Shown in pieces: positions 1 to 64,000 of a DNA stretch of 64,000 nucleotides (positions are counted from its first letter, which is position 1; each line of letters begins with the position of its first letter). Source of the stretch: Aquisphaera giovannonii (lineage in GTDB: Bacteria; Planctomycetota; Planctomycetia; Isosphaerales; Isosphaeraceae); NCBI RefSeq assembly GCF_008087625.1, contig NZ_CP042997.1:8122001-8186000 (forward strand), written 5' to 3'. Below the pieces are notes generated by a model. It was not told the origin of the DNA. It did no database searches and was given only the letters and a program-made list of their open reading frames with translations. The position numbers and the translations under genes are program-made.

Positions 1-267
1 GAGCAGCATGGGGTTCACGACCCCGCGAAACCGCAGCTTGCCGCCCAGCGTGACGACGGGGACCTCGGTGCCGTATTTCGCGACGAGCTCCGGGTCTCCG
101 TCCACGTCGACCTCGTCGATCGCGAAGCCGTATCGCGCCTGGCGGTCCCGGAGGATGTCCAGCGCCTTGTGGCAGCAGCAGCACTGCTCCCGCGTGTAGA
201 CCGTGAAGGTCAGGTGGGCGGCCTGGGCGCGGCGGGGGTGGAACAGCCGGGTGAGCAGCGACGTCAT
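1..267 (-). CDS. Glutaredoxin-like protein (partial, cut by left edge)
   Basis: The 89 visible codons form a thioredoxin-fold start: a beta strand followed by a run of four cysteines (residues 29-32) and His33 at the position of the glutaredoxin CxxC active site, then a helix, then 'VPVVTLGG' with the cis-proline loop typical of the fold. The family does thiol-disulfide exchange in the cytoplasm. The start is the ATG at 267, seven bases after the stop of the molybdopterin oxidoreductase gene, so the two are probably co-transcribed. The four consecutive Cys residues are unusual; the gene continues beyond the window, so the C-terminus cannot be judged. Confidence 0.75.
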   Translation of the reverse strand, partial: MTSLLTRLFHPRRAQAAHLTFTVYTREQCCCCHKALDILRDRQARYGFAIDEVDVDGDPELVAKYGTEVPVVTLGGKLRFRGVVNPMLL

Positions 268-274
268 GGTGGCC

Positions 275-2377
275 TCAGCTTTCCTGCAAGGTTGGAGGGG
301 CCGCGGCCGCGCGGACCTCGACGAGGTTGTCGAAGAACGTCGCGCCGCCCCCCATGTCGGCGAGGGCGGAGGAGGTCGTGCTGTTGGCGTTCGAGCCGCC
401 GGGCACCAGCCTGTTCCAGTAGATCCCCGTCGCGACGGCCACGCCCGGCCGCACGCTCCCCGTGAGGGCGACGCGGGCGTGGAAGGCGCCCCGGTCGTTG
501 TAGACGAGGGCCCACTGGCCCTCGCCGAGCGACCGTGACCGCGCGTCCTCGTCGGCCAGCTCGATGGTCGGGTCGCCGGCCGCGGCGCGATGCCTCGGGT
601 TGTTCGCGAACGTCGAGTTCAGGAACTGCTCGCGGGGCGGGCTGAGCAACTGGATCGGGAACCGAGCCGCGAGGTCCGGGCGGGCCTGCGGGTCTTCCAG
701 CGGGGGCGTGTACGTCGGCAGGGGGTCCATCCCGTCGGCGAGCATCCGCTCGGAATAGAGCTCGCACTTGCCCGACGGCGTCGGGAAGGCCCCGTCGGCG
801 AAGGGGGCGTAGTCGGCCGGGATATTCAGCCGCACCGCCCCCTCGGCCATCAGCCGCTCGGGCGTGATCCCGGCGAGGGTCGGCCCGCCGTGGAGGGCCT
901 CGCGGATCAGCGTCTCGTCGTCGGGGAAGAGCCCGGCCTCGAAGCCCATCCGCGCCGCCAGGGCGCGGAAGACGTCGTTGTTGGACCGGCATTCGCCGAG
1001 CGGCGCGATCGCCGGGGCGTTGTACATCACGTCGTGATGGCCGTAGGAGCCGAGGATGTCCACGTGCTCGAGCTGGGACGTGGCGGGGAGGACGATGTCC
1101 GCGTAGTCCGCCGTGTCGGTCCGGAACAGCTCGTGGACGACCGTGAACAGGTCGTCCCGCCCCAGCCCGGCGAGCACCCTGCGCTGATCGGGCGTGACGG
1201 CCGCGGGATTGCTGTTATACACATACAACGCCTTGACCGGAGGCCCGGGCAGCTCGCCGGCGAGGGCCCGGCCCAGCTCGTTCATGTTGATCGTCCGCGT
1301 GCCGGGGGGCGAGAGGTCGGGCCGCGTGAGCCGGTCCATGGCGAAGTCGTAGGTGCCGCTCGTCGAGAGCAGGGCACCGCCGCCGTGGTCGCGCCACGAG
1401 CCGACGATCGCGGGCAAACAGGCGATCGTCCGCACGGCCATCCCGCCCCCGCCGTGCCGCTGCATCCCGTAGTTCAGGCGGATGAGCGAGGGCCGCGTCG
1501 TCGCGAGCTTCCGGGCGAGGGCTTCGATGGTCGCCACATCCACGCCCGTGATGCCCGCCACGCGGCCCGGCGGGTATTCCTCGAGCACGCGGCGGCGGAG
1601 CATGTCGGCCCCGACGGTGGCCCTCGCCAGGTAGTCGCCGTCCTGGAGCCCCTCCCGCCAGATCACGTGCATGAGCCCCAGCGCGAGCGCCGCGTCGGTC
1701 CCGGGCCGCGGGGCGACGTGCCAGTCGGATCGGCGGGCGGTCGGGCTGCGGAACGGGTCGATGGTGACGATCGTCGCCCCTTGCGTCCTCCGCGCCTCGA
1801 CCATCAGGCTCCAGTGATGGCTGTTGGTGTGGGCCGTGTTCGAGCCCCAGTTGATGATGAGCCTGCACCGCGGCGTGCCCATCGGGTCGGCGCCGAGGCG
1901 GCCGCGGCCGACGGTATACTCGTAGCCGACGCCGCCGGCCGAGGCGCAGATGGCGCGGTCGAGCTTCGTCGCCCCCAGGCGGTGGAAGAACCGCCGGTCC
2001 AGGCTGCTCGCCTGGAGCTTGCCCATCGTGCCGTAGTAGCTGTAGGGCAGGATCGCCTGGGGGCCGTCCGGCGAGTCCGCGATCGCCGCGAACCGCGACG
2101 CGATGGACGCCAGGGCCTCGTCCCAGGTGATCCGCTCGAACCGGCCCGCGCCCTTCGGTCCGACCCGGCGCAGCGGGTGCATCAGCCGGTCGTCGCCGTA
2201 GACCCGGTCGAGGTACTTCGCCATCTTCTGGCAGAGGAAGCCCCGCGTGAACGGATGGTCGGGATCGCCCTTGAGCCCGATCGCCACCCCGTCGCGGACC
2301 GTGACCCGCATGCTGCACGTATCCGGGCAGTCGAGCGGGCAGATGTTGCGGACGACCCGCAGCTCGGCGGAAGGCAC
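275..2377 (-). CDS. Molybdopterin-dependent oxidoreductase (formate dehydrogenase/BisC-like)
   Basis: 700 aa. Cys13, Cys17, Cys21 and Cys49 (C-x3-C-x3-C-x27-C) form an N-terminal 4Fe-4S site, followed by the molybdopterin oxidoreductase domain ('NWGSNTAHTN' near residue 175) and a C-terminal molydopterin-dinucleotide-binding domain ('GVAVATGIYWN'). The family transfers electrons to or from a bis-MGD molybdenum centre; the substrate cannot be told from sequence. There is no obvious Tat leader, so a cytoplasmic location is likely. The start is GTG 2377, preceded by AGGAG at a 7-nt spacing. No separate electron-transfer subunit lies next to it; only the glutaredoxin-like gene follows. Confidence 0.88.
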   Translation of the reverse strand: MPSAELRVVRNICPLDCPDTCSMRVTVRDGVAIGLKGDPDHPFTRGFLCQKMAKYLDRVYGDDRLMHPLRRVGPKGAGRFERITWDEALASIASRFAAIADSPDGPQAILPYSYYGTMGKLQASSLDRRFFHRLGATKLDRAICASAGGVGYEYTVGRGRLGADPMGTPRCRLIINWGSNTAHTNSHHWSLMVEARRTQGATIVTIDPFRSPTARRSDWHVAPRPGTDAALALGLMHVIWREGLQDGDYLARATVGADMLRRRVLEEYPPGRVAGITGVDVATIEALARKLATTRPSLIRLNYGMQRHGGGGMAVRTIACLPAIVGSWRDHGGGALLSTSGTYDFAMDRLTRPDLSPPGTRTINMNELGRALAGELPGPPVKALYVYNSNPAAVTPDQRRVLAGLGRDDLFTVVHELFRTDTADYADIVLPATSQLEHVDILGSYGHHDVMYNAPAIAPLGECRSNNDVFRALAARMGFEAGLFPDDETLIREALHGGPTLAGITPERLMAEGAVRLNIPADYAPFADGAFPTPSGKCELYSERMLADGMDPLPTYTPPLEDPQARPDLAARFPIQLLSPPREQFLNSTFANNPRHRAAAGDPTIELADEDARSRSLGEGQWALVYNDRGAFHARVALTGSVRPGVAVATGIYWNRLVPGGSNANSTTSSALADMGGGATFFDNLVEVRAAAAPPTLQES

Positions 2378-2491
2378 GGGCGGCTCCTGGTTCGCTCAGC
2401 CATCGGTCGGGCGCAAGACCGGGCGGGCGGACCCGGCGTCGTTCGCGCGCCATCGCGAGCGATTATAGCCGCGACGGCAAGGGAGCCGCCA

Positions 2492-3736
2492 CTACGCCAG
2501 CAGCTCGCGGATGGGCGTCCCCTCGCTCAGCTTGACCGGGCGGCCGGTGACCGGCGCGAAATTCTCCTTGAGCGGGTCGAGGCCCAGCGCCTTGAAGATC
2601 GTCGCGTGGACGTCCTGCGCGGGGATGGGCCGGGCCGGATCCTTCAGGCCCGCCGGGTCCGTCTCCCCCAGGGCGAGCCCGCCCCGCAACCGGCCGCCGG
2701 CGAGCGCGACGCTGAAGCCGGTCGGCCAGTGGTCGCGGCCGCCGAGGGGGTTGATCTTCGGCGTTCGGCCGAACTCGCCCCCGCACAGCACGACCGTGCG
2801 GTCCAGCAGCTCGCGCCGCTCCAGGTCGCGGAGCAGCGCCGCGAACGCCGGGTCGAGCTGCTTGACCAGCTTGCGGTGGATCTCGTGGTTGTTCACGTGC
2901 GAGTCCCAGCCCGAGAGCGTCACCTCCACGCAGCGGACGCCCACCTCGATGAGCCTCCGGGCCGCCAGGCAGCCTCGGCCGAAGGGCGTGTCGCCGTACT
3001 CGTCGACGACCCCGGCCGGCTCGCGCGAGACGTCGAAGGCCCGGAGCTGCTCCGAGGACATCATCAGGCGGGCCCGGGACAGGGTCTCGCCGTGCAGCGT
3101 CGCCCTCGCGATCGACCGCCGGCCCTTCGCGAAGGCCCGCTCGACGACCTCGAGGTCCTGCACCCGCGCCCGCTCCCGCAGGGCATCCACCGGTGAGGAG
3201 ACGTCCGGCAGCTTGCCCCGGGGGTCGTCCACCTGGAAGGCGTCATACTCCGCCCCGAGATACCCGCCGCGGCTCGGCCACTGGCCCGCCAGGATCGACA
3301 CGTGCCGCGGGATGTCCGTGCCGACGGCCGGCAGCTCGTGGCAGCAGACGGCGCCGATCGAGGCGTGCACGAGCGACGGATCCGGCCTGTACCCGGTCTT
3401 CATCATGTACGTCCCGCGCTCGTGGTCCCCCTCCTTGCTGACCATCGACCGGAGCAGCGACACCGAGCCCATGCGGTCGGCGAGCCGCTCGAACCCCTCG
3501 GCCAGCCGCACGCCCTTCGCGGCCGTCTCGATCGCCCGGGTCCCCCCCGCGATCGCCGACCCCGGGTGCGGGTCGAACGTCTCGAGCTGGCTCGGCCCCC
3601 CCGCCAGCCAGAGCAGGATCACCGACCGCGCCGGCTCCCGCGACCGCTCCGCCTGCCGCGCGAGCAGCTCGCCCACCGGCGTCAGCCAGCCCGCCCCCGC
3701 CGCGCCCAGGAACCACCGACGAGAGACAGTCAGCAT
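2492..3736 (-). CDS. DUF1501 family protein (Tat-exported)
   Basis: 414 aa. It begins with a twin-arginine leader ('SRRWFLGAAGAG', residues 5-16) and then the DUF1501 core, an alkaline-phosphatase/sulfatase-like fold ('LWLAGGPSQLETFDPHPG', 'GGEFGRTPKIN', 'GRDHWP'). The biochemical role of DUF1501 is unknown; it is very common in planctomycetes and usually paired with a DUF1549/DUF1553 gene, which is the case here (3962-5596, same strand). I chose ATG 3736 because it puts RR at residues 6-7; an upstream in-frame ATG at 3769 would add 11 residues and spoil the leader. Confidence 0.88.
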   Translation of the reverse strand: MLTVSRRWFLGAAGAGWLTPVGELLARQAERSREPARSVILLWLAGGPSQLETFDPHPGSAIAGGTRAIETAAKGVRLAEGFERLADRMGSVSLLRSMVSKEGDHERGTYMMKTGYRPDPSLVHASIGAVCCHELPAVGTDIPRHVSILAGQWPSRGGYLGAEYDAFQVDDPRGKLPDVSSPVDALRERARVQDLEVVERAFAKGRRSIARATLHGETLSRARLMMSSEQLRAFDVSREPAGVVDEYGDTPFGRGCLAARRLIEVGVRCVEVTLSGWDSHVNNHEIHRKLVKQLDPAFAALLRDLERRELLDRTVVLCGGEFGRTPKINPLGGRDHWPTGFSVALAGGRLRGGLALGETDPAGLKDPARPIPAQDVHATIFKALGLDPLKENFAPVTGRPVKLSEGTPIRELLA

Positions 3737-3764
3737 GGGGCCGTCCACAGAATAGAAGACAAAA

Positions 3765-3930
3765 TGCATTCAACCACGGAAAACACGGAAAACACCGAAG
3801 GAGACCAACAATCAAACGAAGCCTTCCCCTAACTTTGCCTTCACAGCACACCACAACAGTTTCTTGTTTTTTATTGATTTTGATTTATGTCTTCCTTCCG
3901 TGTTTTCCGTGCTTTCCGTGGTTAAATGCA
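3765..3930. repeat. AT-rich inverted repeat between the DUF1549 and DUF1501 genes
   Basis: Two 37-nt arms (3765-3801 and 3894-3930) are inverted copies matching at 34 of 37 positions, separated by a 92-nt AT-rich spacer. Each arm contains tandem 8-10 nt units of the type CACGGAAAA and ends with TGCATT. Translated, such units give the HGKHGKHG or TENTENTEG strings that appear as spurious ORFs in many genomes. The composition contrasts sharply with the flanks. It may act as a structured spacer within the transcript or as a mobile non-coding repeat. Confidence 0.8.
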
Positions 3931-3961
3931 TTTGTATTTGTATAGTCACCCATTTTCCATT

Positions 3962-5596
3962 TCAGTGGTTCCACGAGAATTCCGTGGAGTTCACCAGGGT
4001 CCAGAAGAGGTCCGTCAGCCTGTCCTTCCGGTCGTCGCCCGCGGTGCCGGCGAGGCGGCCGGCGAAGTGGGCGGATTCCTCGGGGGTGGGGCGGCGGGTG
4101 AGGACGATGAGGTAGGCGACCTCGACGGCCGCGCGGTCGTCCGGTGCCAGCTCGGCGACCCTCTGGCTCGCGCTGAAGAGGCCGCGGCCGGTCTTCTCCC
4201 TGACGATGTCGCCGTTCATGAGGAGGAGCCGCTGGGGGATGGTGCCGCCGGCCGCGTGGAACTCGTCCTCGCCGGTGTCGCCGTAACGGCGGACGAAGTC
4301 GTTGCGGCCCGTGTACGTCGCCAGCCGGACGAACCAGTGCGACTGGGGCCCGATGGTCGGCAGGGAGGCCGCCTGGAAGAGGGCGCCGGCGACCTGCTCG
4401 GGGCGGAGGCGGACCGCCGGGAAGGCGGCCCAGCTCTCGTCGTCCGGCGCGGCGTTCGGATCCTTCCCGGCGGGCGGGTCCGTGCTGTCCAGGCGGAAGA
4501 CCTCGGAGCCCGCGATGACGCGGATCAGCCGGTGCAGGTCGTAGCCGTGGCCCGAGAAGTCCGCCGCTAGCCGCTCGAGCGCCGGCGGGAGCTCGACGTT
4601 CACGGGGAGGTCGTCCACCGGGTCGACGAGCGGGCGGCCGAGCAGGATGGCCCAGACCCGGTTCGCGGTGGCGCGGGCCAGGTTCGGATTCGACGGGTCG
4701 ACGATCCAGGCGGCGAGCCGCTCGCGGGGCGTGCCCGCCTCCGGGACCAGCTCGGGCCGGAACGGAACGCGAGGGGCGACCTCGGCCTCCGCCTTCGTCT
4801 TGCGGTCGAGCGGCTTGTAGGCGCTCTCGCCGTCTCGGATGCCCCGCAGGCCCGAGTACGCGCCGCCGAAATACGCGGCGAGGCCGCGGAAGTCGGCCTG
4901 CTTCCAGGGCTGGAATGGATGGTCGTGGCACTGCGCGCAGTCGATCCGCACGCCCAGCAAGGCGCGCGAGACGCGTGCGGCGAGGCGTTCGGGGTCGGGC
5001 CGCCCCGTGTCGGGATTGAAGGTGACGGAGACGAAATTCGTCGCCGGGTGGTCGGTCCAAAGGCCGCGGTCGGCGACCAGGTCCCGGACGATGGCGTCAT
5101 ACGGGCGGTTCGCGAGTATGGCGTCGCTCAGCCAGGAGGCGAAGCGGCGGCGGCGGAAGACCAGGAACGGTCCGTCCTCGGTGCCGACGAACGCCCGGGC
5201 GAAGCGTTCGGCCAGGAAGTCGGAGGTGCGGCGATCGGCCATCAGGTCGTCGAGCCAGGCATCCAACCGACTCCCGGCGGGCCTCGACTCGAACCGACGG
5301 ATCTCCTCGAGGGACGGGATCGCCCCCGTGAGGGCCAGGGAGAGCCGCCGCATGACGGTCAGGTCGTCGGCCGGGGGCGCCGGGCGGATTCCCTGTTCCG
5401 CCCACTGCTGGCGGAATGCCCGGTCGAGGCCCTCGACGGCGACCCGGATCGCCGCGGCCTGGGAGTCGGCGACGGCAGATCCCGACGTCGCTCGTTGCGG
5501 CGTCGTGGTCGCGGCCGGGATGCGGACCGCGCCCCGGACGAGGGCGAGGCCGCCGCCGATCATCACGGTCAGGAAGATCAGGTCGCGCCACCTCAT
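3962..5596 (-). CDS. DUF1549/DUF1553 domain protein with CxxCH motif
   Basis: 544 aa. An uncleaved or signal-like hydrophobic stretch (residues 5-22) is followed by DUF1549 (about 50-225), which ends in 'CAQCHDHPF' with Cys220, Cys223 and His224, a c-type-haem-like motif diagnostic of this family. The C-terminal half ('RVWAILLGRP', 'FWTLVNSTEF') is DUF1553. These proteins are planctomycete hallmarks of unknown function, probably exported and paired with DUF1501 partners. The ATG at 5596 gives the signal-like N-terminus; the frame stays open far upstream but without similarity to the family. The usual N-terminal PSCyt1 domain is missing, so this is a short variant. Confidence 0.87.
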   Translation of the reverse strand: MRWRDLIFLTVMIGGGLALVRGAVRIPAATTTPQRATSGSAVADSQAAAIRVAVEGLDRAFRQQWAEQGIRPAPPADDLTVMRRLSLALTGAIPSLEEIRRFESRPAGSRLDAWLDDLMADRRTSDFLAERFARAFVGTEDGPFLVFRRRRFASWLSDAILANRPYDAIVRDLVADRGLWTDHPATNFVSVTFNPDTGRPDPERLAARVSRALLGVRIDCAQCHDHPFQPWKQADFRGLAAYFGGAYSGLRGIRDGESAYKPLDRKTKAEAEVAPRVPFRPELVPEAGTPRERLAAWIVDPSNPNLARATANRVWAILLGRPLVDPVDDLPVNVELPPALERLAADFSGHGYDLHRLIRVIAGSEVFRLDSTDPPAGKDPNAAPDDESWAAFPAVRLRPEQVAGALFQAASLPTIGPQSHWFVRLATYTGRNDFVRRYGDTGEDEFHAAGGTIPQRLLLMNGDIVREKTGRGLFSASQRVAELAPDDRAAVEVAYLIVLTRRPTPEESAHFAGRLAGTAGDDRKDRLTDLFWTLVNSTEFSWNH

Positions 5597-5728
5597 CGCT
5601 GCCCTCCCCCGGCCGATCCGGCCTCCGACGATCCTACCACGGTTACCCCCGGCCCCCCCCGGCCGTTTCAGCTTTCTCGCCGGCCGATCCGCGGCGGGCG
5701 TTGAAACCGCGAGGCCGGCCTGCGAGTA

Positions 5729-6928
5729 ATGGATGACATGGAAACGACGACCCTCCTCGAACCCGACGCCGCGACGGCCCATGCGTTGCCCGGAGGTGTC
5801 CCCGCGACGCCCCCTCGCCGGCGTCCGATCGCCCGCCTGGCCGGGGCGTTGTGGCGGGGCCTCGCGTCCGCGATCGGCTGGCTGTTCGGGCTGGCCTCGC
5901 TGGCCGTCGGGCTTTCGGTCCTGGCCGCGGTGCCCGTGGTGCAGTTCCTGAGCCTGGGCTATCTGCTCGAGTCGTCGGCCAGGGTGGCCATCTCGGGGCG
6001 GCTTCGCGACGGGTTCATCGGGATCCGCGAGGCCGGCCGCATCGGCCGCGCGGCGATCGGGACCTTCCTCGCCACCCTGCCGCTGGCGCTCGCCAGCTCG
6101 TATTCGCACTCCGCGGACCTGATCGTTCCGGGCGGCACGGCGGCCCGGAACTGGCACCTGGCGACGGGCATCGTCGCCGCGATGACGCTCGTGCACGTCT
6201 CCTGCGCGTATGCCCGGGGCGCCGGGCTGCGGCACTTCCTGTGGCCCCTGGGGACGCCCTTCTGGCTCCTCCGCCAGCTCCGAGCCGGCGGCCTGTACGC
6301 GAGGACGCGGGACGGATTCTGGTCCTTCGTGGACAGCCTGGCCCCGGGGTACTACTTCCGACTCGGCCTCGTCGGGTTCCTCGGAACCGCGGCGTGGCTG
6401 ATCATCCCGGCGAGCCTCATCGCCGCGGCGGGCCGCTTCCCGCCGCTGGGCTTCCTCGGCGTCCTCCTGCTCGCGATTGTCGCCCCGTCGCTCCCGTTCC
6501 TCCAGGTCCGCTACGCGGTCGACGGGGACGCCTCGGCGCTCTTCTCCCTGAGGTCCGCCCGGGAGCGGTTCCGCCGCGCCCCCTGGGCCTTCGCCTTCGC
6601 CCTGATGATCCTGCTGCTCGCGTCGGTCCCGCTCTATCTCCTCAAGATCGAGATGATCCCCCGCGAGGCCGCCTGGCTGGAGAGCCTCGTCTTCGTGGTC
6701 TTCCTCGCCCCGGCGCACCTGCTCGTCGGCTGGGCCTATTCGCGATCCGGCCGCCGGGTGTACCCGCGACACTGGACCATCCGCCTCCTCGGCCGCCTGG
6801 CCATCGTCCCGACCTCGCTCTTCTATGTGCTCATCGTCTTCCTCTCCCAGTTCACGTCCTGGGGGGGCATCTGGAGCCTCTACGAGCAGCACGCCTTCCT
6901 GCTCCCCGTGCCCTTCCTGAGCATGTGA
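5729..6928 (+). CDS. Polytopic membrane protein of unknown function
   Basis: 399 aa. After a 45-residue polar N-terminus there are about eight hydrophobic segments (roughly 50-80, 105-125, 140-158, 205-230, 235-258, 285-305, 315-335, 370-390). I do not recognise the family; no transport or enzyme motif is visible. It is read divergently from the DUF1549 gene, 132 nt away. A second ATG at 5738 is possible. Strong codon bias towards G/C in third positions supports coding. Confidence 0.72.
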   Translation: MDDMETTTLLEPDAATAHALPGGVPATPPRRRPIARLAGALWRGLASAIGWLFGLASLAVGLSVLAAVPVVQFLSLGYLLESSARVAISGRLRDGFIGIREAGRIGRAAIGTFLATLPLALASSYSHSADLIVPGGTAARNWHLATGIVAAMTLVHVSCAYARGAGLRHFLWPLGTPFWLLRQLRAGGLYARTRDGFWSFVDSLAPGYYFRLGLVGFLGTAAWLIIPASLIAAAGRFPPLGFLGVLLLAIVAPSLPFLQVRYAVDGDASALFSLRSARERFRRAPWAFAFALMILLLASVPLYLLKIEMIPREAAWLESLVFVVFLAPAHLLVGWAYSRSGRRVYPRHWTIRLLGRLAIVPTSLFYVLIVFLSQFTSWGGIWSLYEQHAFLLPVPFLSM

Positions 6929-6999
6929 GCGGATTCCCCTCAAGTGCCCGGCGCGAATCGCCGAGATGATGGGCGGAGTTCCGCGAAAGCTCTCGCACG

Positions 7000-7659
7000 A
7001 TGACCGGAGGTTCCGTCCTCGAGGGGGATGACGTGGCCGAGCGCGACGACCGGATCGACGCCTACATCGCCAGGTCGGCGGACGTCGCCCGCCCCATCCT
7101 CGAGCACCTGCGCGAGGTCGTCCACGCGGCCTGCCCGGACGTGGAGGAGACCATCAAGTGGGGGTTCCCTCACTTCCAGTACAAGGGCCTGCTCTGCAGC
7201 ATGGCCGCCTTCAAGGAGCATTGCGCCTTCGGCTTCTGGAAGGGGGAACTCGTCATCGGCCCCGGGGGAGGCGACGAGGCATCCCCGGTCGACCAGAAGA
7301 CGGGGATGGGCCAGTTCGGCAAGATCACCCGGATCGCGGACCTCCCGTCGAAGAGGATCCTGACGGGCCACGTCAAGCGGGCCATGAAGCTGAATGATGA
7401 AGGGGTGAAGGCCCCTGCCCGCTCGCGTCCGAAGGGTCCGGCGAAGGAGATCGTCGTCCCCGAGGACCTGGCCGCGGCCCTGGCCGCCAACGCCCGGGCC
7501 CTGGAGACCTTCGAGCGGTTCCCGCCGGGCCATCGCCGCGAGTATGTGGACTGGATCGACGAGGCGAAGACCCAGCCCACGCGGCTGCGACGCCTGGAGC
7601 AGGCGGTCGCCTGGCTCGCCGAGGGCAAGCCGCGAAACTGGAAGTACCTGAACTGCTGA
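7000..7659 (+). CDS. DUF1801 / YdeI-family protein
   Basis: 219 aa. The N-terminal half is a DUF1801 (YdhG-like) domain ('IKWGFPHFQYKG', residues about 50-61, and 'GFWKGELVIG'). The C-terminal part matches the YdeI 'bacteriocin-protection' module ('FERFPPGHRREYVDWIDEAK', then 'RLRRLEQAV' and 'NWKYLNC'). The fold suggests small-ligand or iron binding; the physiological role is poorly known. GTG 7033, preceded by GAGGGGG, would give a start nearer the family's usual N-terminus; ATG 7000 is the longer alternative. Confidence 0.8.
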   Translation: MTGGSVLEGDDVAERDDRIDAYIARSADVARPILEHLREVVHAACPDVEETIKWGFPHFQYKGLLCSMAAFKEHCAFGFWKGELVIGPGGGDEASPVDQKTGMGQFGKITRIADLPSKRILTGHVKRAMKLNDEGVKAPARSRPKGPAKEIVVPEDLAAALAANARALETFERFPPGHRREYVDWIDEAKTQPTRLRRLEQAVAWLAEGKPRNWKYLNC

Positions 7660-7789
7660 CCCGCCCCGCGCCCGCTCCCTCGGCCCCTCCTTGACAGCAT
7701 CGCCTCCCGATGGGACGTTAAACCAGCGTTGGAGAAGTCTCCAACGGCTCGCCAGTCGGCCTGGCCATGGTCCCGGGGAGTTGAGCTCG

Positions 7790-10180
7790 ATGCCGCGGAT
7801 GAAGCCGGCTCACGCCGCGAGCCTGATCGCAGCCTTCGCCTGGGCCGCCGTGCTCGCCTCGCCTCCGAAGGGCCGCGGCGCCGGGCCCGGCTCCGCGCCG
7901 GAGGTCGCGGCCGTCAATCCTTGCGGCGTCCAGCGGGGGTTGCCCTCCGAGGTGGTCGTCAGCGGATCGAGGCTGGCGGGGCGTCCCCGGCTCGTGGCCC
8001 CCTTCCCGTTCCGCGCGGAGGCCCTCGAGCCTTCGCGGAGCGGCCCGGGCAACTGGGCGTTCCGGATCACGGTCGAGGCCGACGCGGCGGTCGGCGCCTA
8101 TCCGGTCCGCGTGCGGACGGACGACGGCCTCTCCGAGCCGTTCCTCTTCGTCGTCGGCCAGGTGCCGCAGTTGGCCGAGCGGGAGGACAACAGCGCGTTC
8201 GAGGCGGCCCAGCCGCTGCCCGCGACCCCGGTGGTGGTGGAAGGCCAGGTCCCCGGCAACGACGTGGACTACTTCCGCTTCGCGGGCAGGAAGGGCCAGG
8301 TGATCGTGCTGGACGCGCAATGCGCGCGGATCGGTTCCGGGATCGATCCGGTGATCCGGCTCACGACGGCGTCGGCCTCGCGTCGGTTCGTGGCCTCCGC
8401 GGACGACACGCCCGGCCTGCTCACCGACGCCCGGCTGATCGCCGAGCTCCCGGAGGACGCCGACTACGTCGTCGAGCTCTCCGACACGCGTTATCAGGGG
8501 GCGAGCCGGCCCTCATACCGGCTGACCGTGGGCGCGGTGCCGATCGCCGACGAGGTCTATCCGCTCGGCGGACGCCGGGGCGAGACGATCGGCCTGGAGC
8601 TCCGCGGGGGCACGCTGGCCCCGGGCGGCCGGAAGATCGCCGCGGCCGAGCTCGCGCCCATGGGGGGAACGCCGTGGTGCATCCCCGGGCTCGGGGCGGC
8701 AGGGCCCGTCGCGTCGGATCGCCGACTGGACCTGGAATCGTTCCGTCCCCTCGTCGCGGGCGACCTGCCGGAGGTCCGCGAGCCGGCCGATGGCGACGCC
8801 CCTCCGATCCGGGCCGCCGCGCCCGTCGTCCTCAACGGCCGCATCGACCCGGCCGGCGACGAGGACCGCTTCGCTATCGCGGCCACGCCCGGGCAGGCGC
8901 TGCACGTCGCCGTGGAGGCCTCGCAGCTCGGCTCGGCGCTCGACGGTGTCCTCCAGGTGCTCCGCCCTGACGGCGGGTCCATCGCGTCCGCCGACGACAC
9001 GGCGGTCAAGGTGCCCGGCCAGCCGGTCGGGAAGGACGAGTTCGCCGTTCCCGATCCGACGCTCGATTTCAACGTCCCGCCCGGCGTCTCCGAGGTGCTG
9101 CTCTCGATCCGCGACCTCAACGACCGCGGCGGGGTCGGATTCCCATACCGGATCGTGGTGACGCCGCTCCTCCCCACCTTCGAGGTCCAGGCAACGGAGC
9201 CCACGGCCGGCATCCCGTCCGGCGGGACGGCCGCATTGCCGGTCAGCATCGCAAGGAGGGGATACCAGGGGCCGATCACGGTGACCGTGGTCGATCCGCC
9301 CGCCGGCCTCACCGTCCGCCCGGGGACCATACCGGCCGGCCAGACTTCGGGCGCCTGCACGGTGTCCGCGGCCGCCGGCGCGGAGATCAAGCCGGTGGTC
9401 CTCAGGCTGGTCGGGCGGGGGCAAGGGCCGGAGGGATCGATCGAGGTCCCCGCCGCCCGAGTGGTCGTCTTCTCCCGGCTGGGGATCCTGCCGACCTGCG
9501 CCGTCGTGCAGCGGGGACTGCCCGCGGCTTCGGTCTTGCCTTCGCCCGTGGTCCTCGACACCCCCTCGGCCCCGGTCGAAATCGTCCAGGGCCAGGGCGT
9601 CTCGATCCCGGTCAGGGCCATCCGCGGCAAGGGCGTGGATGCCGCCCTCGCCATCGGGTCGCTCCCCTTGCCGCCGGGCCTGTCCATCCCCGCCGCGCGT
9701 CTGCCCGAGAAGGCCGACGCGGCGACGGTGCTCGTGAATGCGGGGATCGATGCCGCGCCCGGTCCGGTGACGATCGTCCTCGAGGCGAAGGGCAAGCTTC
9801 CCCCGGGCGAGGAGTCCATCGCCGCCCCGGCCGTCGCCCTGAACGTGGTCCGACCGGCGGAGGTCCTCGTGCAGGCACCGGCCGTCGACTTGAAGGCCGG
9901 AGGCCAGGCCGAGGTCCGGGGCGAAGTCCGGCGACGCGGCACCTTCCGCGAGCCCGTCGTCGTGCGCCTGACGGGCCTCCCCGGCGGCCTGAAGGCCGAA
10001 CCGTCCGCCCCGATCACGGTCGCCCCGGAGGGGCGAGAGTTCCGGTTCAAGATCATCGCCGCCGCGAACGCCACGCCGGGCCCGGCCGCGATCCAGGTCG
10101 CCCCGGCGTACCAGGTCAACAAGAAGGACTACCCCGCGCCGACCTTGCCGGTTACGGTCAAGGTCACGCCCGCCCGTTGA
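7790..10180 (+). CDS. Exported protein with pre-peptidase C-terminal (PPC) domains
   Basis: 796 aa. A signal peptide (residues 4-30, hydrophobic run 'AASLIAAFAWAAVLA') precedes two PPC-like beta-sandwich modules ('NDVDYFRFAGRKGQVIVLDA' near residue 160 and 'DEDRFAIAATPGQALHVAVE' near 365). The rest is Ig-like repeats rich in Gly, Pro and Val. PPC modules are carried by secreted planctomycete proteins and probably bind polymers or other proteins. ATG 7790 has GGGGAG upstream; TTGACA at 7691 could be a -35, but the -10 is weak. The downstream cytochrome-WD40 gene begins 17 nt after the stop, suggesting an operon. Confidence 0.82.
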   Translation: MPRMKPAHAASLIAAFAWAAVLASPPKGRGAGPGSAPEVAAVNPCGVQRGLPSEVVVSGSRLAGRPRLVAPFPFRAEALEPSRSGPGNWAFRITVEADAAVGAYPVRVRTDDGLSEPFLFVVGQVPQLAEREDNSAFEAAQPLPATPVVVEGQVPGNDVDYFRFAGRKGQVIVLDAQCARIGSGIDPVIRLTTASASRRFVASADDTPGLLTDARLIAELPEDADYVVELSDTRYQGASRPSYRLTVGAVPIADEVYPLGGRRGETIGLELRGGTLAPGGRKIAAAELAPMGGTPWCIPGLGAAGPVASDRRLDLESFRPLVAGDLPEVREPADGDAPPIRAAAPVVLNGRIDPAGDEDRFAIAATPGQALHVAVEASQLGSALDGVLQVLRPDGGSIASADDTAVKVPGQPVGKDEFAVPDPTLDFNVPPGVSEVLLSIRDLNDRGGVGFPYRIVVTPLLPTFEVQATEPTAGIPSGGTAALPVSIARRGYQGPITVTVVDPPAGLTVRPGTIPAGQTSGACTVSAAAGAEIKPVVLRLVGRGQGPEGSIEVPAARVVVFSRLGILPTCAVVQRGLPAASVLPSPVVLDTPSAPVEIVQGQGVSIPVRAIRGKGVDAALAIGSLPLPPGLSIPAARLPEKADAATVLVNAGIDAAPGPVTIVLEAKGKLPPGEESIAAPAVALNVVRPAEVLVQAPAVDLKAGGQAEVRGEVRRRGTFREPVVVRLTGLPGGLKAEPSAPITVAPEGREFRFKIIAAANATPGPAAIQVAPAYQVNKKDYPAPTLPVTVKVTPAR

Positions 10181-10197
10181 GCACCAGGGGCCCGCCC

Positions 10198-11631
10198 GTG
10201 ATCCGTCCATCCGCCGCCCGACTCGCCTTCACCACGCTCCTGATCCTCGCCGGCCCCGCCCCGGCCGCGCCGGATGAGCCCCGCCCGCGGGCCCCGGAGA
10301 AGCCGAAGGCGGACGCCCATCCGGGCCCGGGCAAGCCCGTGAGCTTCCTCCGCGACGTGGCGCCGATCCTCGTCCGCGACTGCATCGCCTGCCACAACGC
10401 CAGGAAGTCGGAGGGCAAGTACGCGATGACCACCTTCGCCCAGCTCCTGAAGGGGAGCAAGTCCGGCGATGGCGACGCGATCGTCCCGGGCAAGCCGGAC
10501 GACAGCAACTTCATCGACGTCCTCCTCCCCGACGCCGAGCCGCGCATGCCCTACAAGCTGGACCCGCTCGCGACCGCGGACATCGAGCTCCTCCGGAAGT
10601 GGATCGCGGAGGGGGCGAAGTACGACGGCTCGAGCCCGGGCGAGGACTGGGCCTTCGTCCTGCACAAGACCCGGGCGGTCACGGTCCCGGAGTCCTATCC
10701 CGCGGCGGTCCCGGTCACCGCCCTGGCCTTCTCGCCCGACGGCGCCCGGATCGCGACGTCCGGCTATCATGAGATGATTTTCTGGAACGTTGCCGACGGC
10801 ACGATCGCCCGGAGGGTCGCCGGCCTGCCCGAGCGGACGCAGACCATCGCGATCAGCCCGGACGGCAAGCGGCTCGCCACGGCCGGTGGCGACCCGGGGC
10901 AATACGGCATCGTCCGCCTCTGGGACGTCGAGGCGGCGGGCGGGCTGAGGCCGGCCCGCGACCTGGCGGAGGGGTCGGACGTGGTCTTCGCCGCGGCGTT
11001 CTCGCCCGACGGCAAGGCCCTCGCGACCGCCGGCGCCGACCGCGTGGTGCGCGTGTACGAGGTCGAGTCGGGCAAGCCGCTGGTGCAGTCGGAGGACCAC
11101 GCCGACTGGATCTTCGACGTCGCCTTCTCGCCCGACGGCAAGCAGCTCGCGACGGCCAGCCGGGACAAGACGGCCAAGGTGCTCCAGGTCGCCACGAAGG
11201 AGTCGCTCGCCACCTTCCCCGGCCACACCGTGCCCGTCTACGCCGCCGCGTTCCTGCCGGACGGCAAGACCGTGGTCTCGGCCGGCGAGGACAACGCGAT
11301 CCGCGCCTGGACCGTCGGCGACGAGGCCAAGCAGGTCCGCCAGTTCGGCGGCTTCGGCGGGGCCGTGTTCCGGCTCCGCCTCTCGCCCGACGGCAAGACC
11401 CTGGCCGCCTGCTCCGCGGACAAGACCGTCCGCACCTTCAAGGCCGATACCGGCGCCCCGTTGCAGACCCTGAAGGGCCACGCCGACTGGGTCTACTCGG
11501 TCGCCTTCTCTCCCGACGGCAAGACGCTCGCCTCCGGGAGCTGGGACGGCGAGGTCCGCCTCTGGAACCTGGCGGACGGCAAGCCCGTTCGGACCATCCT
11601 CGCGGCCCCGGGGTTCAAGCGGGCGAAGTGA
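10198..11631 (+). CDS. Cytochrome c-like (PSCyt1) and WD40 repeat protein
   Basis: 477 aa. Signal peptide (1-24), then a planctomycete-type cytochrome domain with 'CIACH' (Cys62, Cys65, His66), then six to seven WD40 blades (about 165-475) each with an 'FSPDGK' or close motif. It is likely periplasmic, with the propeller as a protein-interaction platform. GTG 10198 was chosen over TTG 10177 because AGGGG lies 7 nt upstream and it opens directly into the signal peptide. It follows the PPC-domain gene and converges on a DUF1501 gene only 19 nt away, a family frequently linked to such cytochromes. Confidence 0.88.
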   Translation: MIRPSAARLAFTTLLILAGPAPAAPDEPRPRAPEKPKADAHPGPGKPVSFLRDVAPILVRDCIACHNARKSEGKYAMTTFAQLLKGSKSGDGDAIVPGKPDDSNFIDVLLPDAEPRMPYKLDPLATADIELLRKWIAEGAKYDGSSPGEDWAFVLHKTRAVTVPESYPAAVPVTALAFSPDGARIATSGYHEMIFWNVADGTIARRVAGLPERTQTIAISPDGKRLATAGGDPGQYGIVRLWDVEAAGGLRPARDLAEGSDVVFAAAFSPDGKALATAGADRVVRVYEVESGKPLVQSEDHADWIFDVAFSPDGKQLATASRDKTAKVLQVATKESLATFPGHTVPVYAAAFLPDGKTVVSAGEDNAIRAWTVGDEAKQVRQFGGFGGAVFRLRLSPDGKTLAACSADKTVRTFKADTGAPLQTLKGHADWVYSVAFSPDGKTLASGSWDGEVRLWNLADGKPVRTILAAPGFKRAK

Positions 11632-11650
11632 GGCAAGGCCCGCCGGTCGT

Positions 11651-12967
11651 TCAGCCGAGCAGCTCCCGGATCGGCTCCGCGTCCCCGGCCGGCCGGTAGG
11701 GCTCCCCCGAGGGTCCCCGGAGGTAGGCATCCCGCCTCAGTCCGAGGCCGTGACACATCGTCGCCCGCAGTTCCTGCGGCGTGACCGGCCTGTCGGCGGG
11801 GGCCGCGGCGTGCGCATCGCTGGCGCCCAGGACGGCCCCCCCTCGGATGCCGCCGCCGGCGAGCAAGGCACTCCAGACGCCCGGCCAGTGGTCCCGCCCG
11901 CCCGCCTCGTTCAGGCGAGGCGTCCGCCCGAATTCGCCGGTCGCGACGACCATCGTGGTCTCGAGGAGCCCGCGGCTCCCCAGGTCATCGAGGAGCGTCG
12001 AGAGGGCCCGGTCGAGCCTCGGCAGCAGCTCACGCGCGTAGTCGTCCAGCGTGCTGAAGGGCGAGGCCCCGTGGCAGTCCCAGGTCGTCCGGTCGAAGAC
12101 CGTGTCGAACATGTTGACCGTCACGAGCCGGGCCCCGCCCTCCACGAGGCGGCGGGCGAGGAGGCAGCCCTGGCCGAATGTGTCGCGGCCGTAGGCGTCG
12201 CGCAGCCGTTCCGGCTCCCGGCGCAGGTCGAACGCATTCCTCGCGGGGGCGTCGAGCCGGGCCGGGGCGTCGAGGGGGAGGGGCCCGGACGAGGGGCCCA
12301 GGCGCGATCCCATCGCGATCAGCGACCGCCCGGCCCGGCGCAGGGCCGCGGCCGGGTCGTACGAGGCCGAGGCCGGGTCGGCGTCGAGGCGGAACGGTTC
12401 GAGGTGCTCGCCGAGCCATCCGGCCCCCTGGCCGCGGGAGATCCTCACGCCCGTGTTCCCGATCGGGGAGGGGACGATCAGGGACGGCGGAAGGCCCCCG
12501 CGCGACCCGAGCACCTGGGCGGTCGCGGAGCCCAGGTTCGGGGCCTCCGGGCCGCCCTTCACGAAGAGCCGGCCGGCCTGGAGGAGTTGCAGCCCGGTCT
12601 CGTGGATGGGCGCGGCGTCGTGGTGCATCGAGCGGACGAGCGCCACGCGATCCATCCGCGCCGCGAGGCGCGGCAGGTGCTCGCTGATCCGAAGGCCGGG
12701 GACCCGCGTGGGGATCGTGTCGAAGGGGCCGCGGACCTCCGCCGGGGCGTCCGGCTTCGGGTCCCAGGTCTCGAGCTGGCTGGGCCCGCCCACGAGCAGC
12801 AGGAGGATGACCGCACCGGGGGGATCGCCGCCGGTCGAAGGCCTCCGCATCGGCGACTCCGTCGACATGAGCCCCATCGTGCCCACGCCGACGCTCCCCG
12901 CGCGGAGGAAGTCTCGACGGCTGAGCGCGGAAGGCGTCCTCGCGGTCCCCTGGCCGATCGTGATCAT
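11651..12967 (-). CDS. DUF1501 family protein (Tat-exported)
   Basis: 438 aa. The Tat-type leader 'SRRDFLRAG' at residues 15-23 precedes the DUF1501 core ('LLLVGGPSQLETWDP', 'GEFGRTPRLNE', 'GRDHWPGVWSALLAGGG'). It is the second DUF1501 protein in the window and is clearly diverged from the one at 2492-3736. There is no DUF1549 partner on the same strand here; the nearest cytochrome-domain gene is the convergent cyt-WD40. ATG 12967 places the leader correctly; an upstream in-frame ATG at 12991 is less likely. Confidence 0.87.
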   Translation of the reverse strand: MITIGQGTARTPSALSRRDFLRAGSVGVGTMGLMSTESPMRRPSTGGDPPGAVILLLLVGGPSQLETWDPKPDAPAEVRGPFDTIPTRVPGLRISEHLPRLAARMDRVALVRSMHHDAAPIHETGLQLLQAGRLFVKGGPEAPNLGSATAQVLGSRGGLPPSLIVPSPIGNTGVRISRGQGAGWLGEHLEPFRLDADPASASYDPAAALRRAGRSLIAMGSRLGPSSGPLPLDAPARLDAPARNAFDLRREPERLRDAYGRDTFGQGCLLARRLVEGGARLVTVNMFDTVFDRTTWDCHGASPFSTLDDYARELLPRLDRALSTLLDDLGSRGLLETTMVVATGEFGRTPRLNEAGGRDHWPGVWSALLAGGGIRGGAVLGASDAHAAAPADRPVTPQELRATMCHGLGLRRDAYLRGPSGEPYRPAGDAEPIRELLG

Positions 12968-13298
12968 GCGACTGCGTCCCCCACCTGGCACGCCCGGTAT
13001 GCGGTCCGGCTGGCTCGCCGGCGAACGTGGATCAGGTTACAGGCTCCGCGTCCGCGGCGACAGGGGAGAGCCGCTTTTCGATCGCCCGTGGCGCTCGCCG
13101 CCCCGGGGCACGCCCGAGGGGAGGGTCGGCCGTGGCGATCGCGACGGTCGTCCGGGATCGAACGGCCCTACCAGGCCCGCTGGAAAGGCCCCGGCGGATG
13201 ATTTCACAGGATCGCGCGGGAGTTCCGATAAACCAAGAGTGGCGTCCGCGGAGGATCCGGGGGCGGGCATCGGCGGCCGCGGGCCGGGAGGAGGAGAG
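12968..13298. other. Divergent intergenic region, no gene seen
   Basis: 331 nt between the divergent DUF1501 and TolC-like genes. It must hold both promoters, but I see no convincing -35/-10 pair. A GGGAGGAGGAG Shine-Dalgarno block sits at its right end for the TolC-like gene. Confidence 0.5.
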
Positions 13299-14900
13299 GT
13301 GGAAAGCCGCCTGCGAGCGGGAGTCCTGGCGATGCCGATCGTCGCCGGCCTGTTCTGGACCTCGGCCTCGGCCCGCGGCCAGCAGCCGACGGTCGAGACG
13401 CCCCAGATCCAGGGCGCGACCGCGAACCCCGGGAGTAGCCAGTCCCGGCTCGGCCCGGCGCCCGGGGGGGGGGACATGATCCTCGGCTCCCAGCCGGGCC
13501 GCGACGACCTCCTCTTGGGCCGCGCCGGGCCGGCCAGCCCGCGCGTCCCCACGTCGATCGCGACGCCCGGGCAGGGCGATCAGGTCCGCCGCCCGCCGCC
13601 GATCAGCGTGCCGGAGCCGCTCCCGGTGCCCCGGGCCCCCCTCTACGGCACCCTCGCCCTCCCGTCGGGTGAGGAGTCCGAGGGGCCCGCGAACGGCCTC
13701 ACCCTCGACCAGGCGATCGACCTGCTCGTCCGCCGCAACTACGACCTCCGATCCAAGGCGATGGAGATCCCCCAGGCCCGGGCCGACGTCCTGACCGCCA
13801 GCCTGCGGGCCAACCCGATCTTCTACGCCGACTCCCAGCTCATCCCCTACGGCAGTTATTCCGAACGCCGGCCCGGCGGCCCGACGCAGTATGACGTGAA
13901 CATTTCGCATCCGATCGACTTCTCCCGCAAGCGGCGGGCGCGCGTCGACTACGCCACGCGTGCCATGCGGGTGACCGAGGCGCAGTACCAGGACGCCGTG
14001 CGGATCGAGATCAACAACCTCTACACCGCCTTCCTCGACGTCCTCGCCGCCCGCCAGACCCTCCGGTTCGCGAGGGCGAGCGAGGCCGGATCGCGGGTCC
14101 TGGCCGAGAAGACGCAGCTCCTCTACGAGCGGGACATCGCCTCGCGGGCGGACGTGGGGGAGGTCAGGTCCCAGGGCCAGGTCGCCCAGGTCGGCGTCCT
14201 GGACTCCGAGGAGAATCTCCGCAAGGCGAACCGCGTGCTCGGGATGATGCTGGGCATGGAAGCCGAGGAGGCCGAGGCGCTGGAGGTCAGGGGGAGCATC
14301 GAGGACCGCGGCCCTCCTCCGCCGCCCGTCGACGAGCTGATCCGGGCGGCGGTGCAATGCCGCCCGGACGTCGTCTCGTATCGGCTGGGGGTGCTGACCG
14401 CCGAGTCCGGCGTGCGGCTCTCGATGGCCAACCGATATCAGGATGCCTACCTGCTCTACCAGCCCTACACCTACCAGAACAACGCCCCGCTCGGCGGCAA
14501 GAGCGCGACGTCCTGGGCCATCGGCCTCACCGTCCCGCTGCCGGTCTACAACCGCAATCAGGGCAATATCGAGCGGGCCCGACAGAACGTCACGCAATCC
14601 CGGATCGAGCTGGAGGGGATCGAGAAGCGTGTGGTGGCGGAGGTGAAGCAGGCGGCTCGGGAGTACGAGGTGAGCGGCCAGATCGTTGACAGGATACGCG
14701 CCCAGGTGCTGCCGACGTCCCAGGCCTCCCTGAATGACCGCCTGCGGCTCTTCCAGGGGGGGGAGGCGAACGCCGTATCCTACCTCCAGGCCCAGCGGAC
14801 GTACAACGACACGGTCAAGGCCTACCTGGACACCGTCGTCCGGCATCGCCGCAGCATGCTCGGCCTGAACACGGCCGTGGGCCAGCGGATCCTCCCGTGA
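13299..14900 (+). CDS. TolC/CzcC-like outer membrane efflux protein
   Basis: 533 aa. A signal peptide ends near 'SASARGQ' (residue 25), then a low-complexity Pro/Gly linker to about residue 130, then two OEP repeats ('LTLDQAIDLLVRRNYDLR', 'ANPIFYADSQL', later 'VPLPVYNRNQGNIERARQNV'), the arrangement of outer-membrane efflux channels with coiled-coil barrel. It would form the outer-membrane duct of an RND or MFP exporter. No inner-membrane pump or fusion protein is next to it, so it is an orphan copy. GTG 13299 directly follows a strong GGAGGAG; ATG 13332 would remove half of the signal peptide. Confidence 0.87.
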   Translation: MESRLRAGVLAMPIVAGLFWTSASARGQQPTVETPQIQGATANPGSSQSRLGPAPGGGDMILGSQPGRDDLLLGRAGPASPRVPTSIATPGQGDQVRRPPPISVPEPLPVPRAPLYGTLALPSGEESEGPANGLTLDQAIDLLVRRNYDLRSKAMEIPQARADVLTASLRANPIFYADSQLIPYGSYSERRPGGPTQYDVNISHPIDFSRKRRARVDYATRAMRVTEAQYQDAVRIEINNLYTAFLDVLAARQTLRFARASEAGSRVLAEKTQLLYERDIASRADVGEVRSQGQVAQVGVLDSEENLRKANRVLGMMLGMEAEEAEALEVRGSIEDRGPPPPPVDELIRAAVQCRPDVVSYRLGVLTAESGVRLSMANRYQDAYLLYQPYTYQNNAPLGGKSATSWAIGLTVPLPVYNRNQGNIERARQNVTQSRIELEGIEKRVVAEVKQAAREYEVSGQIVDRIRAQVLPTSQASLNDRLRLFQGGEANAVSYLQAQRTYNDTVKAYLDTVVRHRRSMLGLNTAVGQRILP

Positions 14901-14960
14901 CCGGTGGATCGGCGGGCCCCGTCCGTCCGTCCTTCGTCCCACGCCTTCGCGGGCATTCGA

Positions 14961-14983
14961 GGCCCCGGGTCGTTCCCCGGGCC
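14961..14983. terminator. Hairpin between convergent genes
   Basis: GGCCCCGGG and CCCCGGGCC form a 9-bp stem with one mismatch and a 5-nt loop, located between the stops of the TolC-like gene (+) and the ArsR gene (-). There is no T tract, so it would be a bidirectional, intrinsic-like or stalling structure. Confidence 0.45.
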
Positions 14984-15002
14984 CGGCAACCGCGGGGCGT
15001 GA

Positions 15003-15359
15003 TCAGCCGATCAGGTTCTTGACGACCCGGGCGAGGTCCGCGCCGGTCTCCGTCAGGCTGTAGAAATTGTTCTTGCCCTGGCGGCGCGGGGCGATGATGT
15101 TGCCGTGGCGGAGCAGGGCCAGGTGGTGGCTGACCGCGGGCTGGCTCTGGCTCAGCTGCTCGCAGAGGGCGCCCACGTGCCGCTCGCCCTCGGAGAGGAT
15201 CAGGATCACCTGCAGCCGCGTCGGGTCGCTGACGTGCTTCAGCAGGATCGAGGCCCGCTTGGCCTGCTGGAAGCGCTGGTCGGCCACCTTCGCGCTGCGG
15301 CTCTTGGGGGGGGACGGACGGGTCGCGACGGCCGTACGGGTGCTCGCCTTCACTGCCAT
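15003..15359 (-). CDS. ArsR-family winged-helix transcriptional regulator
   Basis: 118 aa. The N-terminus is basic and low-complexity (1-25); residues 35-115 form an ArsR winged helix ('SDPTRLQVILILSEGERHVGAL', recognition helix 'SQPAVSHHLALLRH', wing 'IAPRRQGKNNFYSLT'). The usual ELCVCD metal-binding motif in helix 3 is replaced by 'CEQLSQSQP', leaving one Cys, so metal sensing is uncertain. ATG 15359 fits the family length. It is followed upstream by a 436-nt non-coding region and, across it on the same strand, the CusF-SCO1 copper gene, so a copper or redox link is possible but unproven. Confidence 0.85.
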   Translation of the reverse strand: MAVKASTRTAVATRPSPPKSRSAKVADQRFQQAKRASILLKHVSDPTRLQVILILSEGERHVGALCEQLSQSQPAVSHHLALLRHGNIIAPRRQGKNNFYSLTETGADLARVVKNLIG

Positions 15360-15795
15360 GGTTGCTGCTCCTGATTCTTGAAAATGTAACTTTTTGGTCC
15401 GCCGCCGTTGGCGTCTTCGTCTCGGCCCGTCGCCGGTCCCCACGCCCCTCCCCCGCCCCGGCCGGCCGCCCACGCCCAGGACGGCTCCGGCCCAGGAGAG
15501 AACATGCACTCAATCATCAATACAACCGGGAGAGCGTGAACAACCGTGATCCAACAACGAGACGCTCACGAGATTGCGCGAACGTATCTCAACGTGGGTG
15601 GTTGTGGACATCTTATGACGACTCTAACGAATGTCAACCACGATCCGCAATCATTAAAATCTTGGATTTGTGAATTCGTTTCGGGCGCCCCGGCCGGCCC
15701 CGCGGGAGTCGCCCGGGTCGCGCACGCAAGATAAGATTTGATCAGGACTTGCGCGGCATGCAGGGGAGGCGTGCCGGCGCCCGGTCGCGGGCCGG
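15360..15795. other. Non-coding region with AT-rich stretch
   Basis: 436 nt between the ArsR gene (starting at 15359, minus) and the 3' end of the SCO1-like gene. The part at about 15505-15675 is markedly less GC-rich than its surroundings and contains no ORF with planctomycete codon bias. It should hold the arsR promoter, but I could not find a clear palindromic operator. Confidence 0.5.
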
Positions 15796-16776
15796 TCAGC
15801 CGCCGGGCCGGGCGAGGGCCGACTGCACGGTCTTCAGCAGGTCGGCAGATGACCATCTGTTACTCTGCGTGCCGACCTCCAGGCGGGCCAGCCGGCCGCC
15901 CGGGTCGATGACCGCCGTGCAAAGGTTGTGGATTATTTCACCCTTGCCGGGGCCGTAGACCAGGCCCAGGGGGCCGGCGACGCCGGCGAGCTGGTCGTGC
16001 GAGGCGACGCAGAAGGTCCACAGGGGCGGCGTCGCCCCCCGGGAACGGGCATGCCGGGCCAGGACTTCCGGCGTGTCGTGCTCCGGGTCGAATGACACGG
16101 AAAGCAGCCGGACCGACTCCGCGCGGCGCGGCGACGTGGCGATGGCCGCGGCCAGGTCCGCGAACTTGCGGTCCATGTAGGGGCAGAAGTCCGGGAGCGG
16201 GCAGCGGGTGTAGATGAAGGTCAGGACCACGACCTTCCCGCGCAAGTCCGAGAGCCGGAATGCCCGGCCGTCCTGCCCGGTCATCGCGAAGTCGGGCACG
16301 ACCTCCCCCGGCTGCAGCCGCTTCGGGGCCTGCCGGAGGGCCGGCGTCCCGCCGGAGAGGTCCAGCACCAGCGAGGCCGCGGGGGCGGGCCTCGTCACGG
16401 CCAGGTCCAGGAGCTGGTAGTCCTTGACCTGGCCCGCCTCCCGCTCCACCCTCAGCTTCGCCTCCACCTCGTCCCCGACCTGCACGTCCTCCAGGGCCGA
16501 GGCGTCGTCCACGCGGAAGGGCATCGTCATCGCCCCCATGAAGCCGGGGATCTCCTCGTGCCGGATCGTCACCTCCTTCGCCCCCCGGTCCACCGCCTTG
16601 ACCTGGCCGACGAGCCTGTATTCCTGGACACCGGGCGCGTCTCCCCCCTTCGCGGCCGGGGCCGGCGCGGCCCCGGGGCCCGGCCGCCCCGAGCAGCCGG
16701 CGGGGCCGCACGGCAAGGCGGCGGCGATCAGCGCGATGGGCAGCATGCGGCGCCCGTTCATCCCGGTCGTTTTCAT
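15796..16776 (-). CDS. CusF-SCO1 fusion: copper-binding/electron transport assembly lipoprotein
   Basis: 326 aa. Lipoprotein-type leader (Cys28 after 'GPAG'), a CusF-like copper-binding domain (about 52-125; Met80, Met83 and Met85 in 'GFMGAMTMPF'), then an SCO1/SenC thioredoxin-fold domain (about 150-325) with Cys192, Cys198 and His283. SCO proteins deliver copper to cytochrome oxidase or act as thiol oxidoreductases. The cysteines are spaced CX5C ('CPLPDFC') rather than the classical CX3C. ATG 16776 gives the leader. It shares its strand with the upstream creatininase-like gene, 79 nt away. Confidence 0.88.
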   Translation of the reverse strand: MKTTGMNGRRMLPIALIAAALPCGPAGCSGRPGPGAAPAPAAKGGDAPGVQEYRLVGQVKAVDRGAKEVTIRHEEIPGFMGAMTMPFRVDDASALEDVQVGDEVEAKLRVEREAGQVKDYQLLDLAVTRPAPAASLVLDLSGGTPALRQAPKRLQPGEVVPDFAMTGQDGRAFRLSDLRGKVVVLTFIYTRCPLPDFCPYMDRKFADLAAAIATSPRRAESVRLLSVSFDPEHDTPEVLARHARSRGATPPLWTFCVASHDQLAGVAGPLGLVYGPGKGEIIHNLCTAVIDPGGRLARLEVGTQSNRWSSADLLKTVQSALARPGG

Positions 16777-16855
16777 CTGTGTCGTCCCGACGATCCCATG
16801 ACCGGGACCGATCATCCCACAATCATCCTTTGGGAGGAATAGGGGCCGAGCGTCG

Positions 16856-17623
16856 TCAAAAAGGGAAGTCGGCATCGACGGGGGCCGACGCGAGCTCGGC
16901 CAGGAAGGCTCCGATGCGCTCGCTCACCCGGCGGGTGACGGCCTCGCCCTTCTCGGCGGTCGCGGCGCGGGGGTCGCCGGAGCCCGAGTTGGTGGTCAGC
17001 AGGTGCCAGGGGCGGGTGATCTCGACCCACCCCCTGTTCACGGCTTCGAACCGGGTCGGCCGCACGGCGCCCGCGTCGGCGGCGTCGAGGTCCACGAGCC
17101 CCGGGAAGTGGGCCAGCCCCATGCTGGTCTCCATCTCGCCGGCGTGGTCGTCCTTCTTCTCGAAGATGGTCTCGTAGCCGTCGGACGCCACCTTGTACCA
17201 GTTGCACAGGAAGAGCTTGACGCGGGTGGTCCGGTGGAGCTCCCGGAGGACCCATTTCAAGTCGTTGCCGCCGTGGCCGTTGAGGAGCAGCAGCTTGGGG
17301 ACGCCGTGATGGTCCAGCGACTCCACCAGGTCGGCGATCACCCGGCAGAGGGTGGACGGGTTCAGGTTCATGGCGAGCGGGAATTCCATCTGGTTCGTCT
17401 CCGTGCCGTAGGGGATCGCCGGCAGGAGCAGGACCCGGGCCCCCCGCTCGGTCGCCAGCGCGCAGGCACGGGCGCCGATCTCGTCCACCTGGAAGGTGTC
17501 GGTGCCGTAGGGCAGGTGCAGGTTGTGGGGCTCCGTGGCCCCCAGGGGCAGGACCGCGACCTGGTACGGGGGGCCGGAGCGGACCTGCCCGTAGGTGACA
17601 TCGGCGAGGCGCCAGCTTGCCAT
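16856..17623 (-). CDS. Creatininase-family amidohydrolase
   Basis: 255 aa, the usual size. Metal-binding motifs of the family are all present: 'GATEPHNLHLPYGTDT' near residue 28, 'NGHGGND' near 118 and 'DDHAGEMETS' near 160. Members are cytosolic two-metal amidohydrolases acting on creatinine, formamides in cofactor biosynthesis (MftE, ArfB) and similar amides; substrate cannot be told here. ATG 17623 aligns with the family's short N-terminus before 'LADVTYGQV'. The gene is transcribed divergently from the dehydrogenase at 17851. Confidence 0.87.
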   Translation of the reverse strand: MASWRLADVTYGQVRSGPPYQVAVLPLGATEPHNLHLPYGTDTFQVDEIGARACALATERGARVLLLPAIPYGTETNQMEFPLAMNLNPSTLCRVIADLVESLDHHGVPKLLLLNGHGGNDLKWVLRELHRTTRVKLFLCNWYKVASDGYETIFEKKDDHAGEMETSMGLAHFPGLVDLDAADAGAVRPTRFEAVNRGWVEITRPWHLLTTNSGSGDPRAATAEKGEAVTRRVSERIGAFLAELASAPVDADFPF

Positions 17624-17850
17624 GGGAGACGTCTCTTTCGTCCGGGGCGGGGCCAGATCGGGCACGGAGGCCGGGCCGTGGCCGTCGTGGGCGGGGCTGG
17701 GGAGGGCCGGCGGGGGTCGGTGGGAGGGCGGACCGTCGCCGGGGCCATTGCTGAGGGGGCGGGCGGGCGTTAGGATCGGGTCACGAATGCGGCGGAGGCG
17801 CCGGGCGCCTCATGCCCCCCCTCCTCCGTTATCCCGGGACCGTGCTCGCG

Positions 17851-19080
17851 ATGCAAGCCTTCGAGGCGACCAACCACTATTTTGACGAGGCCGCCCGGCT
17901 CCTCGACCTGTCCGAGAACATCCGGACACTCCTGATCACCCCCGACCGCGAGGTGCGCGTCGAGGTCGTGATCGAGATGGATTCCGGCCAGATCGGCAAT
18001 TTCATCGGCTACCGCGTCCAGCACGACAACGCCCGGGGCCCCTTCAAGGGGGGGCTGCGGTATCACCCCCTGGTGGACCAGGACGAGGCCCGTTCGCTCG
18101 CGAGCCTGATGACCTGGAAGACGGCCCTGGTGGACCTCCCCTATGGCGGGGCCAAGGGGGGGATCAACTGCGATCCCAACAAGCTCTCGCGGGGCGAGAT
18201 GGAGCGGCTCACCCGCCGGTTCATCGAGAAGATCCACGACGTCATCGGGCCGGTGAAGGACATCCCGGCGCCCGACATGGGGACCGACGCCCAGGTCATG
18301 GCCTGGATCATGAACGAGTACAGCAAGTACGAGGGCTTCAACCCGGCCTGCGTCACCGGGAAGCCCGTGGAGTTCCACGGCTCCCTCGGCCGCGAGGCCG
18401 CCACCGGCTACGGCGTGGCGATCATCGCCCGGGAGGTGCTCGCCCGCCGGAAGGCCTCCGTCGGCGGCACGACCTTCGCCATCCAGGGTTACGGCAACGT
18501 CGGCAGCCACACGGCCCGGTTCCTCTCCCAGCAAGGGGCGAAGATCGTGGCGGTCTCCGACGCGTACGGCGCGATCTGCAACCTCAACGGCATCGACATC
18601 CCCGCCCTGGATGAGCACGTCGCGGTCGCCCGCAAGGTCGTGGGGTTCAAGGGGGGCGAGCCCACCACCAACGAGCATCTCCTGAAGATGCCCGTGGACG
18701 TCCTCATCCCCGCGGCGCTCGGGGGCGTGTTCGATCGCGAGATGGCCCAGGCCGTGCAGGCGAAGCTCATCATCGAGGCCGCCAACGGCCCCACCTGGCC
18801 GGAGGCCGACGAGGTCTTCAAGGCCCGGGGCATCCCGGTCGTCCCGGACATCCTGGCCAACTCCGGCGGCGTCATCGTCAGCTACTTCGAATGGGTGCAG
18901 AACCTCCAGCACTTCCGCTGGCCCCTGGAGCGGATCCAAAGCGAGGAGCAGTCCCGCATGGTCGCCGCCTTCCACGAGGTCTACGACCTGGCCGAGCACC
19001 TCAAGGTGTCGCTGCGGACCGCTGCATTCTACCTGGCGATCACGCGGGTCAGCCGCGCGCATGCCCTGGGGGGGATCTGA
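17851..19080 (+). CDS. Glu/Leu/Phe/Val-type amino-acid dehydrogenase (probable glutamate dehydrogenase)
   Basis: 409 aa. N-terminal substrate domain with '[11 protein letters not shown]', '[17 protein letters not shown]' (catalytic lysine near residue 104) and '[14 protein letters not shown]'; Rossmann NAD(P) domain with '[12 protein letters not shown]' near 215. These are diagnostic of the hexameric Glu/Leu/Phe/Val dehydrogenases, which deaminate amino acids reversibly in the cytoplasm. Length and the N-terminal '[15 protein letters not shown]' favour glutamate dehydrogenase. ATG 17851 was preferred to GTG/ATG starts up to 39 nt upstream because those add residues absent from the family. It sits 3 nt before purB, a likely two-gene operon. 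Confidence 0.88.
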
Positions 19081-19083
19081 CGC

Positions 19084-20517
19084 ATGAGCAATCGAGAAAT
19101 CTACGACAATCCCCTGATCGGCCGGTACGCCAGCCGGGCGATGGCCCGGACCTGGTCGCCCCAGGTGAAGTTCTCCACCTGGCGGAAGCTCTGGATCGCC
19201 CTGGCGGAGGCCGAGCAGGCCCTGGGCCTGAACATCACCGCCCCGCAGATCGAGGCGATGAAGGCCGCCGTCGATTCCATCGACTTCGCCGCCGCCGAGG
19301 CCTACGAGAAGCGCTTCCGGCACGACGTCATGGCCCACATCCACGCCTTCGGCGACGCCGCGCCCGCGGCCCGGCCGATCATCCACCTGGGCGCGACGAG
19401 CTGCTACGTCACCGACAACACCGACCTGATCCTGCTCCGCGAATCCCTCCTCCGCATCCGCGACCGCCTGGCGTCGGTCATCGACGCCCTGGGGACCTTC
19501 GCGGATCGCTGGAAATCCTTGCCCTGCCTGGGCTACACCCACTTCCAGCCGGCCCAGCTCGTCACCGTCGGCAAGCGGGCCACGCTCTGGTGCCAGGAGC
19601 TGATCTTCGACCTGGAGGACGTGGAGCACCGCCTCGAGGGCCTGAAATTCCTGGGGGTCAAGGGGACGACGGGCACCCAGGCGAGCTTCCTGGCCCTCTT
19701 CGACGGCGACCACGCGAAGGTCGAGGAGCTCGACCGCCGGGTCGCCGCGTCGTTCGGCTTCGACGAGAGTTACGCGGTCTCCGGCCAGACCTATTCCCGC
19801 AAGGTGGACTCGCAGGTGATGGCGACCCTGGCCGGCCTCGGCGAGAGCGCCCACCGCTTCGGGATGGACCTGCGGCTGCTCGCCCACGAGCGCGAGCTCG
19901 AGGAGCCGTTCGAGGCCGAGCAGATCGGCTCGTCGGCCATGGCCTACAAGCGGAACCCGATGCGTGCGGAGCGGTTGTGCTCGCTCGCCCGGTTCCTGAT
20001 GGCCCTGCCCGCGGCGGCCTCGCAGACCTCGGCCACGCAATGGCTGGAGCGGACCCTGGACGACTCGGCCGTGCGAAGGCTCACCCTGCCGCAGGGGTTC
20101 CTCGCCGCCGACGCGATCCTCAGCCTCTACGCCAACATCGTGCCCGGGCTGGTGGTCCACGCCGCGGTGATCGACCGGCACCTCGCCGAGCAATTGCCGT
20201 TCATGGCGACGGAGAATCTCCTCATGGCCGGCGTGCAGGCCGGCGGCGACCGCCAGGCCCTCCACGAGCGCATCCGCCAGCACTCCCTCGCCGCCGCCGA
20301 GCGGCTGAAGGAAGGTGCCGCGGACAACGACCTGATCGCCAGGCTCCGCGACGACCCGGCGTTCCCGCCGCTCAACTTCGACGACGTGCTCGACGCGTCC
20401 CGATACGTCGGCCGGTCGCCGGAGCAGGTCGAGGAGTTCCTGCGCACGGAGGTCCAGCCCATCCGCGTCCGCTATCCCGAGGCCGCCGAAGGCGCCCGTG
20501 AGGAGCTGCGGGTCTGA
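19084..20517 (+). CDS. purB: Adenylosuccinate lyase
   Basis: 477 aa. The fumarase/aspartase-superfamily signature '[16 protein letters not shown]' (about residue 280) with its catalytic serine loop, plus '[15 protein letters not shown]' and 'TGTQASF', identify it. PurB cleaves SAICAR and adenylosuccinate to release fumarate in purine synthesis. The gene starts 3 nt after the dehydrogenase stop, so translation is probably coupled. It is followed by convergent rpsU. Confidence 0.92.
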
Positions 20518-20637
20518 CCTGCCCGGGGCGGGTGCCGGCACGTCCCGGCCGCGTCCCCGCCTTGCCTTCGCCGGGGCATCTCCGCGGATGGACCCCGGCC
20601 CTCGATCGCGTCGCGTCTCATGGTCCCGGCCGAAGGT

Positions 20638-20655
20638 CGCCCCGCCGAAGGGGCG
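20638..20655. terminator. Stem-loop downstream of rpsU
   Basis: CGCCCC and GGGGCG pair around the loop GCCGAA, 9 nt beyond the rpsU stop in the convergent purB-rpsU gap. No T tract follows, so this is only a candidate terminator. Confidence 0.4.
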
Positions 20656-20664
20656 TGTCGGCGA

Positions 20665-20859
20665 TCAGACCCGCGACGTCTGGTGCTGGCGTGCCTTGCG
20701 GAGCCGCTTGAGCTCCTCGCGACGGCGCCGCTCGCTCGGCTTCTCGTAGTACGCCTTGCGCCGCATTTCCTTCCGCAAACCGCTACGCTCGCACAACTTG
20801 CGGAAGCGACGAACCGCCTCCTGGATCGACTCGCCGGCACGAACCCGTAACTTCACCAC
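20665..20859 (-). CDS. rpsU: 30S ribosomal protein S21
   Basis: 64 aa, typical S21 length. The sequence begins '[19 protein letters not shown]', followed by the conserved '[19 protein letters not shown]' segment and a very basic tail. S21 binds the small subunit platform and helps initiation. The start codon is GTG (20859), followed immediately by a second GTG; AAGGAA lies upstream. A sigma70-like promoter is present about 120 nt upstream. Confidence 0.95.
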
Positions 20860-20979
20860 AGTCGCGTTCTCTCTTTCCTTTCCAGGGATTTCCGTGATGG
20901 CACGACTCTCCGCCGATCCTCGAGAGCGTCCGATGAGGCCGGGCCCCGCGGTGCCTTCACGAATCGGGAGGAACTACGG

Positions 20980-21008
20980 AGTATATCATCGGCCCCGCGG
21001 CGGGCCAA
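20980..21008 (-). promoter_or_regulatory. Probable rpsU promoter
   Basis: On the minus strand: -35 TTGGCC (21008-21003), 17-nt spacer, -10 TATACT (20985-20980). Match to consensus is 4/6 and 5/6. The predicted transcript would have a leader of about 115 nt before the GTG start at 20859. Confidence 0.5.
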
Positions 21009-21053
21009 GACGCATGATCGGGAGAATTGCTCGATTGCTCGAGGGTACACCGC

Positions 21054-21109
21054 TTTCCACTCCGGGCCTCGCCCCTTAGAATGTGTACGAACTTGGGGAG
21101 CGTACACAT
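21054..21109 (+). promoter_or_regulatory. vapBC promoter with inverted-repeat operator over the start codon
   Basis: -35-like TTTCCA (21054-21059), 17-nt spacer, -10 TAGAAT (21077-21082). A perfect 9-bp inverted repeat, ATGTGTACG (21081-21089) and CGTACACAT (21101-21109), covers the start point and ends inside the vapB ATG (21108). Its 11-nt loop contains the Shine-Dalgarno GGGGAG (21095-21100). This is the expected place for VapB/VapBC autorepression. Confidence 0.7.
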
Positions 21110-21302
21110 GCGCACGAATATTGTGATCGATGACAAGCTGATGGCCGAGGCGATGAAGCTTTCGGGCGCGCGCACGAAGCGGGAGGCGGTGGAACTCGCC
21201 TTAAAGACCATGGTTCAGCTCGGCCGTCAGAAGGAGATCCGCCGCCTGCGGGGGAAGATACCCTGGGAGGGTGACCTCGAGGAGATGAGGCGCGACTCAT
21301 GA
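21108..21302 (+). CDS. vapB: Type II antitoxin, VapB family
   Basis: 64 aa. 'MRTNIVIDDKLMAEAMKLSG' is the N-terminal DNA-binding strand-helix of the VapB (DUF2191/RHH-like) family, followed by 'TKREAVELALKTMVQL' and a toxin-binding tail. VapB neutralises VapC and represses the operon. ATG 21108 lies 7 nt after GGGGAG. It overlaps vapC by 4 nt (ATGA), so translation is coupled. A longer reading from 21027 is unlikely because the promoter and operator lie inside it. Confidence 0.88.
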   Translation: MRTNIVIDDKLMAEAMKLSGARTKREAVELALKTMVQLGRQKEIRRLRGKIPWEGDLEEMRRDS

Positions 21303-21694
21303 TCCTCGTCGATTCCAGCGTCTGGATCGACTACTTCCGGGGCACCCCCGCGCCGCATGTCCAGAAACTCGACTCCCTGATCGCTGTTGCCCCGCTGGCG
21401 ATGGGAGACCTGGTCCTGGCTGAGGTGCTCCAGGGCTGCACATCAGACAAGGCGTTCAACGAGGCCCGCCGGACTCTGTCCATTTTGCCCCTGATCAGTC
21501 TCTGCGGTCCCGACGTCGCCGTCGCCGCGGCGAGAAACTTCCGGACACTACGCTCGCTTGGCGTCACGGTCCGCAAGACGATCGACGCGATCATCGCAAC
21601 TCGTTGCATCGTGGATGACCTCGAACTTCTTCACAACGATCGGGACTTCGAACCATTTCAGAAGCACCTCGGTCTACGCTGCGTGCCTTATTGA
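21299..21694 (+). CDS. vapC: Type II toxin VapC, PIN-domain ribonuclease
   Basis: 131 aa, the usual PIN toxin length. Acidic active-site residues are visible: Asp4 in 'ILVDSSVWIDYF', Glu near 41 in 'LVLAEVLQG', Asp in 'KTIDAIIATRC' and Asp in 'HNDRDFEPF'. VapC toxins are Mg-dependent endoribonucleases that cut tRNA or rRNA. All catalytic acids are present, so the toxin looks functional. Confidence 0.9.
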   Translation: MILVDSSVWIDYFRGTPAPHVQKLDSLIAVAPLAMGDLVLAEVLQGCTSDKAFNEARRTLSILPLISLCGPDVAVAAARNFRTLRSLGVTVRKTIDAIIATRCIVDDLELLHNDRDFEPFQKHLGLRCVPY

Positions 21695-21782
21695 CCAGCG
21701 GTGTCCGTCGCGCGAATACACTGCCCATTGCCTTCCGCAGCGCTCCCTCAACGCTATCCCTGCCGGCCATCACCCACGCGGG

Positions 21783-24122
21783 TCACCGGCTCGCCTTCAC
21801 CGCCACGTCCTTATCGAGCCTGGGCAGGTCGATCGCAAGTGAGCCGCCGGCCGCCCGGACCGTCTCGCGGCGGGTGACCTCGCCTCGGAAGGTGTCCCAC
21901 CATTCGAGTTGCCAGGTGCCGTCCGGTGCGGGGACCGTCACGCGGAGGTTCTCGGCGGGCTCGATGGGCTTGCCGTCGTGCTCGGCCCTCCAGGTGCTGG
22001 CCGTGTTGTGGAGCCAGAGGAGGAGTTGGGAATCACTCGCCAGGCCCAGGGCATGCAGCGGCGGCGACTGGATCGTCCGGTAGCGCGGCAGCGTGAGGGA
22101 GCGGATCTGGAGCCAGTCGCCCTCGACGTTCGCGAAGGTCAGCTCGTGGCGGCCGGCGGGGACGTCGATGGCCAGGTCCTCGGCGTAGTCGCTGACCCAG
22201 ATGTTCCACCGGCCGTCGAACCGGGACTTCTTCCATGGCCCCTTTCCCTCCGGGCCGGCCTGAAGCGTGCGGTCGAGCACAAGCTCCCCGTCGAGCGTGA
22301 CGCGGAGCCGCGCCTTCGTGCAGACGTCGCCCAGGCGAGCCAGGACCTTGCCGGGCTCGGGCATGTCCAGGTGCCACGTCAGCTTCGTGGGCAATTCGTC
22401 GCGATTGCCCCGCGAGGGGTTGCCGATCGTCATCGCCACGGGCTCGCCCCGGACGCTGCCGTCGCGGAGGACCGTGTACACGTCCGAGGACGCCCCGCCC
22501 CATTCGACCGTGGCGGGGATCGTCAGGTCCTCGTGGCGTTGCGGCGGCACGCGGGTGTATTCCGTCCGGATGCCGTCGATCGGCCGGAAATTCGCCGCGG
22601 GCCAGTTCACCGTGTCGACGAACTTCCTCACCGGCGTGAGCACGCGATACAGGTTCGCCGGGTGAACGTAACCGTCCCAGTACCAGAGCATGGACGTGCC
22701 GGCCCCGCCGCCCATCACCGCCGCCCACGCTCCGTTGTGCATGTTCAGGCCGGACCGGGGCCGGTCCCACTTGCCGTCGTCGGTCTGCCAGTCGATCCCG
22801 AACTCGGCGAGGATGTACGGCTTGTTGAAGCGGAGGTGAGCCCGCGTGTCCCGCTCGATCATCCGCGTGAAGTCGGCGATGTCGCCGGCCTTGCCGTACA
22901 TATGGGTCATCGTGAAATCGACGTCGTCGAGCTCCCAGGTCGGCGACGTGCCGTAGGTGTTGCTCACCAGGTGCCTGTAGGGGTCGTTGGCCTTCAAGTA
23001 GGCGGCCATCTCGGCGGTCCAGGCGACCTCCTCGGGCGTCTCGCGGATCTCGTTCCAGAACTCCCAGGCGAAGAGCGTCGTCTCCGCCGCCCAGCGGGCG
23101 ATCAGGTAGCGGAGCTTCCTCTTGTAGAGCCGCTTCGCCTCGGGGTTGGTCCAGAAGTCCTCCGGGCGGGCGCACGGCCCGCCGTTCTTCGCGTTGTAGG
23201 GATTGCTGACCCACATCCCCTCGTTGAAGTAGCCGCCGTCGCGGAACTCGCCGTAGATGCCGAGGCAGAACATCAGGCGGACGCCGTTCTCGCGGGCCAG
23301 CCGAGCGACCTCGTCGAGCCTCCAGGCGTTCCCCAGCTCGTAGCGACCGAGCCCCGCGTACGAGCCGCTCCCGGCCTTGGGCGTCGGCGCGGGGAGCCAC
23401 TCGAGCCCCTTCTCGTTGTTCGAGAGCCAGAGCCTCGCCCAGTTGCCCCCCGCGCCGCCGAGCCCCTTCAACCAGGCGGCATACGTCGCCAGGGGGGACC
23501 GTCCCCATGACCAGCAGACGTTTTCCCCGACGGCGAGATACGGGGTGCCGTCGTCGAACGCGAAGTAGTGCGGATTGCGCTTCGCCACGCGGATGAAGCC
23601 GTGCGAGCTCCCCCGCTCTGCCCTCAGATTCAGGGGCAAGGATCGAGCGGCCCCGCTCCTGTCCCTGGCGACGAGCACGATCCGGTGCGACCCTGGCATC
23701 GTCGCGGCGTACCGGACGCGGAAGCCCGGCGTGCCGTCGGGCACGATCCGTTCCCGGTCGGCCCGCGTCTCCGACCGCATCGGCGCGAAGAAGAACCCCG
23801 GCACGACGAGCTTCGAGCCATCCGGCGCCTCCACCTCGGCATCGACGGCCACCTGCTCCGGATCGAACGGATTCGCATACGTCGCCGCGACATCCGCGAT
23901 CAGTTCGACCGTCTCGAAGGTCGGTGTTGCGTTCCGCCCGAGCCTCACGGACCGGATCGCCAGGGGCCGGTCGTCGGTCATCTTCACCCGGGCGAGATCG
24001 TCGCGGGGCCCGAGATCCGCGGCGACCTGGGCGCGGGCTGCCGTGGCAGGCATGCCGACGAGGATGACCAGCAACCACGTCAACTCTCGCGGGGATGCCG
24101 CGGACGGCTCGGCGAACATCAT
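21783..24122 (-). CDS. Secreted clan GH-A-like glycoside hydrolase (DUF5060 plus TIM barrel)
   Basis: 779 aa. Signal peptide (1-30, 'LTWLLVILVGMPATAARA'), an N-terminal DUF5060-like beta-sandwich (about 45-185), a catalytic (beta/alpha)8 domain (about 190-550) and a C-terminal beta-rich carbohydrate-binding-like region. 'WEFWNEIRETPEE' (acid/base Glu) and 'YILAEFGIDW' (nucleophile Glu) match the GH-A clan, near GH5/DUF4038. The substrate is unknown, probably a plant or algal polysaccharide. The double ATG at 24122/24119 was chosen because it opens into the signal peptide. It is a monocistronic gene converging on vapC. Confidence 0.83.
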   Translation of the reverse strand: MMFAEPSAASPRELTWLLVILVGMPATAARAQVAADLGPRDDLARVKMTDDRPLAIRSVRLGRNATPTFETVELIADVAATYANPFDPEQVAVDAEVEAPDGSKLVVPGFFFAPMRSETRADRERIVPDGTPGFRVRYAATMPGSHRIVLVARDRSGAARSLPLNLRAERGSSHGFIRVAKRNPHYFAFDDGTPYLAVGENVCWSWGRSPLATYAAWLKGLGGAGGNWARLWLSNNEKGLEWLPAPTPKAGSGSYAGLGRYELGNAWRLDEVARLARENGVRLMFCLGIYGEFRDGGYFNEGMWVSNPYNAKNGGPCARPEDFWTNPEAKRLYKRKLRYLIARWAAETTLFAWEFWNEIRETPEEVAWTAEMAAYLKANDPYRHLVSNTYGTSPTWELDDVDFTMTHMYGKAGDIADFTRMIERDTRAHLRFNKPYILAEFGIDWQTDDGKWDRPRSGLNMHNGAWAAVMGGGAGTSMLWYWDGYVHPANLYRVLTPVRKFVDTVNWPAANFRPIDGIRTEYTRVPPQRHEDLTIPATVEWGGASSDVYTVLRDGSVRGEPVAMTIGNPSRGNRDELPTKLTWHLDMPEPGKVLARLGDVCTKARLRVTLDGELVLDRTLQAGPEGKGPWKKSRFDGRWNIWVSDYAEDLAIDVPAGRHELTFANVEGDWLQIRSLTLPRYRTIQSPPLHALGLASDSQLLLWLHNTASTWRAEHDGKPIEPAENLRVTVPAPDGTWQLEWWDTFRGEVTRRETVRAAGGSLAIDLPRLDKDVAVKASR

Positions 24123-24375
24123 GACGAAGTTCCTCAACCCTGACCGCGGACGACCCCGCGGAGATCCGCCGCGATCGTCCGGCATCCCTGCACCGTAAGC
24201 GCAACGCGTCTCGTTCTCAAGGAGCCTGCCGGATCTCCCCTGCCCCGAGTCTCACGTGGCTGGCCAGCGACTGGCCCGGCGCGGGACGATCGGAGAGGAC
24301 CGCCCAACCTCGGGCACGAGCTCGAGCGTCACGGCATACCCCCGATCCGGACGACCACATCGAGGCCCGCGGAAG

Positions 24376-25137
24376 ATGAGTTTCGCAATCGATCCGGAGC
24401 CCGACCCCGAGGATGACGTCGACCGGCGAACCCTCGCGCGGATCCGCGACCACGGCTGGCAGGTCATGGCCGTCGAGGCCGATGACGAGGGGCCGGGATT
24501 CGCCTATTCCGTCGGCCTGGTCCGCACGTTTGGCCATCCCGAAATCCTCACCATCGGGCTCGATGTCCGGGTCTTGATGGGGATGATCAACGCGGTCAGC
24601 GAGCTCGTCCGGGCCGGGAAGCGGTTCGATCATCTCGATGAGAGCGGGGACGTGCTGGAGGCCTACAACGTGGCCTTCCGGAAGGTCGAGCCCCGCCACT
24701 TCCGGGACTTCGTCGGATATGCCAGGTGGTATTACCGTGCGGACGAATTCCCGCTGCTCCAGTGCGTCTGGCCCGACGCTCGTGGTCGTTTCCCCTGGCA
24801 CGCGGACTTCCCCGTGGAGCTTGCGTCGCGGCAACCGGTCCTCAGCGACGACCGCTGCTGGCCGTTCCAGGCAGGCAAGAACGTGGCCTACTTCACGACT
24901 CGCCACGTCCTCGCCGGGGCCGCCGTCCTTCTCGTGAGCCACGACGAGGAAGGTGACTGGCAATTCCTCTGCGGCACCACGAATGATCCCTCCGACGGGG
25001 CTCTCGTGTGCCTCGGGGATATGCTCGCCCGCGACAGCTCGCTCGCCGAGGTCGCTGACCTGCCCGAGGGCTGGATGGCGGAACGCCAGGCCCCGGGGAC
25101 AGACTGGTCGCGGTCGAGGTCGGATCGACGTGACTGA
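24376..25137 (+). CDS. DUF4262 domain protein
   Basis: 253 aa. 'RIRDHGWQVMAVEADDEGPGFAYSVGL' and 'GHPEILTIGLD' are characteristic of DUF4262, a widespread cytoplasmic family of unknown function; the C-terminal half includes 'CVWPDARGRFPWH'. ATG 24376 follows GGAAG and agrees with the family's N-terminus. Nothing in the neighbourhood suggests a partner. Confidence 0.8.
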   Translation: MSFAIDPEPDPEDDVDRRTLARIRDHGWQVMAVEADDEGPGFAYSVGLVRTFGHPEILTIGLDVRVLMGMINAVSELVRAGKRFDHLDESGDVLEAYNVAFRKVEPRHFRDFVGYARWYYRADEFPLLQCVWPDARGRFPWHADFPVELASRQPVLSDDRCWPFQAGKNVAYFTTRHVLAGAAVLLVSHDEEGDWQFLCGTTNDPSDGALVCLGDMLARDSSLAEVADLPEGWMAERQAPGTDWSRSRSDRRD

Positions 25138-25222
25138 AGCGGATGAAGCACTCCCGCCGTGCGGCCCGCGACTCCCGCCGCGCAAGGCCCATCACGCGAG
25201 GGAGTGTCGACTCCGCGCGCGG

Positions 25223-25687
25223 TCAGTCCCCCGATCGCCAGCGCCGCGTCTCCTCCAGCGGTTCGCCAGTCTCCAGCAGGCTCTTGAGGCTGGATAGGAT
25301 CGCCGGCCAGCCATTCGACACCATGCCGATGAGCCTGGAATCGGGCCGGTCCATCTCGTGGATCAACGTCAGCTTCACGCGATCCCCCTTCGCCTCGAGC
25401 TCGTAGGTGAGCCGGGAGTGGCCCTCGGCGTGGGCCTCGGGGATGAACTCGTTCCGCCAGGTCAGCACCAGGCGACGGTTCTCCTCGTATTCGAGGATCT
25501 CGCCGGTGTCGGCGACCCGCCCGTCGGGCAGCAAGATCCGCCACGAGGCACCGGGCTTCCACTCCGATTCCTGCCGGGTCCCGCCCCAGTACTCGCGCGT
25601 GAATTCCGGCTCCCGGAGCGCCTGCCAGAGCTTCTCCGGCGTCGTGCGGATGTACGTGACGTAGACGAATCGCGATTCAGCCACCAT
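25223..25687 (-). CDS. SRPBCC/AHSA1-domain protein
   Basis: 154 aa. The START/Bet v1-like AHSA1 fold is recognisable by 'YVTYIRTTPEKLWQALREPEFTREYW' at the N-terminus and 'GWPAILSSLKSLLETGE' in the C-terminal helix; 'RLVLTWRNE' is the conserved middle strand. The family binds hydrophobic ligands or acts as a co-chaperone; the role is not established for ArsR-paired members. Its ATG (25687) lies inside the 3' end of the arsR gene, an 11-nt overlap that implies coupled translation. GTG 25693 is an alternative. Confidence 0.88.
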   Translation of the reverse strand: MVAESRFVYVTYIRTTPEKLWQALREPEFTREYWGGTRQESEWKPGASWRILLPDGRVADTGEILEYEENRRLVLTWRNEFIPEAHAEGHSRLTYELEAKGDRVKLTLIHEMDRPDSRLIGMVSNGWPAILSSLKSLLETGEPLEETRRWRSGD

Positions 25688-26006
25688 GATCACCCTCCAG
25701 CCTCTCCTTGAGATCCGCGAGCGCGAGGAGACGCCCGCGCTCGAACTTGTGGATCCAGCGATCGGCGACCTCCTGGATCGGCACCGGATTGAGGTAATGC
25801 CGCTTCTCGCGGCCCCGCCGGATCGGGACGACCAGGTTCGCCCCCTCCAGCACCTTCAAGTGCTTCGTCACCGCCTGCCGCGTGATCCCCATCCGCGCGC
25901 AGAGCTGGCCCAGCGTCTGCCCGTCCTCCGCGTGCAGACGGTCGAGCAGCTCCCGACGGCCCGCATCCGCGAGCGCCCGGAAGACCTTATCCTCGTCCGC
26001 GTCCAT
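25677..26006 (-). CDS. ArsR-family regulator controlling the AHSA1 gene
   Basis: 109 aa. Winged-helix regulator ('DKVFRALADAGRRELLDRL', recognition helix 'TRQAVTKHLKVLEGA', wing 'PIRRGREKRHYLNPVPI'). It has no metal-binding cysteines. ArsR/AHSA1 pairs are common; the regulator represses its own operon. ATG 26006 was chosen: it coincides with the predicted transcription start, and a longer reading from TTG 26021 would begin within the -10/operator. Confidence 0.9.
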   Translation of the reverse strand: MDADEDKVFRALADAGRRELLDRLHAEDGQTLGQLCARMGITRQAVTKHLKVLEGANLVVPIRRGREKRHYLNPVPIQEVADRWIHKFERGRLLALADLKERLEGDHGG

Positions 26007-26012
26007 CGCCCC

Positions 26013-26040
26013 ATTATGCAACCAAAGGGTTGCATGTCAA
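26013..26040 (-). promoter_or_regulatory. ArsR-AHSA1 promoter with palindromic operator in the spacer
   Basis: On the minus strand: -35 TTGACA (26040-26035), then the perfect palindrome TGCAACC-CTTT-GGTTGCA (26034-26017), whose last two bases begin the -10 CATAAT (26018-26013). Spacer length is 16. The predicted transcription start falls about 7 nt later, on the ATG at 26006, so the mRNA would be leaderless. Confidence 0.8.
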
Positions 26041-26082
26041 GCTCGGCCCCATCGGGCTTTCCTCATCCTGCGCGGGGAGGGG

Positions 26083-26757
26083 TCAGGGCGATTCGCGACG
26101 CAGTCGGACCAGGGGCAGGTCGCGTCGGACGACGAAGCCGGCCCTCTCGTAGGCGGCGCGGGCGCCGGCGTTCCCGGCATCGACGTGCAGGAAGGGGCTG
26201 AGGCCGTCTCGGAGGATTTCGGTCACCAGCCGGGCGAGGAGTCGGCGGGCCAGCCCCTGGCCGCGGAAGTCCGGGTGAGTGCAGACGGCGCTGATCTCGC
26301 GGAAGTGGCCCGGCCACATGCGCCGGCCCGCCATGGCGATCAACCGGCCCTCGCGACGTACGCCCAGGTAGGTTCCCAGCTCGTGCGTCCGCGGGCGGAA
26401 GTACTCGGGGTAGACGAGCCCGGTCAGGGCCAGCATGTCCGGCACGTCTCCGGCCCCTAGCACGAGGATTGCCGGATCGTCCTCCTCGACCGGCTCGTTT
26501 CCCTCGAAGACCATCTGGGCGACCGCCGCGCGTTTCTCGACCGACCACCCCGGCGCCTCGTCCGGGACGACGCCGACCATGGTGATACGCTCCCCCGGCT
26601 CCGCCAGGCGGGCCATCGCGGCCACGCTCTCCGGCCCTGGGTCCCGGATGCCGAGGAACGGAGCCACATCCGGGGCGAAGCGGCGGGCCGGGCCGTCCGC
26701 GAGGGCGAAACGGGCGTGGCCGGTCGTGAGCGAACTCCAGATCGGATTGTCGAGCAT
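26083..26757 (-). CDS. GNAT-family N-acetyltransferase
   Basis: 224 aa. The C-terminal half has the GNAT acetyl-CoA motif A 'VCTHPDFRGQGLARRLLARLV' (near residue 160) and the terminal 'AYERAGFVVR'. The N-terminal 100 residues are the extra domain seen in FR47-like acetyltransferases. Substrate unknown. ATG 26757 starts 'MLDNPIWSSL', typical for this subfamily; upstream ATG 26865 would add 36 unconserved residues. Confidence 0.85.
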   Translation of the reverse strand: MLDNPIWSSLTTGHARFALADGPARRFAPDVAPFLGIRDPGPESVAAMARLAEPGERITMVGVVPDEAPGWSVEKRAAVAQMVFEGNEPVEEDDPAILVLGAGDVPDMLALTGLVYPEYFRPRTHELGTYLGVRREGRLIAMAGRRMWPGHFREISAVCTHPDFRGQGLARRLLARLVTEILRDGLSPFLHVDAGNAGARAAYERAGFVVRRDLPLVRLRRESP

Positions 26758-26909
26758 CGATCGTTCCGGTCTTTGCGATACGGTTCGTGTCCGGTCTGCG
26801 TCGCATTCGACGATAGGCCCCGAGGGCTGGCCGGTCCTCCCTGGGGCCTCAGGCCATGCCATCACGGCGTCGGAATCCGCGTTCCCACAGTCTCGCAGGA
26901 GTCGGGATC

Positions 26910-27920
26910 ATGTCCCATACCCCGCCGGTCACGAGGGCCGAGAAGCTCCAGGCGGCGCGGCAATTCGTCCAGCGGGCCCCGCTCCCCGCGATGGCCTTCG
27001 CGCTGGCCGCGCGCGACCTGTCGTGGACCCAGGCCCGCGACTTCGTCTTCGGCCTCGCGGCGCAGAATTACTTCCAGCTCGACGACACGGTCCTGGAGCA
27101 GTTCACGGCGTCGCGCGACGGCAACGGCGACGTCGTCGTGACGCCCCCGGCCGAGCCGCCGGCGGGAAGCGGCTCGAGCGTCGCGCACACGGGGATGTTC
27201 TCCATCCGGCCGGACATCATCAGCGGGCTGCAGGTCCTCTACATCAGCAAGTTCACGTCCCAGGCCGACATCGCCGGCACGGTGCGCCGGGGGGTGCTGA
27301 GGAACCTGGACCCGCGATTCCTCGTCCTCCTCGCCTGGCTCTGCGAGATGCTCCGCACCCGCTGGGGGGCGACCACCCTGTACGACCTCGGCTTCGGCGG
27401 TGATGAGAATCACAGCGGCAACAACGCCCACCACTGGGGCCGGGCGGCCGACATCGCGGGAGTCGGCGGCGAGGCGGGCTGGGGCCGCTACGACATCACC
27501 GTGCTGAAGCACTGGGGAAGGCAGCCCGTGACGATGCCCATCGACTGGGGCCCGATCAACCCGGCCACCCGTGAGCACCAGTACAAGAAAGGCCACAGCT
27601 ATCCCCAGTGGCCGGACGGATTCGCCCAGACCGACTACCGGATCGCGCTCCCCGACGACCCGGACGCCTTCATCCGGCGCACCCTGGAGATGCCGGCGCA
27701 GGTCGATTACGCGTCCCGGGTCTTCCAGGACATCTACCAGACCGCCGCGATCGAGGGCAAGGACACCGACAGCCCCCAGGCCCGGCCGACGACCATCGGC
27801 AAGGAGAGCCGCTTCATCATCCACCCCGACCACCCGAACACCGGACTGCGGACCCACCATCGGGATCACTTCCACGTCCAGGTCGGACCGACCGAGCACG
27901 CGGGATTCTGGAAGAGCTGA
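26910..27920 (+). CDS. LAS-type (M15/M74-like) zinc metallopeptidase-like protein
   Basis: 336 aa. His174/His175 with Asp181 ('HHWGRAAD') and His320-Phe-His322 ('HHRDHFHVQVG') form the Hx5-6D...HxH zinc site of LAS peptidases such as D-Ala-D-Ala carboxypeptidases and MepA endopeptidases, which cut peptidoglycan. The first 160 residues are a helical domain I do not recognise. No signal peptide or membrane segment is visible, which is odd for a wall enzyme. ATG 26910 is preceded by GGAG; an ATG at 26856 also gives no signal peptide. Confidence 0.68.
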   Translation: MSHTPPVTRAEKLQAARQFVQRAPLPAMAFALAARDLSWTQARDFVFGLAAQNYFQLDDTVLEQFTASRDGNGDVVVTPPAEPPAGSGSSVAHTGMFSIRPDIISGLQVLYISKFTSQADIAGTVRRGVLRNLDPRFLVLLAWLCEMLRTRWGATTLYDLGFGGDENHSGNNAHHWGRAADIAGVGGEAGWGRYDITVLKHWGRQPVTMPIDWGPINPATREHQYKKGHSYPQWPDGFAQTDYRIALPDDPDAFIRRTLEMPAQVDYASRVFQDIYQTAAIEGKDTDSPQARPTTIGKESRFIIHPDHPNTGLRTHHRDHFHVQVGPTEHAGFWKS

Positions 27921-28159
27921 GTGCATCGCACGGGACCATCCCGCCAGGAGGTAGGACCGGCGGCGGCTTTCTCGGTACACTCGGCGATCGACGACACGTC
28001 ACTCACCCTCGATGCGTCGGTTCCGTCGGGCCGCGCTCATGGGGGGCCGGAGGTCGATCCATGGTGCGGCCGGACAAGGTGCTCGATTCGCTGGCCGGCG
28101 ACGATCCTCTTCGGGCCGGCCATTCCCCACACGGCCGCGCGGGCGGCAAGGCGGCGAGC

Positions 28160-29314
28160 GTGATCCGGCCGACCCCGCGAGCCTGGGCCCGGACCGGCCT
28201 CCTGGTGATGATGCTCGGGGCCGGCCCCCGCGTCGCAAGAGGCGAGGAGCCGAGGCCGTCCTGGGATCCCGGGGCCGCCGTCCGCTATCTCGACGCCCGG
28301 GCCTCGTGGTGGATGGGATGGCCGGCTGCGGGGCGAGGTCGAGGGACGGCATGCGTGTCCTGCCATACGACGTTGTCCTATGCGATCGCCCGACCGGCGC
28401 TGAACCGGCTGCGCACGCGCGCGGAGGAGCCGGAGGCGAGCTGGAGGCTGCTCGCGGGCGTCCGCTCGCGCGTCGAGAACTGGGCCGAGGTCGCCTCGCC
28501 GGGGTCCGAGGGCGACGATCCGTTCGTCCCGTTCTACGGCGGCTCGAGGCGGGAGCCCGCGCTGGACACCGAGGCGGTGCTCAACGCGCTCGTCCTCGTC
28601 GTCAACGATCCGAGGGCCGGCGGCAAGCTCGCCGAGACGACGGCCAGGGCGCTGGACCTGATGTGGGAGCGTCAGGGGAGTTCCGGGGGATGGCGGTGGC
28701 TCGAATTCGGGCTGCGCCCCTGGGAGAAGGACGGGGAGTACTTCGGGGCCACGCTCGCGGCCATCGCGGCCGGGACGGCCGGGGACGCCCACGGCGGGAG
28801 CCGCGAGCCTTCGATCGTGGCGAAGGCATCGGCGCTGCGCAACTTCCTGAGGACCCGGCTGGCCGCCGACCCCTCGCTGCATCATCGGGCGCTGGCCCTC
28901 TGGGCGGGGAGCCGCCTGGAAGGGGCGTTCACGGACGCGGAGAAGGCCCGCATGGTGGACGAGCTCCTGGGATACCAGCGGCCCGACGGCGGGTGGAGCT
29001 CGCGGGATCTCGGGAAGGTCGCGGGCAAGCCGCAATCCGCGGGGTGGGTGATCCGCGGTGCGCATCCGGACGGGTCCGTCAGCGACGCCTACGGGACCGG
29101 GCTGGTGGCGCTGGCCCTGCGCCGGAGCGGAGTGGCGGCCGCGGGCCACGGAGTCAAGGAAGGTCTGAAGTGGCTCTCGTCCAGCCAGGCCCCAGACGGC
29201 ACCTGGCCGGCGGTCTACCTGAACCATCCGCAAGACCCGCGAAGCGAGGTCGGGAAGTTTGTCCGAGATGCCGGCGCCGCCCTCGCAATCCTCGCCCTCA
29301 CCGATCCGGACTAG
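28160..29314 (+). CDS. Squalene-cyclase/prenyltransferase-repeat protein with CxxCH
   Basis: 384 aa. Signal peptide (1-29, 'TGLLVMMLGAGPRVARG'), then 'CVSCH' (Cys65, Cys68, His69), then an alpha/alpha-toroid of squalene-oxidase-like repeats ('RQGSSGGWRWLEF', 'YQRPDGGWSS', 'SSQAPDGTWPA'). There is no cyclase DXDD motif, so it is probably a non-catalytic exported relative. GTG 28160 was preferred because it starts directly into the signal peptide; ATG 28061 would add 33 residues. The stop codon shares CTAG with the stop of the convergent GNAT gene. Confidence 0.75.
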   Translation: MIRPTPRAWARTGLLVMMLGAGPRVARGEEPRPSWDPGAAVRYLDARASWWMGWPAAGRGRGTACVSCHTTLSYAIARPALNRLRTRAEEPEASWRLLAGVRSRVENWAEVASPGSEGDDPFVPFYGGSRREPALDTEAVLNALVLVVNDPRAGGKLAETTARALDLMWERQGSSGGWRWLEFGLRPWEKDGEYFGATLAAIAAGTAGDAHGGSREPSIVAKASALRNFLRTRLAADPSLHHRALALWAGSRLEGAFTDAEKARMVDELLGYQRPDGGWSSRDLGKVAGKPQSAGWVIRGAHPDGSVSDAYGTGLVALALRRSGVAAAGHGVKEGLKWLSSSQAPDGTWPAVYLNHPQDPRSEVGKFVRDAGAALAILALTDPD

Positions 29315-29850
29315 CGAGCAGGCTCGACCCCGGGACGATCGGACTCGTGCTCGCCGCCCAGGTCCATCGCCATGAAGATGGCGTGCCCGGCGGGGTGGTC
29401 CCAGTAGGGGGTGGCGTCCCGGAAGCCCAGCCTCCGGTAGAGGGAGACCGCATCGGCCATCTCGGGGATGGAGTCGAGGACCATCCTCCGGTAGCCGGCG
29501 TGGTCGGCGGCGGCAATCAGGGCGAGGGCGAGTCGGCGGCCGAGACCGGTGCCGCGGTGCGAGGGGGCGACGTAGAGTCGCTTCATCTCGCAGGTGCCGT
29601 CCCCCAGGTCCCGGAAGGCCCCGCAGCCGGCGGGGAGTCGCCCATCGGAGGCGAGCAGCAAGCAGCCCGAGGGGCCGGCATAGCGGCCGGGCAATCCGGC
29701 GAGCTCGGCGTCCAGGCCCTGGGCGGCGAAGACCGCCCCGCAGCAGGCGTCGTATTCGGCGGCGAAGGACCGAATGAGCTCCCGAACCTGTCGGAGCGAG
29801 TCCTCGTCGCCGTCCCCGACCGTGCGGATCGAGACGGAGCCCGGACTCAT
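29311..29850 (-). CDS. GNAT-family N-acetyltransferase
   Basis: 179 aa. Complete GNAT domain: 'CEMKRLYVAPSHRGTGLGRRLALALI' (motif A, near residues 90-113) and 'DAVSLYRRLGFRD'. Cytoplasmic acetyl-CoA-dependent acetyltransferase of unknown substrate. Its ATG (29850) overlaps the stop of the upstream PNPOx-like gene by 4 nt, so the two form a coupled pair. It is not a close relative of the other GNATs in the window. Confidence 0.88.
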   Translation of the reverse strand: MSPGSVSIRTVGDGDEDSLRQVRELIRSFAAEYDACCGAVFAAQGLDAELAGLPGRYAGPSGCLLLASDGRLPAGCGAFRDLGDGTCEMKRLYVAPSHRGTGLGRRLALALIAAADHAGYRRMVLDSIPEMADAVSLYRRLGFRDATPYWDHPAGHAIFMAMDLGGEHESDRPGVEPAR

Positions 29851-30410
29851 CGGCCGGCCTCCGCCTTCGTCGAGAGGCCGGGCAGGCCGTCGATGCTCGC
29901 GGCGTTCTTCTGGGATCGATAGGCCTCCAGCCCCGAGTCGCCCTTGCGATTCGACCAGTCGAGCAACTGCGTCCGCTCCCCCTCGTAGGCGTAACGGGGG
30001 ACGGAGTAGCCGCAGGCGTCCGCGACGCGATCGACGTCCACGACGATGATCGTCCGGGCGCCAGGGTGCGGCGGGAAGGCCCCGATCAGGCCGTCCCAGC
30101 CGGCGTCGGACGGCTCCACGACTCGCCCCTTCCCGTAGAGTCGGACGATCAGCGGGCGGCCCTCGAAGGCACAGAACATGATCGTGATCCGGCCGTTCTC
30201 CCTCAGATGCGCGACGGTCTCGATGCCGCTCCCCGTGAGGTCGAGGTAGGCCACCTGCGTCGGCCCGAGGATCCGGAACGAATCGAGCCCCTTGGGCGAG
30301 ACGTTGAGGTGCCCGTCCAGGCCGGTCGGCGCGGTGCCCACGAAGAAGACGCGCTGCTTCTCGATGAATTCGGCCACGCCCTCATCGATCCGGTCGTACA
30401 CCTTGCCCAT
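29847..30410 (-). CDS. Pyridoxamine 5'-phosphate oxidase-like flavoprotein
   Basis: 187 aa. 'FVGTAPTGLDGHLNVSPKG' and 'VAYLDLTGSG' match the split-barrel FMN-binding PNPOx-like family, as do 'ITIMFCAFEGRPLIVRLYG' and 'GYSVPRYAY'. Such proteins bind FMN, F420 or haem; this subgroup is not a true PdxH. ATG 30410 gives 'MGKVYDRIDEGVAEFI', the usual start; a longer frame from 30569 has no similarity. It precedes the GNAT gene with a 4-nt overlap. Confidence 0.87.
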   Translation of the reverse strand: MGKVYDRIDEGVAEFIEKQRVFFVGTAPTGLDGHLNVSPKGLDSFRILGPTQVAYLDLTGSGIETVAHLRENGRITIMFCAFEGRPLIVRLYGKGRVVEPSDAGWDGLIGAFPPHPGARTIIVVDVDRVADACGYSVPRYAYEGERTQLLDWSNRKGDSGLEAYRSQKNAASIDGLPGLSTKAEAGR

Positions 30411-30565
30411 CGTCGTTTCACCTCGCCGGTACAGTCTGCCTCGGTCGAATGGCCGCCAGGGGGCCTCGATCCATGACACCGCAAGCAACTCGATCACGGA
30501 GCCCGCAAGCCGCGGACAACGAAGTGCAGAATGAGGTTCGGGGCAGGCTTCGGAACTCTCGTGTC

Positions 30566-31135
30566 TCATCTCCCGAACACTTCGCCCAAACGCACCCGAA
30601 AGCCCGGGAGATGGGGCTCGGCCGTAAGCTCCTGATCGCCGCTGAACATGATCGGTTCCGCATCCGGGCGGTACGCCGTGACCGTGCGAAACTTCGCATT
30701 GATGATCCAGACGACCGCCACGCCGGTCTCCAGATAGAGCTGGATCTTCTCGTCGATGTCCTCCTGAGTGTCCGATGGCGAGAGGATCTCGACGGCGAGC
30801 ACGGGGGGCCCCTCGAAGTACGGAGAGCTGGGCTCAGCGGCCGCGACCTCCGGCGAGACATAGGCCACGTCGATCCCCACGTTGCTGTCCGGGTCGCGGC
30901 GCAGCACGAACCCGGCCTCGCCCGAAACGATCTCACCTCGGGGCTCGGGTCGGCCGTTCAGCCACGTGCCCAGAAACAGCACCAGTCGACTCTCAACAGT
31001 GCTATGCCAGCGATTTCGCCTCGTCATCGGCCTCGCCCGCAGGACGCCGCGGATCAGCTCGCGATCGACCCCGTCCTCGGGCAGGGCGAGGAGTTCCTCC
31101 GTCGTCATCAATCTGGGTTCGGCGATCGTGCTCAC
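30566..31135 (-). CDS. Uma2-family (DUF820) putative restriction-endonuclease-fold protein
   Basis: 189 aa. 'MTTEELLALPEDGVDRELIRG' at the N-terminus, 'SNVGIDVAYVSPE' and 'PVLAVEILSPSDTQEDIDEKIQLYLETG' with a D...ExL...K arrangement are the Uma2/DUF820 PD-(D/E)XK signature. The role is unknown; these are multicopy in planctomycetes and cyanobacteria. GTG 31135 is chosen because GGAGGA lies 6-7 nt upstream; ATG 31192 and the inner ATG 31102 are alternatives. Confidence 0.87.
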   Translation of the reverse strand: MSTIAEPRLMTTEELLALPEDGVDRELIRGVLRARPMTRRNRWHSTVESRLVLFLGTWLNGRPEPRGEIVSGEAGFVLRRDPDSNVGIDVAYVSPEVAAAEPSSPYFEGPPVLAVEILSPSDTQEDIDEKIQLYLETGVAVVWIINAKFRTVTAYRPDAEPIMFSGDQELTAEPHLPGFRVRLGEVFGR

Positions 31136-31319
31136 GGTCACTTCCTCCAGCAAACCTCTCGCCCCGACTTTCTGCACCTCACTCCTCCCCATCGTACCGA
31201 TCCCACGGATGCGAGGCGACCGCACCCGGTCCACCCGCTTGCCCGGCCGGCCGCCAATTTCTACACTTGTCAGAGAAGGGACAGGGTCTTGGCTTTCGCC
31301 CGCGGCGGAGGACATTGCC

Positions 31320-32303
31320 ATGGCGAGGCGTCCCGCATTCACGCTGATCGAGGTCCTGGTCGTCATCGGGATCATCGGCCTGCTCGTCGGGCTCCTGCTG
31401 CCCGCCGTGCAGTCGGCTCGCGAGGCGGCCAGGCGGCTGCAGTGCACGAACAACCTCAAGCAGCTCGCGCTCGCGGCGGCGAGCTACGAGGCGAGCCGGG
31501 GCGCCTATCCGTTCGGCGTGGGGGGCGGGGCGCCGGCGGGGCCGGGGCGGGTGCCCCGCTGGTCCTGCCAGTCGCAGCTGCTCCGCGAGCTGGACCAGGC
31601 GCCCCTGTTCAACTCGCTCAACTTCGCCGGCGTCGCCTGGGCGAGCGATACGGTCTTCGGCCCGCCCAACGGCACGGCGATCACCACGAGCCTCTCGGTC
31701 TTCCTCTGCCCGTCCGATTCCGACCGCATCGCCGATACCCCGAGGCTCGGCCACAACAGCTACCGGGCGTGCGCGGGGACGCTGCCGATCAACCTGGCCG
31801 AGGGCTCTCCCGACGGCACCGGCCGGAACGACGGGATCTTCTGGTTCCAGGGCTCCGTCCGGCCGGCGACGATCGCCGACGGCCTCAGCGTCACGGCCAT
31901 GTTCAGCGAGCGTTGCCTCGGCGGATCGTGGCGGCTCGACGCCGCGTCCGACATCTACATGAGCGGCCCCGCGCCGGCCTCGTGCGCGGGGATCGTGCCC
32001 CGATCCGGCGATCGCTACGGCGTCCCCTGGGAGCAGTCCGGGGGACGTTGGGGCGACGGCGGGCTCTTCTACACGAGGTACAACCACGCCCTGACGCCGG
32101 GTCGGCCGAGCTGCATCCTGGGCGGCACGAACGACTACTCCACGCCGATCGTCGCCTCGGCGAGCAGCCGCCACCCGGGCGGCGTGAACGTCGCCATGGC
32201 CGACGGCTCGGTCCACTTCATCGGGAACCGGGTCGACCCGGCCGTCTGGAAGTCGCTCGCGACGGTGTCCGGCGGCGAGGCCGCGGACGCGTCGCGGTAT
32301 TGA
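31320..32303 (+). CDS. DUF1559 type II-secretion pseudopilin-like protein
   Basis: 327 aa. It begins with a prepilin cleavage/methylation motif ('MARRPAFTLIEVLVVIGIIGLLVGL', Phe7 and Glu11 as in pseudopilins) followed by the DUF1559 segment 'QCTNNLKQLALAAASYE' and ends with the family's 'VNVAMADGSVHFIG' H-X9-DG motif. These proteins exist in large paralogous sets in planctomycetes, are probably processed by a prepilin peptidase and exported; their role is unknown. ATG 31320 follows GGCGGAGG. Confidence 0.92.
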   Translation: MARRPAFTLIEVLVVIGIIGLLVGLLLPAVQSAREAARRLQCTNNLKQLALAAASYEASRGAYPFGVGGGAPAGPGRVPRWSCQSQLLRELDQAPLFNSLNFAGVAWASDTVFGPPNGTAITTSLSVFLCPSDSDRIADTPRLGHNSYRACAGTLPINLAEGSPDGTGRNDGIFWFQGSVRPATIADGLSVTAMFSERCLGGSWRLDAASDIYMSGPAPASCAGIVPRSGDRYGVPWEQSGGRWGDGGLFYTRYNHALTPGRPSCILGGTNDYSTPIVASASSRHPGGVNVAMADGSVHFIGNRVDPAVWKSLATVSGGEAADASRY

Positions 32304-32312
32304 ACGCCCCGC

Positions 32313-33911
32313 CTACCGATCGGCCCCGGCGCCCCGCATCACGGCGGCGACGGCCGCGTCGGCCGCGGGCGCCGGGGGCTCGAGCACCGCGAGGTAGGAC
32401 CAGCCGGGCTGCCGGACGTATCCCGCGGCGAGGGCCGCGGCGAGGATCTCCTCGCTCCGGGCCTCGAGGACGATGAGCGGGAACTCGTGCCGCTCGAGCA
32501 GGCCCCGCAGGCCGGGGCCGCGGAGCAGCCCGCGCTCGGCGGCGGGCCGGTGGAAGTAGACGTAGTCGTCGAAGATGGGCATCGGGAATGGCGGGTCGAG
32601 CGCCAACCCCGAGAGGGCCGGCTGGCAATAGATCTCCCCGCCGACACGCCTCGCCAGCCCGGCCGCGCGGTCGACCTCGGCGCGATGGCCGGGCTCGAGG
32701 GCGAGGCGGATGCGTCCGAGGCGCCCGTCCCCGACGCCGGCGATCCTCAATGCGTCCAGCCCGGCCCAGGCCGCGACCATCAGGCCCAGCGCGGCCAGCG
32801 CCGGCCGGGCCCGGCGGACGCGTGCCGGTGACGCAGCGGACTCGGCCGCGTCCCAGAGGAGACGCACGCCGGCCATCACGAGGAGGACCACGACGAACCA
32901 GAGCTCGAAGAAGTAGTTCGCCTCCGACCCGGTGCGGCACGACGTGACGAGCCCGCCGAGGAGCGTGGTCAGCCAGCAGGCGACGAGGGTGGCCCGCTCC
33001 TCCCGCCGCATCCAGCCGGCCCGCCCCAGGAAGGGCAAGGCGGCCGCCGAGGCCAGCAGCGGGAGGCCGCCCTTGACCGCGAGCAGGGACGCCATGCGGG
33101 CCAGGTTCGCGAGCGAGAACGCCGAGAGCGACGTCGCCCAGAGGACGTTCGCCCGGTAGTCCGGGCCGAGGATCGCGAGGAAGGCCGCGACGACGAGGGC
33201 CGAGGGCAGCATCAGCATCGCGGCGACGGCATACCGCCGCTGCCAAATCGCGGCCAGCACCATCCCGCCGGCGATCAGGACGCACGACTGCTTGAACGAC
33301 CAGGCGGCGGCGAGGCAGGCCCCGGCGATCGCGGCGGCCGCGAGCGGGCGACGGCCGCCGAGGCCGATCATCACGACGAGCCCGATGCCCGCGAAGGCCG
33401 CCGCCCCGATGTCCGGGCGGGTCGTCACCGTCCACCATCCCAGCAACGGCCCGAAGCACGTCGCGACGGCCGCCAGGGCCATGGCCAGGCCGGCCCATCC
33501 GGCCGCCCGCGGGGAACGCCGCCGGTTCCACGCCAGGAGCGCCAGCGCCATCGACGCCCCCACGCCGAGCGCCTGCAGCCCGAGCGACACCAGCCGCATC
33601 GCCGGGACCACCGCCGCGGTGTCGTGTCGCCAGGGCCAGGTCGCCGCGGCGTAGAAGGCGTAGAAGCCGGCGTTGTAGAGGGTCGTCGGATAGAACGGGG
33701 GATCCCGGGGATCCTGGTACAGCGGCAACCCGCGCTGGAGCTTCAGGACGTTGTACATCGAGACCGGCTCGCCGCCGGAAGTCGCCAGGTAGAGCCCCGC
33801 CGGCGAGAGGGCCGAGCCGGTGCGAACGGCGAGCGTCCCGATCGCCGCGGCCGCCGGCACGAGGCAGATGGCCAGCACGAACGCGCGCAGGCCCGTCAGT
33901 TGTCGATTCAT
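32313..33911 (-). CDS. Polytopic membrane protein, glycosyltransferase 39-like
   Basis: 532 aa, with about ten hydrophobic segments up to residue 390 followed by a soluble C-terminal domain of 130 residues. The layout and residues 'LYQDPRDPPFYPTTLYN' in the first outer loop resemble membrane GT-C transferases that use lipid-linked sugars, but the clear DE/DD catalytic signature was not identified. 67 nt separate it from a larger protein of the same architecture on the same strand, suggesting a two-gene unit. Confidence 0.65.
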   Translation of the reverse strand: MNRQLTGLRAFVLAICLVPAAAAIGTLAVRTGSALSPAGLYLATSGGEPVSMYNVLKLQRGLPLYQDPRDPPFYPTTLYNAGFYAFYAAATWPWRHDTAAVVPAMRLVSLGLQALGVGASMALALLAWNRRRSPRAAGWAGLAMALAAVATCFGPLLGWWTVTTRPDIGAAAFAGIGLVVMIGLGGRRPLAAAAIAGACLAAAWSFKQSCVLIAGGMVLAAIWQRRYAVAAMLMLPSALVVAAFLAILGPDYRANVLWATSLSAFSLANLARMASLLAVKGGLPLLASAAALPFLGRAGWMRREERATLVACWLTTLLGGLVTSCRTGSEANYFFELWFVVVLLVMAGVRLLWDAAESAASPARVRRARPALAALGLMVAAWAGLDALRIAGVGDGRLGRIRLALEPGHRAEVDRAAGLARRVGGEIYCQPALSGLALDPPFPMPIFDDYVYFHRPAAERGLLRGPGLRGLLERHEFPLIVLEARSEEILAAALAAGYVRQPGWSYLAVLEPPAPAADAAVAAVMRGAGADR

Positions 33912-33978
33912 GGGAGTTCCTGCCCTTCCGTGGGATTTCGACGCTCGCCATGGCGCGGGTATGGGGCCGCCGTCGGGA

Positions 33979-35634
33979 TCAGCCCTCGTGGATGCGGGTC
34001 CAGACCTCGATCGTCCCGAACCGGGCGGCCGGGCGGTAGAGCCGCCGCACGGACTGCGTCAACGCCTCGTACGGCCTCTCGAGCGGGTCGTGCCACCCGG
34101 GCTCGTCGGGGGACCAGACGACGACGGAGTCGTCGGCACGCTCGAGGAAGCCCACGAAGTCCGCCTCGGTGTGGAACGAGTTGAGCCAGAGCCAGTCCAG
34201 CGAGGGCGTATCCACGGGGAAGACGGGCAGCCGGGCGGTAGGGCCGCAGAGAGCCGGCGATCGCTCCCGGAGCAGGTTCGCCACCCGCGTGGACGCCGAG
34301 GTCTCGCGGCGGAGGTAGTCGAGCGCCCGCTGGTAGTCCCGCCAGGGATAGGCCATGGTGACGCCCGGAGGGGCCTTCTCGAGCGGGACGCCGGCCCGCA
34401 GCGCCCGCATCCCCATCGCGGCGCAGTGCGGATACCAGAGGGTGGACGGGCCGGACGCCATGCTGCCCGCGCCGGCCAGCAGCAGCGTGAGCATGAGCCG
34501 GCCGGTGGCCGTGAGGTCCATGGTGCGCAGGCCGATGCCTACGAGCAGGGCCACGTCCACCGCGATCGCCAGCCGGAGCGGATGCCTCAGGTAGAGGTGA
34601 TCCAGCGGCGCGACCAGCCGGTAGGCGAAGGCCGCGACCGTCGCCAGCCCGCAGGCGAGCACCAGCGGGCGGCAGGCCCGATCGGCCTTCAGCCAGGCGA
34701 GGAGCAGTCCGAGGTAGATGGCGAGGTTCCCGAACGAGCACTGCCCCGCCAGGTTCCGGATCAGCGTCGAGGGGCTCCGGCCGCCGTACCGCGACCGGGC
34801 CATCTCCAGCATCCGCAGGAAATCGCCGAGGAGGCCGTCCGCCACGAGCGGGACGAAGAGCATCGCCGTTATCGCCGCGAACGCGACGATCCACGCCAGC
34901 GACGAGCGGACCGCGGCCGCCCTCGTCCTCTCGGCACCGTCGGCCCCGTGTGCGGCCGCGACGAGGGCCGCGGGCAGGAAGAGGATGGCGTAGGGGCGGA
35001 TCGAGAACCCTACCGCGAAGAGCAAGGCGGCGAGGACCCCCGCGGCGCGCGACCGGGACGCCTGGAGGATGAGCATGGCCGTCAGGGCGGACCACGCGGC
35101 GCGCCAGTCGCGCTGGGCCACGTTCGTCCAGTCCAGGCCCAGGTAATACGTCAGGAAGGTGACGAAGCCGATCCATCCCGGCAAGGCGCGGCCCAGCACC
35201 CGGCGCGACCACCACACGAGCACCCCGCCGAAGCCCACGAGGAGGGCCGCATCCAGGGCGTAGATGGACCATGTAGCGGACCAGCCGAAGGCCCGCCCCA
35301 GGACCCAGAACTCGTAGATCTGCCCGGGGAAGTTGTAGACGGCGATGTCGCGGTACGGCCGCACCCCGACGTCCCACGAATGGGCCATCACGGCATAGGC
35401 GTCCAGGTCGGCCCACCAGGGCCAGGCGAGGTACAGCGGCAGCCAGACGGCGACGAGGGCGAGGCAGAGTCCGGCCGCCAGGTACGAGAGCGGCGCCCCC
35501 ATGAGCCAGGACGAGGCCGACTCGAGGGTGAGCTCGCCCGCCCCTGCTCCGCCGGCGTCGTGGAGCTCGTCGATCCGCAGGCCCGGGCCAACGCCCAGCT
35601 CCGCCGATCCGTGCCGGCGCACATTTGCTCGCAT
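33979..35634 (-). CDS. Polytopic membrane protein, glycosyltransferase-like
   Basis: 551 aa. Around ten transmembrane segments from residue 45; the first extracytoplasmic loop holds 'DLDAYAVMAHSWDVGVRPY' and 'YNFPGQIYEFWVLG', reminiscent of GT-C mannosyltransferases, and a soluble C-terminal region ('VDTPSLDWLWLNSFHTE', 'VVVWSPDEPG'). The acceptor is unknown. ATG 35634 was chosen; the 25 residues obtained with 35709 look non-coding. It is the first gene of a pair with 32313-33911. Confidence 0.65.
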   Translation of the reverse strand: MRANVRRHGSAELGVGPGLRIDELHDAGGAGAGELTLESASSWLMGAPLSYLAAGLCLALVAVWLPLYLAWPWWADLDAYAVMAHSWDVGVRPYRDIAVYNFPGQIYEFWVLGRAFGWSATWSIYALDAALLVGFGGVLVWWSRRVLGRALPGWIGFVTFLTYYLGLDWTNVAQRDWRAAWSALTAMLILQASRSRAAGVLAALLFAVGFSIRPYAILFLPAALVAAAHGADGAERTRAAAVRSSLAWIVAFAAITAMLFVPLVADGLLGDFLRMLEMARSRYGGRSPSTLIRNLAGQCSFGNLAIYLGLLLAWLKADRACRPLVLACGLATVAAFAYRLVAPLDHLYLRHPLRLAIAVDVALLVGIGLRTMDLTATGRLMLTLLLAGAGSMASGPSTLWYPHCAAMGMRALRAGVPLEKAPPGVTMAYPWRDYQRALDYLRRETSASTRVANLLRERSPALCGPTARLPVFPVDTPSLDWLWLNSFHTEADFVGFLERADDSVVVWSPDEPGWHDPLERPYEALTQSVRRLYRPAARFGTIEVWTRIHEG

Positions 35635-35795
35635 CGATCCCTCCCTGGTGGATGCGTCGAGTTGCCTGATCGTGCGCGGGCCCGGCGGCAGCGCGGTCCC
35701 GCGGGGCAACCTGTACCATCATCGGCGGGGGGCGTCAAGCCGGAGGGCGGCAGGGCCCGGCCCGGCGGCCCGGCCCGGCTCGGCTGAATGTCCCC

Positions 35796-35804
35796 GAGTG
35801 CCTC
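35796..35804. repeat. Target-site duplication, left copy (GAGTGCCTC)
   Basis: The 9 bp GAGTGCCTC directly precede the insertion sequence and are repeated exactly after it at 37550-37558. The 9-bp length and exact match indicate a recent insertion. Confidence 0.9.
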
Positions 35805-35813
35805 GGGTGCACG

Positions 35814-37118
35814 TCAGATTCTGATTTTCTTGCGCGTTAATCTGGGCGCTCGTGGCCGGCGAGTGAAGGGACAGCCCGGACGTGTCTCGAGGTGCGCCTC
35901 CAGCCGTTCGTCGTCCGAGAGCGCCGCGGCGCGCACCTGGAGGATGGCCTCGGCCCCCTCCGGGTCGTTCCAGAACATCTCGGTCCCCTTGACCCGGTAG
36001 TTCACCTCCTTGACGAGCGACTCCATCCAGGCCGTCGTCACCGGCAGCCCGCTCCGGCGATATTCGGGATATCTCATGCGCCCTTCGTTGTTGCTCAGGT
36101 AGGTGATCGTCACGGCCAGGACCTTCCGCGGGTCCTGATCCGGCGCGGTCGCGGGCGGCTCGCCCAGCTTCGCCCGCCAGGCCTGCAACTCCTCGATCAC
36201 CTGGCCGACCTCCCCTCGCCATGCGCCTCGCATCCAGGCCAGGTACCGGTCCCACGCGTCCTCGGGCCCCTCGTGCACGGCCTTGGCCACCAGGAACAGG
36301 TAGCTCAGCACGTGGATGAAGTCGAGGATCGGCGTAAACTCGCCGAAGTGCCGCTTCCGGATCGACCAGTTCCACGCCAGCCCATCGCCCAGGAACGCCT
36401 TGGCTGACGCCTCGGGGAATCGCCGCCGCTTGGCTTCCCGCGCCATCTGCTTGCCGAACTCCTTCGAGTCCGCCATGCTGCTCAGCACGGTGCGCACCGA
36501 CCGCTTCGGCCGCCAGTCGGCCGGCGGCACCATCTCCATGCCCTCGGGGGGCTCGCCGGCCCGCGATGGCGACTCGGGCGGCGAGGCCATGGAGGCGACC
36601 GACAGGGCTTCGGTCTCGGCGATCTTGGCCACGTGCTCCGGGTCGGCGAAGCAGGCCGGCGGCTCGGGCTCGGGGTCTTCCTCGGAGGTCGTGGGCCGGG
36701 CCCGGATCAGGCAGGCGTTCTTGGTCTCTCGCCACCCCTCGGATGTGCGGTGGACGCCGGGGCCGTGTCCCGGCTCGCGGGTGCGGATCCGGCCGCCGTC
36801 GCATTCGACCACCGCCAGCGCCGGCGGGCCCTCGGGGCGCCGTGCCAGCGAGTCATCGGTCCTGGGATCGGCGTCCCGACGTCGGGCCAGCTCGAGGCCG
36901 ACGTCGCGCACCACGCGCTCGATGGTCTTGGCCGAGACGGGCTGGCCGGCCACCTGCTTCATCACGATGGCGGCCCGCTTGAACGAGCGGGCCTCGGCTC
37001 CGGCGTAGGTGAGCCGTCGCACGAGGGTCGGGGTCAAGGCCCGAGCATCAAGGCCCAGCGCCTCCCGGAGGGGGGAAAAACCCGCGGCGACAGCGGGGGC
37101 AATGACCCATCGGCTCAT
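35814..37118 (-). CDS. ISKra4 transposase, main part (orfB)
   Basis: 434 codons. It carries the ISKra4 catalytic core: 'VVECDGGRIRT' (first Asp), 'RETKNACLI', 'FLGDGLAWNWSI' (second Asp), 'FIHVLSYLF', and near the C-terminus 'GLPVTTAWMESLVKEVNYRV' and 'GTEMFW'. The true reading enters from orfA: 'CPRCRRGFFP' in frame A continues as 'LREALGLDARALTP' in frame B. The break is at the homopolymers G6/A5 on the plus strand (37070-37080). Without a +1 shift there is no normal start here; the ATG at 37118 is out of register with the family. Confidence 0.85.
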   Translation of the reverse strand: MSRWVIAPAVAAGFSPLREALGLDARALTPTLVRRLTYAGAEARSFKRAAIVMKQVAGQPVSAKTIERVVRDVGLELARRRDADPRTDDSLARRPEGPPALAVVECDGGRIRTREPGHGPGVHRTSEGWRETKNACLIRARPTTSEEDPEPEPPACFADPEHVAKIAETEALSVASMASPPESPSRAGEPPEGMEMVPPADWRPKRSVRTVLSSMADSKEFGKQMAREAKRRRFPEASAKAFLGDGLAWNWSIRKRHFGEFTPILDFIHVLSYLFLVAKAVHEGPEDAWDRYLAWMRGAWRGEVGQVIEELQAWRAKLGEPPATAPDQDPRKVLAVTITYLSNNEGRMRYPEYRRSGLPVTTAWMESLVKEVNYRVKGTEMFWNDPEGAEAILQVRAAALSDDERLEAHLETRPGCPFTRRPRAPRLTRKKIRI

Positions 37119-37419
37119 CGAAGTCCAGGGGGCCGTCTATCGAAGTGACGGAGCGACTCCTGGGGACGACCTCGCAGCGGGTGCCGCACTCGGGGCATTT
37201 GACCGAGCGGGTCGCGTGCGAGGCCAGCTCCCCCATGTGACGGGCTTGCACCGTACGGCTGAGCCGCCGCCCCAGCTCGTGGGCACGGGCTTCGATGACC
37301 GAGTAGTGGGGGATGCCCACCACCGTGCCGTCGGCCCGATCGAGGGCCACGGCGACGCGTGCCGCCTCCTTCAGGAGTTGGTCCAATCTCGCCTGAAGTT
37401 CGGCCATCGTCCCATCCAT
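37048..37419 (-). CDS. ISKra4 transposase, N-terminal part (orfA)
   Basis: 123 codons, the zinc-ribbon head of the transposase: Cys75/Cys78 in 'CPECGTRC' and Cys107/Cys110 in 'CPRC', preceded by a helical segment. ATG 37419 is preceded by GGAGG. The frame runs 71 nt into orfB; only residues up to about 115 are like the family, the remainder ('PPGGAGP') is out-of-frame. A +1 shift within the C6 run would fuse it to orfB. Confidence 0.82.
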   Translation of the reverse strand: MDGTMAELQARLDQLLKEAARVAVALDRADGTVVGIPHYSVIEARAHELGRRLSRTVQARHMGELASHATRSVKCPECGTRCEVVPRSRSVTSIDGPLDFDEPMGHCPRCRRGFFPPPGGAGP

Positions 37420-37549
37420 GGATCGGCCTCCGCCGGGGTAGATCGGGCCTCCAAAGCACCGAAGGGCCGCACTCTACCACGGAACCCCCGCGTTCCTCCA
37501 TTGACATCCTCGTCCTCGCAGTAGAAGGCGCAGAAGCTGACGTGCACCC

Positions 37550-37558
37550 GAGTGCCTC
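37550..37558. repeat. Target-site duplication, right copy (GAGTGCCTC)
   Basis: Exact copy of 35796-35804 at the right end of the ISKra4 element. The next gene (lpxB) starts 98 bp further on. Confidence 0.9.
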
Positions 37559-37656
37559 ACGCCCCGACGATTCGCCTTCCCGGATCCGCGCCGATCTGTT
37601 ACGAACCTGCCAGCCACCCAGGACCGTCCGATCACGCAGGGAAGCGAGAGCGGCAC

Positions 37657-38922
37657 ATGAAGTTCTTCGTCTCGGCCGGCGAGCCCAGCGGCGACCTCCA
37701 CGCCGCCAACCTGATCCATGCCCTGCGCGAGCGGCTGCCGGGTGCCACCTTCCTCGGCTATGGCGGGCCGCGGATGGCCGCCGAAGGGGCGGAGCTGATC
37801 TACCCGCTCGTCAACCTGGCGGTGATGTGGTTCCTCCAGGTGTTCGCGAACATCGCCACGTTCGTCTGGCTCATCTTCCGCGCGGATCGCTGCTTCCGCG
37901 AGGAATGCCCCGACGCCGTGATCCTCGTCGATTACCCGGGGCTGCACTGGTGGATCGCCCGCCGGGCGAAGGCGCGGGGCATCCCCGTCTTCTACTACGT
38001 CCCGCCCCAGCTCTGGGCCTGGGCCGGCTGGCGCGTGAAGAAGGTCCGGAAGTTCGTGGACATGGTCCTCTGCAGCCTGCCGTTCGAGCCCGACTGGTAT
38101 CGCGAGCGAGGCGTGGCGAACGCCGAATACGTCGGCCATCCGTATTTCGACGAGCTCGACGAGCGCGAGCTCGACGGGACGTTCCTCCGCGACTGGGGCG
38201 TCGAGGCCCGCGGCGGCCCCCTGGTGGCGATCCTCCCCGGATCGCGGACGCAGGAGTTGAAGCGGAACCTGCCGATCATGCTCCGCGCCGCCGCCCTGCT
38301 CGCGGCCGACCACCCCACCGCCCGGTTCGCCGTGGCGGCCCTGCACGACCGGCACAAGGCCCTGGTCGAGCAGATCATCCGGCAGGCCGTCGCCGACCCC
38401 GAAGAACCCGAGTTGCCGGCCATCGAGGTCCACGCGGGCCGCACGCCCGAGCTGATCCGCCTGGCCGACGTCGCCTGGTCCGTCTCCGGCTCGGTCAGCC
38501 TGGAGCTGATGATGGAGGCCCTGCCGACGGTCATCCTCTACAAGCTGAACGCGATCGACCTCTTCATCGCCCGCCCATTCATCAAGGCGAAGTTCATCAC
38601 CCTGGTGAACCTCCTGGCGGACGCCGAGCTCATGCCGGAATACCTCACCACGCGCGACGTCTCCGTCGAGCTGGCGGCGCACGCGAGGACGTGGCTGGAC
38701 GACCCGATCGCCATGGCGAGGGCCACCGCCAACCTCGCCGCACTCCGCCTGGAGGCCGCCCGGCCGGGCGCATCCCGCCGGGCCGCGGGTCGCATCGCCG
38801 ACTGGATGGAGTCGCATTGGGGCGTCCCCGCCCCGCACGGGGCCGCCTACCACGGCCCCCACGCCTCTCGCGAAGGCAAGGGTGCCGAGGCGGCCCCACC
38901 CCCGGGGTCCGCGAGCCGCTGA
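37657..38922 (+). CDS. lpxB: Lipid-A-disaccharide synthase
   Basis: 421 aa. 'FFVSAGEPSGDLHAANL' at the N-terminus, 'GYGGPRMAAEGAELIYP', 'VDYPGLHWWIARRAKA', 'YYVPPQLWAWAGWRVKK', 'AILPGSRTQELKRNLP' are LpxB (GT19) hallmarks. The enzyme condenses UDP-diacylglucosamine with lipid X at the inner membrane in lipid A synthesis. The start is ATG 37657. The ISKra4 element ends only 107 bp upstream, so native upstream regulatory sequence may have been displaced. The C-terminal 45 residues are an unconserved, low-complexity tail. Confidence 0.93.
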   Translation: MKFFVSAGEPSGDLHAANLIHALRERLPGATFLGYGGPRMAAEGAELIYPLVNLAVMWFLQVFANIATFVWLIFRADRCFREECPDAVILVDYPGLHWWIARRAKARGIPVFYYVPPQLWAWAGWRVKKVRKFVDMVLCSLPFEPDWYRERGVANAEYVGHPYFDELDERELDGTFLRDWGVEARGGPLVAILPGSRTQELKRNLPIMLRAAALLAADHPTARFAVAALHDRHKALVEQIIRQAVADPEEPELPAIEVHAGRTPELIRLADVAWSVSGSVSLELMMEALPTVILYKLNAIDLFIARPFIKAKFITLVNLLADAELMPEYLTTRDVSVELAAHARTWLDDPIAMARATANLAALRLEAARPGASRRAAGRIADWMESHWGVPAPHGAAYHGPHASREGKGAEAAPPPGSASR

Positions 38923-39038
38923 CGCGTCCCCGATCCCGCAAGGCGATCACCCGGGCCTGGCCGGCCAGGGACCGGCCACACGAAGACGCCAGACGCGGCC
39001 GGCTCGACGGGCCGCTCGCGCGGGGTCTGCCGCTGGGC

Positions 39039-39605
39039 CTACCTCCCGCCCTGCTCCAGCGCCATCCGAAGATACGATCGCGGCTCGACCTCACCCAGGC
39101 CCAGCGTGGCGGCCAGCGACAGGACCGCTCGTTGCGCCGCCGCGAGGTCCTCCCTGGACGCCGCGAACGCCTCCACCTCGGCGAAGTCGCCGAGGCCCTG
39201 GGCCCGGTCCAGGACGACCTCCAGCGGCCTGCCCTCGTGATCCAGGTGGAAGCTCTCCCTCCGCTTGCGGATCGTGGCGACGTGGCGGAAGCCGAGTCGA
39301 TCCAGGAGCCGAAGGAGCTTCTCCATCTCCTCGGCCCCCCGGCCCGCCCCGATCTCGATCTCCTCGCGGGTCTTCGTCGGCCCGGCGTGCTTCGGGCCCT
39401 TGTAGGTCATCCGGTTCACGCCCTCCTCCACCAGCCGGCGGACGCGGAACGCCTCCCCGGTCTCGGCGAAGTCCCGCCCCGGGTGATTGAAGTACGAATC
39501 CTCCTGGGTCTGGACGGCCCCCGGTCGGGCCCCGAGCTCGCCCAGCCGCCCGGCGATCGCGGCGTGGTCCACGCCGCGGTACTTGACCTCGATCTCGAAA
39601 CTCAT
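39039..39605 (-). CDS. CYTH-domain protein (class IV adenylate cyclase-like)
   Basis: 188 aa. 'MSFEIEVKYRG' holds the ExExK motif that names the CYTH triphosphate-tunnel fold; 'EAFRVRR', 'MTYKGPK', 'REEIEI', 'RKRRESFHLD' and 'LEVVLDRAQGLGDFAEVEA' supply the basic and acidic tunnel residues. The family includes thiamine triphosphatases, polyphosphatases and class IV (CyaB) cyclases; the exact reaction cannot be read off. ATG 39605 starts right at the motif. It converges on lpxB and is divergent to the SPFH gene. Confidence 0.9.
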   Translation of the reverse strand: MSFEIEVKYRGVDHAAIAGRLGELGARPGAVQTQEDSYFNHPGRDFAETGEAFRVRRLVEEGVNRMTYKGPKHAGPTKTREEIEIGAGRGAEEMEKLLRLLDRLGFRHVATIRKRRESFHLDHEGRPLEVVLDRAQGLGDFAEVEAFAASREDLAAAQRAVLSLAATLGLGEVEPRSYLRMALEQGGR

Positions 39606-39683
39606 GCATCCACCCCGCTGCAACCAGCCCGGGCTCTCCGGGATGGTCGCGAATGTGCCGCGTGCCGCGCGATTCCCCCGAAT

Positions 39684-39712
39684 ATTCCAACGTCCCTGCG
39701 AATACTCGTCAA
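39684..39712 (-). promoter_or_regulatory. Probable promoter of the CYTH gene
   Basis: On the minus strand: -35 TTGACG (39712-39707), spacer 17, -10 TGGAAT (39689-39684). Matches 5/6 and 4/6. Predicted leader is about 70 nt to ATG 39605. Confidence 0.45.
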
Positions 39713-39834
39713 ATACGAGGGGCCGAACGACCCCCACGAGCCTGACGACCAGGTAAAATGCGCGGAGCGAAGACGCTCTACGGGTGTTCCGGTCTGAGAC
39801 CGCCTCCGCGCACTCGTTCACCAAGGAGTATCCT

Positions 39835-42132
39835 GTGGGCTCGCCACTCTTCGAAAATGTGGCATCCGTGGTTCCGGCGCTCGCCGCCATCGGCGACCTC
39901 CCCTCGGGCATCCTGTGGCTGGTCGCGTTGGTGGTGGGCCTGGTGGTGCTCTGCGAGCTGACCGGCCTCCGGTACATCGCCAACAACCGGGTCGGCGTCG
40001 TCGAGAAGCTCTGGTCGGTGAAGGGATCGGTGCCCGAGGGCGGGATCATCGCCCTGCAGGGCGAGGCGGGATTCCAGGCGGAGGTCCTCCGAGGAGGCAT
40101 GCACTTCGGGCTCTGGCGGTGGCAGTATCGGATCCATCGCGTCCCGCTGGTGACGGTGCCTCAGGGCAAGATCGGCTACGTGTACGCCCGCGACGGCGAG
40201 CCCCTCGCCCCCAGCCAGACCCTCGGCTGCGTCATCGCGTGCAACAACTTCCAGGACGCCCGGGGGTTCCTGTCGGGCCAGCAGGTCGGGCCCGACCAGC
40301 CGGCCATCGTCGGCCAGCGAGGCCGCCAGCGGGCGATCCTCCGCGAGGGCGTCTACGCGATCAACCTGGCGCTCTTCTACGTGCTCACCGAGGACATGGT
40401 CTACCGCCTGGGCACCGGCGGCACGATGGAGGCCAAGACCCTCTCCAACTGGCAGAACGAGCTCATCGAGCTGGAGGGCTTCGACCCCGTCGTCATCGGC
40501 GGCCCCGTCGAGGCCGCCGACCCGCTCAGCCCCGAGCGCAAGGTGCTCGTGGACAGCATGGGCATCGTCACCGTTCACGACGGGCCGTCGCTGCCCCCGG
40601 GGGAGATCATCGCCCCGGCGGTGGGCACCGATCGGAACGACAAGTATTTCCACAACAACTACCAGGACCCCGAGGCGTTCCTCCTGGCCGGCGGCCGGCG
40701 CGGCTTGCAGTACGTCCCCCTCACGGACGGCACGTACTTCATCAACCGCTGGTTCGCGACCCTGGAATCGACGCCCAAGACCATCGTGCCGATCGGCTAC
40801 GTCGGCGTGGTCGTCAGCTACTACGGCCGGACCGGCAACGACCTCTCCGGCCAGACCTTCCGCCACGGCGAGCGCGTCGCCGAGGGCGAGCGCGGCGTCC
40901 AGGAGAAGCCCCTGGGCCCGGGCAAGTACGCCTTCAACCGGTACGCGGGCAACATCGTCCTCGTGCCGACCACCAATTTCGTGCTCCACTGGGTCACCGG
41001 CCGGACCGAGACGCACCGATATGACGAGAGCCTCCGGTCGATCGACCTGGTCACCAAGGACGCCTACGAGCCGACGCTGCCGCTGTCCGTGGTCGTGCAC
41101 ATCGACTACCAGAAGGCGCCCAACGTCATCCAGCGCTTCGGGGACGTGAAGAAGCTGATCACCCAGACCCTGGATCCGATGCTCTCCGCCTACTTCCGCG
41201 ACGTGGCCCACAAGCGGACGATGCTCGAGCTCCTCCAGGAGCGCGACGCCATCCAGCACGAGGCCAGCCAGGAGCTGGGGCGGAAGTTCGGCAACTTCGA
41301 CATCGAGTGCGTGGACGTGCTGATCGGCAAGCCCGACACGGCCGAGGCCGGCGGCAAGATCGAGACCCTGCTCGAGCAGCTCCGCCTGCGGCAGCTGTCC
41401 CTGGAGCAGGTGGAGACCTACGCCAAGCAGGTGACGGCGGCCGAGAAGCTGCGGGTGCTCAACGAGGCCCAGGCCAACGCCCAGATGCAGACGAAGCTCA
41501 GCCAGTCGCTCATCCAGGTGAGGATCGTCGAGAACGAGGCCGAGGCCCAGCTCGCGCGGGCCCGGAAGGAGGCCGAGCAGAAGGTCGTCACGGCCCAGGC
41601 GGAGAGCCAGCAGCGCATCCTCGCCGGCCGCGGCGAAGGTGCGAGGATCCTCCAGGAGGGCCTCTCGGAGGCATCCGTCCTGGTCCGCAAGATCCAGTCG
41701 TTCACCGACCCGAGGCTCTATGCCCTCTCGGTCGTCGCCCAGAACCTCGCCAAGAGCAGCCAGCCGCTCGTCCCCGAGCGGGTCTTCATCGCCGGCGGCG
41801 GGGGCGGCAACGGGAATGGCAACGGCCACGCCGGCGACGCCCTCGCCATAGGCGCCGGGGCGAACGCGGGCAACGGCCTGATGGGCATGCTCCTAGGCCT
41901 GCTCGTGGCGGAGAAGTCCGGCTTCGACGTCGCCGGCCTGCCCGAGGGCAACGTCCTCCAGGATTTCGCCGACAGGATCTCGAAGCAGGCGATGGACAAC
42001 ATCCAGGAGGCCATGGCCGCCAACGCCGCGAACGGAAACGGGAACGGCGTGGGGCATGGCGCCGACACAACGGCCGCCGTCCTCTCCGGCCCCGTCCCCG
42101 GCCTGAAGGACACCGAGGTCATCCCGTCCTGA
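39835..42132 (+). CDS. SPFH/Band 7 (flotillin-like) membrane protein
   Basis: 765 aa. One transmembrane helix (about 20-42, 'GILWLVALVVGLVVLCEL'), a first SPFH segment ('NNRVGVVEKLW'), a second Band-7 segment around residues 300-480, a long coiled coil rich in Glu, Ala and Gln (about 515-610, 'ARKEAEQKVVTAQAESQQ'), a Gly/Asn-rich hinge and a C-terminal helical tail. SPFH proteins form oligomeric membrane scaffolds. The double-SPFH length exceeds that of typical flotillins. GTG 39835 was chosen because AAGGAG lies 7 nt upstream; the frame extends to 39784 without SD. Confidence 0.86.
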   Translation: MGSPLFENVASVVPALAAIGDLPSGILWLVALVVGLVVLCELTGLRYIANNRVGVVEKLWSVKGSVPEGGIIALQGEAGFQAEVLRGGMHFGLWRWQYRIHRVPLVTVPQGKIGYVYARDGEPLAPSQTLGCVIACNNFQDARGFLSGQQVGPDQPAIVGQRGRQRAILREGVYAINLALFYVLTEDMVYRLGTGGTMEAKTLSNWQNELIELEGFDPVVIGGPVEAADPLSPERKVLVDSMGIVTVHDGPSLPPGEIIAPAVGTDRNDKYFHNNYQDPEAFLLAGGRRGLQYVPLTDGTYFINRWFATLESTPKTIVPIGYVGVVVSYYGRTGNDLSGQTFRHGERVAEGERGVQEKPLGPGKYAFNRYAGNIVLVPTTNFVLHWVTGRTETHRYDESLRSIDLVTKDAYEPTLPLSVVVHIDYQKAPNVIQRFGDVKKLITQTLDPMLSAYFRDVAHKRTMLELLQERDAIQHEASQELGRKFGNFDIECVDVLIGKPDTAEAGGKIETLLEQLRLRQLSLEQVETYAKQVTAAEKLRVLNEAQANAQMQTKLSQSLIQVRIVENEAEAQLARARKEAEQKVVTAQAESQQRILAGRGEGARILQEGLSEASVLVRKIQSFTDPRLYALSVVAQNLAKSSQPLVPERVFIAGGGGGNGNGNGHAGDALAIGAGANAGNGLMGMLLGLLVAEKSGFDVAGLPEGNVLQDFADRISKQAMDNIQEAMAANAANGNGNGVGHGADTTAAVLSGPVPGLKDTEVIPS

Positions 42133-42191
42133 GGACGAGATAACGGAAGATCGAGGGCGGGTCGGCCCTCTCCCCGCCCCCCCTCGACATC

Positions 42192-42224
42192 GCACGCCCG
42201 CCGCGGTCAACCCGGCGGGCGTGC
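42192..42224. terminator. Strong bidirectional hairpin between convergent genes
   Basis: A perfect 12-bp stem (42192-42203 and 42213-42224) with a 9-nt loop lies between the stops of the SPFH gene and the convergent membrane protein. There is no T tract on either strand. A second, smaller hairpin (GAGGGC/GCCCTC) lies just upstream at about 42153-42170. Confidence 0.7.
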
Positions 42225-42257
42225 TCGTTCACGCCCCGCCCGACGGCCGACGTCACA

Positions 42258-42707
42258 TCAGCCCATCGCCTTCCAGAGCATCGCCAGGACGAGGAGCCCT
42301 CGCAGGCTCCAGGCGGCCGTCCGCATCCAGTTCGTGGACACGAGGCGTCGCTGGACGTCGGGGGCATACTCCCGCAGCAGGGAATCGTGGCAGGGGACCT
42401 GCACGAAGGCGGTCGAGGCCCAGAGGACGACGACCAGGCTCAGGCCGAGCCACACCTGCCAGGCCGGGATGCCCGCGGGCCTCAGCCAGAACAGGAGCAC
42501 GGCGGTCGCCGCCTCGACGAGCATCGGCGGCCCCACGACCCAGGTGGTGAGGTCCATGTGACGCCGCTGGTAGGCCAGGTACTCGGCCCGGCCGGCGTGC
42601 GCGAACAGCGGGTAGTGGACGACCTGCACGAACCAGATCAGTCCGACCATGAAGAGGGTCGAGGCCAGGTGGGCCAGGAAGAGGATGCGGGCCGCGATCT
42701 CATTCAT
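42258..42707 (-). CDS. Small membrane protein of unknown function
   Basis: 149 aa with four hydrophobic segments (about 8-30, 55-75, 82-104, 130-147). 'VVHYPLFAHAGRAEYLAYQRRHM' in the first loop and 'CHDSLLREYAPDVQRRLVSTNWMRT' are conserved-looking, and several His and Arg face the loops. No name can be assigned. It overlaps the upstream SRPBCC gene by 4 nt (ATGA) and is the last gene of the operon. Confidence 0.75.
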   Translation of the reverse strand: MNEIAARILFLAHLASTLFMVGLIWFVQVVHYPLFAHAGRAEYLAYQRRHMDLTTWVVGPPMLVEAATAVLLFWLRPAGIPAWQVWLGLSLVVVLWASTAFVQVPCHDSLLREYAPDVQRRLVSTNWMRTAAWSLRGLLVLAMLWKAMG

Positions 42708-43270
42708 CCGCGATCCGTCCCCGTCGCCCCGACGCCCCCAAGACCGGGCCCGGTCGCGGTGCGGTCGCCGGGCTCGGATGCGGGCGTCCCGCGGCCTCCT
42801 GCGGCCTCCACGATCCGTCGCGTGGCCTCGTGGCGATAGGCGAACATCCGCTCCAGCTTCCGCCGGACGAACGGGCCGCCCATCAGCAGCCCGACGGCGC
42901 CCATGGGGACCTGATACTCGACCTCGTCGCGCAAGATCGTCCCGCCCTGCCCGTCGTCCAGGAAGCGATGGCGATGGTACCACCAGGCGAACGGCCCCGA
43001 CTCCTGCCGATCCGCGAACAGGTGCGGCGGCTCATATTCGGTGTGGACGGCCACCCACTGGACCGGGATCGGCCCGACCCGGCCGCGGAGCACGACCCGG
43101 CTCCCCAGCCGCAGGGAGCCGGCCGATTCGGCCACCCGCATCGACTCCCAGGGGGGAATCAGCCGGGTCAGGGCCTCGGGGCTCTCGTGGAACCGGAAGA
43201 CGGCGTCCGGCGGGGCCTGGATCCGGCTCTCCTTCACGAAGGTCTGACGCAGGGATCGACCCGAATTCAT
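42704..43270 (-). CDS. SRPBCC-family (cyclase/dehydrase-like) protein
   Basis: 188 aa. 'RQTFVKESRIQAPPDAVFRFHESPEALTRLIPPW' is the opening of the SRPBCC fold; 'PPHLFADRQESGPFAWWYHRHRF' and 'ILRDEVEYQVPMG' complete the hydrophobic-ligand cavity motif of the polyketide-cyclase-like subgroup. It likely binds a lipid or aromatic ligand in the cytoplasm. It overlaps the genes on both sides by 4 nt. The C-terminal 30 residues are low complexity. Confidence 0.85.
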   Translation of the reverse strand: MNSGRSLRQTFVKESRIQAPPDAVFRFHESPEALTRLIPPWESMRVAESAGSLRLGSRVVLRGRVGPIPVQWVAVHTEYEPPHLFADRQESGPFAWWYHRHRFLDDGQGGTILRDEVEYQVPMGAVGLLMGGPFVRRKLERMFAYRHEATRRIVEAAGGRGTPASEPGDRTATGPGLGGVGATGTDRG

Positions 43271-43680
43271 GGCATACGCCCTTGCCTGGCCGCGTCCCGG
43301 AGGATCATCGCGAACGGGATCCACCATATCAGGTCATTGGTCAGGATCGTCAGCCCGAATAGGGGGGAGAACCTCCCCTTCAGCAGGGCGACGGAGAATC
43401 CAATCGGCCCGAAAATCTTCCCGAGGAGCCCCACCAGGACGATCGGCCAGTGCCTGCGTGGGTCGCCCGCCGCGGCGATGTATCCGACCCCGTAGACGCC
43501 GACGATCATCCCGACGCACTGCCAGATCTCGGGATAGTTGATCCGCTCCATCCCGGTGACATCGAACAGGAGGTGCGGAAAAGCGATCGTCGCGGCCCCC
43601 CAGGCGAGGTTGTAGACGCCCGCCGCAAGGAGCCACCGCCGCGCCCACGTCGGCGAGGCGCTCGCGATCGGGTCGCTCAT
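43267..43680 (-). CDS. Small four-helix membrane protein
   Basis: 137 aa; hydrophobic segments at about 15-35, 55-75, 80-100 and 110-130. 'GVYNLAWGAATIAFPHLLFDVTGM' and 'PEIWQCVGMIVGVYGVGY' repeat in similar proteins located beside SRPBCC or alkyl-phosphatase genes, but no function is known to me. It starts 17 nt after the SDR stop and overlaps the SRPBCC gene by 4 nt, so it is firmly inside the operon. Confidence 0.75.
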   Translation of the reverse strand: MSDPIASASPTWARRWLLAAGVYNLAWGAATIAFPHLLFDVTGMERINYPEIWQCVGMIVGVYGVGYIAAAGDPRRHWPIVLVGLLGKIFGPIGFSVALLKGRFSPLFGLTILTNDLIWWIPFAMILRDAARQGRMP

Positions 43681-43697
43681 CGTGGGGACCTCTCTCG

Positions 43698-44423
43698 TCA
43701 TCGGGCCCGGACCGAGCCCAGGCCCCCGTCGACCCCGAGGACCTGGCCCGTCACCCATCGCTGCTCGGGGCTCAGCAGCCAGGCGATGGCCGAGGCCACG
43801 TCCTCCGGCTCGCCGATCCGCTTCAGCGGGTGCATGGCCGTCGAGGCCTTGAGCGTCGCCTCATTCCGGGTCAGCGGTTCGGTCAGCGGGGTGCGGACGA
43901 GGCCCGGGGCCACGCAATTCACCCGGATGCCCAGAGGCGCATAGGTCGCCGCCGCGGCGAGGGCGAGACCGATCACGCCGGCCTTCGCGGCCGCGATGGC
44001 CTCCTGGTTGGTGAGCCCGATGCGGGCCGCGGCCGAGGCGACGAGGACGACCGAGCCGCCGTCCTTCATGATCCGTTCCGCGGCGCGGACGACCGCGAAG
44101 GCCGAGGTGAGGTTCGTCGCCAGGATCGACGACCACTCCTCCTCGGTCGTCAACTGGGCCGACCTGAGCATGAGCGAACCGACGCAGTTCGCCACGCCGT
44201 CGATCCGGCCGTATTTCTCCAGGGCCTCCGCCAGGCACGCCTCCACCTGGCCGAAGCGCGTCGCATCAACCTGGATCGCGTGGGCCGAGAGCTCCTCGGC
44301 CAGGGGCTGAAGCTTCTTCGGATCGCGGCCCGCCAGGACGAGACTCGCCCCATCGGCCGCGAGCCGACGGCAGAGCGCCGAGCCAATGCCCCCCGTTGCG
44401 CCGAAAACGACGTAGCTTGGCAT
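43698..44423 (-). CDS. Short-chain dehydrogenase/reductase-like protein lacking the catalytic Tyr
   Basis: 241 aa. Rossmann NAD(P) motif 'GATGGIG' (Gly8-Gly14), 'NCVGS' (like NNAG) near 79, Ser130 and Lys147 are present, and the C-terminus 'APGLVRTPLTEPL' and 'VTGQVLGVDGGL' fits SDRs. The catalytic Tyr of the YxxxK motif is replaced by Ile143 ('EAIAAAKAGV'). It may therefore be a binding protein or a variant enzyme using another residue. It leads an operon with two small membrane proteins and an SRPBCC protein. Confidence 0.87.
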   Translation of the reverse strand: MPSYVVFGATGGIGSALCRRLAADGASLVLAGRDPKKLQPLAEELSAHAIQVDATRFGQVEACLAEALEKYGRIDGVANCVGSLMLRSAQLTTEEEWSSILATNLTSAFAVVRAAERIMKDGGSVVLVASAAARIGLTNQEAIAAAKAGVIGLALAAAATYAPLGIRVNCVAPGLVRTPLTEPLTRNEATLKASTAMHPLKRIGEPEDVASAIAWLLSPEQRWVTGQVLGVDGGLGSVRAR

Positions 44424-44742
44424 GATGACGCAGGAGACCTCTCGATGATGAAGGCGGCGTAATCCCGGCGATCCGCGGTGCGAATCCCTCTGCAGGCTCC
44501 GAGCCGATCGCGACGCCGCCGCACGGGGGGATGGCCCCTTCCAGGCAGGTCTGCCGCGCGTTCCGTCCAGGGAGGGTTGTAGGGTTGGCCGCCCGAGCGT
44601 CAAGGTAAGTCGATCGGCCGGGAGACATTCTTCGCGACCGACCCGAGGCCGCCTTGCCGGCAGGCGCGTGCGGTTGCAACCAGGGCGGGCGACGGCCCTC
44701 AGCCTGTCGGAGGATGGGGTGGCTTGCCGTCGAGGACCGCCT
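44424..44742. other. Intergenic region upstream of the SDR operon
   Basis: 319 nt between the stop of the serine hydrolase gene and the SDR start (both minus strand). It contains the operon promoter and no ORF that looks coding. Confidence 0.5.
44576..44603 (-). promoter_or_regulatory. Probable promoter of the SDR-SRPBCC operon
   Basis: On the minus strand: -35 TTGACG (44603-44598), spacer 16, -10 TACAAC (44581-44576). Matches 5/6 and 4/6. It lies about 150 nt upstream of ATG 44423. Confidence 0.4.
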
Positions 44743-45921
44743 TCATCGGGCTCCCGGACGGGCCGTGCCGACCGGGGCGGCGAGCGTACCCAGGACCGGG
44801 CCGATCAGGTGGCGATCGAGCGCCTCGTCGAAATCGAGCGCCGGGTCGAGCGGCTCGCCGTTGCGGACGACGATCACGTCGAGGCTCGGGACGACGAGGA
44901 GGAGCTGGTGGCCCGCCCCGGCTCCCCCGAACGCATCGTCCGGGGCGGATCTCCAGAGGCGCGTCCCGTCCGCCCCCTGGTTGACCCACCAGCCGAGGCC
45001 CGAGTGCCCGGGGACGCAGCCGGGCTCGAGCGCCCGGGCGACGGCTTCCGGCCGGAGTCGCTGGTGCCCTTCCCACACGCCCCGCCGCAGCATCAGGCGG
45101 CCGACGCGGGCCACGGCGTCCGGGCTGTAGGAGCCGCCGCCCCAGGTCGCCACCAGCGGCAGGCCGTCCACCTGCGTCGTCTTCCCATACCCGATGGACC
45201 ACTCATCGTACGGGACGCCCAGCGGCTCCATGACCCGGTGTTTCAGCAGGTTGCGAAGGTCGGGATCGGGAGCACCGCGAAGGCTCGCCGCCAGGCAGTA
45301 GGCCAGCATCGCCACGCCGGGATTGCTGTACCGGGCCCTCGTGCCGGGAACGTCGATGATCGACGCCTCGTCCCGGGCGAGCGTGAACGGATCGCGCGGG
45401 GGCGGCAGGTATCTCCAGAAGTCGCCCTTCCAGCCCCGGAGCCACTCGTGAGGGACGCCCCCTCCCTCCGCGTCCTCGATGCCCGACGTGTGCGTCGCCA
45501 GTTGCCGGACGGTGATGGCCCGCCGCGACGCGTCGCGGCCCCACCCGGGCACGTAGCGGGCCGCGGGGTCGTCGGGGCGGATGAGGCCGTCTCCCATCGC
45601 CAGGATCAGCCCGAGGCCCCCCACGATGGCCTTGGCCATGGAGGCCGTGTAATGCGGCCGGTGCCGCCCGTGCCCCCCCGCATAGCGCTCGTAAGCGACG
45701 CGGTCGTGGCGGATGACGAGCAGGGCCGTCGTGCGGCGTCCCTCCAGGGAGGTCCAAACCTTCTCCATCGCGGACCGGTCGATGCCGGCATCGTCCATCG
45801 ACGGCGGGCCCCACTCCCACGCCTTCCGCCGAGCCGGCTCGTCGCCCCGGGCGAACGCCGACAGCGCGGCCCAGGCGCACGCGATCGCGACCGGTGAACG
45901 CCAGCGATCGAGACGCTTCAC
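44743..45921 (-). CDS. Exported class C beta-lactamase-family serine hydrolase
   Basis: 392 aa. Signal peptide (1-27, 'SPVAIACAWAALSAFARG'), then the serine hydrolase domain with S94-M-A-K97 ('YTASMAKAIV'), Y198-S-N200, and the C-terminal 'GAGHQ' in place of KTG/HxG. This is the beta-lactamase/penicillin-binding-protein-like family, which includes esterases and D-aminopeptidases; antibiotic hydrolysis should not be assumed. GTG 45921, with GGAGG upstream, was preferred over ATG 46020 because it opens into the signal peptide. Confidence 0.85.
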   Translation of the reverse strand: MKRLDRWRSPVAIACAWAALSAFARGDEPARRKAWEWGPPSMDDAGIDRSAMEKVWTSLEGRRTTALLVIRHDRVAYERYAGGHGRHRPHYTASMAKAIVGGLGLILAMGDGLIRPDDPAARYVPGWGRDASRRAITVRQLATHTSGIEDAEGGGVPHEWLRGWKGDFWRYLPPPRDPFTLARDEASIIDVPGTRARYSNPGVAMLAYCLAASLRGAPDPDLRNLLKHRVMEPLGVPYDEWSIGYGKTTQVDGLPLVATWGGGSYSPDAVARVGRLMLRRGVWEGHQRLRPEAVARALEPGCVPGHSGLGWWVNQGADGTRLWRSAPDDAFGGAGAGHQLLLVVPSLDVIVVRNGEPLDPALDFDEALDRHLIGPVLGTLAAPVGTARPGAR

Positions 45922-46598
45922 CAGGGCGAGCCTCCACCATCCGTACCGCCGAGGGCCACCCGCGGCGGGGGTTCGCCCACCGGCCTGGACGCCCCGGACA
46001 TCATGGCCGGGCGCAGGCACAGGCCCCAGGGATCAGGCATACCTGATTGCACCAGGTCCCACCGGCAATCGCCCCAAGAATCTTGCCTTGGCCCCTGTCG
46101 GAAGGGGCCTCGGGTGCGCCATATCTGTAATCGAGCGTCGCAGTCCCCGCCGCCCGCCGGCCGCTTGGGCACGGGCCCCCCGCCGCATCGATGGATCGAT
46201 CCCCGACCCGAACTCAACAATTTTATGATAATTAAAAAGTTTCCACATGATATCACGGGCGCGGGATTCGCAAACCCACGCGATGTCATGAATCGGGGCG
46301 TGCGAGCCTCGGCCCGGCGGGGTCCGGGCCCGGGAATCCGCGGCTGGATCGAGCCGCCGATGCCCTCGACTGAGGATGCCGTGAAGGGCGGTCCCCCGCC
46401 CGAGAGGCCATGATAGGGATAGGGCACGGCTCTTACCGAGAGGTGGATCGGGGAGGAGAGCCGGCGAATCGAAGGTTCACGCGCGTTTTGATCAATGCGC
46501 GACGATGCCACCATCTCCTTCGCAGCAGGACTCGTGGGCCATTGCACGAGCCCTGCATCGTCCGGCTGCGTCGGAGCACCTGCTGGGGAGACAAACTC
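45922..46598. other. Non-coding region with AT-rich island
   Basis: 677 nt. The sequence at 46206-46255 is strikingly AT-rich (TTTATGATAATTAAAAAG) in otherwise GC-rich DNA. No frame has convincing codon bias. It may hold the hydrolase promoter and remnants of lost genes. Confidence 0.5.
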
Positions 46599-46970
46599 GT
46601 GCCCGACGCGAGCCCCGTCGCCTTCGTCACCGTCGTCGAGTCTCCGGCGGCCATGCAGTCGCAGGTGCTCCTCCTGGCCGAGAGCCTCCGTCGGTGGGGC
46701 GGCGGCCTCGCGGATGCCCCCATCACCTGCGTCTCGCCCCGCTTCCAGTTCCCCCTGCGGCAATCCACCCTGCGCCGTTTCGAACACTTGAATTCTACAT
46801 ATGCACACACGAACATTCACGGCCCGCACGGGTGGTAAGGGTTCATGAACAAGGCGCTCGCGGTGTCCCTGGTCCGCGAGCTGACCGATGCGGCGAACCT
46901 GGTGTGGGTCGATGGCGACGTCCTCTTCCTCGACGAGCCGACCGCCTTCCTCCGCGGCATCGCGACAGGT
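46599..46970 (+). pseudogene. Broken gene, glycosyltransferase-like remnant
   Basis: From GTG 46599, with GGGGAG 8 nt upstream, a frame encodes 'ASPVAFVTVVESPAAMQSQ', 'LLLAESLRRWGG' and 'TLRRFEHLN', which looks like the start of a nucleotide-sugar-transferase-type protein. A TAA at 46836-46838 interrupts it; in the same frame it continues with 'NKALAVSLVRELTDAANLVWVDGDVLFLDEPTAF' (a DxD-like motif). After about 46965 the frame shifts. It is therefore a decayed gene. The family assignment is an inference. Confidence 0.5.
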
Positions 46971-47467
46971 TCCTGGCCGACCTCGGGCGGGTCCATCCCG
47001 ATCGGAAGGAATGGCTCGAGGAGTTGCTGGGGCGGGGGGCCGTGGAGCCGACGATCGTCGATCGCCTCCTGCACAGGGCCCTGCGAGAATCGCGCCGATG
47101 GAAGGCCAGGCGGCACGTGGCACGCTGCCGAATCATCGACACCGGCCCGGTCGGCATCGACCTGTGGCGGGGCGATGAGTGGAGGACGGGCGCCCGTCGC
47201 ACCGGCCGTCACCCGGTCGCGGCATGGGCGTGCCGGGGCGACCGCGGCCACCGGCCGGGACGGGCCCCTGCATTGCGGCGACGCTCCCCGGCGCCTTCGG
47301 TTCGCGGGCAGGCCTGCCGGGGGCCGACTCGTTCCGCGTCCGCGTCGTGGGAGGATGTGCGAGGTAGAGCTTGACAGAATCCGGGTTATCCCTAGAGTTT
47401 CGACTGCATCGCAGGGGAACTTGAGGGAATCTCCACACGAGACCAAGGATTGGGGAGACGCCACGTG
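46971..47467. other. Degraded sequence and leader of the SurA-like gene
   Basis: About 500 nt with only fragments of open frame; one ('DRFLADLGRVHPDRKEWLEEL') may be the shifted continuation of the broken gene. The right end holds a sigma70-like promoter. Confidence 0.45.
47371..47398 (+). promoter_or_regulatory. Promoter of the SurA-like gene
   Basis: -35 TTGACA (47371-47376, perfect), spacer 16, -10 TAGAGT (47393-47398, 4/6). It gives a leader of about 60 nt to ATG 47468. Confidence 0.6.
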
Positions 47468-48829
47468 ATGATCGCCAAGGATCGCGGTCGGAAGAGGCTC
47501 GGGTACGTGCTCGGTTTCGCGGTCGCCGGGCTGGCCGCCGGTGGGACGGAGTCGATGGCGCAGTCGCAGCCGCGGAGGCCCCTCTTGGGCTCCAAGCCCG
47601 CGGCCTCGGCCCCGAAGGCCGACGAGAAGGCCCAGGCGCCCGAGGCCCCGGTGGACCCCAACAACAAGCTCACGCTGACGGCCATCCCCGTCAATCCGAC
47701 CGACCCGATCGCGATCGTCAACGACCAGGTCATCAGCCGCCAGCAGCTCGCCGACGAGTGCGTCGCCCGCGAGGGGAAGAAGGTGCTGGAGACGCTGATC
47801 AACCGGGCGATCGTCGACCAGGCGCTCAAAGGGCAGAAGAAGGAAGTCACCGCGGCGGAGATCGACGCGGAGATCAGCAACGTCGCCCACCGCTTCGGGA
47901 TCAGCCGCGAGGCCTGGCTCCGCACCCTGGACAAGGAGCGGAACATCAGCCCGGCCCAGTACGCCAGGGACCTCATCTATCCGACGCTCGCCCTGCGCAA
48001 GCTCTCCGAGGCGAAGGTCCAGGTGACGGACAAGGACCTCAGGGACGCCTTCGAGTCGCAGTACGGCGACAAGCTCCGCTGCCGGATGATCATGGTGGAC
48101 AAGCTGGGCAAGGCCCAGGCCATCTGGGAGGAGCTGCGGAAGAATCCCGCGGGCTTCGAGAAGATCGCGCAGGAGCAGTCGATGGACTCCGGCAGCCGCT
48201 CCCTGGGGGGCCTCCTGGCGCAGCCGATCACCCGCCACGCCTACCCGCAGACGCTCTCCGACGCGGCCTTCCAGCAGCTCGTGGACGGCGACCCGGCCGA
48301 CAGGGACCCCAACCACAAGCCCAAGGACGGCGACTTCACCGGCCCGATCCAGATGGCCGAGTCCACCTGGGTCATCTTCCGCCGCGAGGGGGTCATCCCG
48401 GCGGTCGAGGGGGTCTCGCTGAAGGATGAGCGGATCCGGAAGAACACGTACGACATGATCTACGAGGTCAAGCTCAAGGAGACGATGGGGCTGGTCTTCC
48501 AGGCGCTCATCAAGGCCGCCGCGATCGACAACAAGCTCATCGGCAGCATCAAGCTGGCCAACGAGGAGCAGGATCCGGACTTCAACACGGCCGACCGCAG
48601 CACCGCGACCGTCCGCCCCAACGCCGCGGGCACGGCGGACGACAAGGCGGTCCGCACCTCCGGCGGTGACGACGCGGTCCCGGGCGGGCTCCGCCTGCCG
48701 GCCCCCGCGGCCGCGTCGAAGGAGACGGTCCAGCAGATGGAGCGGATCCAGAAGACGCCGCTGCACACGAGCAACGGCAAGGTCGTCGCCCCGCAGCCCG
48801 CGACCGGCGCCGGCACCGGATCGAACTGA
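47468..48829 (+). CDS. SurA/PpiD-like periplasmic chaperone with parvulin-type domain
   Basis: 453 aa. Signal peptide (1-30), Pro/Ala linker, SurA-type N-terminal helices ('PIAIVNDQVISRQQLADECV', 'LETLINRAIVDQALKGQKKEVTAAEIDAEI'), then a parvulin-like domain (about 195-320: 'RCRMIMVDKLGKAQAIWEEL', 'FEKIAQEQSMDSGSRSLGGLL'). It should help fold outer-membrane proteins; the neighbouring lipoprotein and outer-membrane-protein genes fit that. ATG 47468 follows GGGGAG; GTG 47465 is equally placed. A long Ala/Pro-rich C-terminus is present. Confidence 0.85.
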   Translation: MIAKDRGRKRLGYVLGFAVAGLAAGGTESMAQSQPRRPLLGSKPAASAPKADEKAQAPEAPVDPNNKLTLTAIPVNPTDPIAIVNDQVISRQQLADECVAREGKKVLETLINRAIVDQALKGQKKEVTAAEIDAEISNVAHRFGISREAWLRTLDKERNISPAQYARDLIYPTLALRKLSEAKVQVTDKDLRDAFESQYGDKLRCRMIMVDKLGKAQAIWEELRKNPAGFEKIAQEQSMDSGSRSLGGLLAQPITRHAYPQTLSDAAFQQLVDGDPADRDPNHKPKDGDFTGPIQMAESTWVIFRREGVIPAVEGVSLKDERIRKNTYDMIYEVKLKETMGLVFQALIKAAAIDNKLIGSIKLANEEQDPDFNTADRSTATVRPNAAGTADDKAVRTSGGDDAVPGGLRLPAPAAASKETVQQMERIQKTPLHTSNGKVVAPQPATGAGTGSN

Positions 48830-48988
48830 GCGAAGCGTCGGGCCCGGCGTCACGAACCCGGGCCTCGCACCCGAGAGGACGGTACGCCCCCCGGCCGGGG
48901 AGTCGTACCGCCCTCGTTCGTTTGCCCCGGCCGATACCCCGTCGACGCCGGGGCGGATGGCCCTTCACGTCGAGCAAGGTCGGAACTC

Positions 48989-49810
48989 ATGGCAACGATC
49001 CTCGATCGCCGCGGCGGCCCACGGGCCGCCGCGATGCTGCCCGTCTTGGCGATCTCGCTCGCCGCGGCGGCCGGCTGCGGGACCGTGAAGACCTCGGGCA
49101 CGAGCCGCACGGGCACCGAGCAGCTCCTGCTCACCAACGCCTGGGACACAGCCCTCGCGAAGGTGGACTTCAGCCCGCTGACGGGCGTGCCGGTCTACCT
49201 CGACACCACGAACGTGAGCGCCGTGGACCAGGGCTGGGTCGTCTCCAGCCTCCGACAGGCCCTGCTGACGCAGGGGGTCCTGCTGCGGCCCAAGGCCGAG
49301 CAGGCCCAGTGGGTCGTCGAGGCGCGGGTGGGGGCCTTCGGCACGGACTCCTACAGCGCGATGGTGGGCGTCCCCCAGACGACGATCCCCCAGACGATCT
49401 CGGGCATGCCCTCCGGGACGATCCCCGAGATGTCCCTGTACAAGAAGAGCCATCAGGAGGGCGTCGCCAAGCTCGCCCTCTTCGCGTACGACCGCTCGAG
49501 CGGCCAGCTAGTCTGGACCTCCGGCACGTCCCTGGCGACGTCGAGCGCCACGGACCGGTACGTCGCCGGGGTCGGCCCCATCCAGGGGGGGACCATCCGC
49601 GGGGGGACCAAGTTCATCGGCACGAAGATCCCCGTCCCCTACGACACCCTCAACGCGGCCGCCCCGATCTTGGGGAAGTCGAAGGGTGCGGAGAAGGATA
49701 AGGCGAAACCGCAGGAGTCGGACGACTCCTCCACGCTCCCCTTCACCCCCGCCCCGGCCCGCCCGGCGGCCATGGCCGGCGACCGCGAGCAGTTCGCGCC
49801 CGCTGACTAG
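48989..49810 (+). CDS. Conserved planctomycete lipoprotein (DUF6655-like)
   Basis: 273 aa. A lipobox-type N-terminus ('AISLAAAAGCG', Cys30) predicts an outer- or inner-membrane lipoprotein. 'GTEQLLLTNAWDTALAKVDF' and 'GVPVYLDTTNVSAVDQGWVVSSLRQALL' are the conserved core, which I recall as DUF6655. The C-terminus is charged and Pro-rich. Function unknown. It is on the same strand as the SurA-like gene, 159 nt downstream. Confidence 0.7.
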   Translation: MATILDRRGGPRAAAMLPVLAISLAAAAGCGTVKTSGTSRTGTEQLLLTNAWDTALAKVDFSPLTGVPVYLDTTNVSAVDQGWVVSSLRQALLTQGVLLRPKAEQAQWVVEARVGAFGTDSYSAMVGVPQTTIPQTISGMPSGTIPEMSLYKKSHQEGVAKLALFAYDRSSGQLVWTSGTSLATSSATDRYVAGVGPIQGGTIRGGTKFIGTKIPVPYDTLNAAAPILGKSKGAEKDKAKPQESDDSSTLPFTPAPARPAAMAGDREQFAPAD

Positions 49811-49837
49811 GCGACGAGGCCCGCCGCGGACCGCGAC

Positions 49838-51433
49838 TCACAGGCTGGGCGGCGGCGTGACCGGCAGGGTAGATCGGCTCCTGCCGTAATAGAAGTTCAG
49901 GAGCATGGCGAACTCCGTATTGAACGGCTGCGGGCTGCTCACCGGCGTGATCAGGGCCGTGGTCAGCGTGGCCCTGCCGTAGAACTGGAAGTTCAGGCCG
50001 TAGGTCAGGTTGACGACGTCCGGCGTGCCGGCGATGTCGAACCGGTTCTTCCAGTCCCGGTGGGTGAGCGGCGTGTTGACGTGGACCTCGAAGGTGGGGG
50101 CCAACGCGGTGAGGAAGCGGCGCGGGTCCGAGGAGCGCAGCAGGTAGTACCCGATGCCCACGTCGTTGTACATCAGGGTCACGTCCTGCACGCTGCCGGG
50201 GAAGTCGAAGGCGCTGAAGCCCTGGATGTACCAGTTGTTGTAGTTGTACAGGTAGCCGAGGAACGGCTGGATGGTCACCGTGTTGAGGCCGAAGAACCAC
50301 GGCGCGCCGGCGAAGCGGCCGGGGCCGGTCGGCGTGGTCACGGCGAGGCCCACCGAGGCCAGGCTGCCGGTCCGGGGGTTCTCCTCGAGGATGTACTTGG
50401 CGAAGACGGCCAGGTTCCCCATCGCCGTGCGAGTCGGCACGTTCACGCGCGTGGTCCCGCCGGTGCCCTGGGCGAGGTTGCTGTCGCCCGTCGCGTTGTT
50501 GATGGGCACTCGCAGGCCGATGGAGCCCTTCCCTTCGTTGAAGGTCTGCTCCCAGCCGAACAGGTAGCGGAAGGCCTGGATGTGGTTGATCGGCACGCCG
50601 TCGTTCGTGTTGATGGTGTCGTTGACGTTGTTGTAGTAGTTGAAGTCGAAGAAGAACCGGTTCTGGGGCCGGGGCGACATGTTCTCCGCGATCTTGAACC
50701 CGCGCATCGAGGGGTAGAAGAGCGAGGCCGCACGGGGCCCGGGGACCGGTGGAGGCTGCGGGAGCGTCGCGCCCGGGCTGGCCCCGAGGAAGGAGCGGAA
50801 CCGGAAGGGGCTCTGGTCGCCGATCATCGCGAAATTCGAGGTCCCGCCCTCGAGCCCCCCGCCGAATCCCGGGCCGTTCGTCGCGGACGCCGCCGCGAAC
50901 GCATCCGCCGCACCGGCGGCGGGCGCCGGGGGCTGTGCCGCGCCCGTGGCGGACGGCTGCGACGGGGCGGGCTGGGCCCCGCCGGGAGTCTCGCCCGCCG
51001 CCCCCGTGCCCGGGTACGGGCTCGTGCCGGGGGCCGACTCGTAGGTGGGCGCGCCCGAGCCGGGGAGAGCCCCCGGTCGCGCCGACCCGGCCGGCGGCGA
51101 CTGGGGCGTCGCGTGGCCGAACAGCCCCCGCCTCCCGACCGGCTGGCCGGAGAGGAAGGGATTCGGGAGCTTCGCGAGGGCCGCGTTCCCGCCCATGGCC
51201 CGGAAATCGCCGGATGCCTGCCGGCTGGGAAGGACGATCGGCTGTCGCCCCGCCTGCGGGGCCGGGAGCGGGCCGTTCGCACCCGGGGCCGTCGTCGCCT
51301 CGACCGTCTCCAGGGCGATCACGCCGGCCGGTGCCGACGCCCCGCCCGGACCTTGCCCGCGGCTCGGCGACGAGGCGATCGAGAATACGCACGCGGCAGC
51401 CAGTGAGGACACCGCGAGACGTGCGACCTTCAT
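49838..51433 (-). CDS. Probable outer-membrane beta-barrel protein with Pro/Ala-rich N-terminus
   Basis: 531 aa. Signal peptide (1-27, 'LAVSSLAAACVFSIASS'), a long Pro/Ala/Gly-rich region (30-225), then a beta-barrel-like domain of alternating aromatic and polar strands ('NRFFFDFNYYNNVNDTI', 'FRYLFGWEQTFNEGKGS', 'ATPTGPGRFAG' type loops). It ends with poor match to the BAM Phe terminus. Function unknown; porin or surface protein. ATG 51433 was chosen over 51448 because the hydrophobic leader follows immediately. Confidence 0.65.
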   Translation of the reverse strand: MKVARLAVSSLAAACVFSIASSPSRGQGPGGASAPAGVIALETVEATTAPGANGPLPAPQAGRQPIVLPSRQASGDFRAMGGNAALAKLPNPFLSGQPVGRRGLFGHATPQSPPAGSARPGALPGSGAPTYESAPGTSPYPGTGAAGETPGGAQPAPSQPSATGAAQPPAPAAGAADAFAAASATNGPGFGGGLEGGTSNFAMIGDQSPFRFRSFLGASPGATLPQPPPVPGPRAASLFYPSMRGFKIAENMSPRPQNRFFFDFNYYNNVNDTINTNDGVPINHIQAFRYLFGWEQTFNEGKGSIGLRVPINNATGDSNLAQGTGGTTRVNVPTRTAMGNLAVFAKYILEENPRTGSLASVGLAVTTPTGPGRFAGAPWFFGLNTVTIQPFLGYLYNYNNWYIQGFSAFDFPGSVQDVTLMYNDVGIGYYLLRSSDPRRFLTALAPTFEVHVNTPLTHRDWKNRFDIAGTPDVVNLTYGLNFQFYGRATLTTALITPVSSPQPFNTEFAMLLNFYYGRSRSTLPVTPPPSL

Positions 51434-51754
51434 GAACCCCTCCTCCACGGCCCGGCAACGAGCCCCACCGTCGTCGACACCCGGAGGCGACGTCCTTCGT
51501 GGACGCCGCCGTCACGCGGATTCCAGAATCGCAAGACGGCTACTATCCTTCGCGGAGCCCATGCGGGGCTCGGCCGTCCCGCCGGCACGCGTGAGAAAGG
51601 CAGTCAGGTTTATCGGTCGCGACGAATAATCGGCTTTGATCAATCTTGCCGATGATGCGGATTGCGCCGGGGATAATGTCCACGAGAGCCGGCATGCGGG
51701 TTTCTTCGTCCCGGGCGTCGAGGGGCCCGTCGCTGCGACCGCCGGGAGGTGAAG

Positions 51755-52336
51755 ATGACGCGCCCCGCCTGGACCCTGCATCGCCTCAGAGAGGTGGAGG
51801 CATCCCACGTGGACGGGCTCGCCGACCTGCTCATCGACTGCGTCGAGGGCGGTGCCTCGGTGAGCTTCATGCAGCCGCTGACTCGGGAACGCGCCGCGGC
51901 GTTCTGGAGACGCGTGGCGACGGCGGTCTCGACGGGCGAGCGGATCCTGCTCGTCGCCGAGGACTCGGCCGGCATTTGCGGGACGGTCCAAGTGATCCTG
52001 GACATGCCGGAGAACCAACCTCATCGCGCCGAGGTCGCCAAGATGCTCGTGCATCGCCGCTCGAGCCGCCAGGGGCTCGGGGCCGTGCTCATGCGCGCGG
52101 CAGAGGAGGAGGCCCGCGAGGCGAACCGCACGCTCCTGGTCCTGGACGCCGTGACCGGCGGCGATGGGGCCCGGCTCTACGAGCGCCTCGGCTGGCTTCT
52201 CGTCGGCGACATCCCCGGGTTCGCCCTCATGCCCGACGGCCGGCCATGCAGCACGACCTACTACTACCGGGACCTGACGAACTCATCCCCGCTTCATGGA
52301 GACGGAGAGGGAGATGGGCGGTCACCGACGACGTGA
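51755..52336 (+). CDS. GNAT-family N-acetyltransferase
   Basis: 193 aa. GNAT core with 'AEVAKMLVHRRSSRQGLGAVLMRAAEEEARE' (motif A, near residues 90-120) and 'GARLYERLGWLLVGDIPGFALMP'. The latter is typical of the subgroup with a C-terminal 'TTYYYRDL'. Substrate unknown. ATG 51755 is preceded by GGGAGG; GTG 51749 is within the SD. Confidence 0.88.
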   Translation: MTRPAWTLHRLREVEASHVDGLADLLIDCVEGGASVSFMQPLTRERAAAFWRRVATAVSTGERILLVAEDSAGICGTVQVILDMPENQPHRAEVAKMLVHRRSSRQGLGAVLMRAAEEEAREANRTLLVLDAVTGGDGARLYERLGWLLVGDIPGFALMPDGRPCSTTYYYRDLTNSSPLHGDGEGDGRSPTT

Positions 52337-52480
52337 GGGCTACCGGCGGCTACCCGTTCAGTATGGTAATCTGCTGGACCACCGGCCGGGGAAACCGTAC
52401 ACTCCCTTACCGCCTGATTGGCCGCATTGGTGGAAGCATAAGGCCCGAGACCTAATCCGGAACATTGGTGCGGGATCGTC

Positions 52481-53062
52481 GTGACCGCGACCTCCGTCAG
52501 CCTGCTGGACCGACTGAAGGATGCCCGGCCGGACGCATCGGACTGGGGCCGGTTGCACGCCATCTACCTGCCGATGATCACGGGGTGGATCCGCCGGGTC
52601 CCTGGGATGGTGGCGGACGCGGAGGACCTGGCCCAGGAGGTGTTCATCGTCGTCGTGAGGGAGCTGCCCGTCTTTCAACGCCGTCGCGAAGGGTCATTCC
52701 GCTGCTGGCTCAGGCAGATCACCGTCAATAAAGTTCGGAGCCATCGGAAGAGGAAATTCCGGTCGCCTCACGCCCTCCCCGATCAGGCCGAAGCCTTCCT
52801 GGACTCGCTCTCCCGGCCCGGCAGCGAGCTCGCCAGGGAGTGGGACCTCGACCACGACAGGCACGTCTTCCAGAAGCTGCTGAGCATCATCGAGTCCGAT
52901 TTCCAGGCCACCACGTGGGAGGCCTTCCGGGGCTTCGCCATCGAGGGCCGGCCGGCCTCCGAAGTGGCCGCCGCGACCGGCCTGAGCGTAAGCTCCGTCT
53001 TGCAAGCCAAGTCACGGATCCTGAAGCGACTGCGGGACGAGGCCGGGGAGCTACTCGCCTGA
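52481..53062 (+). CDS. ECF-type RNA polymerase sigma factor
   Basis: 193 aa. Region 2 ('PGMVADAEDLAQEVFIVVVREL', near residues 41-62) and region 4 ('EGRPASEVAAATGLSVSSVLQAKSRILKRLRDE') are present, as in planctomycete ECF factors with the insertion between them. It recruits RNA polymerase to stress or envelope promoters. Start GTG 52481. No anti-sigma gene is next to it; the next gene is an FHA-domain protein, pointing to a phosphorylation-dependent input. Confidence 0.88.
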   Translation: MTATSVSLLDRLKDARPDASDWGRLHAIYLPMITGWIRRVPGMVADAEDLAQEVFIVVVRELPVFQRRREGSFRCWLRQITVNKVRSHRKRKFRSPHALPDQAEAFLDSLSRPGSELAREWDLDHDRHVFQKLLSIIESDFQATTWEAFRGFAIEGRPASEVAAATGLSVSSVLQAKSRILKRLRDEAGELLA

Positions 53063-53215
53063 CGCCCGCGGGGACGGCCGGCCCCTGGGGCTGTTGAGGC
53101 GATATCGGCGAGGCAATCCCGGTTTTCCTGTCATGTCGGGCCGAGTGGAGGCCTTTTGTCCTCGGATCGCGACCGATCCCTCCCTCTTTCGAGTGTCATG
53201 CAACAGGTGTTCGCC

Positions 53216-54124
53216 ATGGCCAATATCAAGCGGCCCGGTCCGCAAAACATCCCGCCGGAACGGTCGGGGACGCTCATCGAGACCGAGGAGGAGGTGCGCC
53301 AGGCGATCCTCTCCGGGCTGAAGGGGCAGCAGCAGGCCGCCCCCGTGGATCGTCCCGCGCCGGCGTTCGCTCCGGAACGTCCCGCGCCGGTCGCGCCGCC
53401 GCCCGCTCAGCAGCCCGTCAGCCCCTTCCGCCCAACCAGCCGGCCCCCCGTCGCCATCCTGACCGTCTGCGACGACGGCAAGACGGACGGGGAGACGATC
53501 CGAATCCGCGCGCCGAAGTTCGTGATCGGCCGGACCGAGGGGGACCTGCGAATCTCGATCGACAGCCGGATCTCCTCGCGTCACGTGGAGATCACGCTCC
53601 AGTCGATGGGAGGCGTCCATCGCTGGGTCGTCACCGACCTCCAGAGCACGCATGGCCTGTTCGTCCGCGTCAGCCGGACGGTGCTCAACGACCGGTCCGA
53701 GTTCCTCGTCGGCGGCGGCCGGTATCGATTCGAATCGCCACAGCCGGCCGGCGAGGCGACGATGGACGTGGGAGCCGAGCAGGGCCCCGGCGATTTCGGC
53801 CGCACGCGGGGCTGGGCCGACGAGCCCGGCCCGCTCCGGCCCCCGGCGCTCACCGAGCTGATCGGGGGCGACGTCGGCAACCGGACGCTCCTGATCCGGC
53901 CCGAGTACTGGATCGGCACCGACCCCTCCTGTCCGATTTGCCGGCCCGACGACCCCTTCTGCGAGCCTCGCCACGCCCGGCTGTTCCGCACACCGAGCGG
54001 AGGCTGGCACGTCGAACACAACCGGTCCTTCAACGGGCTCTGGCTGAAGATGTCCCAGATCGTGGTCGATTCCACGATCCGCTTCCAGGTCGGAGAGCAG
54101 CGGTTCCAGATCAGGGTCGGCTGA
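53216..54124 (+). CDS. Double-FHA-domain protein
   Basis: 302 aa. N-terminal Pro-rich linker (to about 85), then two FHA domains: the first with 'FVIGRTEGDLRISID', 'SSRHVEI' and 'DLQSTHGLFV' (about 105-185), the second with 'YWIGTDPSCPICRPDDPFCEPRHARLF' and 'RSFNGLW' (about 230-302). FHA domains bind phosphothreonine peptides. No kinase follows intact. ATG 53216 was chosen; ATG 53198 is also possible. The gene lies 153 nt downstream of the sigma factor. Confidence 0.87.
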   Translation: MANIKRPGPQNIPPERSGTLIETEEEVRQAILSGLKGQQQAAPVDRPAPAFAPERPAPVAPPPAQQPVSPFRPTSRPPVAILTVCDDGKTDGETIRIRAPKFVIGRTEGDLRISIDSRISSRHVEITLQSMGGVHRWVVTDLQSTHGLFVRVSRTVLNDRSEFLVGGGRYRFESPQPAGEATMDVGAEQGPGDFGRTRGWADEPGPLRPPALTELIGGDVGNRTLLIRPEYWIGTDPSCPICRPDDPFCEPRHARLFRTPSGGWHVEHNRSFNGLWLKMSQIVVDSTIRFQVGEQRFQIRVG

Positions 54125-54167
54125 GGGCCTTTCTCGCAACCCCATCCCGCGAAAGAGGAACCACCGG

Positions 54168-54545
54168 ATGGCCGCGACTTCCGCCTGGCACCCTTCCGAC
54201 GTTGCGCTCCGCTCCTCCGGCCTGGGCGAGCTCGAGGCCATCCTCGCCGAAGCCGTCGCCGGCCACCTCGAGGCCTGCGACGCCCGCGGCAAGCGCGTCG
54301 CGGAGCTCTCCTGCGATACCTTCCTCGGCCGGCTCCAGGGGCAGGCGAGCCCCACCTCCCCGCCGCCGGCCGCCCCGTCCTTCTCCGGGCTCTCGAAGGA
54401 TGACGCCCGGCGGCACGCCTCCCCCGGACGATCTCCCGTTCGGACTCACCGATTCCGGCAAAAGCTCGGGGCGAGCGCACACTTGCAGGTAGTTTCGGCG
54501 GATTTCGACGGCTTGAGCCGGGACCTGCGCTCGGTTAGACCATGA
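54168..54545 (+). CDS. Short ORF, probably truncated by an ISAs1 insertion
   Basis: 125 aa. 'SSGLGELEAILAEAVAGHLEACDARGKRVAELSCDTFLGRLQGQ' looks like a real N-terminal helical segment, but the last 45 residues ('PVRTHRFRQKLGASAHLQ...') read into non-coding sequence next to the ISAs1 remnant. It follows the FHA gene by 43 nt, so an original partner protein, perhaps a kinase or regulator, may have been cut. No family assigned. Confidence 0.45.
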   Translation: MAATSAWHPSDVALRSSGLGELEAILAEAVAGHLEACDARGKRVAELSCDTFLGRLQGQASPTSPPPAAPSFSGLSKDDARRHASPGRSPVRTHRFRQKLGASAHLQVVSADFDGLSRDLRSVRP

Positions 54546-54583
54546 CTTGTGCGGCTCTCGAGGGCTGAGCATGGGGATGATCG

Positions 54584-55480
54584 ATGGCGGACTCGAGGCG
54601 GCTCGGACTGCACAGGGCCGTGGCGCAATTCCAGGAGTTGGAGGAACCGAGGTCGGAGATGAACCGCAAGCATCCGCTGGCCTCGGTGGTCGTGATCGCG
54701 CCGATCGCGGTGCAGGCCGGCGCGTCGGGCCCGACGGCGATGGCACAGCGGGCGGCCCTCTGAGAGGGACTGCCGGCATCGGTCCTGCCGCCGCCGAAAG
54801 GGGACCCGTTCGAGGAGGATTTCCGTCGCGTCCTGATGGCGCCTCGGCACGAGGCGTTCCGGGCGTGCTTCGCCGCCTGGGGGCGGTCGTTTCGCCACGG
54901 GGTCGCGGCCGAGACCGGTGTGGATCGGCCGACGCTGGCGGTCGACGGCAGGACCTTGCGTCGCAGCCACGACCGCGAGAGCGGCCTGGGGTGCTGCATG
55001 CCGTGACCGCCCGGGCGAGTGAGTACGGCCCGTCGCTGGGCCAGCTCGCCTGCGCCGAGAAGTCCATCGTGATCGCGGCGATGCCCGAGCTGCTGAAGCT
55101 GGTCGACGTCTCCGGCGGGATCGTCACGATCGACGCGATGGCTCGCCGGGGCGGTCGTCGCCGCGGGGGGCGACCGCGTCCTGGCGCCGAAGGACAATCA
55201 GCCGGCCCTGGATCGGGCGGTCGTCGATCCTCTGATGGGCGAATGGGAGGAGGTTTGCGCCGGCGACGAGGTGGGTGGCCGTCAGGCCGAGGAGACGGGC
55301 CGCGGCCGTCGAGAGTCGCCGGCGTACTTCCAGCTCGAGGCGCCCAGGGACCTGCCGAGGCTCGAGGCGTGGCGCGGGCTGAAGTCGGTCGGCGTGGCGA
55401 TCGGCGAGGCCGTCCGAGACGGCGGCGTGGCAGACGAGGTGCGCTACGACATCAACGGCCTGCCGGTGGAGCCGGACGCC
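54584..55480 (+). pseudogene. Degenerate ISAs1-family transposase
   Basis: Fragments of an ISAs1 transposase: 'LEEPRSEMNRKHPLASVVVIA' from ATG 54584, an in-frame TGA at 54761-54763, then 'FRRVLMAPRHEAFRACFAAW' and 'VDRPTLAVDGRTLRRSHDR' in the same frame, then a shift at about 54985 to 'LHAVTARASEYGPSLGQ' and 'LLKLVDVSGGIVTIDAM', and another at about 55140 to 'LAPKDNQPALDRAVVD' and 'LEAWRGLKSVGVAI'. The C-terminal part with the last catalytic acid is missing. No terminal repeats were found. It is a dead remnant. Confidence 0.85.
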
Positions 55481-55737
55481 GTGTCGTTCGTAGTGATGAG
55501 CGAGATCCGTTGCGTCAATCTGCCCGATACGCGGACGAACGTTCCGACGGCCTTCGCCTCCGATATGCATCGAAGGAACGCATCGACCTTGTCATTGGCC
55601 GCGAAAATGTCCGCGACACCGCCCCGAGTGCCATCGAGGTGGAAGGCGGCCGCGGACGCATCGACTGCTTCGTTCCGATCCGGCACCGGCCGCGATCGGG
55701 TGGCGATCTCGACGTCTCGACAACCCGAGGTAGTGCC

Positions 55738-56724
55738 ATGAGCTACCGAATCCCGCTGACGCTCGCCCTCCTCGCAATCCAGGCCAGCGTCTACGGCCAG
55801 CCTTATGTATTCATCGGCCCCGGCTCGACGGCCCAGGGGGATTACCTCAGGGGGCTCGGCGTCGCCGCTTACGGGGTCGGCCAGGGCGACGTCTTCGAGG
55901 CGCAGGCCGAGGGCATCCGACTGGACAACGCGATCCGATTCAACGAGTACGTCGCGTCCGTGCTCAAGAACGAGAATTCCGAGAACGCTCGGCACCGCGC
56001 GGAGATGCTGAGGAAGGCGAAGGAGAATTACGACACCCGCCTCAAACAGCTGCTGGAGAGCCCGGACGCGAGGGACGTGGCCCGCGGGAACGCCCTCAAT
56101 GTCCTGCTCGAGGAGCTCAATTCCCCCGCGATCCATCCGTCGACGCATCGGTACGTCGAGGTCCCCCTCTCGATCGACGAGGTCCGCCGCATCCCCTTCA
56201 GCCTGCCCCGGAAGGGGGTCAAGGGCTTCTCCATGCAGCGGCTCACGGTCAAGAAACGCATCAATTGGCCGCTCGCCTTCCAGGACAACCAGTTCGAGCG
56301 CGATCGCAAGCGATATCACGACGCGCTCGACCACCTGCTGGAGCTGCACGTCCAGGGCGCCGCCCAGATGGAGGCCCTCGATCGGCTCAAGTCGGCCGTC
56401 GCGGCGCTGTCCGATCATCTCGATGCGGCCTTCGCCGGGCGTGAGACCGACAGGCAGTTCATCGAGGGGCGGGCGAAGATTCGCGACTTGAACGACATCA
56501 TCGAGATGATGAAGGCCCACAAGATCCAGCTCGCCCTCGTCGACCTCGATCACTATGACGGCAGGACGGTCAACGACCTTCGCGAATTCATGCGAAGGCA
56601 CAACCTCCAGTTCGCGGTCCCGGAGACCCCGGAGGAGAAGCAGCTCTTCCCCGACCTTTATGCCCGCCTGAAGATCCACCTCGAGAAGGCGAAGGGCGGC
56701 GCGGACGGACCGATCAGGGACTGA
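55738..56724 (+). CDS. Exported protein of unknown function
   Basis: 328 aa. Signal peptide (1-20, 'RIPLTLALLAIQASVYGQ'), then 'GSTAQGDYLRGLGVAAYGVGQ' and long amphipathic helices (about 55-100, 190-260) rich in charged residues. I do not recognise the family. ATG 55738 is preceded by GAGGTAG. The M48 peptidase gene follows 28 nt later, so the two are probably co-transcribed. Confidence 0.7.
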   Translation: MSYRIPLTLALLAIQASVYGQPYVFIGPGSTAQGDYLRGLGVAAYGVGQGDVFEAQAEGIRLDNAIRFNEYVASVLKNENSENARHRAEMLRKAKENYDTRLKQLLESPDARDVARGNALNVLLEELNSPAIHPSTHRYVEVPLSIDEVRRIPFSLPRKGVKGFSMQRLTVKKRINWPLAFQDNQFERDRKRYHDALDHLLELHVQGAAQMEALDRLKSAVAALSDHLDAAFAGRETDRQFIEGRAKIRDLNDIIEMMKAHKIQLALVDLDHYDGRTVNDLREFMRRHNLQFAVPETPEEKQLFPDLYARLKIHLEKAKGGADGPIRD

Positions 56725-56752
56725 AAACGACTCGATCCTCGCGAACCGGACC

Positions 56753-57898
56753 ATGATGAAATACCTCCCACCCGCGATCGTCGCGTGCCTCTATCTCCTG
56801 GGCTCATGCTGGCTCGTCGGGAGCATGGGCCGTGCCCATCGGGAGTCACTCCGGCCGAGCCTCGACGCCCCGAGGCCCACACCGACGCCGCGAGGCGAGG
56901 GCACGGCCGAGGCCGCCTCCCCGGGTGGGGCGATCGCGGAGCGTGTAGACGTTCCGCCGATGCCGGATCCGCCGGTTGCGACGGCGAACAGGCCGCCGGA
57001 GCCGCCGCATCCCTCGGCAACCACTCCGCCGACGGTGCCGGCCGCGGAGGTGGCCGCCGCGAGACCGGCCCCGCCTCCCGCTCCCGCCACGGCCGATCCG
57101 ACGCCGGCGGCCGCTCCTGCCGCGGTCAAATCGGCCGCCCGCGGCCCGGTCACGCAGCAGGACCTCGTCGTCGTCAACGCCTGGTTCGGCAGGCCGATGG
57201 CGGCTCGGAAATGGGACCTCAGCCGCGTCACGGCCGAGCAGGAGGCGGAGCTGGGTCGCGAGCTCCACGACCTGGTGCTCGCCTTCTACAAGCCCGTCGC
57301 GGACGGCTCGCTCAAGCGCCGGGTGCTCGAGGCGGCCGATCCGATCTGGGAGGCCCGGTCGCGGAAGGATCTCGGGGAGCCGAATATCACCATCCTGGAC
57401 TCCGATGCGGTCGTCGCCTTCTCGCACCCCGGCGGCTACATCTACCTTACGCGCGGGCTGCTCGACTGGATCGGCGAGGAGGACGACGAGGTCCTCCAGT
57501 TCGCCCTGGCCCACGAGGTCCATCACATCGACGGCAACGACGCCCTGCGTTGCCTGTCGGACCCCAAGGTCCAGGCCCTGCCCTTCGGCACGGCGACCCT
57601 TTTCTACCTGCTCATCTTCCCGAGGGCCTACACCGACAAGATGGAGTACGACGCCGACGCCTGGGCTTACCTCCAGATGCGACGCCTCCGGTACAGCGAT
57701 CGCATGAGCCTCATGTTCCTCGAGAAGCTCAATCATTCCGCCGACAGGGACGCGGACCTCCTGGAGGGTCGGGCGTTGCCCGGCGCCAAGGGCCTCGCGT
57801 CGCTCTTCGAAAACCACTACCGCGCCCACCCCTCGATCCGGACCCGGCTCAAGAAAATCCGCGAGTTGTCGTCGGCCGGGACCTCGAAGAAGAACTGA
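56753..57898 (+). CDS. M48-family zinc metallopeptidase, exported
   Basis: 381 aa. N-terminal hydrophobic anchor or signal (5-24), a Pro/Ala-rich linker (40-130), then the M48 catalytic domain with H254-E-V-H-H258 ('ALAHEVHHIDGNDAL') and Glu299 in 'EYDADAWAY'. M48 enzymes (HtpX, BepA/LoiP type) degrade misfolded envelope proteins; this one lacks the extra membrane helices of HtpX and is likely periplasmic. The start is a double ATG (56753). It ends 15 nt from the convergent FHA gene. Confidence 0.88.
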   Translation: MMKYLPPAIVACLYLLGSCWLVGSMGRAHRESLRPSLDAPRPTPTPRGEGTAEAASPGGAIAERVDVPPMPDPPVATANRPPEPPHPSATTPPTVPAAEVAAARPAPPPAPATADPTPAAAPAAVKSAARGPVTQQDLVVVNAWFGRPMAARKWDLSRVTAEQEAELGRELHDLVLAFYKPVADGSLKRRVLEAADPIWEARSRKDLGEPNITILDSDAVVAFSHPGGYIYLTRGLLDWIGEEDDEVLQFALAHEVHHIDGNDALRCLSDPKVQALPFGTATLFYLLIFPRAYTDKMEYDADAWAYLQMRRLRYSDRMSLMFLEKLNHSADRDADLLEGRALPGAKGLASLFENHYRAHPSIRTRLKKIRELSSAGTSKKN

Positions 57899-57913
57899 GG
57901 GGGAGCGTGGCCG

Positions 57914-59314
57914 CTACGCATGCTCCGGCGCCGGCACGGAGGTGTCGCCGGTCGCGTGCCGGTCCATGGCCAGGAACCCGGCGAGGCCGGCCGATCCGCC
58001 GAGCAGGAGCACGAGCGCCAGCACGTCCGCCGCCAGCCCCATGCGATGCGAGGCGGCCGGGAAATAGGTCTCCATCGCGTCGGAGTGGGACGCCACCCGG
58101 TCGGCCGCCCCCGGGTCGGGGGCCTGCTCACCGCATTCCAGGATGAGCAGCCCCTCGAAGGCCCAACGCGCCGGCGACAGGCCGGAGGCGCGGGCCGCAA
58201 GTCCCGGCATGGAGGGCAGCGCCGGCACGAAGCCGCCCAGCATGACGCCGAGCAGCGTCGCGGCGCCGGCGACCGCCCAGGCCTTCGACGGGCGCCTTAC
58301 GAGCGCCAGGATCGCGAGCGACGACGCCATCCCGGCGAGTGACGTCAGGATCAGGAGGACCGAGGCCGTCATCGACGGGGCGGTGAGACCGGCCGCCCTC
58401 GCGATCACCATCCACACCACGATACTCAGGGCCGCGCAGATCGAGGCCAGGACGCCGACCGTCCCGGCCGACAACTCCGCCGAACAGGTGCCTCGTCGGG
58501 GGACGATCGTCGCCGCGTCGCGCGGCAAGAGCCCGAGCGCAAGGCCCGCCGCCATCGCCAGCACCGCGGTCGAGGACAGGGTCGCCGGCACACTCTTTCC
58601 GGGCGTCCAGGCGACGGCGCCCGCGACCAGGCAAGTCGCCGCGACCACGGCGAGGAGACGCCACGGGCGGACGCGTCGGACGGGAGCCGGACCAACGTCG
58701 ACCGCCGCCGATGCCGCCGGCGGCGTTGACTCAGCGGGATCGTCCGTCTCGAGGGCGGGCCTCGCGTCCGGCCCTTCCCTAGCGATCGGGGCCTCCTCGA
58801 CGGCTCGATCCAGCCTCGCCACCGCGTCGGGGATGTCCAGGAGCCAGGAGCCCAGGCTCACCGCATCGCTGAACGCGATCTCGACCGGCCCCCGAATGCG
58901 TTGGCCATTCACGAATGTGCCGTTCGCCGATCCCAGATCCTCGAGGTGGAGCAGGCCGTCTCTCCGGAAGAGCCGCGCATGCCTGGTCGAGACCATGGGC
59001 TGGTCGATCACGAGCCCGCACGCCAGGCCCCGGCCGATGATGACCTCCACCGCGGGTCGGTCGAGGTGCGCCAGGGCCTCTTCGCAGAGTAGGGGACAGC
59101 TCCCGAGGTAGAGCGTGTCGCCCGGGGTCGGGTCGATGCGACGAGGGCCCGTGATGCGCTCGCCGCGGAAGAACGTCCCGTTGGTCGATCCCAAATCCTC
59201 GAGGAGAAGCCCCTCCGGGTCGCGCGTGAGGCGGCAATGCCGGCCCGAGACCGACGCGCGATTGAGGACGAGGTCGCAATCCGACCTCGATCCGATCGTC
59301 AGCGGATTGGGCAT
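57914..59314 (-). CDS. Double-FHA membrane protein
   Basis: 466 aa. Two FHA domains at the N-terminus, without a preceding leader: 'LTIGSRSDCDLVLNRASVSGRHC' / 'DLGSTNGTFF' (1-60) and 'IIGRGLACGLVIDQPMVSTRHARLF' / 'DLGSANGTFVNG' (90-150). From residue 215 there are about seven hydrophobic helices ('LLAVVAATCLVAGAVAW' to 'LALVLLLGGSAGLAGFLA'). It would be a membrane receptor or scaffold reading phosphothreonine in the cytoplasm. It is read divergently from the ECF-DUF1559 fusion gene. Confidence 0.87.
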   Translation of the reverse strand: MPNPLTIGSRSDCDLVLNRASVSGRHCRLTRDPEGLLLEDLGSTNGTFFRGERITGPRRIDPTPGDTLYLGSCPLLCEEALAHLDRPAVEVIIGRGLACGLVIDQPMVSTRHARLFRRDGLLHLEDLGSANGTFVNGQRIRGPVEIAFSDAVSLGSWLLDIPDAVARLDRAVEEAPIAREGPDARPALETDDPAESTPPAASAAVDVGPAPVRRVRPWRLLAVVAATCLVAGAVAWTPGKSVPATLSSTAVLAMAAGLALGLLPRDAATIVPRRGTCSAELSAGTVGVLASICAALSIVVWMVIARAAGLTAPSMTASVLLILTSLAGMASSLAILALVRRPSKAWAVAGAATLLGVMLGGFVPALPSMPGLAARASGLSPARWAFEGLLILECGEQAPDPGAADRVASHSDAMETYFPAASHRMGLAADVLALVLLLGGSAGLAGFLAMDRHATGDTSVPAPEHA

Positions 59315-59540
59315 CGGAGATGGCTCCTACATCGATCGGGGATCGCGACATCATCCCATGAGAGCCGAGGGCCTTCCAGCGGTCTTTCCATTCCAGCGCC
59401 CACGAGTCAGGCTATCCTACGACGGCCCCGGCGCGGGGGGCACCAGCGGTCGTTCCAGGAATGATGCAAGACGACCGGGATGCCGCGGGAGTAAGGGGGA
59501 GGAGCGATTCGCGGACCGGGGGCGCGGAGGTGGAAGCGAC

Positions 59541-61124
59541 ATGAGCACCGGGATGGCGGGCGGCCTGGAGGCGATCTTCGCCGCGGGGACGCTGGCGGGA
59601 GCGACCGATCGGGAGCTGCTGGAACGGTTCGCCGGCAAGCGGGACGGGGAGGCGGAGCGGGCATTCGCCGCGCTCGTGGCCAGGCACGGGCCGATGGTCC
59701 ATTCGGTCTGTCGGGCGTTGCTCCGCAACGGCCACGACGCGGAGGAGGCCTTCCAGGCCACGTTCCTGGTGCTGGCGACCAAGGCGGGGTCGCTCCGCAC
59801 TCCCGACCTGCTCGGCCCGTGGCTCCACGGCGTCGCCCATCGCACGGCGAGGAGGCTGAGGGAGAAGGATTCGCGGAGGAGGCGGCACGAGGCGGAGGCG
59901 AGCATGTCCGCGATCCAGGAGGACCGGAGCGATCGCCCGGCGATGGGCCGCGACGAGATCGAGGCGCTCCACGAGGAGCTCGACAGGCTCCCCGAACCGT
60001 ACCGGGTCGCGCTGATCCTCTGCGACCTCCAGGGCCTCACGCACGAGGAGGCCGGTCGGCGGCTGAACCGCGCGACGGGCACGATCAGCGCCCGCGTTTC
60101 GAGGGCCAGGGAGAAGCTCCGGGGCCGTCTAGCCCGCAGGGGCCTGGCGCTCTCGGCCGGGGCCATCGCCTCGGCGACGAGCATGAGCAACGCCTCGGCC
60201 ATGCCGCCGGCGCTCGCCCTGTCCACGATCGATCTCGCGATGCACGTCACCTGCGACCTGGCGGCCGGGACAGTCTCGGAGTCGGTGCTCGCCCTATCCC
60301 GAGAGATCTCCAGGAGGATGCTCATGACGAAGATGACCCTCGCGTCGGCCGCGATCCTGGCCCTCGGGGCCTCGGCCGCGGGAGTCTCCGCGCTGGCGAG
60401 GCCTACCCCACCGCCGACTGCCGCGCCGAAGGCGGAGGCCCCAACGCCGGCCCAGCCGAAGGGGACCCCGGGCGATGAGCCTCCCTCGGAGGCCGACCTG
60501 ATCGTCCGCGGCGGTGCCGCCCTGAAGCGCATCGCCTCCGCGATCCACGCGTATGCCGAGGCCCACGACATGGCGTTCCCCCCCCAGGCCATCGACGGGG
60601 CGGACGGCAAGCCGCTGCTGAGCTGGCGCGTGGCCATCCTTCCTTACCTCGGCGCCGAAGGGAAGGCCCTGCACGCGCAATTCAAGCTGGACGAGCCCTG
60701 GGACGGCCCCCACAACAAGCCCCTACTGGAGATGATGCCCGCCATATTCGCGCCGCCGGGAGCCGGGCCGTCGGAGAAAGGGCTGACATGTTACCAGGTC
60801 TTGATCGGCGAAGAGGCACTCTTCACTCGCGGGAAGGCGGTGAGGTTTTCCGACGTCTATGACGGGACGGTGAATACGTTCATGGTCGTCGAGGCAAAGT
60901 CGCTGGTGCCCTGGACGAAGCCCGAGGACCTGCCCTACACCCGGGGCAAGACCCCCGGCCTGGGCGGACGGTTCAAGGCGGGCTTCCTCGCCGTGACCGC
61001 GGACGGTGCCATCCACCTCATCAGGGGAACGATTCCCCAGCAGATGATGGACGCGCTCATCACCAGGAGCAGCGGAGAGGTCGTCGACATCACGAAGGCG
61101 GGCGAGGGCGTCCAGATCCCCTGA
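59541..61124 (+). CDS. ECF sigma factor fused to a transmembrane helix and DUF1559-like domain
   Basis: 527 aa. Residues 1-200 are an ECF sigma factor (region 2 'NGHDAEEAFQATFLVLA' at 63-79; region 4 'LQGLTHEEAGRRLNRATGTISARVSRAREKL' at 163-193). A linker leads to one transmembrane helix (267-286, 'TLASAAILALGASAAGVSAL'), a Pro-rich stretch, and a DUF1559-type C-terminal domain ('ALKRIASAIHAYAEAHDMAFPPQAI', 'AVTADGAIHLIRGTIP'). The extracytoplasmic domain could control the sigma factor. ATG 59541 is well supported by GGAGG upstream. Confidence 0.88.
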   Translation: MSTGMAGGLEAIFAAGTLAGATDRELLERFAGKRDGEAERAFAALVARHGPMVHSVCRALLRNGHDAEEAFQATFLVLATKAGSLRTPDLLGPWLHGVAHRTARRLREKDSRRRRHEAEASMSAIQEDRSDRPAMGRDEIEALHEELDRLPEPYRVALILCDLQGLTHEEAGRRLNRATGTISARVSRAREKLRGRLARRGLALSAGAIASATSMSNASAMPPALALSTIDLAMHVTCDLAAGTVSESVLALSREISRRMLMTKMTLASAAILALGASAAGVSALARPTPPPTAAPKAEAPTPAQPKGTPGDEPPSEADLIVRGGAALKRIASAIHAYAEAHDMAFPPQAIDGADGKPLLSWRVAILPYLGAEGKALHAQFKLDEPWDGPHNKPLLEMMPAIFAPPGAGPSEKGLTCYQVLIGEEALFTRGKAVRFSDVYDGTVNTFMVVEAKSLVPWTKPEDLPYTRGKTPGLGGRFKAGFLAVTADGAIHLIRGTIPQQMMDALITRSSGEVVDITKAGEGVQIP

Positions 61125-61183
61125 CGGGGCGAACTGCGATCCGGGTCGATGGCCCCAGCCCTACGACTCTTGGGAGTGAGGAC

Positions 61184-63325
61184 ATGAAGCCGGGATATCG
61201 ACCCCTCCGATCCGACGGGATAGCGTCGATGCTCGTCGGTACGCTGATTGCCTTGGCGGCCCCGGCCTGGGCGGTCCTGGCGAGCCCAAAGGGGACGGCC
61301 GGGGATGATCCCGCGATGGGCGCCTCGCGCGGGCGAGGCGGCGATCCGGCCGTGCCGCGGACGCTCCCCATATCCGGTCGTGTCCTCGACCCGGACGGCC
61401 GGCCGGTCGCCGGCGCCAGGGTGATCCTGGACCTTTCCTCCGCGGATGCGACACCCGATGGGTTTGCCGAAGCGTCGGCCTCCGCGACGACCGAGGCGGA
61501 CGGCCGGTTCGCGCTGTCCGTCCAGCGAGAGCGCCTCGCCGAGGCCGGGACGCGGCGGGCGGGATCTCCCGAAGGGCCCGTGCTCGCGGCGTTCGCCGCC
61601 GGGTATGGGCCCGCATGGACCGACGACCTGAATGTCGGGACCGACGACGGAGCCACCCTGACGCTCGTCCGGGATGAGGTCCCGATCGAGGGCCGGATCC
61701 GGGACCTCGAGGGACGGCCCATCGCCGGCCTGAACGTGCGGAGCATTCAGCTCGACGAGGCGTACCGAGGCGACCTTTCGCGTTGGCTCGAGGCGATTCG
61801 GGCCGAGGCCGTGGGGATGGCCTCGTACGGCCACTTCCGCCGGGCGCTCCCCCCCGCCCTCGCCTCGATGATCACCCCGGCGAAGACCGACGCGGAGGGA
61901 CGGTTCCGGCTGGCCGGCATCGGGCGGGAGCGGCTCGCATCGCTGCTGATCTCCGGCGCGGGCGTGGAGACGCAGGTCGGGCTCGTCATGACCCGGGGCG
62001 GTCCCTCCTCGTCCGTGCTCTTCCGGCATTTCATCGCGGCGGGCGATACCAGGCTCAAGAAAGTCCCCATTCATGCGGCGCGATTCGAGCTGGTGGCGGC
62101 ACCTGGCCGGATGGGGGAAGGGACCGTCGACGCGGCGGACACGCGACGGCCGCTCCCGGGCGTGACCGTCCGCGCGGGGCGATGGATGCCGGGCGGCTTC
62201 CCGGACATCTGGCCGCCAATCGACTGGCCCGCGGTGTACGTCCGGGCCACTTCCGACGAGAAGGGCCATTTCCGACTGCCCGGCCTGCCGGCGACGGGGA
62301 TGTTCGATCTCGTGGCCGAGCCCGCCGAGGGCCAGCCCTACATGCCGCTTTCCCGACGCCGCATCCGCTCGTCGGGCACGGAGCCGCTGCGAGTCGAGTT
62401 TCCCCTATCGCGCGGCGTGCCGATTCGGGGTCGGGTGAAGGATGGGGCGGACGGCAGGCCCATCGCCGCCGTGGTCGCGTATTATCCCAAGACGGGGCTC
62501 GACGGGTCGGAACTCCTGTCCTCCACGCCTCGGCGGACACACCCCGTCGGCTGGTTCGAGGTCGTGGCCTTCCCCGGCTCGGGTGTCGTGACGGCCCGGG
62601 CTCGGGGTGATCGATACATGTCTTCGGACCTCGTCGGTGAGGAGAGAGGCCGGGCCGATCAACCTTTCCCGGACGCCCTGGGGCTGCCTTCCGCGCGTGA
62701 CTTCGACGCGTATGCGTCCATCGTCACGCCGGAGCCTCCCGAGGCCGCCTCGTGCGACCTCGTGCTTACGCCCGCGCCAGAGCCGGTCGTCACCGTGCTC
62801 GATCCCGACGGCCGCCCGCTGGCCGGGGCGGTGGCGAGCGGCGTCTCCGCCGCGGACGAGGCCCGCGAAGCTTGGTGGCAGTCGGTGGCCCAGTCGAGGT
62901 TCCGCGTGACGGGCCTGACCGGTCATCGCATCCGGCGGATCTGGTTCCATCATGAGGCACGTCGGCTTGCCGGCTCGCTGTCGATCCGCGACGGCGACGG
63001 CGGGCCGCTCGTGGTCCGCATGCGGCCCTGGGGCGTCACGTCCGGGCGGCTCGTCGATCGCGAAGGACGCCCGCGGCCGGGCGTGCCCCTCTCGTACCGC
63101 GATGCCCAGTACCCCGACCCCTCATTGAAATGGCAATTTCCGAAGGCCGTGACGACCGACGGTCAGGGGGTATTCTCATTCCAAGGCCTGGTCCCCGAGC
63201 AAGAGTACACCGTCATGGTCCTCGGCGACGGTACGGTGGGGCCGTCGCCGCGAGTGGGAGACTCGCACACCCTGACCCCCGGGGAAACGAGGTCGCTCGG
63301 CGACGTTCGCGAGGCCGGGAGATGA
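61184..63325 (+). CDS. Exported protein with carboxypeptidase-regulatory-like repeats
   Basis: 713 aa. Signal peptide (1-30, 'MLVGTLIALAAPAWA'), then several carboxypeptidase-regulatory-like modules, each beginning like 'ISGRVLDPDGRPVAGARVIL' (about 62, 165, 425) and 'TVLDPDGRPLAGAVASGV' (540). Such beta-sandwiches occur in secreted planctomycete proteins of unknown role. It starts 60 nt after the ECF-DUF1559 fusion, so they probably share an operon. Confidence 0.83.
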   Translation: MKPGYRPLRSDGIASMLVGTLIALAAPAWAVLASPKGTAGDDPAMGASRGRGGDPAVPRTLPISGRVLDPDGRPVAGARVILDLSSADATPDGFAEASASATTEADGRFALSVQRERLAEAGTRRAGSPEGPVLAAFAAGYGPAWTDDLNVGTDDGATLTLVRDEVPIEGRIRDLEGRPIAGLNVRSIQLDEAYRGDLSRWLEAIRAEAVGMASYGHFRRALPPALASMITPAKTDAEGRFRLAGIGRERLASLLISGAGVETQVGLVMTRGGPSSSVLFRHFIAAGDTRLKKVPIHAARFELVAAPGRMGEGTVDAADTRRPLPGVTVRAGRWMPGGFPDIWPPIDWPAVYVRATSDEKGHFRLPGLPATGMFDLVAEPAEGQPYMPLSRRRIRSSGTEPLRVEFPLSRGVPIRGRVKDGADGRPIAAVVAYYPKTGLDGSELLSSTPRRTHPVGWFEVVAFPGSGVVTARARGDRYMSSDLVGEERGRADQPFPDALGLPSARDFDAYASIVTPEPPEAASCDLVLTPAPEPVVTVLDPDGRPLAGAVASGVSAADEAREAWWQSVAQSRFRVTGLTGHRIRRIWFHHEARRLAGSLSIRDGDGGPLVVRMRPWGVTSGRLVDREGRPRPGVPLSYRDAQYPDPSLKWQFPKAVTTDGQGVFSFQGLVPEQEYTVMVLGDGTVGPSPRVGDSHTLTPGETRSLGDVREAGR

Positions 63326-63341
63326 GCTCGGCCGCTGAGGC

Positions 63342-64000
63342 TCACGACTCGCGTCCGGCCTCGATCGCCCTGCGGATGGCCTCGCGGATGCCGATCGGGC
63401 GGATCTGCGGGAAGGCCTCCGGGGCGGAGCGGTCGCGGACCACGGTCGGGTTCTTGAGGCCCTCGATCAGGTGGCGGCCGACCTCGGATTTCGTCGGCGT
63501 GACGAGCGCGAGCCAGAGGCCCGAGAGGTACGGGGTCAGGACCGGGACCGAGATCAGGGTGCGGCGGAGGCCCTTCAGCCGGGCGTACTCGCGGATCAGG
63601 TCCGCGTAGGTGCAGACGTCGGCGCCGCCGATCTCGACGACGCGGCTCTGGCCCGGCGGCAGGTCCTTCGCCGCGAGGAGGTAGGCGAGGAGGTCCTCGA
63701 TGGCGATCGGCTGGCAATCCGTGGAGAGCCATCGCGGGCACAGCATCACGGGGAGCCGCTCGGTCAGCGACTTCATCAGCTCGAACGACAGGCTCCCCGC
63801 GCCGACGACCATCGAGGCCCGGAGCTCGACCGTCTCGACGCCGGAGTCGCGGAGGATGCGGCCCACCTCGTGCCGGCTGCGGAGGTGAGGCGAGAGGGCC
63901 GGGTCGTCGTCGTCGCCGAGCCCGCCGAGGTAGATGATCCGGCGCACCCCGGCCGAGCGTGCCGCGCCCCCGAAGTTCTCCGCCGCCCGGCGGTCCTCCT
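63342..64000 (-). CDS. NAD(P)-binding NmrA/epimerase-like protein (partial, right edge)
   Basis: At least 219 codons, 5' end beyond the window. 'RRIIYLGGLGDDD' and 'RSRHEVGRILRDSGVETVELRASMVVGAGS' followed by 'PIAIEDLLAYLLAAKD' place it in the extended SDR (NmrA/YwnB-like, 'complex I NDUFA9-like') family, which binds NAD(P) and often serves as a redox sensor or reductase. The N-terminal glycine motif lies outside the window. It converges on the carboxypeptidase-like gene, 16 nt away. Confidence 0.8.
   Translation of the reverse strand, partial: EDRRAAENFGGAARSAGVRRIIYLGGLGDDDDPALSPHLRSRHEVGRILRDSGVETVELRASMVVGAGSLSFELMKSLTERLPVMLCPRWLSTDCQPIAIEDLLAYLLAAKDLPPGQSRVVEIGGADVCTYADLIREYARLKGLRRTLISVPVLTPYLSGLWLALVTPTKSEVGRHLIEGLKNPTVVRDRSAPEAFPQIRPIGIREAIRRAIEAGRES

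Follow-up and report, generated by a model that had tools for sequence, protein, structure and literature searches.

What becomes of an SDR when the residue by which its chemistry is usually recognized has gone? In the parts of two papers that bear on it (PMC3541173, PMC4635001) the Tyr of the YxxxK motif counts as a defining mark of catalysis by SDRs. The stretch of Aquisphaera giovannonii DNA analysed here (64,000 nucleotides, positions 8,122,001 to 8,186,000 of NZ_CP042997.1, with a G+C content of 70%; 'the window' below) carries, at the head of an operon of four genes, an SDR in which that place is taken by Ile. Is the Ile an accident of one gene or the mark of a family, and what might a protein of this kind do?

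The tyrosine-less SDR and its operon

By homology and by fold the protein is an SDR, and it fails the Tyr criterion of the classical SDRs. It scores 216.9 bits with adh_short_C2 of Pfam (cut-off 27) and has the Lys, Ser and Asn of the classical site, Lys147, Ser130 and Asn104, together with the glycine motif GATGGIG; the Tyr of YxxxK is missing. The scores with FabG (TIGR01830, 169.7 bits with a cut-off of 297.75) and with NmrA of Pfam (14.6 with a cut-off of 27) fall short, and of 240 NCBIfam matches none of the 25 best rises above its cut-off. The initial annotation had reported that Ile143 replaces the Tyr while Ser130 and Lys147 are kept, and the window sequence bears this out. Its further statement that the NAD motif remains is right for the glycines and not for the first Thr of the classical TGxxxGxG, since position 7 is Phe in the window protein; in 166 rows Gly8 is present in 162 and Gly14 in 155, while no more than 14 have Thr at position 7. 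The same genome has 34 other SDR matches, none more than 37% identical to the window SDR, and the seven of them that were read (L002-L008) all have the Tyr.

The other three genes of the operon, P2, P3 and P4 (Table 1), are joined as had been claimed, by one 17-nt gap and two 4-nt overlaps. For P2 and P4 Pfam gives nothing above any cut-off. Homologues of P4 have a weak likeness to the four-helix membrane proteins of the Anthrone_oxy and UPF0093/HemJ families: 12 of 22 match Anthrone_oxy (PF08592), at best with 1.4e-5, and 4 of 22 match UPF0093/HemJ, whereas the window P4 itself matches neither (0 Pfam families). Its predicted model is a confident four-helix bundle (95.8), a shape for which the fold search, with generic four-helix bundles only among the matches listed, is uninformative.

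Table 1. Positions in the window of the operon, its junctions, the site codons of the SDR and the surrounding genes (counts are of distinct homologues)
Feature	Position	Strand	Remark
SDR-fold protein lacking the catalytic Tyr ('HxxI' family)	43698..44423	-	241 aa, ATG start
Gln90 codon	44154..44156	-	His in 218/223
Ser130 codon	44034..44036	-	Ser/Thr in 222/223
Gln140, codon CAG	44004..44006	-	His in 222/223, sole exception the window copy
Ile143, codon ATC, at the place of the catalytic Tyr	43995..43997	-	I/V/M in 223/223
Lys147, codon AAG	43983..43985	-	223/223
His198 codon, substrate-lid region	43830..43832	-	222/223; Gln in L330
Gap from SDR stop to P2 start	43681..43697	-	17 nt
P2, 137-aa membrane protein	43267..43680	-	weak likeness to BphX, under the cut-off
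Overlap of P2 stop and P3 start	43267..43270	-	ATGA
P3, SRPBCC (Polyketide_cyc), 188 aa	42704..43270	-	Pfam 41.4 bits, above cut-off of 23.4
Overlap of P3 stop and P4 start	42704..42707	-	ATGA
P4, 149-aa four-helix membrane protein	42258..42707	-	weak anthrone-oxygenase/HemJ-type likeness of homologues
SPFH/Band 7 protein, 782 aa	39784..42132	+	
Beta-lactamase-family serine hydrolase gene	44743..46020	-	
812-aa ORF	37359..39797	+	no Pfam match

A clade with isoleucine and fixed histidines

In the window's own class homologues occur in 138 of 297 genomes, the window included (E 1e-40; the others 43-72% identical), and in a sample of its phylum, some of it from the same class, in 45 of 246 (E 1e-45). 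The clade spans four further genome groups beyond the phylum, those whose seed loci are labelled, in order, Opitutales, Acidobacteriaceae, Acinetobacter and Rhodospirillaceae (names that rest on the labels of L026, L014, L087 and L040), with homologues in 27 of 194, 12 of 199, 28 of 194 and 16 of 240 genomes, tallies that at E 1e-40 or weaker may include a few Tyr-type SDRs. Residues were counted over 244 loci and the window, which give 226 distinct rows and, after removal of the Tyr-type L284, L311 and L314, 223; the counts cover matches with a locus and so leave aside 15 of the 45 in the phylum sample and 7 of 27 and 9 of 29 places in the further groups.

At position 143 these 223 homologues have Ile (213), Val (9) or Met (1), and Tyr in no case. 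That Ile143 might be a lone mutation or a sequencing slip was rejected on this family-wide pattern, and homologues with an intact Tyr, which were to count against the initial annotation, did not appear among the 223. Around the vacated place the older residues persist: Lys147 is invariant, Ser or Thr stands at 130 in all but one homologue, and Asn104 is present in 212 with His in the other 11. New ones accompany them. His140 has a single exception, the window's own Gln, and His198 likewise one, the Gln of L330; His90 gives way in five, namely in the window, which has Gln, in L235, which has Asn, and in L310, L312 and L313, which branch deeply, and position 141 is Glu in 213 and Asp in 7. Stretches such as 'NHEAIAAAK' and 'KASTAMHPLGRIGE' are signatures of the family. 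To call the protein nucleotide-binding and SDR-like, as had been done, was thus to understate it, His140 and His198 being as conserved as they are. In the Rhodospirillaceae-labelled group all 16 further loci have His140, His198, Ile or Val at 143 and Lys147; 10 of the 16 lack His90 and 12 lack Glu141, and therefore only His140 and His198 are general.

In a FastTree phylogeny of 216 rows a branch with an SH-like support of 98 separates all 162 family rows from 54 other SDRs (52 with Tyr, one with Ser, one with Phe). Given this single clade, one early replacement of the Tyr is the simplest history. Among the 60 control SDRs used below, one (L037) also has His at position 140, a residue that is thus met with among Tyr-type SDRs too, and two outside the HxxI family lack the Tyr, L055 having Ser and L059 Phe.

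The best sequence and fold matches of the HxxI SDR are classical SDRs of the FabG/glucose dehydrogenase type (PF13561; 2a4k, 3svt and FabG structures), with which it has in common the fold, the cofactor glycines and the Asn, Ser and Lys; it differs from them in the Tyr of YxxxK, absent from all members read, and in having His140 and His198 fixed and, mostly, His90 and Glu141. For a His-bearing homologue, that of L010, AlphaFold2 predicts the classical SDR fold with a mean pLDDT of 86, and the solved structures nearest to the model are ordinary SDRs, for instance 3svt, 1uls and actinorhodin ketoreductase. His140, three residues before the place of the Tyr, would face the substrate pocket; the model is weak just there and at His198, with block means of pLDDT of 64 and 48, and the arrangement that it gives to the histidines is only tentative.

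Eugenol synthase falls under NmrA. The basil enzyme, of the PIP family, is described in part of PMC1991597 as an SDR-fold NADPH reductase in which the Lys is kept and the Tyr lost. In the kept Lys and the lost Tyr it resembles the HxxI SDR, and it is a precedent for an NADPH-dependent enzyme of this fold that does without the Tyr; it differs in belonging to the NmrA/PIP sequence family, below whose NmrA cut-off the window SDR lies, and in that the same part of PMC1991597 describes no counterpart of the His set. Within the open-licence literature we found no description of a Tyr-less SDR with the His, nor of one in photolyase or planctomycete carotenoid loci. If a Tyr-less clade that has kept the remainder of its site and gained new histidines is truly what it seems, then the SDR fold can move its acid/base. 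Annotation pipelines would presumably label all these proteins plainly 'SDR family oxidoreductase'.

The window copy is an odd member of its own family. At 32 positions 95% or more of the family agree, and it departs from them at 3 (K87R, H90Q, H140Q); measured with ten close relatives, it deviates at 8 of 107 invariant positions, the corresponding jackknife values for the relatives running from 0 to 10. Only 3 of the 32 conserved positions being changed, the gene is therefore not in general decay, and the idea of a decaying pseudogene was rejected in that sense, constraint at the level of the clade looking normal. That His90 and His140 are both lost in this one copy suggests that the two work together, and also that the copy is a poor model of the chemistry of the family; without them the window protein may be altered or inactive. 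Its nearest relatives, at most 72% identical, belong partly to its own family and partly to others, and in two genomes of the same genus there is no match to it, a pattern that would fit horizontal gain.

Photolyase, pigment and membrane-protein neighbours

Recurring neighbours of the SDR, each identified through one member by Pfam or NCBIfam, were turned into profiles: the photolyase-related protein DPRP, DUF2867, fasciclin, DUF1365, CMAS, DUF1295, FAD amine oxidoreductases, a CrtI-family desaturase, a family-2 glycosyltransferase (GT2) and an acyltransferase, with the cross-matching FAD16, FAD20 and CrtI profiles taken together in the counts. They were read over 186 loci with 173 distinct SDRs, the other 13 repeating one already counted (a duplicate genome record or an identical protein). 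Over 139 loci from the class of the window, itself among them, the neighbours no more than 5 kb from the SDR are DPRP (19 loci), GT2 (20), acyltransferase (19), DUF2867 (22), fasciclin (17), P2 (15), P3-type SRPBCC (22) and P4 (19). A set of 92 family loci, drawn from the phylum sample and the four further groups (97 less the Tyr-type L284, L311, L314, L335 and L336), could be set against 60 control SDRs (58 with Tyr, with L055 and L059 as the other two), the flanks being at most 1.5 kb for the family and 1.5-4 kb for the controls.

A gene for an FeS (6-4) photolyase/cryptochrome (DPRP) lies within 1.5 kb at 25 of the 92 family loci and at none of the 60 controls (p 9e-7); within 5 kb it is found at 34 of the 173 distinct loci, in 11 of these 34 on the same strand with no more than 61 nt between the matched parts, and the Rhodospirillaceae-labelled group has it at that distance at 10 of its 16 loci. 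It is a neighbour in most genome groups looked at and the adjoining gene in several. The same family flanks hold DUF2867 at 11 loci, P3 at 11, P4 at 11, P2 at 4, fasciclin at 2 and GT2 at none; those of the controls, at the same threshold of E 1e-6, hold one DUF2867 and two GT2 and no DPRP, P2, P3, P4, fasciclin or CFA/DUF1365/DUF1295 gene, and at E 1e-8 neither GT2 nor CrtI.

Presence in the same genome points the same way. Among 248 genomes of the window's class (G000-G247, a universe inferred from the genome count and the handle numbers), 82 have both SDR and DPRP, 39 the SDR only, 21 DPRP only and 106 neither, an odds ratio of 10.6 (p 9e-17) in which kinship is uncorrected; in the window's own family, over 44 genomes, the figures are 13, 5, 3 and 23. 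In the Rhodospirillaceae-labelled group DPRP occurs in 4 of 5 genomes with the SDR and in 29 of 118 overall (p 0.013). The corresponding numbers for SDR and P4 in the 248 genomes are 83 with both, 38 with the SDR only, 34 with P4 only and 93 with neither (odds ratio 6.0, kinship again uncorrected). Many loci have none of the profiled neighbours and most have no DPRP nearby (34 of 173 have it within 5 kb); with 39 of 121 SDR genomes lacking DPRP altogether, no single partner can therefore be needed. The window operon has no light-stress gene adjoining it, and the DPRP gene of its genome lies 3.1 Mb away (G000:C1:5067696).

At 20 of the 173 distinct loci GT2 stands directly upstream of the SDR, with gaps of 23-79 nt, in a carotenoid-type cluster (CrtI family, E 1.7e-124; Glycos_transf_2; Acyltransferase). 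The order of CrtI-family genes, acyltransferase, GT2 and then the SDR is seen in L134, L139, L200, L202, L218 and similar loci, also in L016 and L019, and gyrB/gyrA often lie behind the SDR on the opposite strand. This link is seen only in a portion of the class to which the window belongs and in a few named relatives. Of the 92 family loci 0 have GT2 (2 of 60 controls do) and 25 have DPRP; the photolyase link is therefore the general one. In a few loci CFA/DUF1365/FAD genes are near the SDR. A second SDR with a YGASKA-like motif occurs near the HxxI SDR in seven alphaproteobacteria-labelled loci (L385, L387, L388, L389, L392, L395 and L398), in three of them (L387, L388, L392) with CFA/DUF1365/FAD genes that resemble those for furan fatty acids. 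Since this second SDR is a separate, Tyr-type protein, the HxxI SDR is not to be equated with RSP_1087, and the proposal that would identify it with the SDR found in furan-fatty-acid operons (RSP_1087/PME6630 type) finds no support.

How far does the operon of the window travel as a unit? A fixed four-gene operon everywhere was rejected. The SDR has all three of P2, P3 and P4 within 5 kb at 9 of the 173 distinct loci, one of them (L400) from another genome group, so that the conserved unit first proposed does exist and is one of many arrangements. Fusions speak for the ties within it. P2 and P3 share a single frame in 11 ORFs, which come from 10 loci (L009, which equals L118, and L012, L121, L123, L158, L217, L223, L227, L241 and L244), and P2 is therefore tied to P3. 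Peroxiredoxin-type AhpC/TSA domains are fused to P2 in L131:1771-2721 and L321:48-998 (above cut-off) and in L235:13489-14460 (just below), and to P4 in L012:5698-6636 and L227:1090-2043. Beside the SDR of L052 a P3-type SRPBCC is fused to an Epimerase-DUF1731 (TIGR01777-like) protein, as checked with Pfam, the SRPBCC part scoring 21.1 with a cut-off of 23.4; L269, L270, L275, L276, L279 and L334 have the same look by sequence. In the window P2 and P3 are split and in different frames, where at the ten loci they are fused, and a gene fission or a frameshift in the window lineage would account for this.

Weighing the readings

A part in defence against light and its oxidants is suggested because the loci hold genes of the kinds that make up singlet-oxygen and light regulons. 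The singlet-oxygen (RpoE) regulon of Rhodobacter sphaeroides, in the part of PMC7074977 that concerns it, has phrA, CfaS, the fasciclin RSP_1409 and the SDR RSP_1087, and like kinds of genes make up the light (LitR) regulon of Pseudomonas in a portion of PMC9758184. Taking the relevant parts of these sources and of PMC7380195 together, what the regulons share with HxxI loci is photolyase/CryB, an SDR, fasciclin, CFA/UfaM, DUF1365/UfaO and an FAD oxidoreductase. Such neighbours accompany part of the homologous loci and are absent beside the window operon; a difference from both regulons is that the second SDR, which in some of the alphaproteobacteria-labelled loci lies near furan-type genes, is Tyr-type and distinct from the HxxI SDR.

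The reading to which we lean, while giving it only an even chance, is that the HxxI SDR is an NADP(H)-binding oxidoreductase of photo-oxidative defence whose acid/base role has moved to histidine. Catalysis in an altered form would have been retained because Lys, Ser/Thr and Asn stay where the Tyr has gone, with His140 and His198 fixed. The family would then be an old and distinct one within the SDR fold, in which the catalytic Tyr was probably swapped once, early, for Ile or Val, with retention of the Lys for the cofactor, of Ser/Thr and of Asn, and His140, His198 and mostly His90 and Glu141 became fixed. It most likely still binds NADP(H); His140, aided by His198, His90 and Glu141, could act as acid/base in place of the Tyr, on a substrate that may be a hydrophobic carbonyl, an enone or a product derived from a peroxide. 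Expression under light stress would be expected, with partners that are often the FeS (6-4) photolyase/cryptochrome, in one lineage carotenoid-type genes, and less often furan-fatty-acid-like, fasciclin or DUF2867 genes. P2, P3 and P4, linked in relatives among themselves and with peroxiredoxin domains, presumably have their place of action at the membrane, with a hydrophobic ligand held by P3. Where the initial annotation had looked to a membrane lipid, photo-oxidative stress is the better-supported context. As the partner gene of FeS (6-4) photolyases and of carotenoid-type clusters the HxxI SDR would be an unexplained, and testable, part of bacterial light defence. Against this stands the window copy, in which the loss of His140 and His90 amid normal constraint is odd if both are essential. 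A bolder version, to be entertained only tentatively, sees a re-invented active site: the cluster of His140 and His198, as a rule joined by His90 and Glu141, would be a proton relay or a metal site facing the nicotinamide, in a light/singlet-oxygen module coupling NADPH to the membrane proteins P2/P3/P4 and to peroxiredoxins, and the window copy would be a natural double mutant.

The same copy can be read otherwise. It keeps its fold residues and its operon despite having lost both His, its operon neighbours are of unassigned function, and the Tyr is missing throughout the family, all of which would suit a protein that has given up redox catalysis and become a nucleotide-binding sensor responsive to NADPH or redox state, or a scaffold for the membrane proteins or the photolyase, its His binding a ligand, a metal or a partner. 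We regard this as a doubtful though serious contender, given that Lys147 is invariant and Ser/Thr130 and Asn104 nearly so, and a pure scaffold is not expected to fix new His across genome groups while keeping the old active-site residues. The carotenoid-type loci, with the SDR directly after the glycosyltransferase at 20 of them, and the CFA/DUF1365/FAD genes of a few others make a case for an enzyme of pigments or modified lipids, which would reduce an intermediate on the way to C30 carotenoid glycosides or furan-type lipids, be it an aldehyde, a ketone or an enone, the photolyase being linked to it only through shared light control. We think this unlikely: carotenoid or furan genes are missing from most loci, a second SDR of Tyr type is at hand near the furan-type genes of alphaproteobacteria-labelled loci, and in R. 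sphaeroides, according to part of PMC7380195, deletion of RSP1087, the SDR of the operon there, left the fatty-acid profile unchanged. To make the protein an accessory of the FeS (6-4) photolyase/cryptochrome, at work on the lumazine/pterin of its antenna or in flavin chemistry, agrees with the photolyase neighbour in most groups and with the co-occurrence, for which kinship is uncorrected, and is yet quite improbable with SDR genomes that have no DPRP and DPRP genomes that have no SDR. Ordinary neutral decay of one SDR copy, for which it can be said that the window alone has Gln at both 90 and 140, is hardly to be believed: it is contradicted for the Tyr, whose loss is family-wide and old, and the few deviating positions and normal clade-level constraint do not favour it; for the two His of the window copy decay is a possible account.

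As to the surroundings of the operon, scans for promoters and terminators with a sigma-70 consensus that may not suit the host, and for repeats, gave 0. The 812-aa ORF has a GC3 of 0.587, where about 0.9 is usual, and is perhaps the shadow of a gene on the opposite strand. About 320 nt upstream of the SDR, likewise on the minus strand, lies the serine hydrolase gene, and the gene for the SPFH/Band 7 protein is downstream of the operon and convergent with it.
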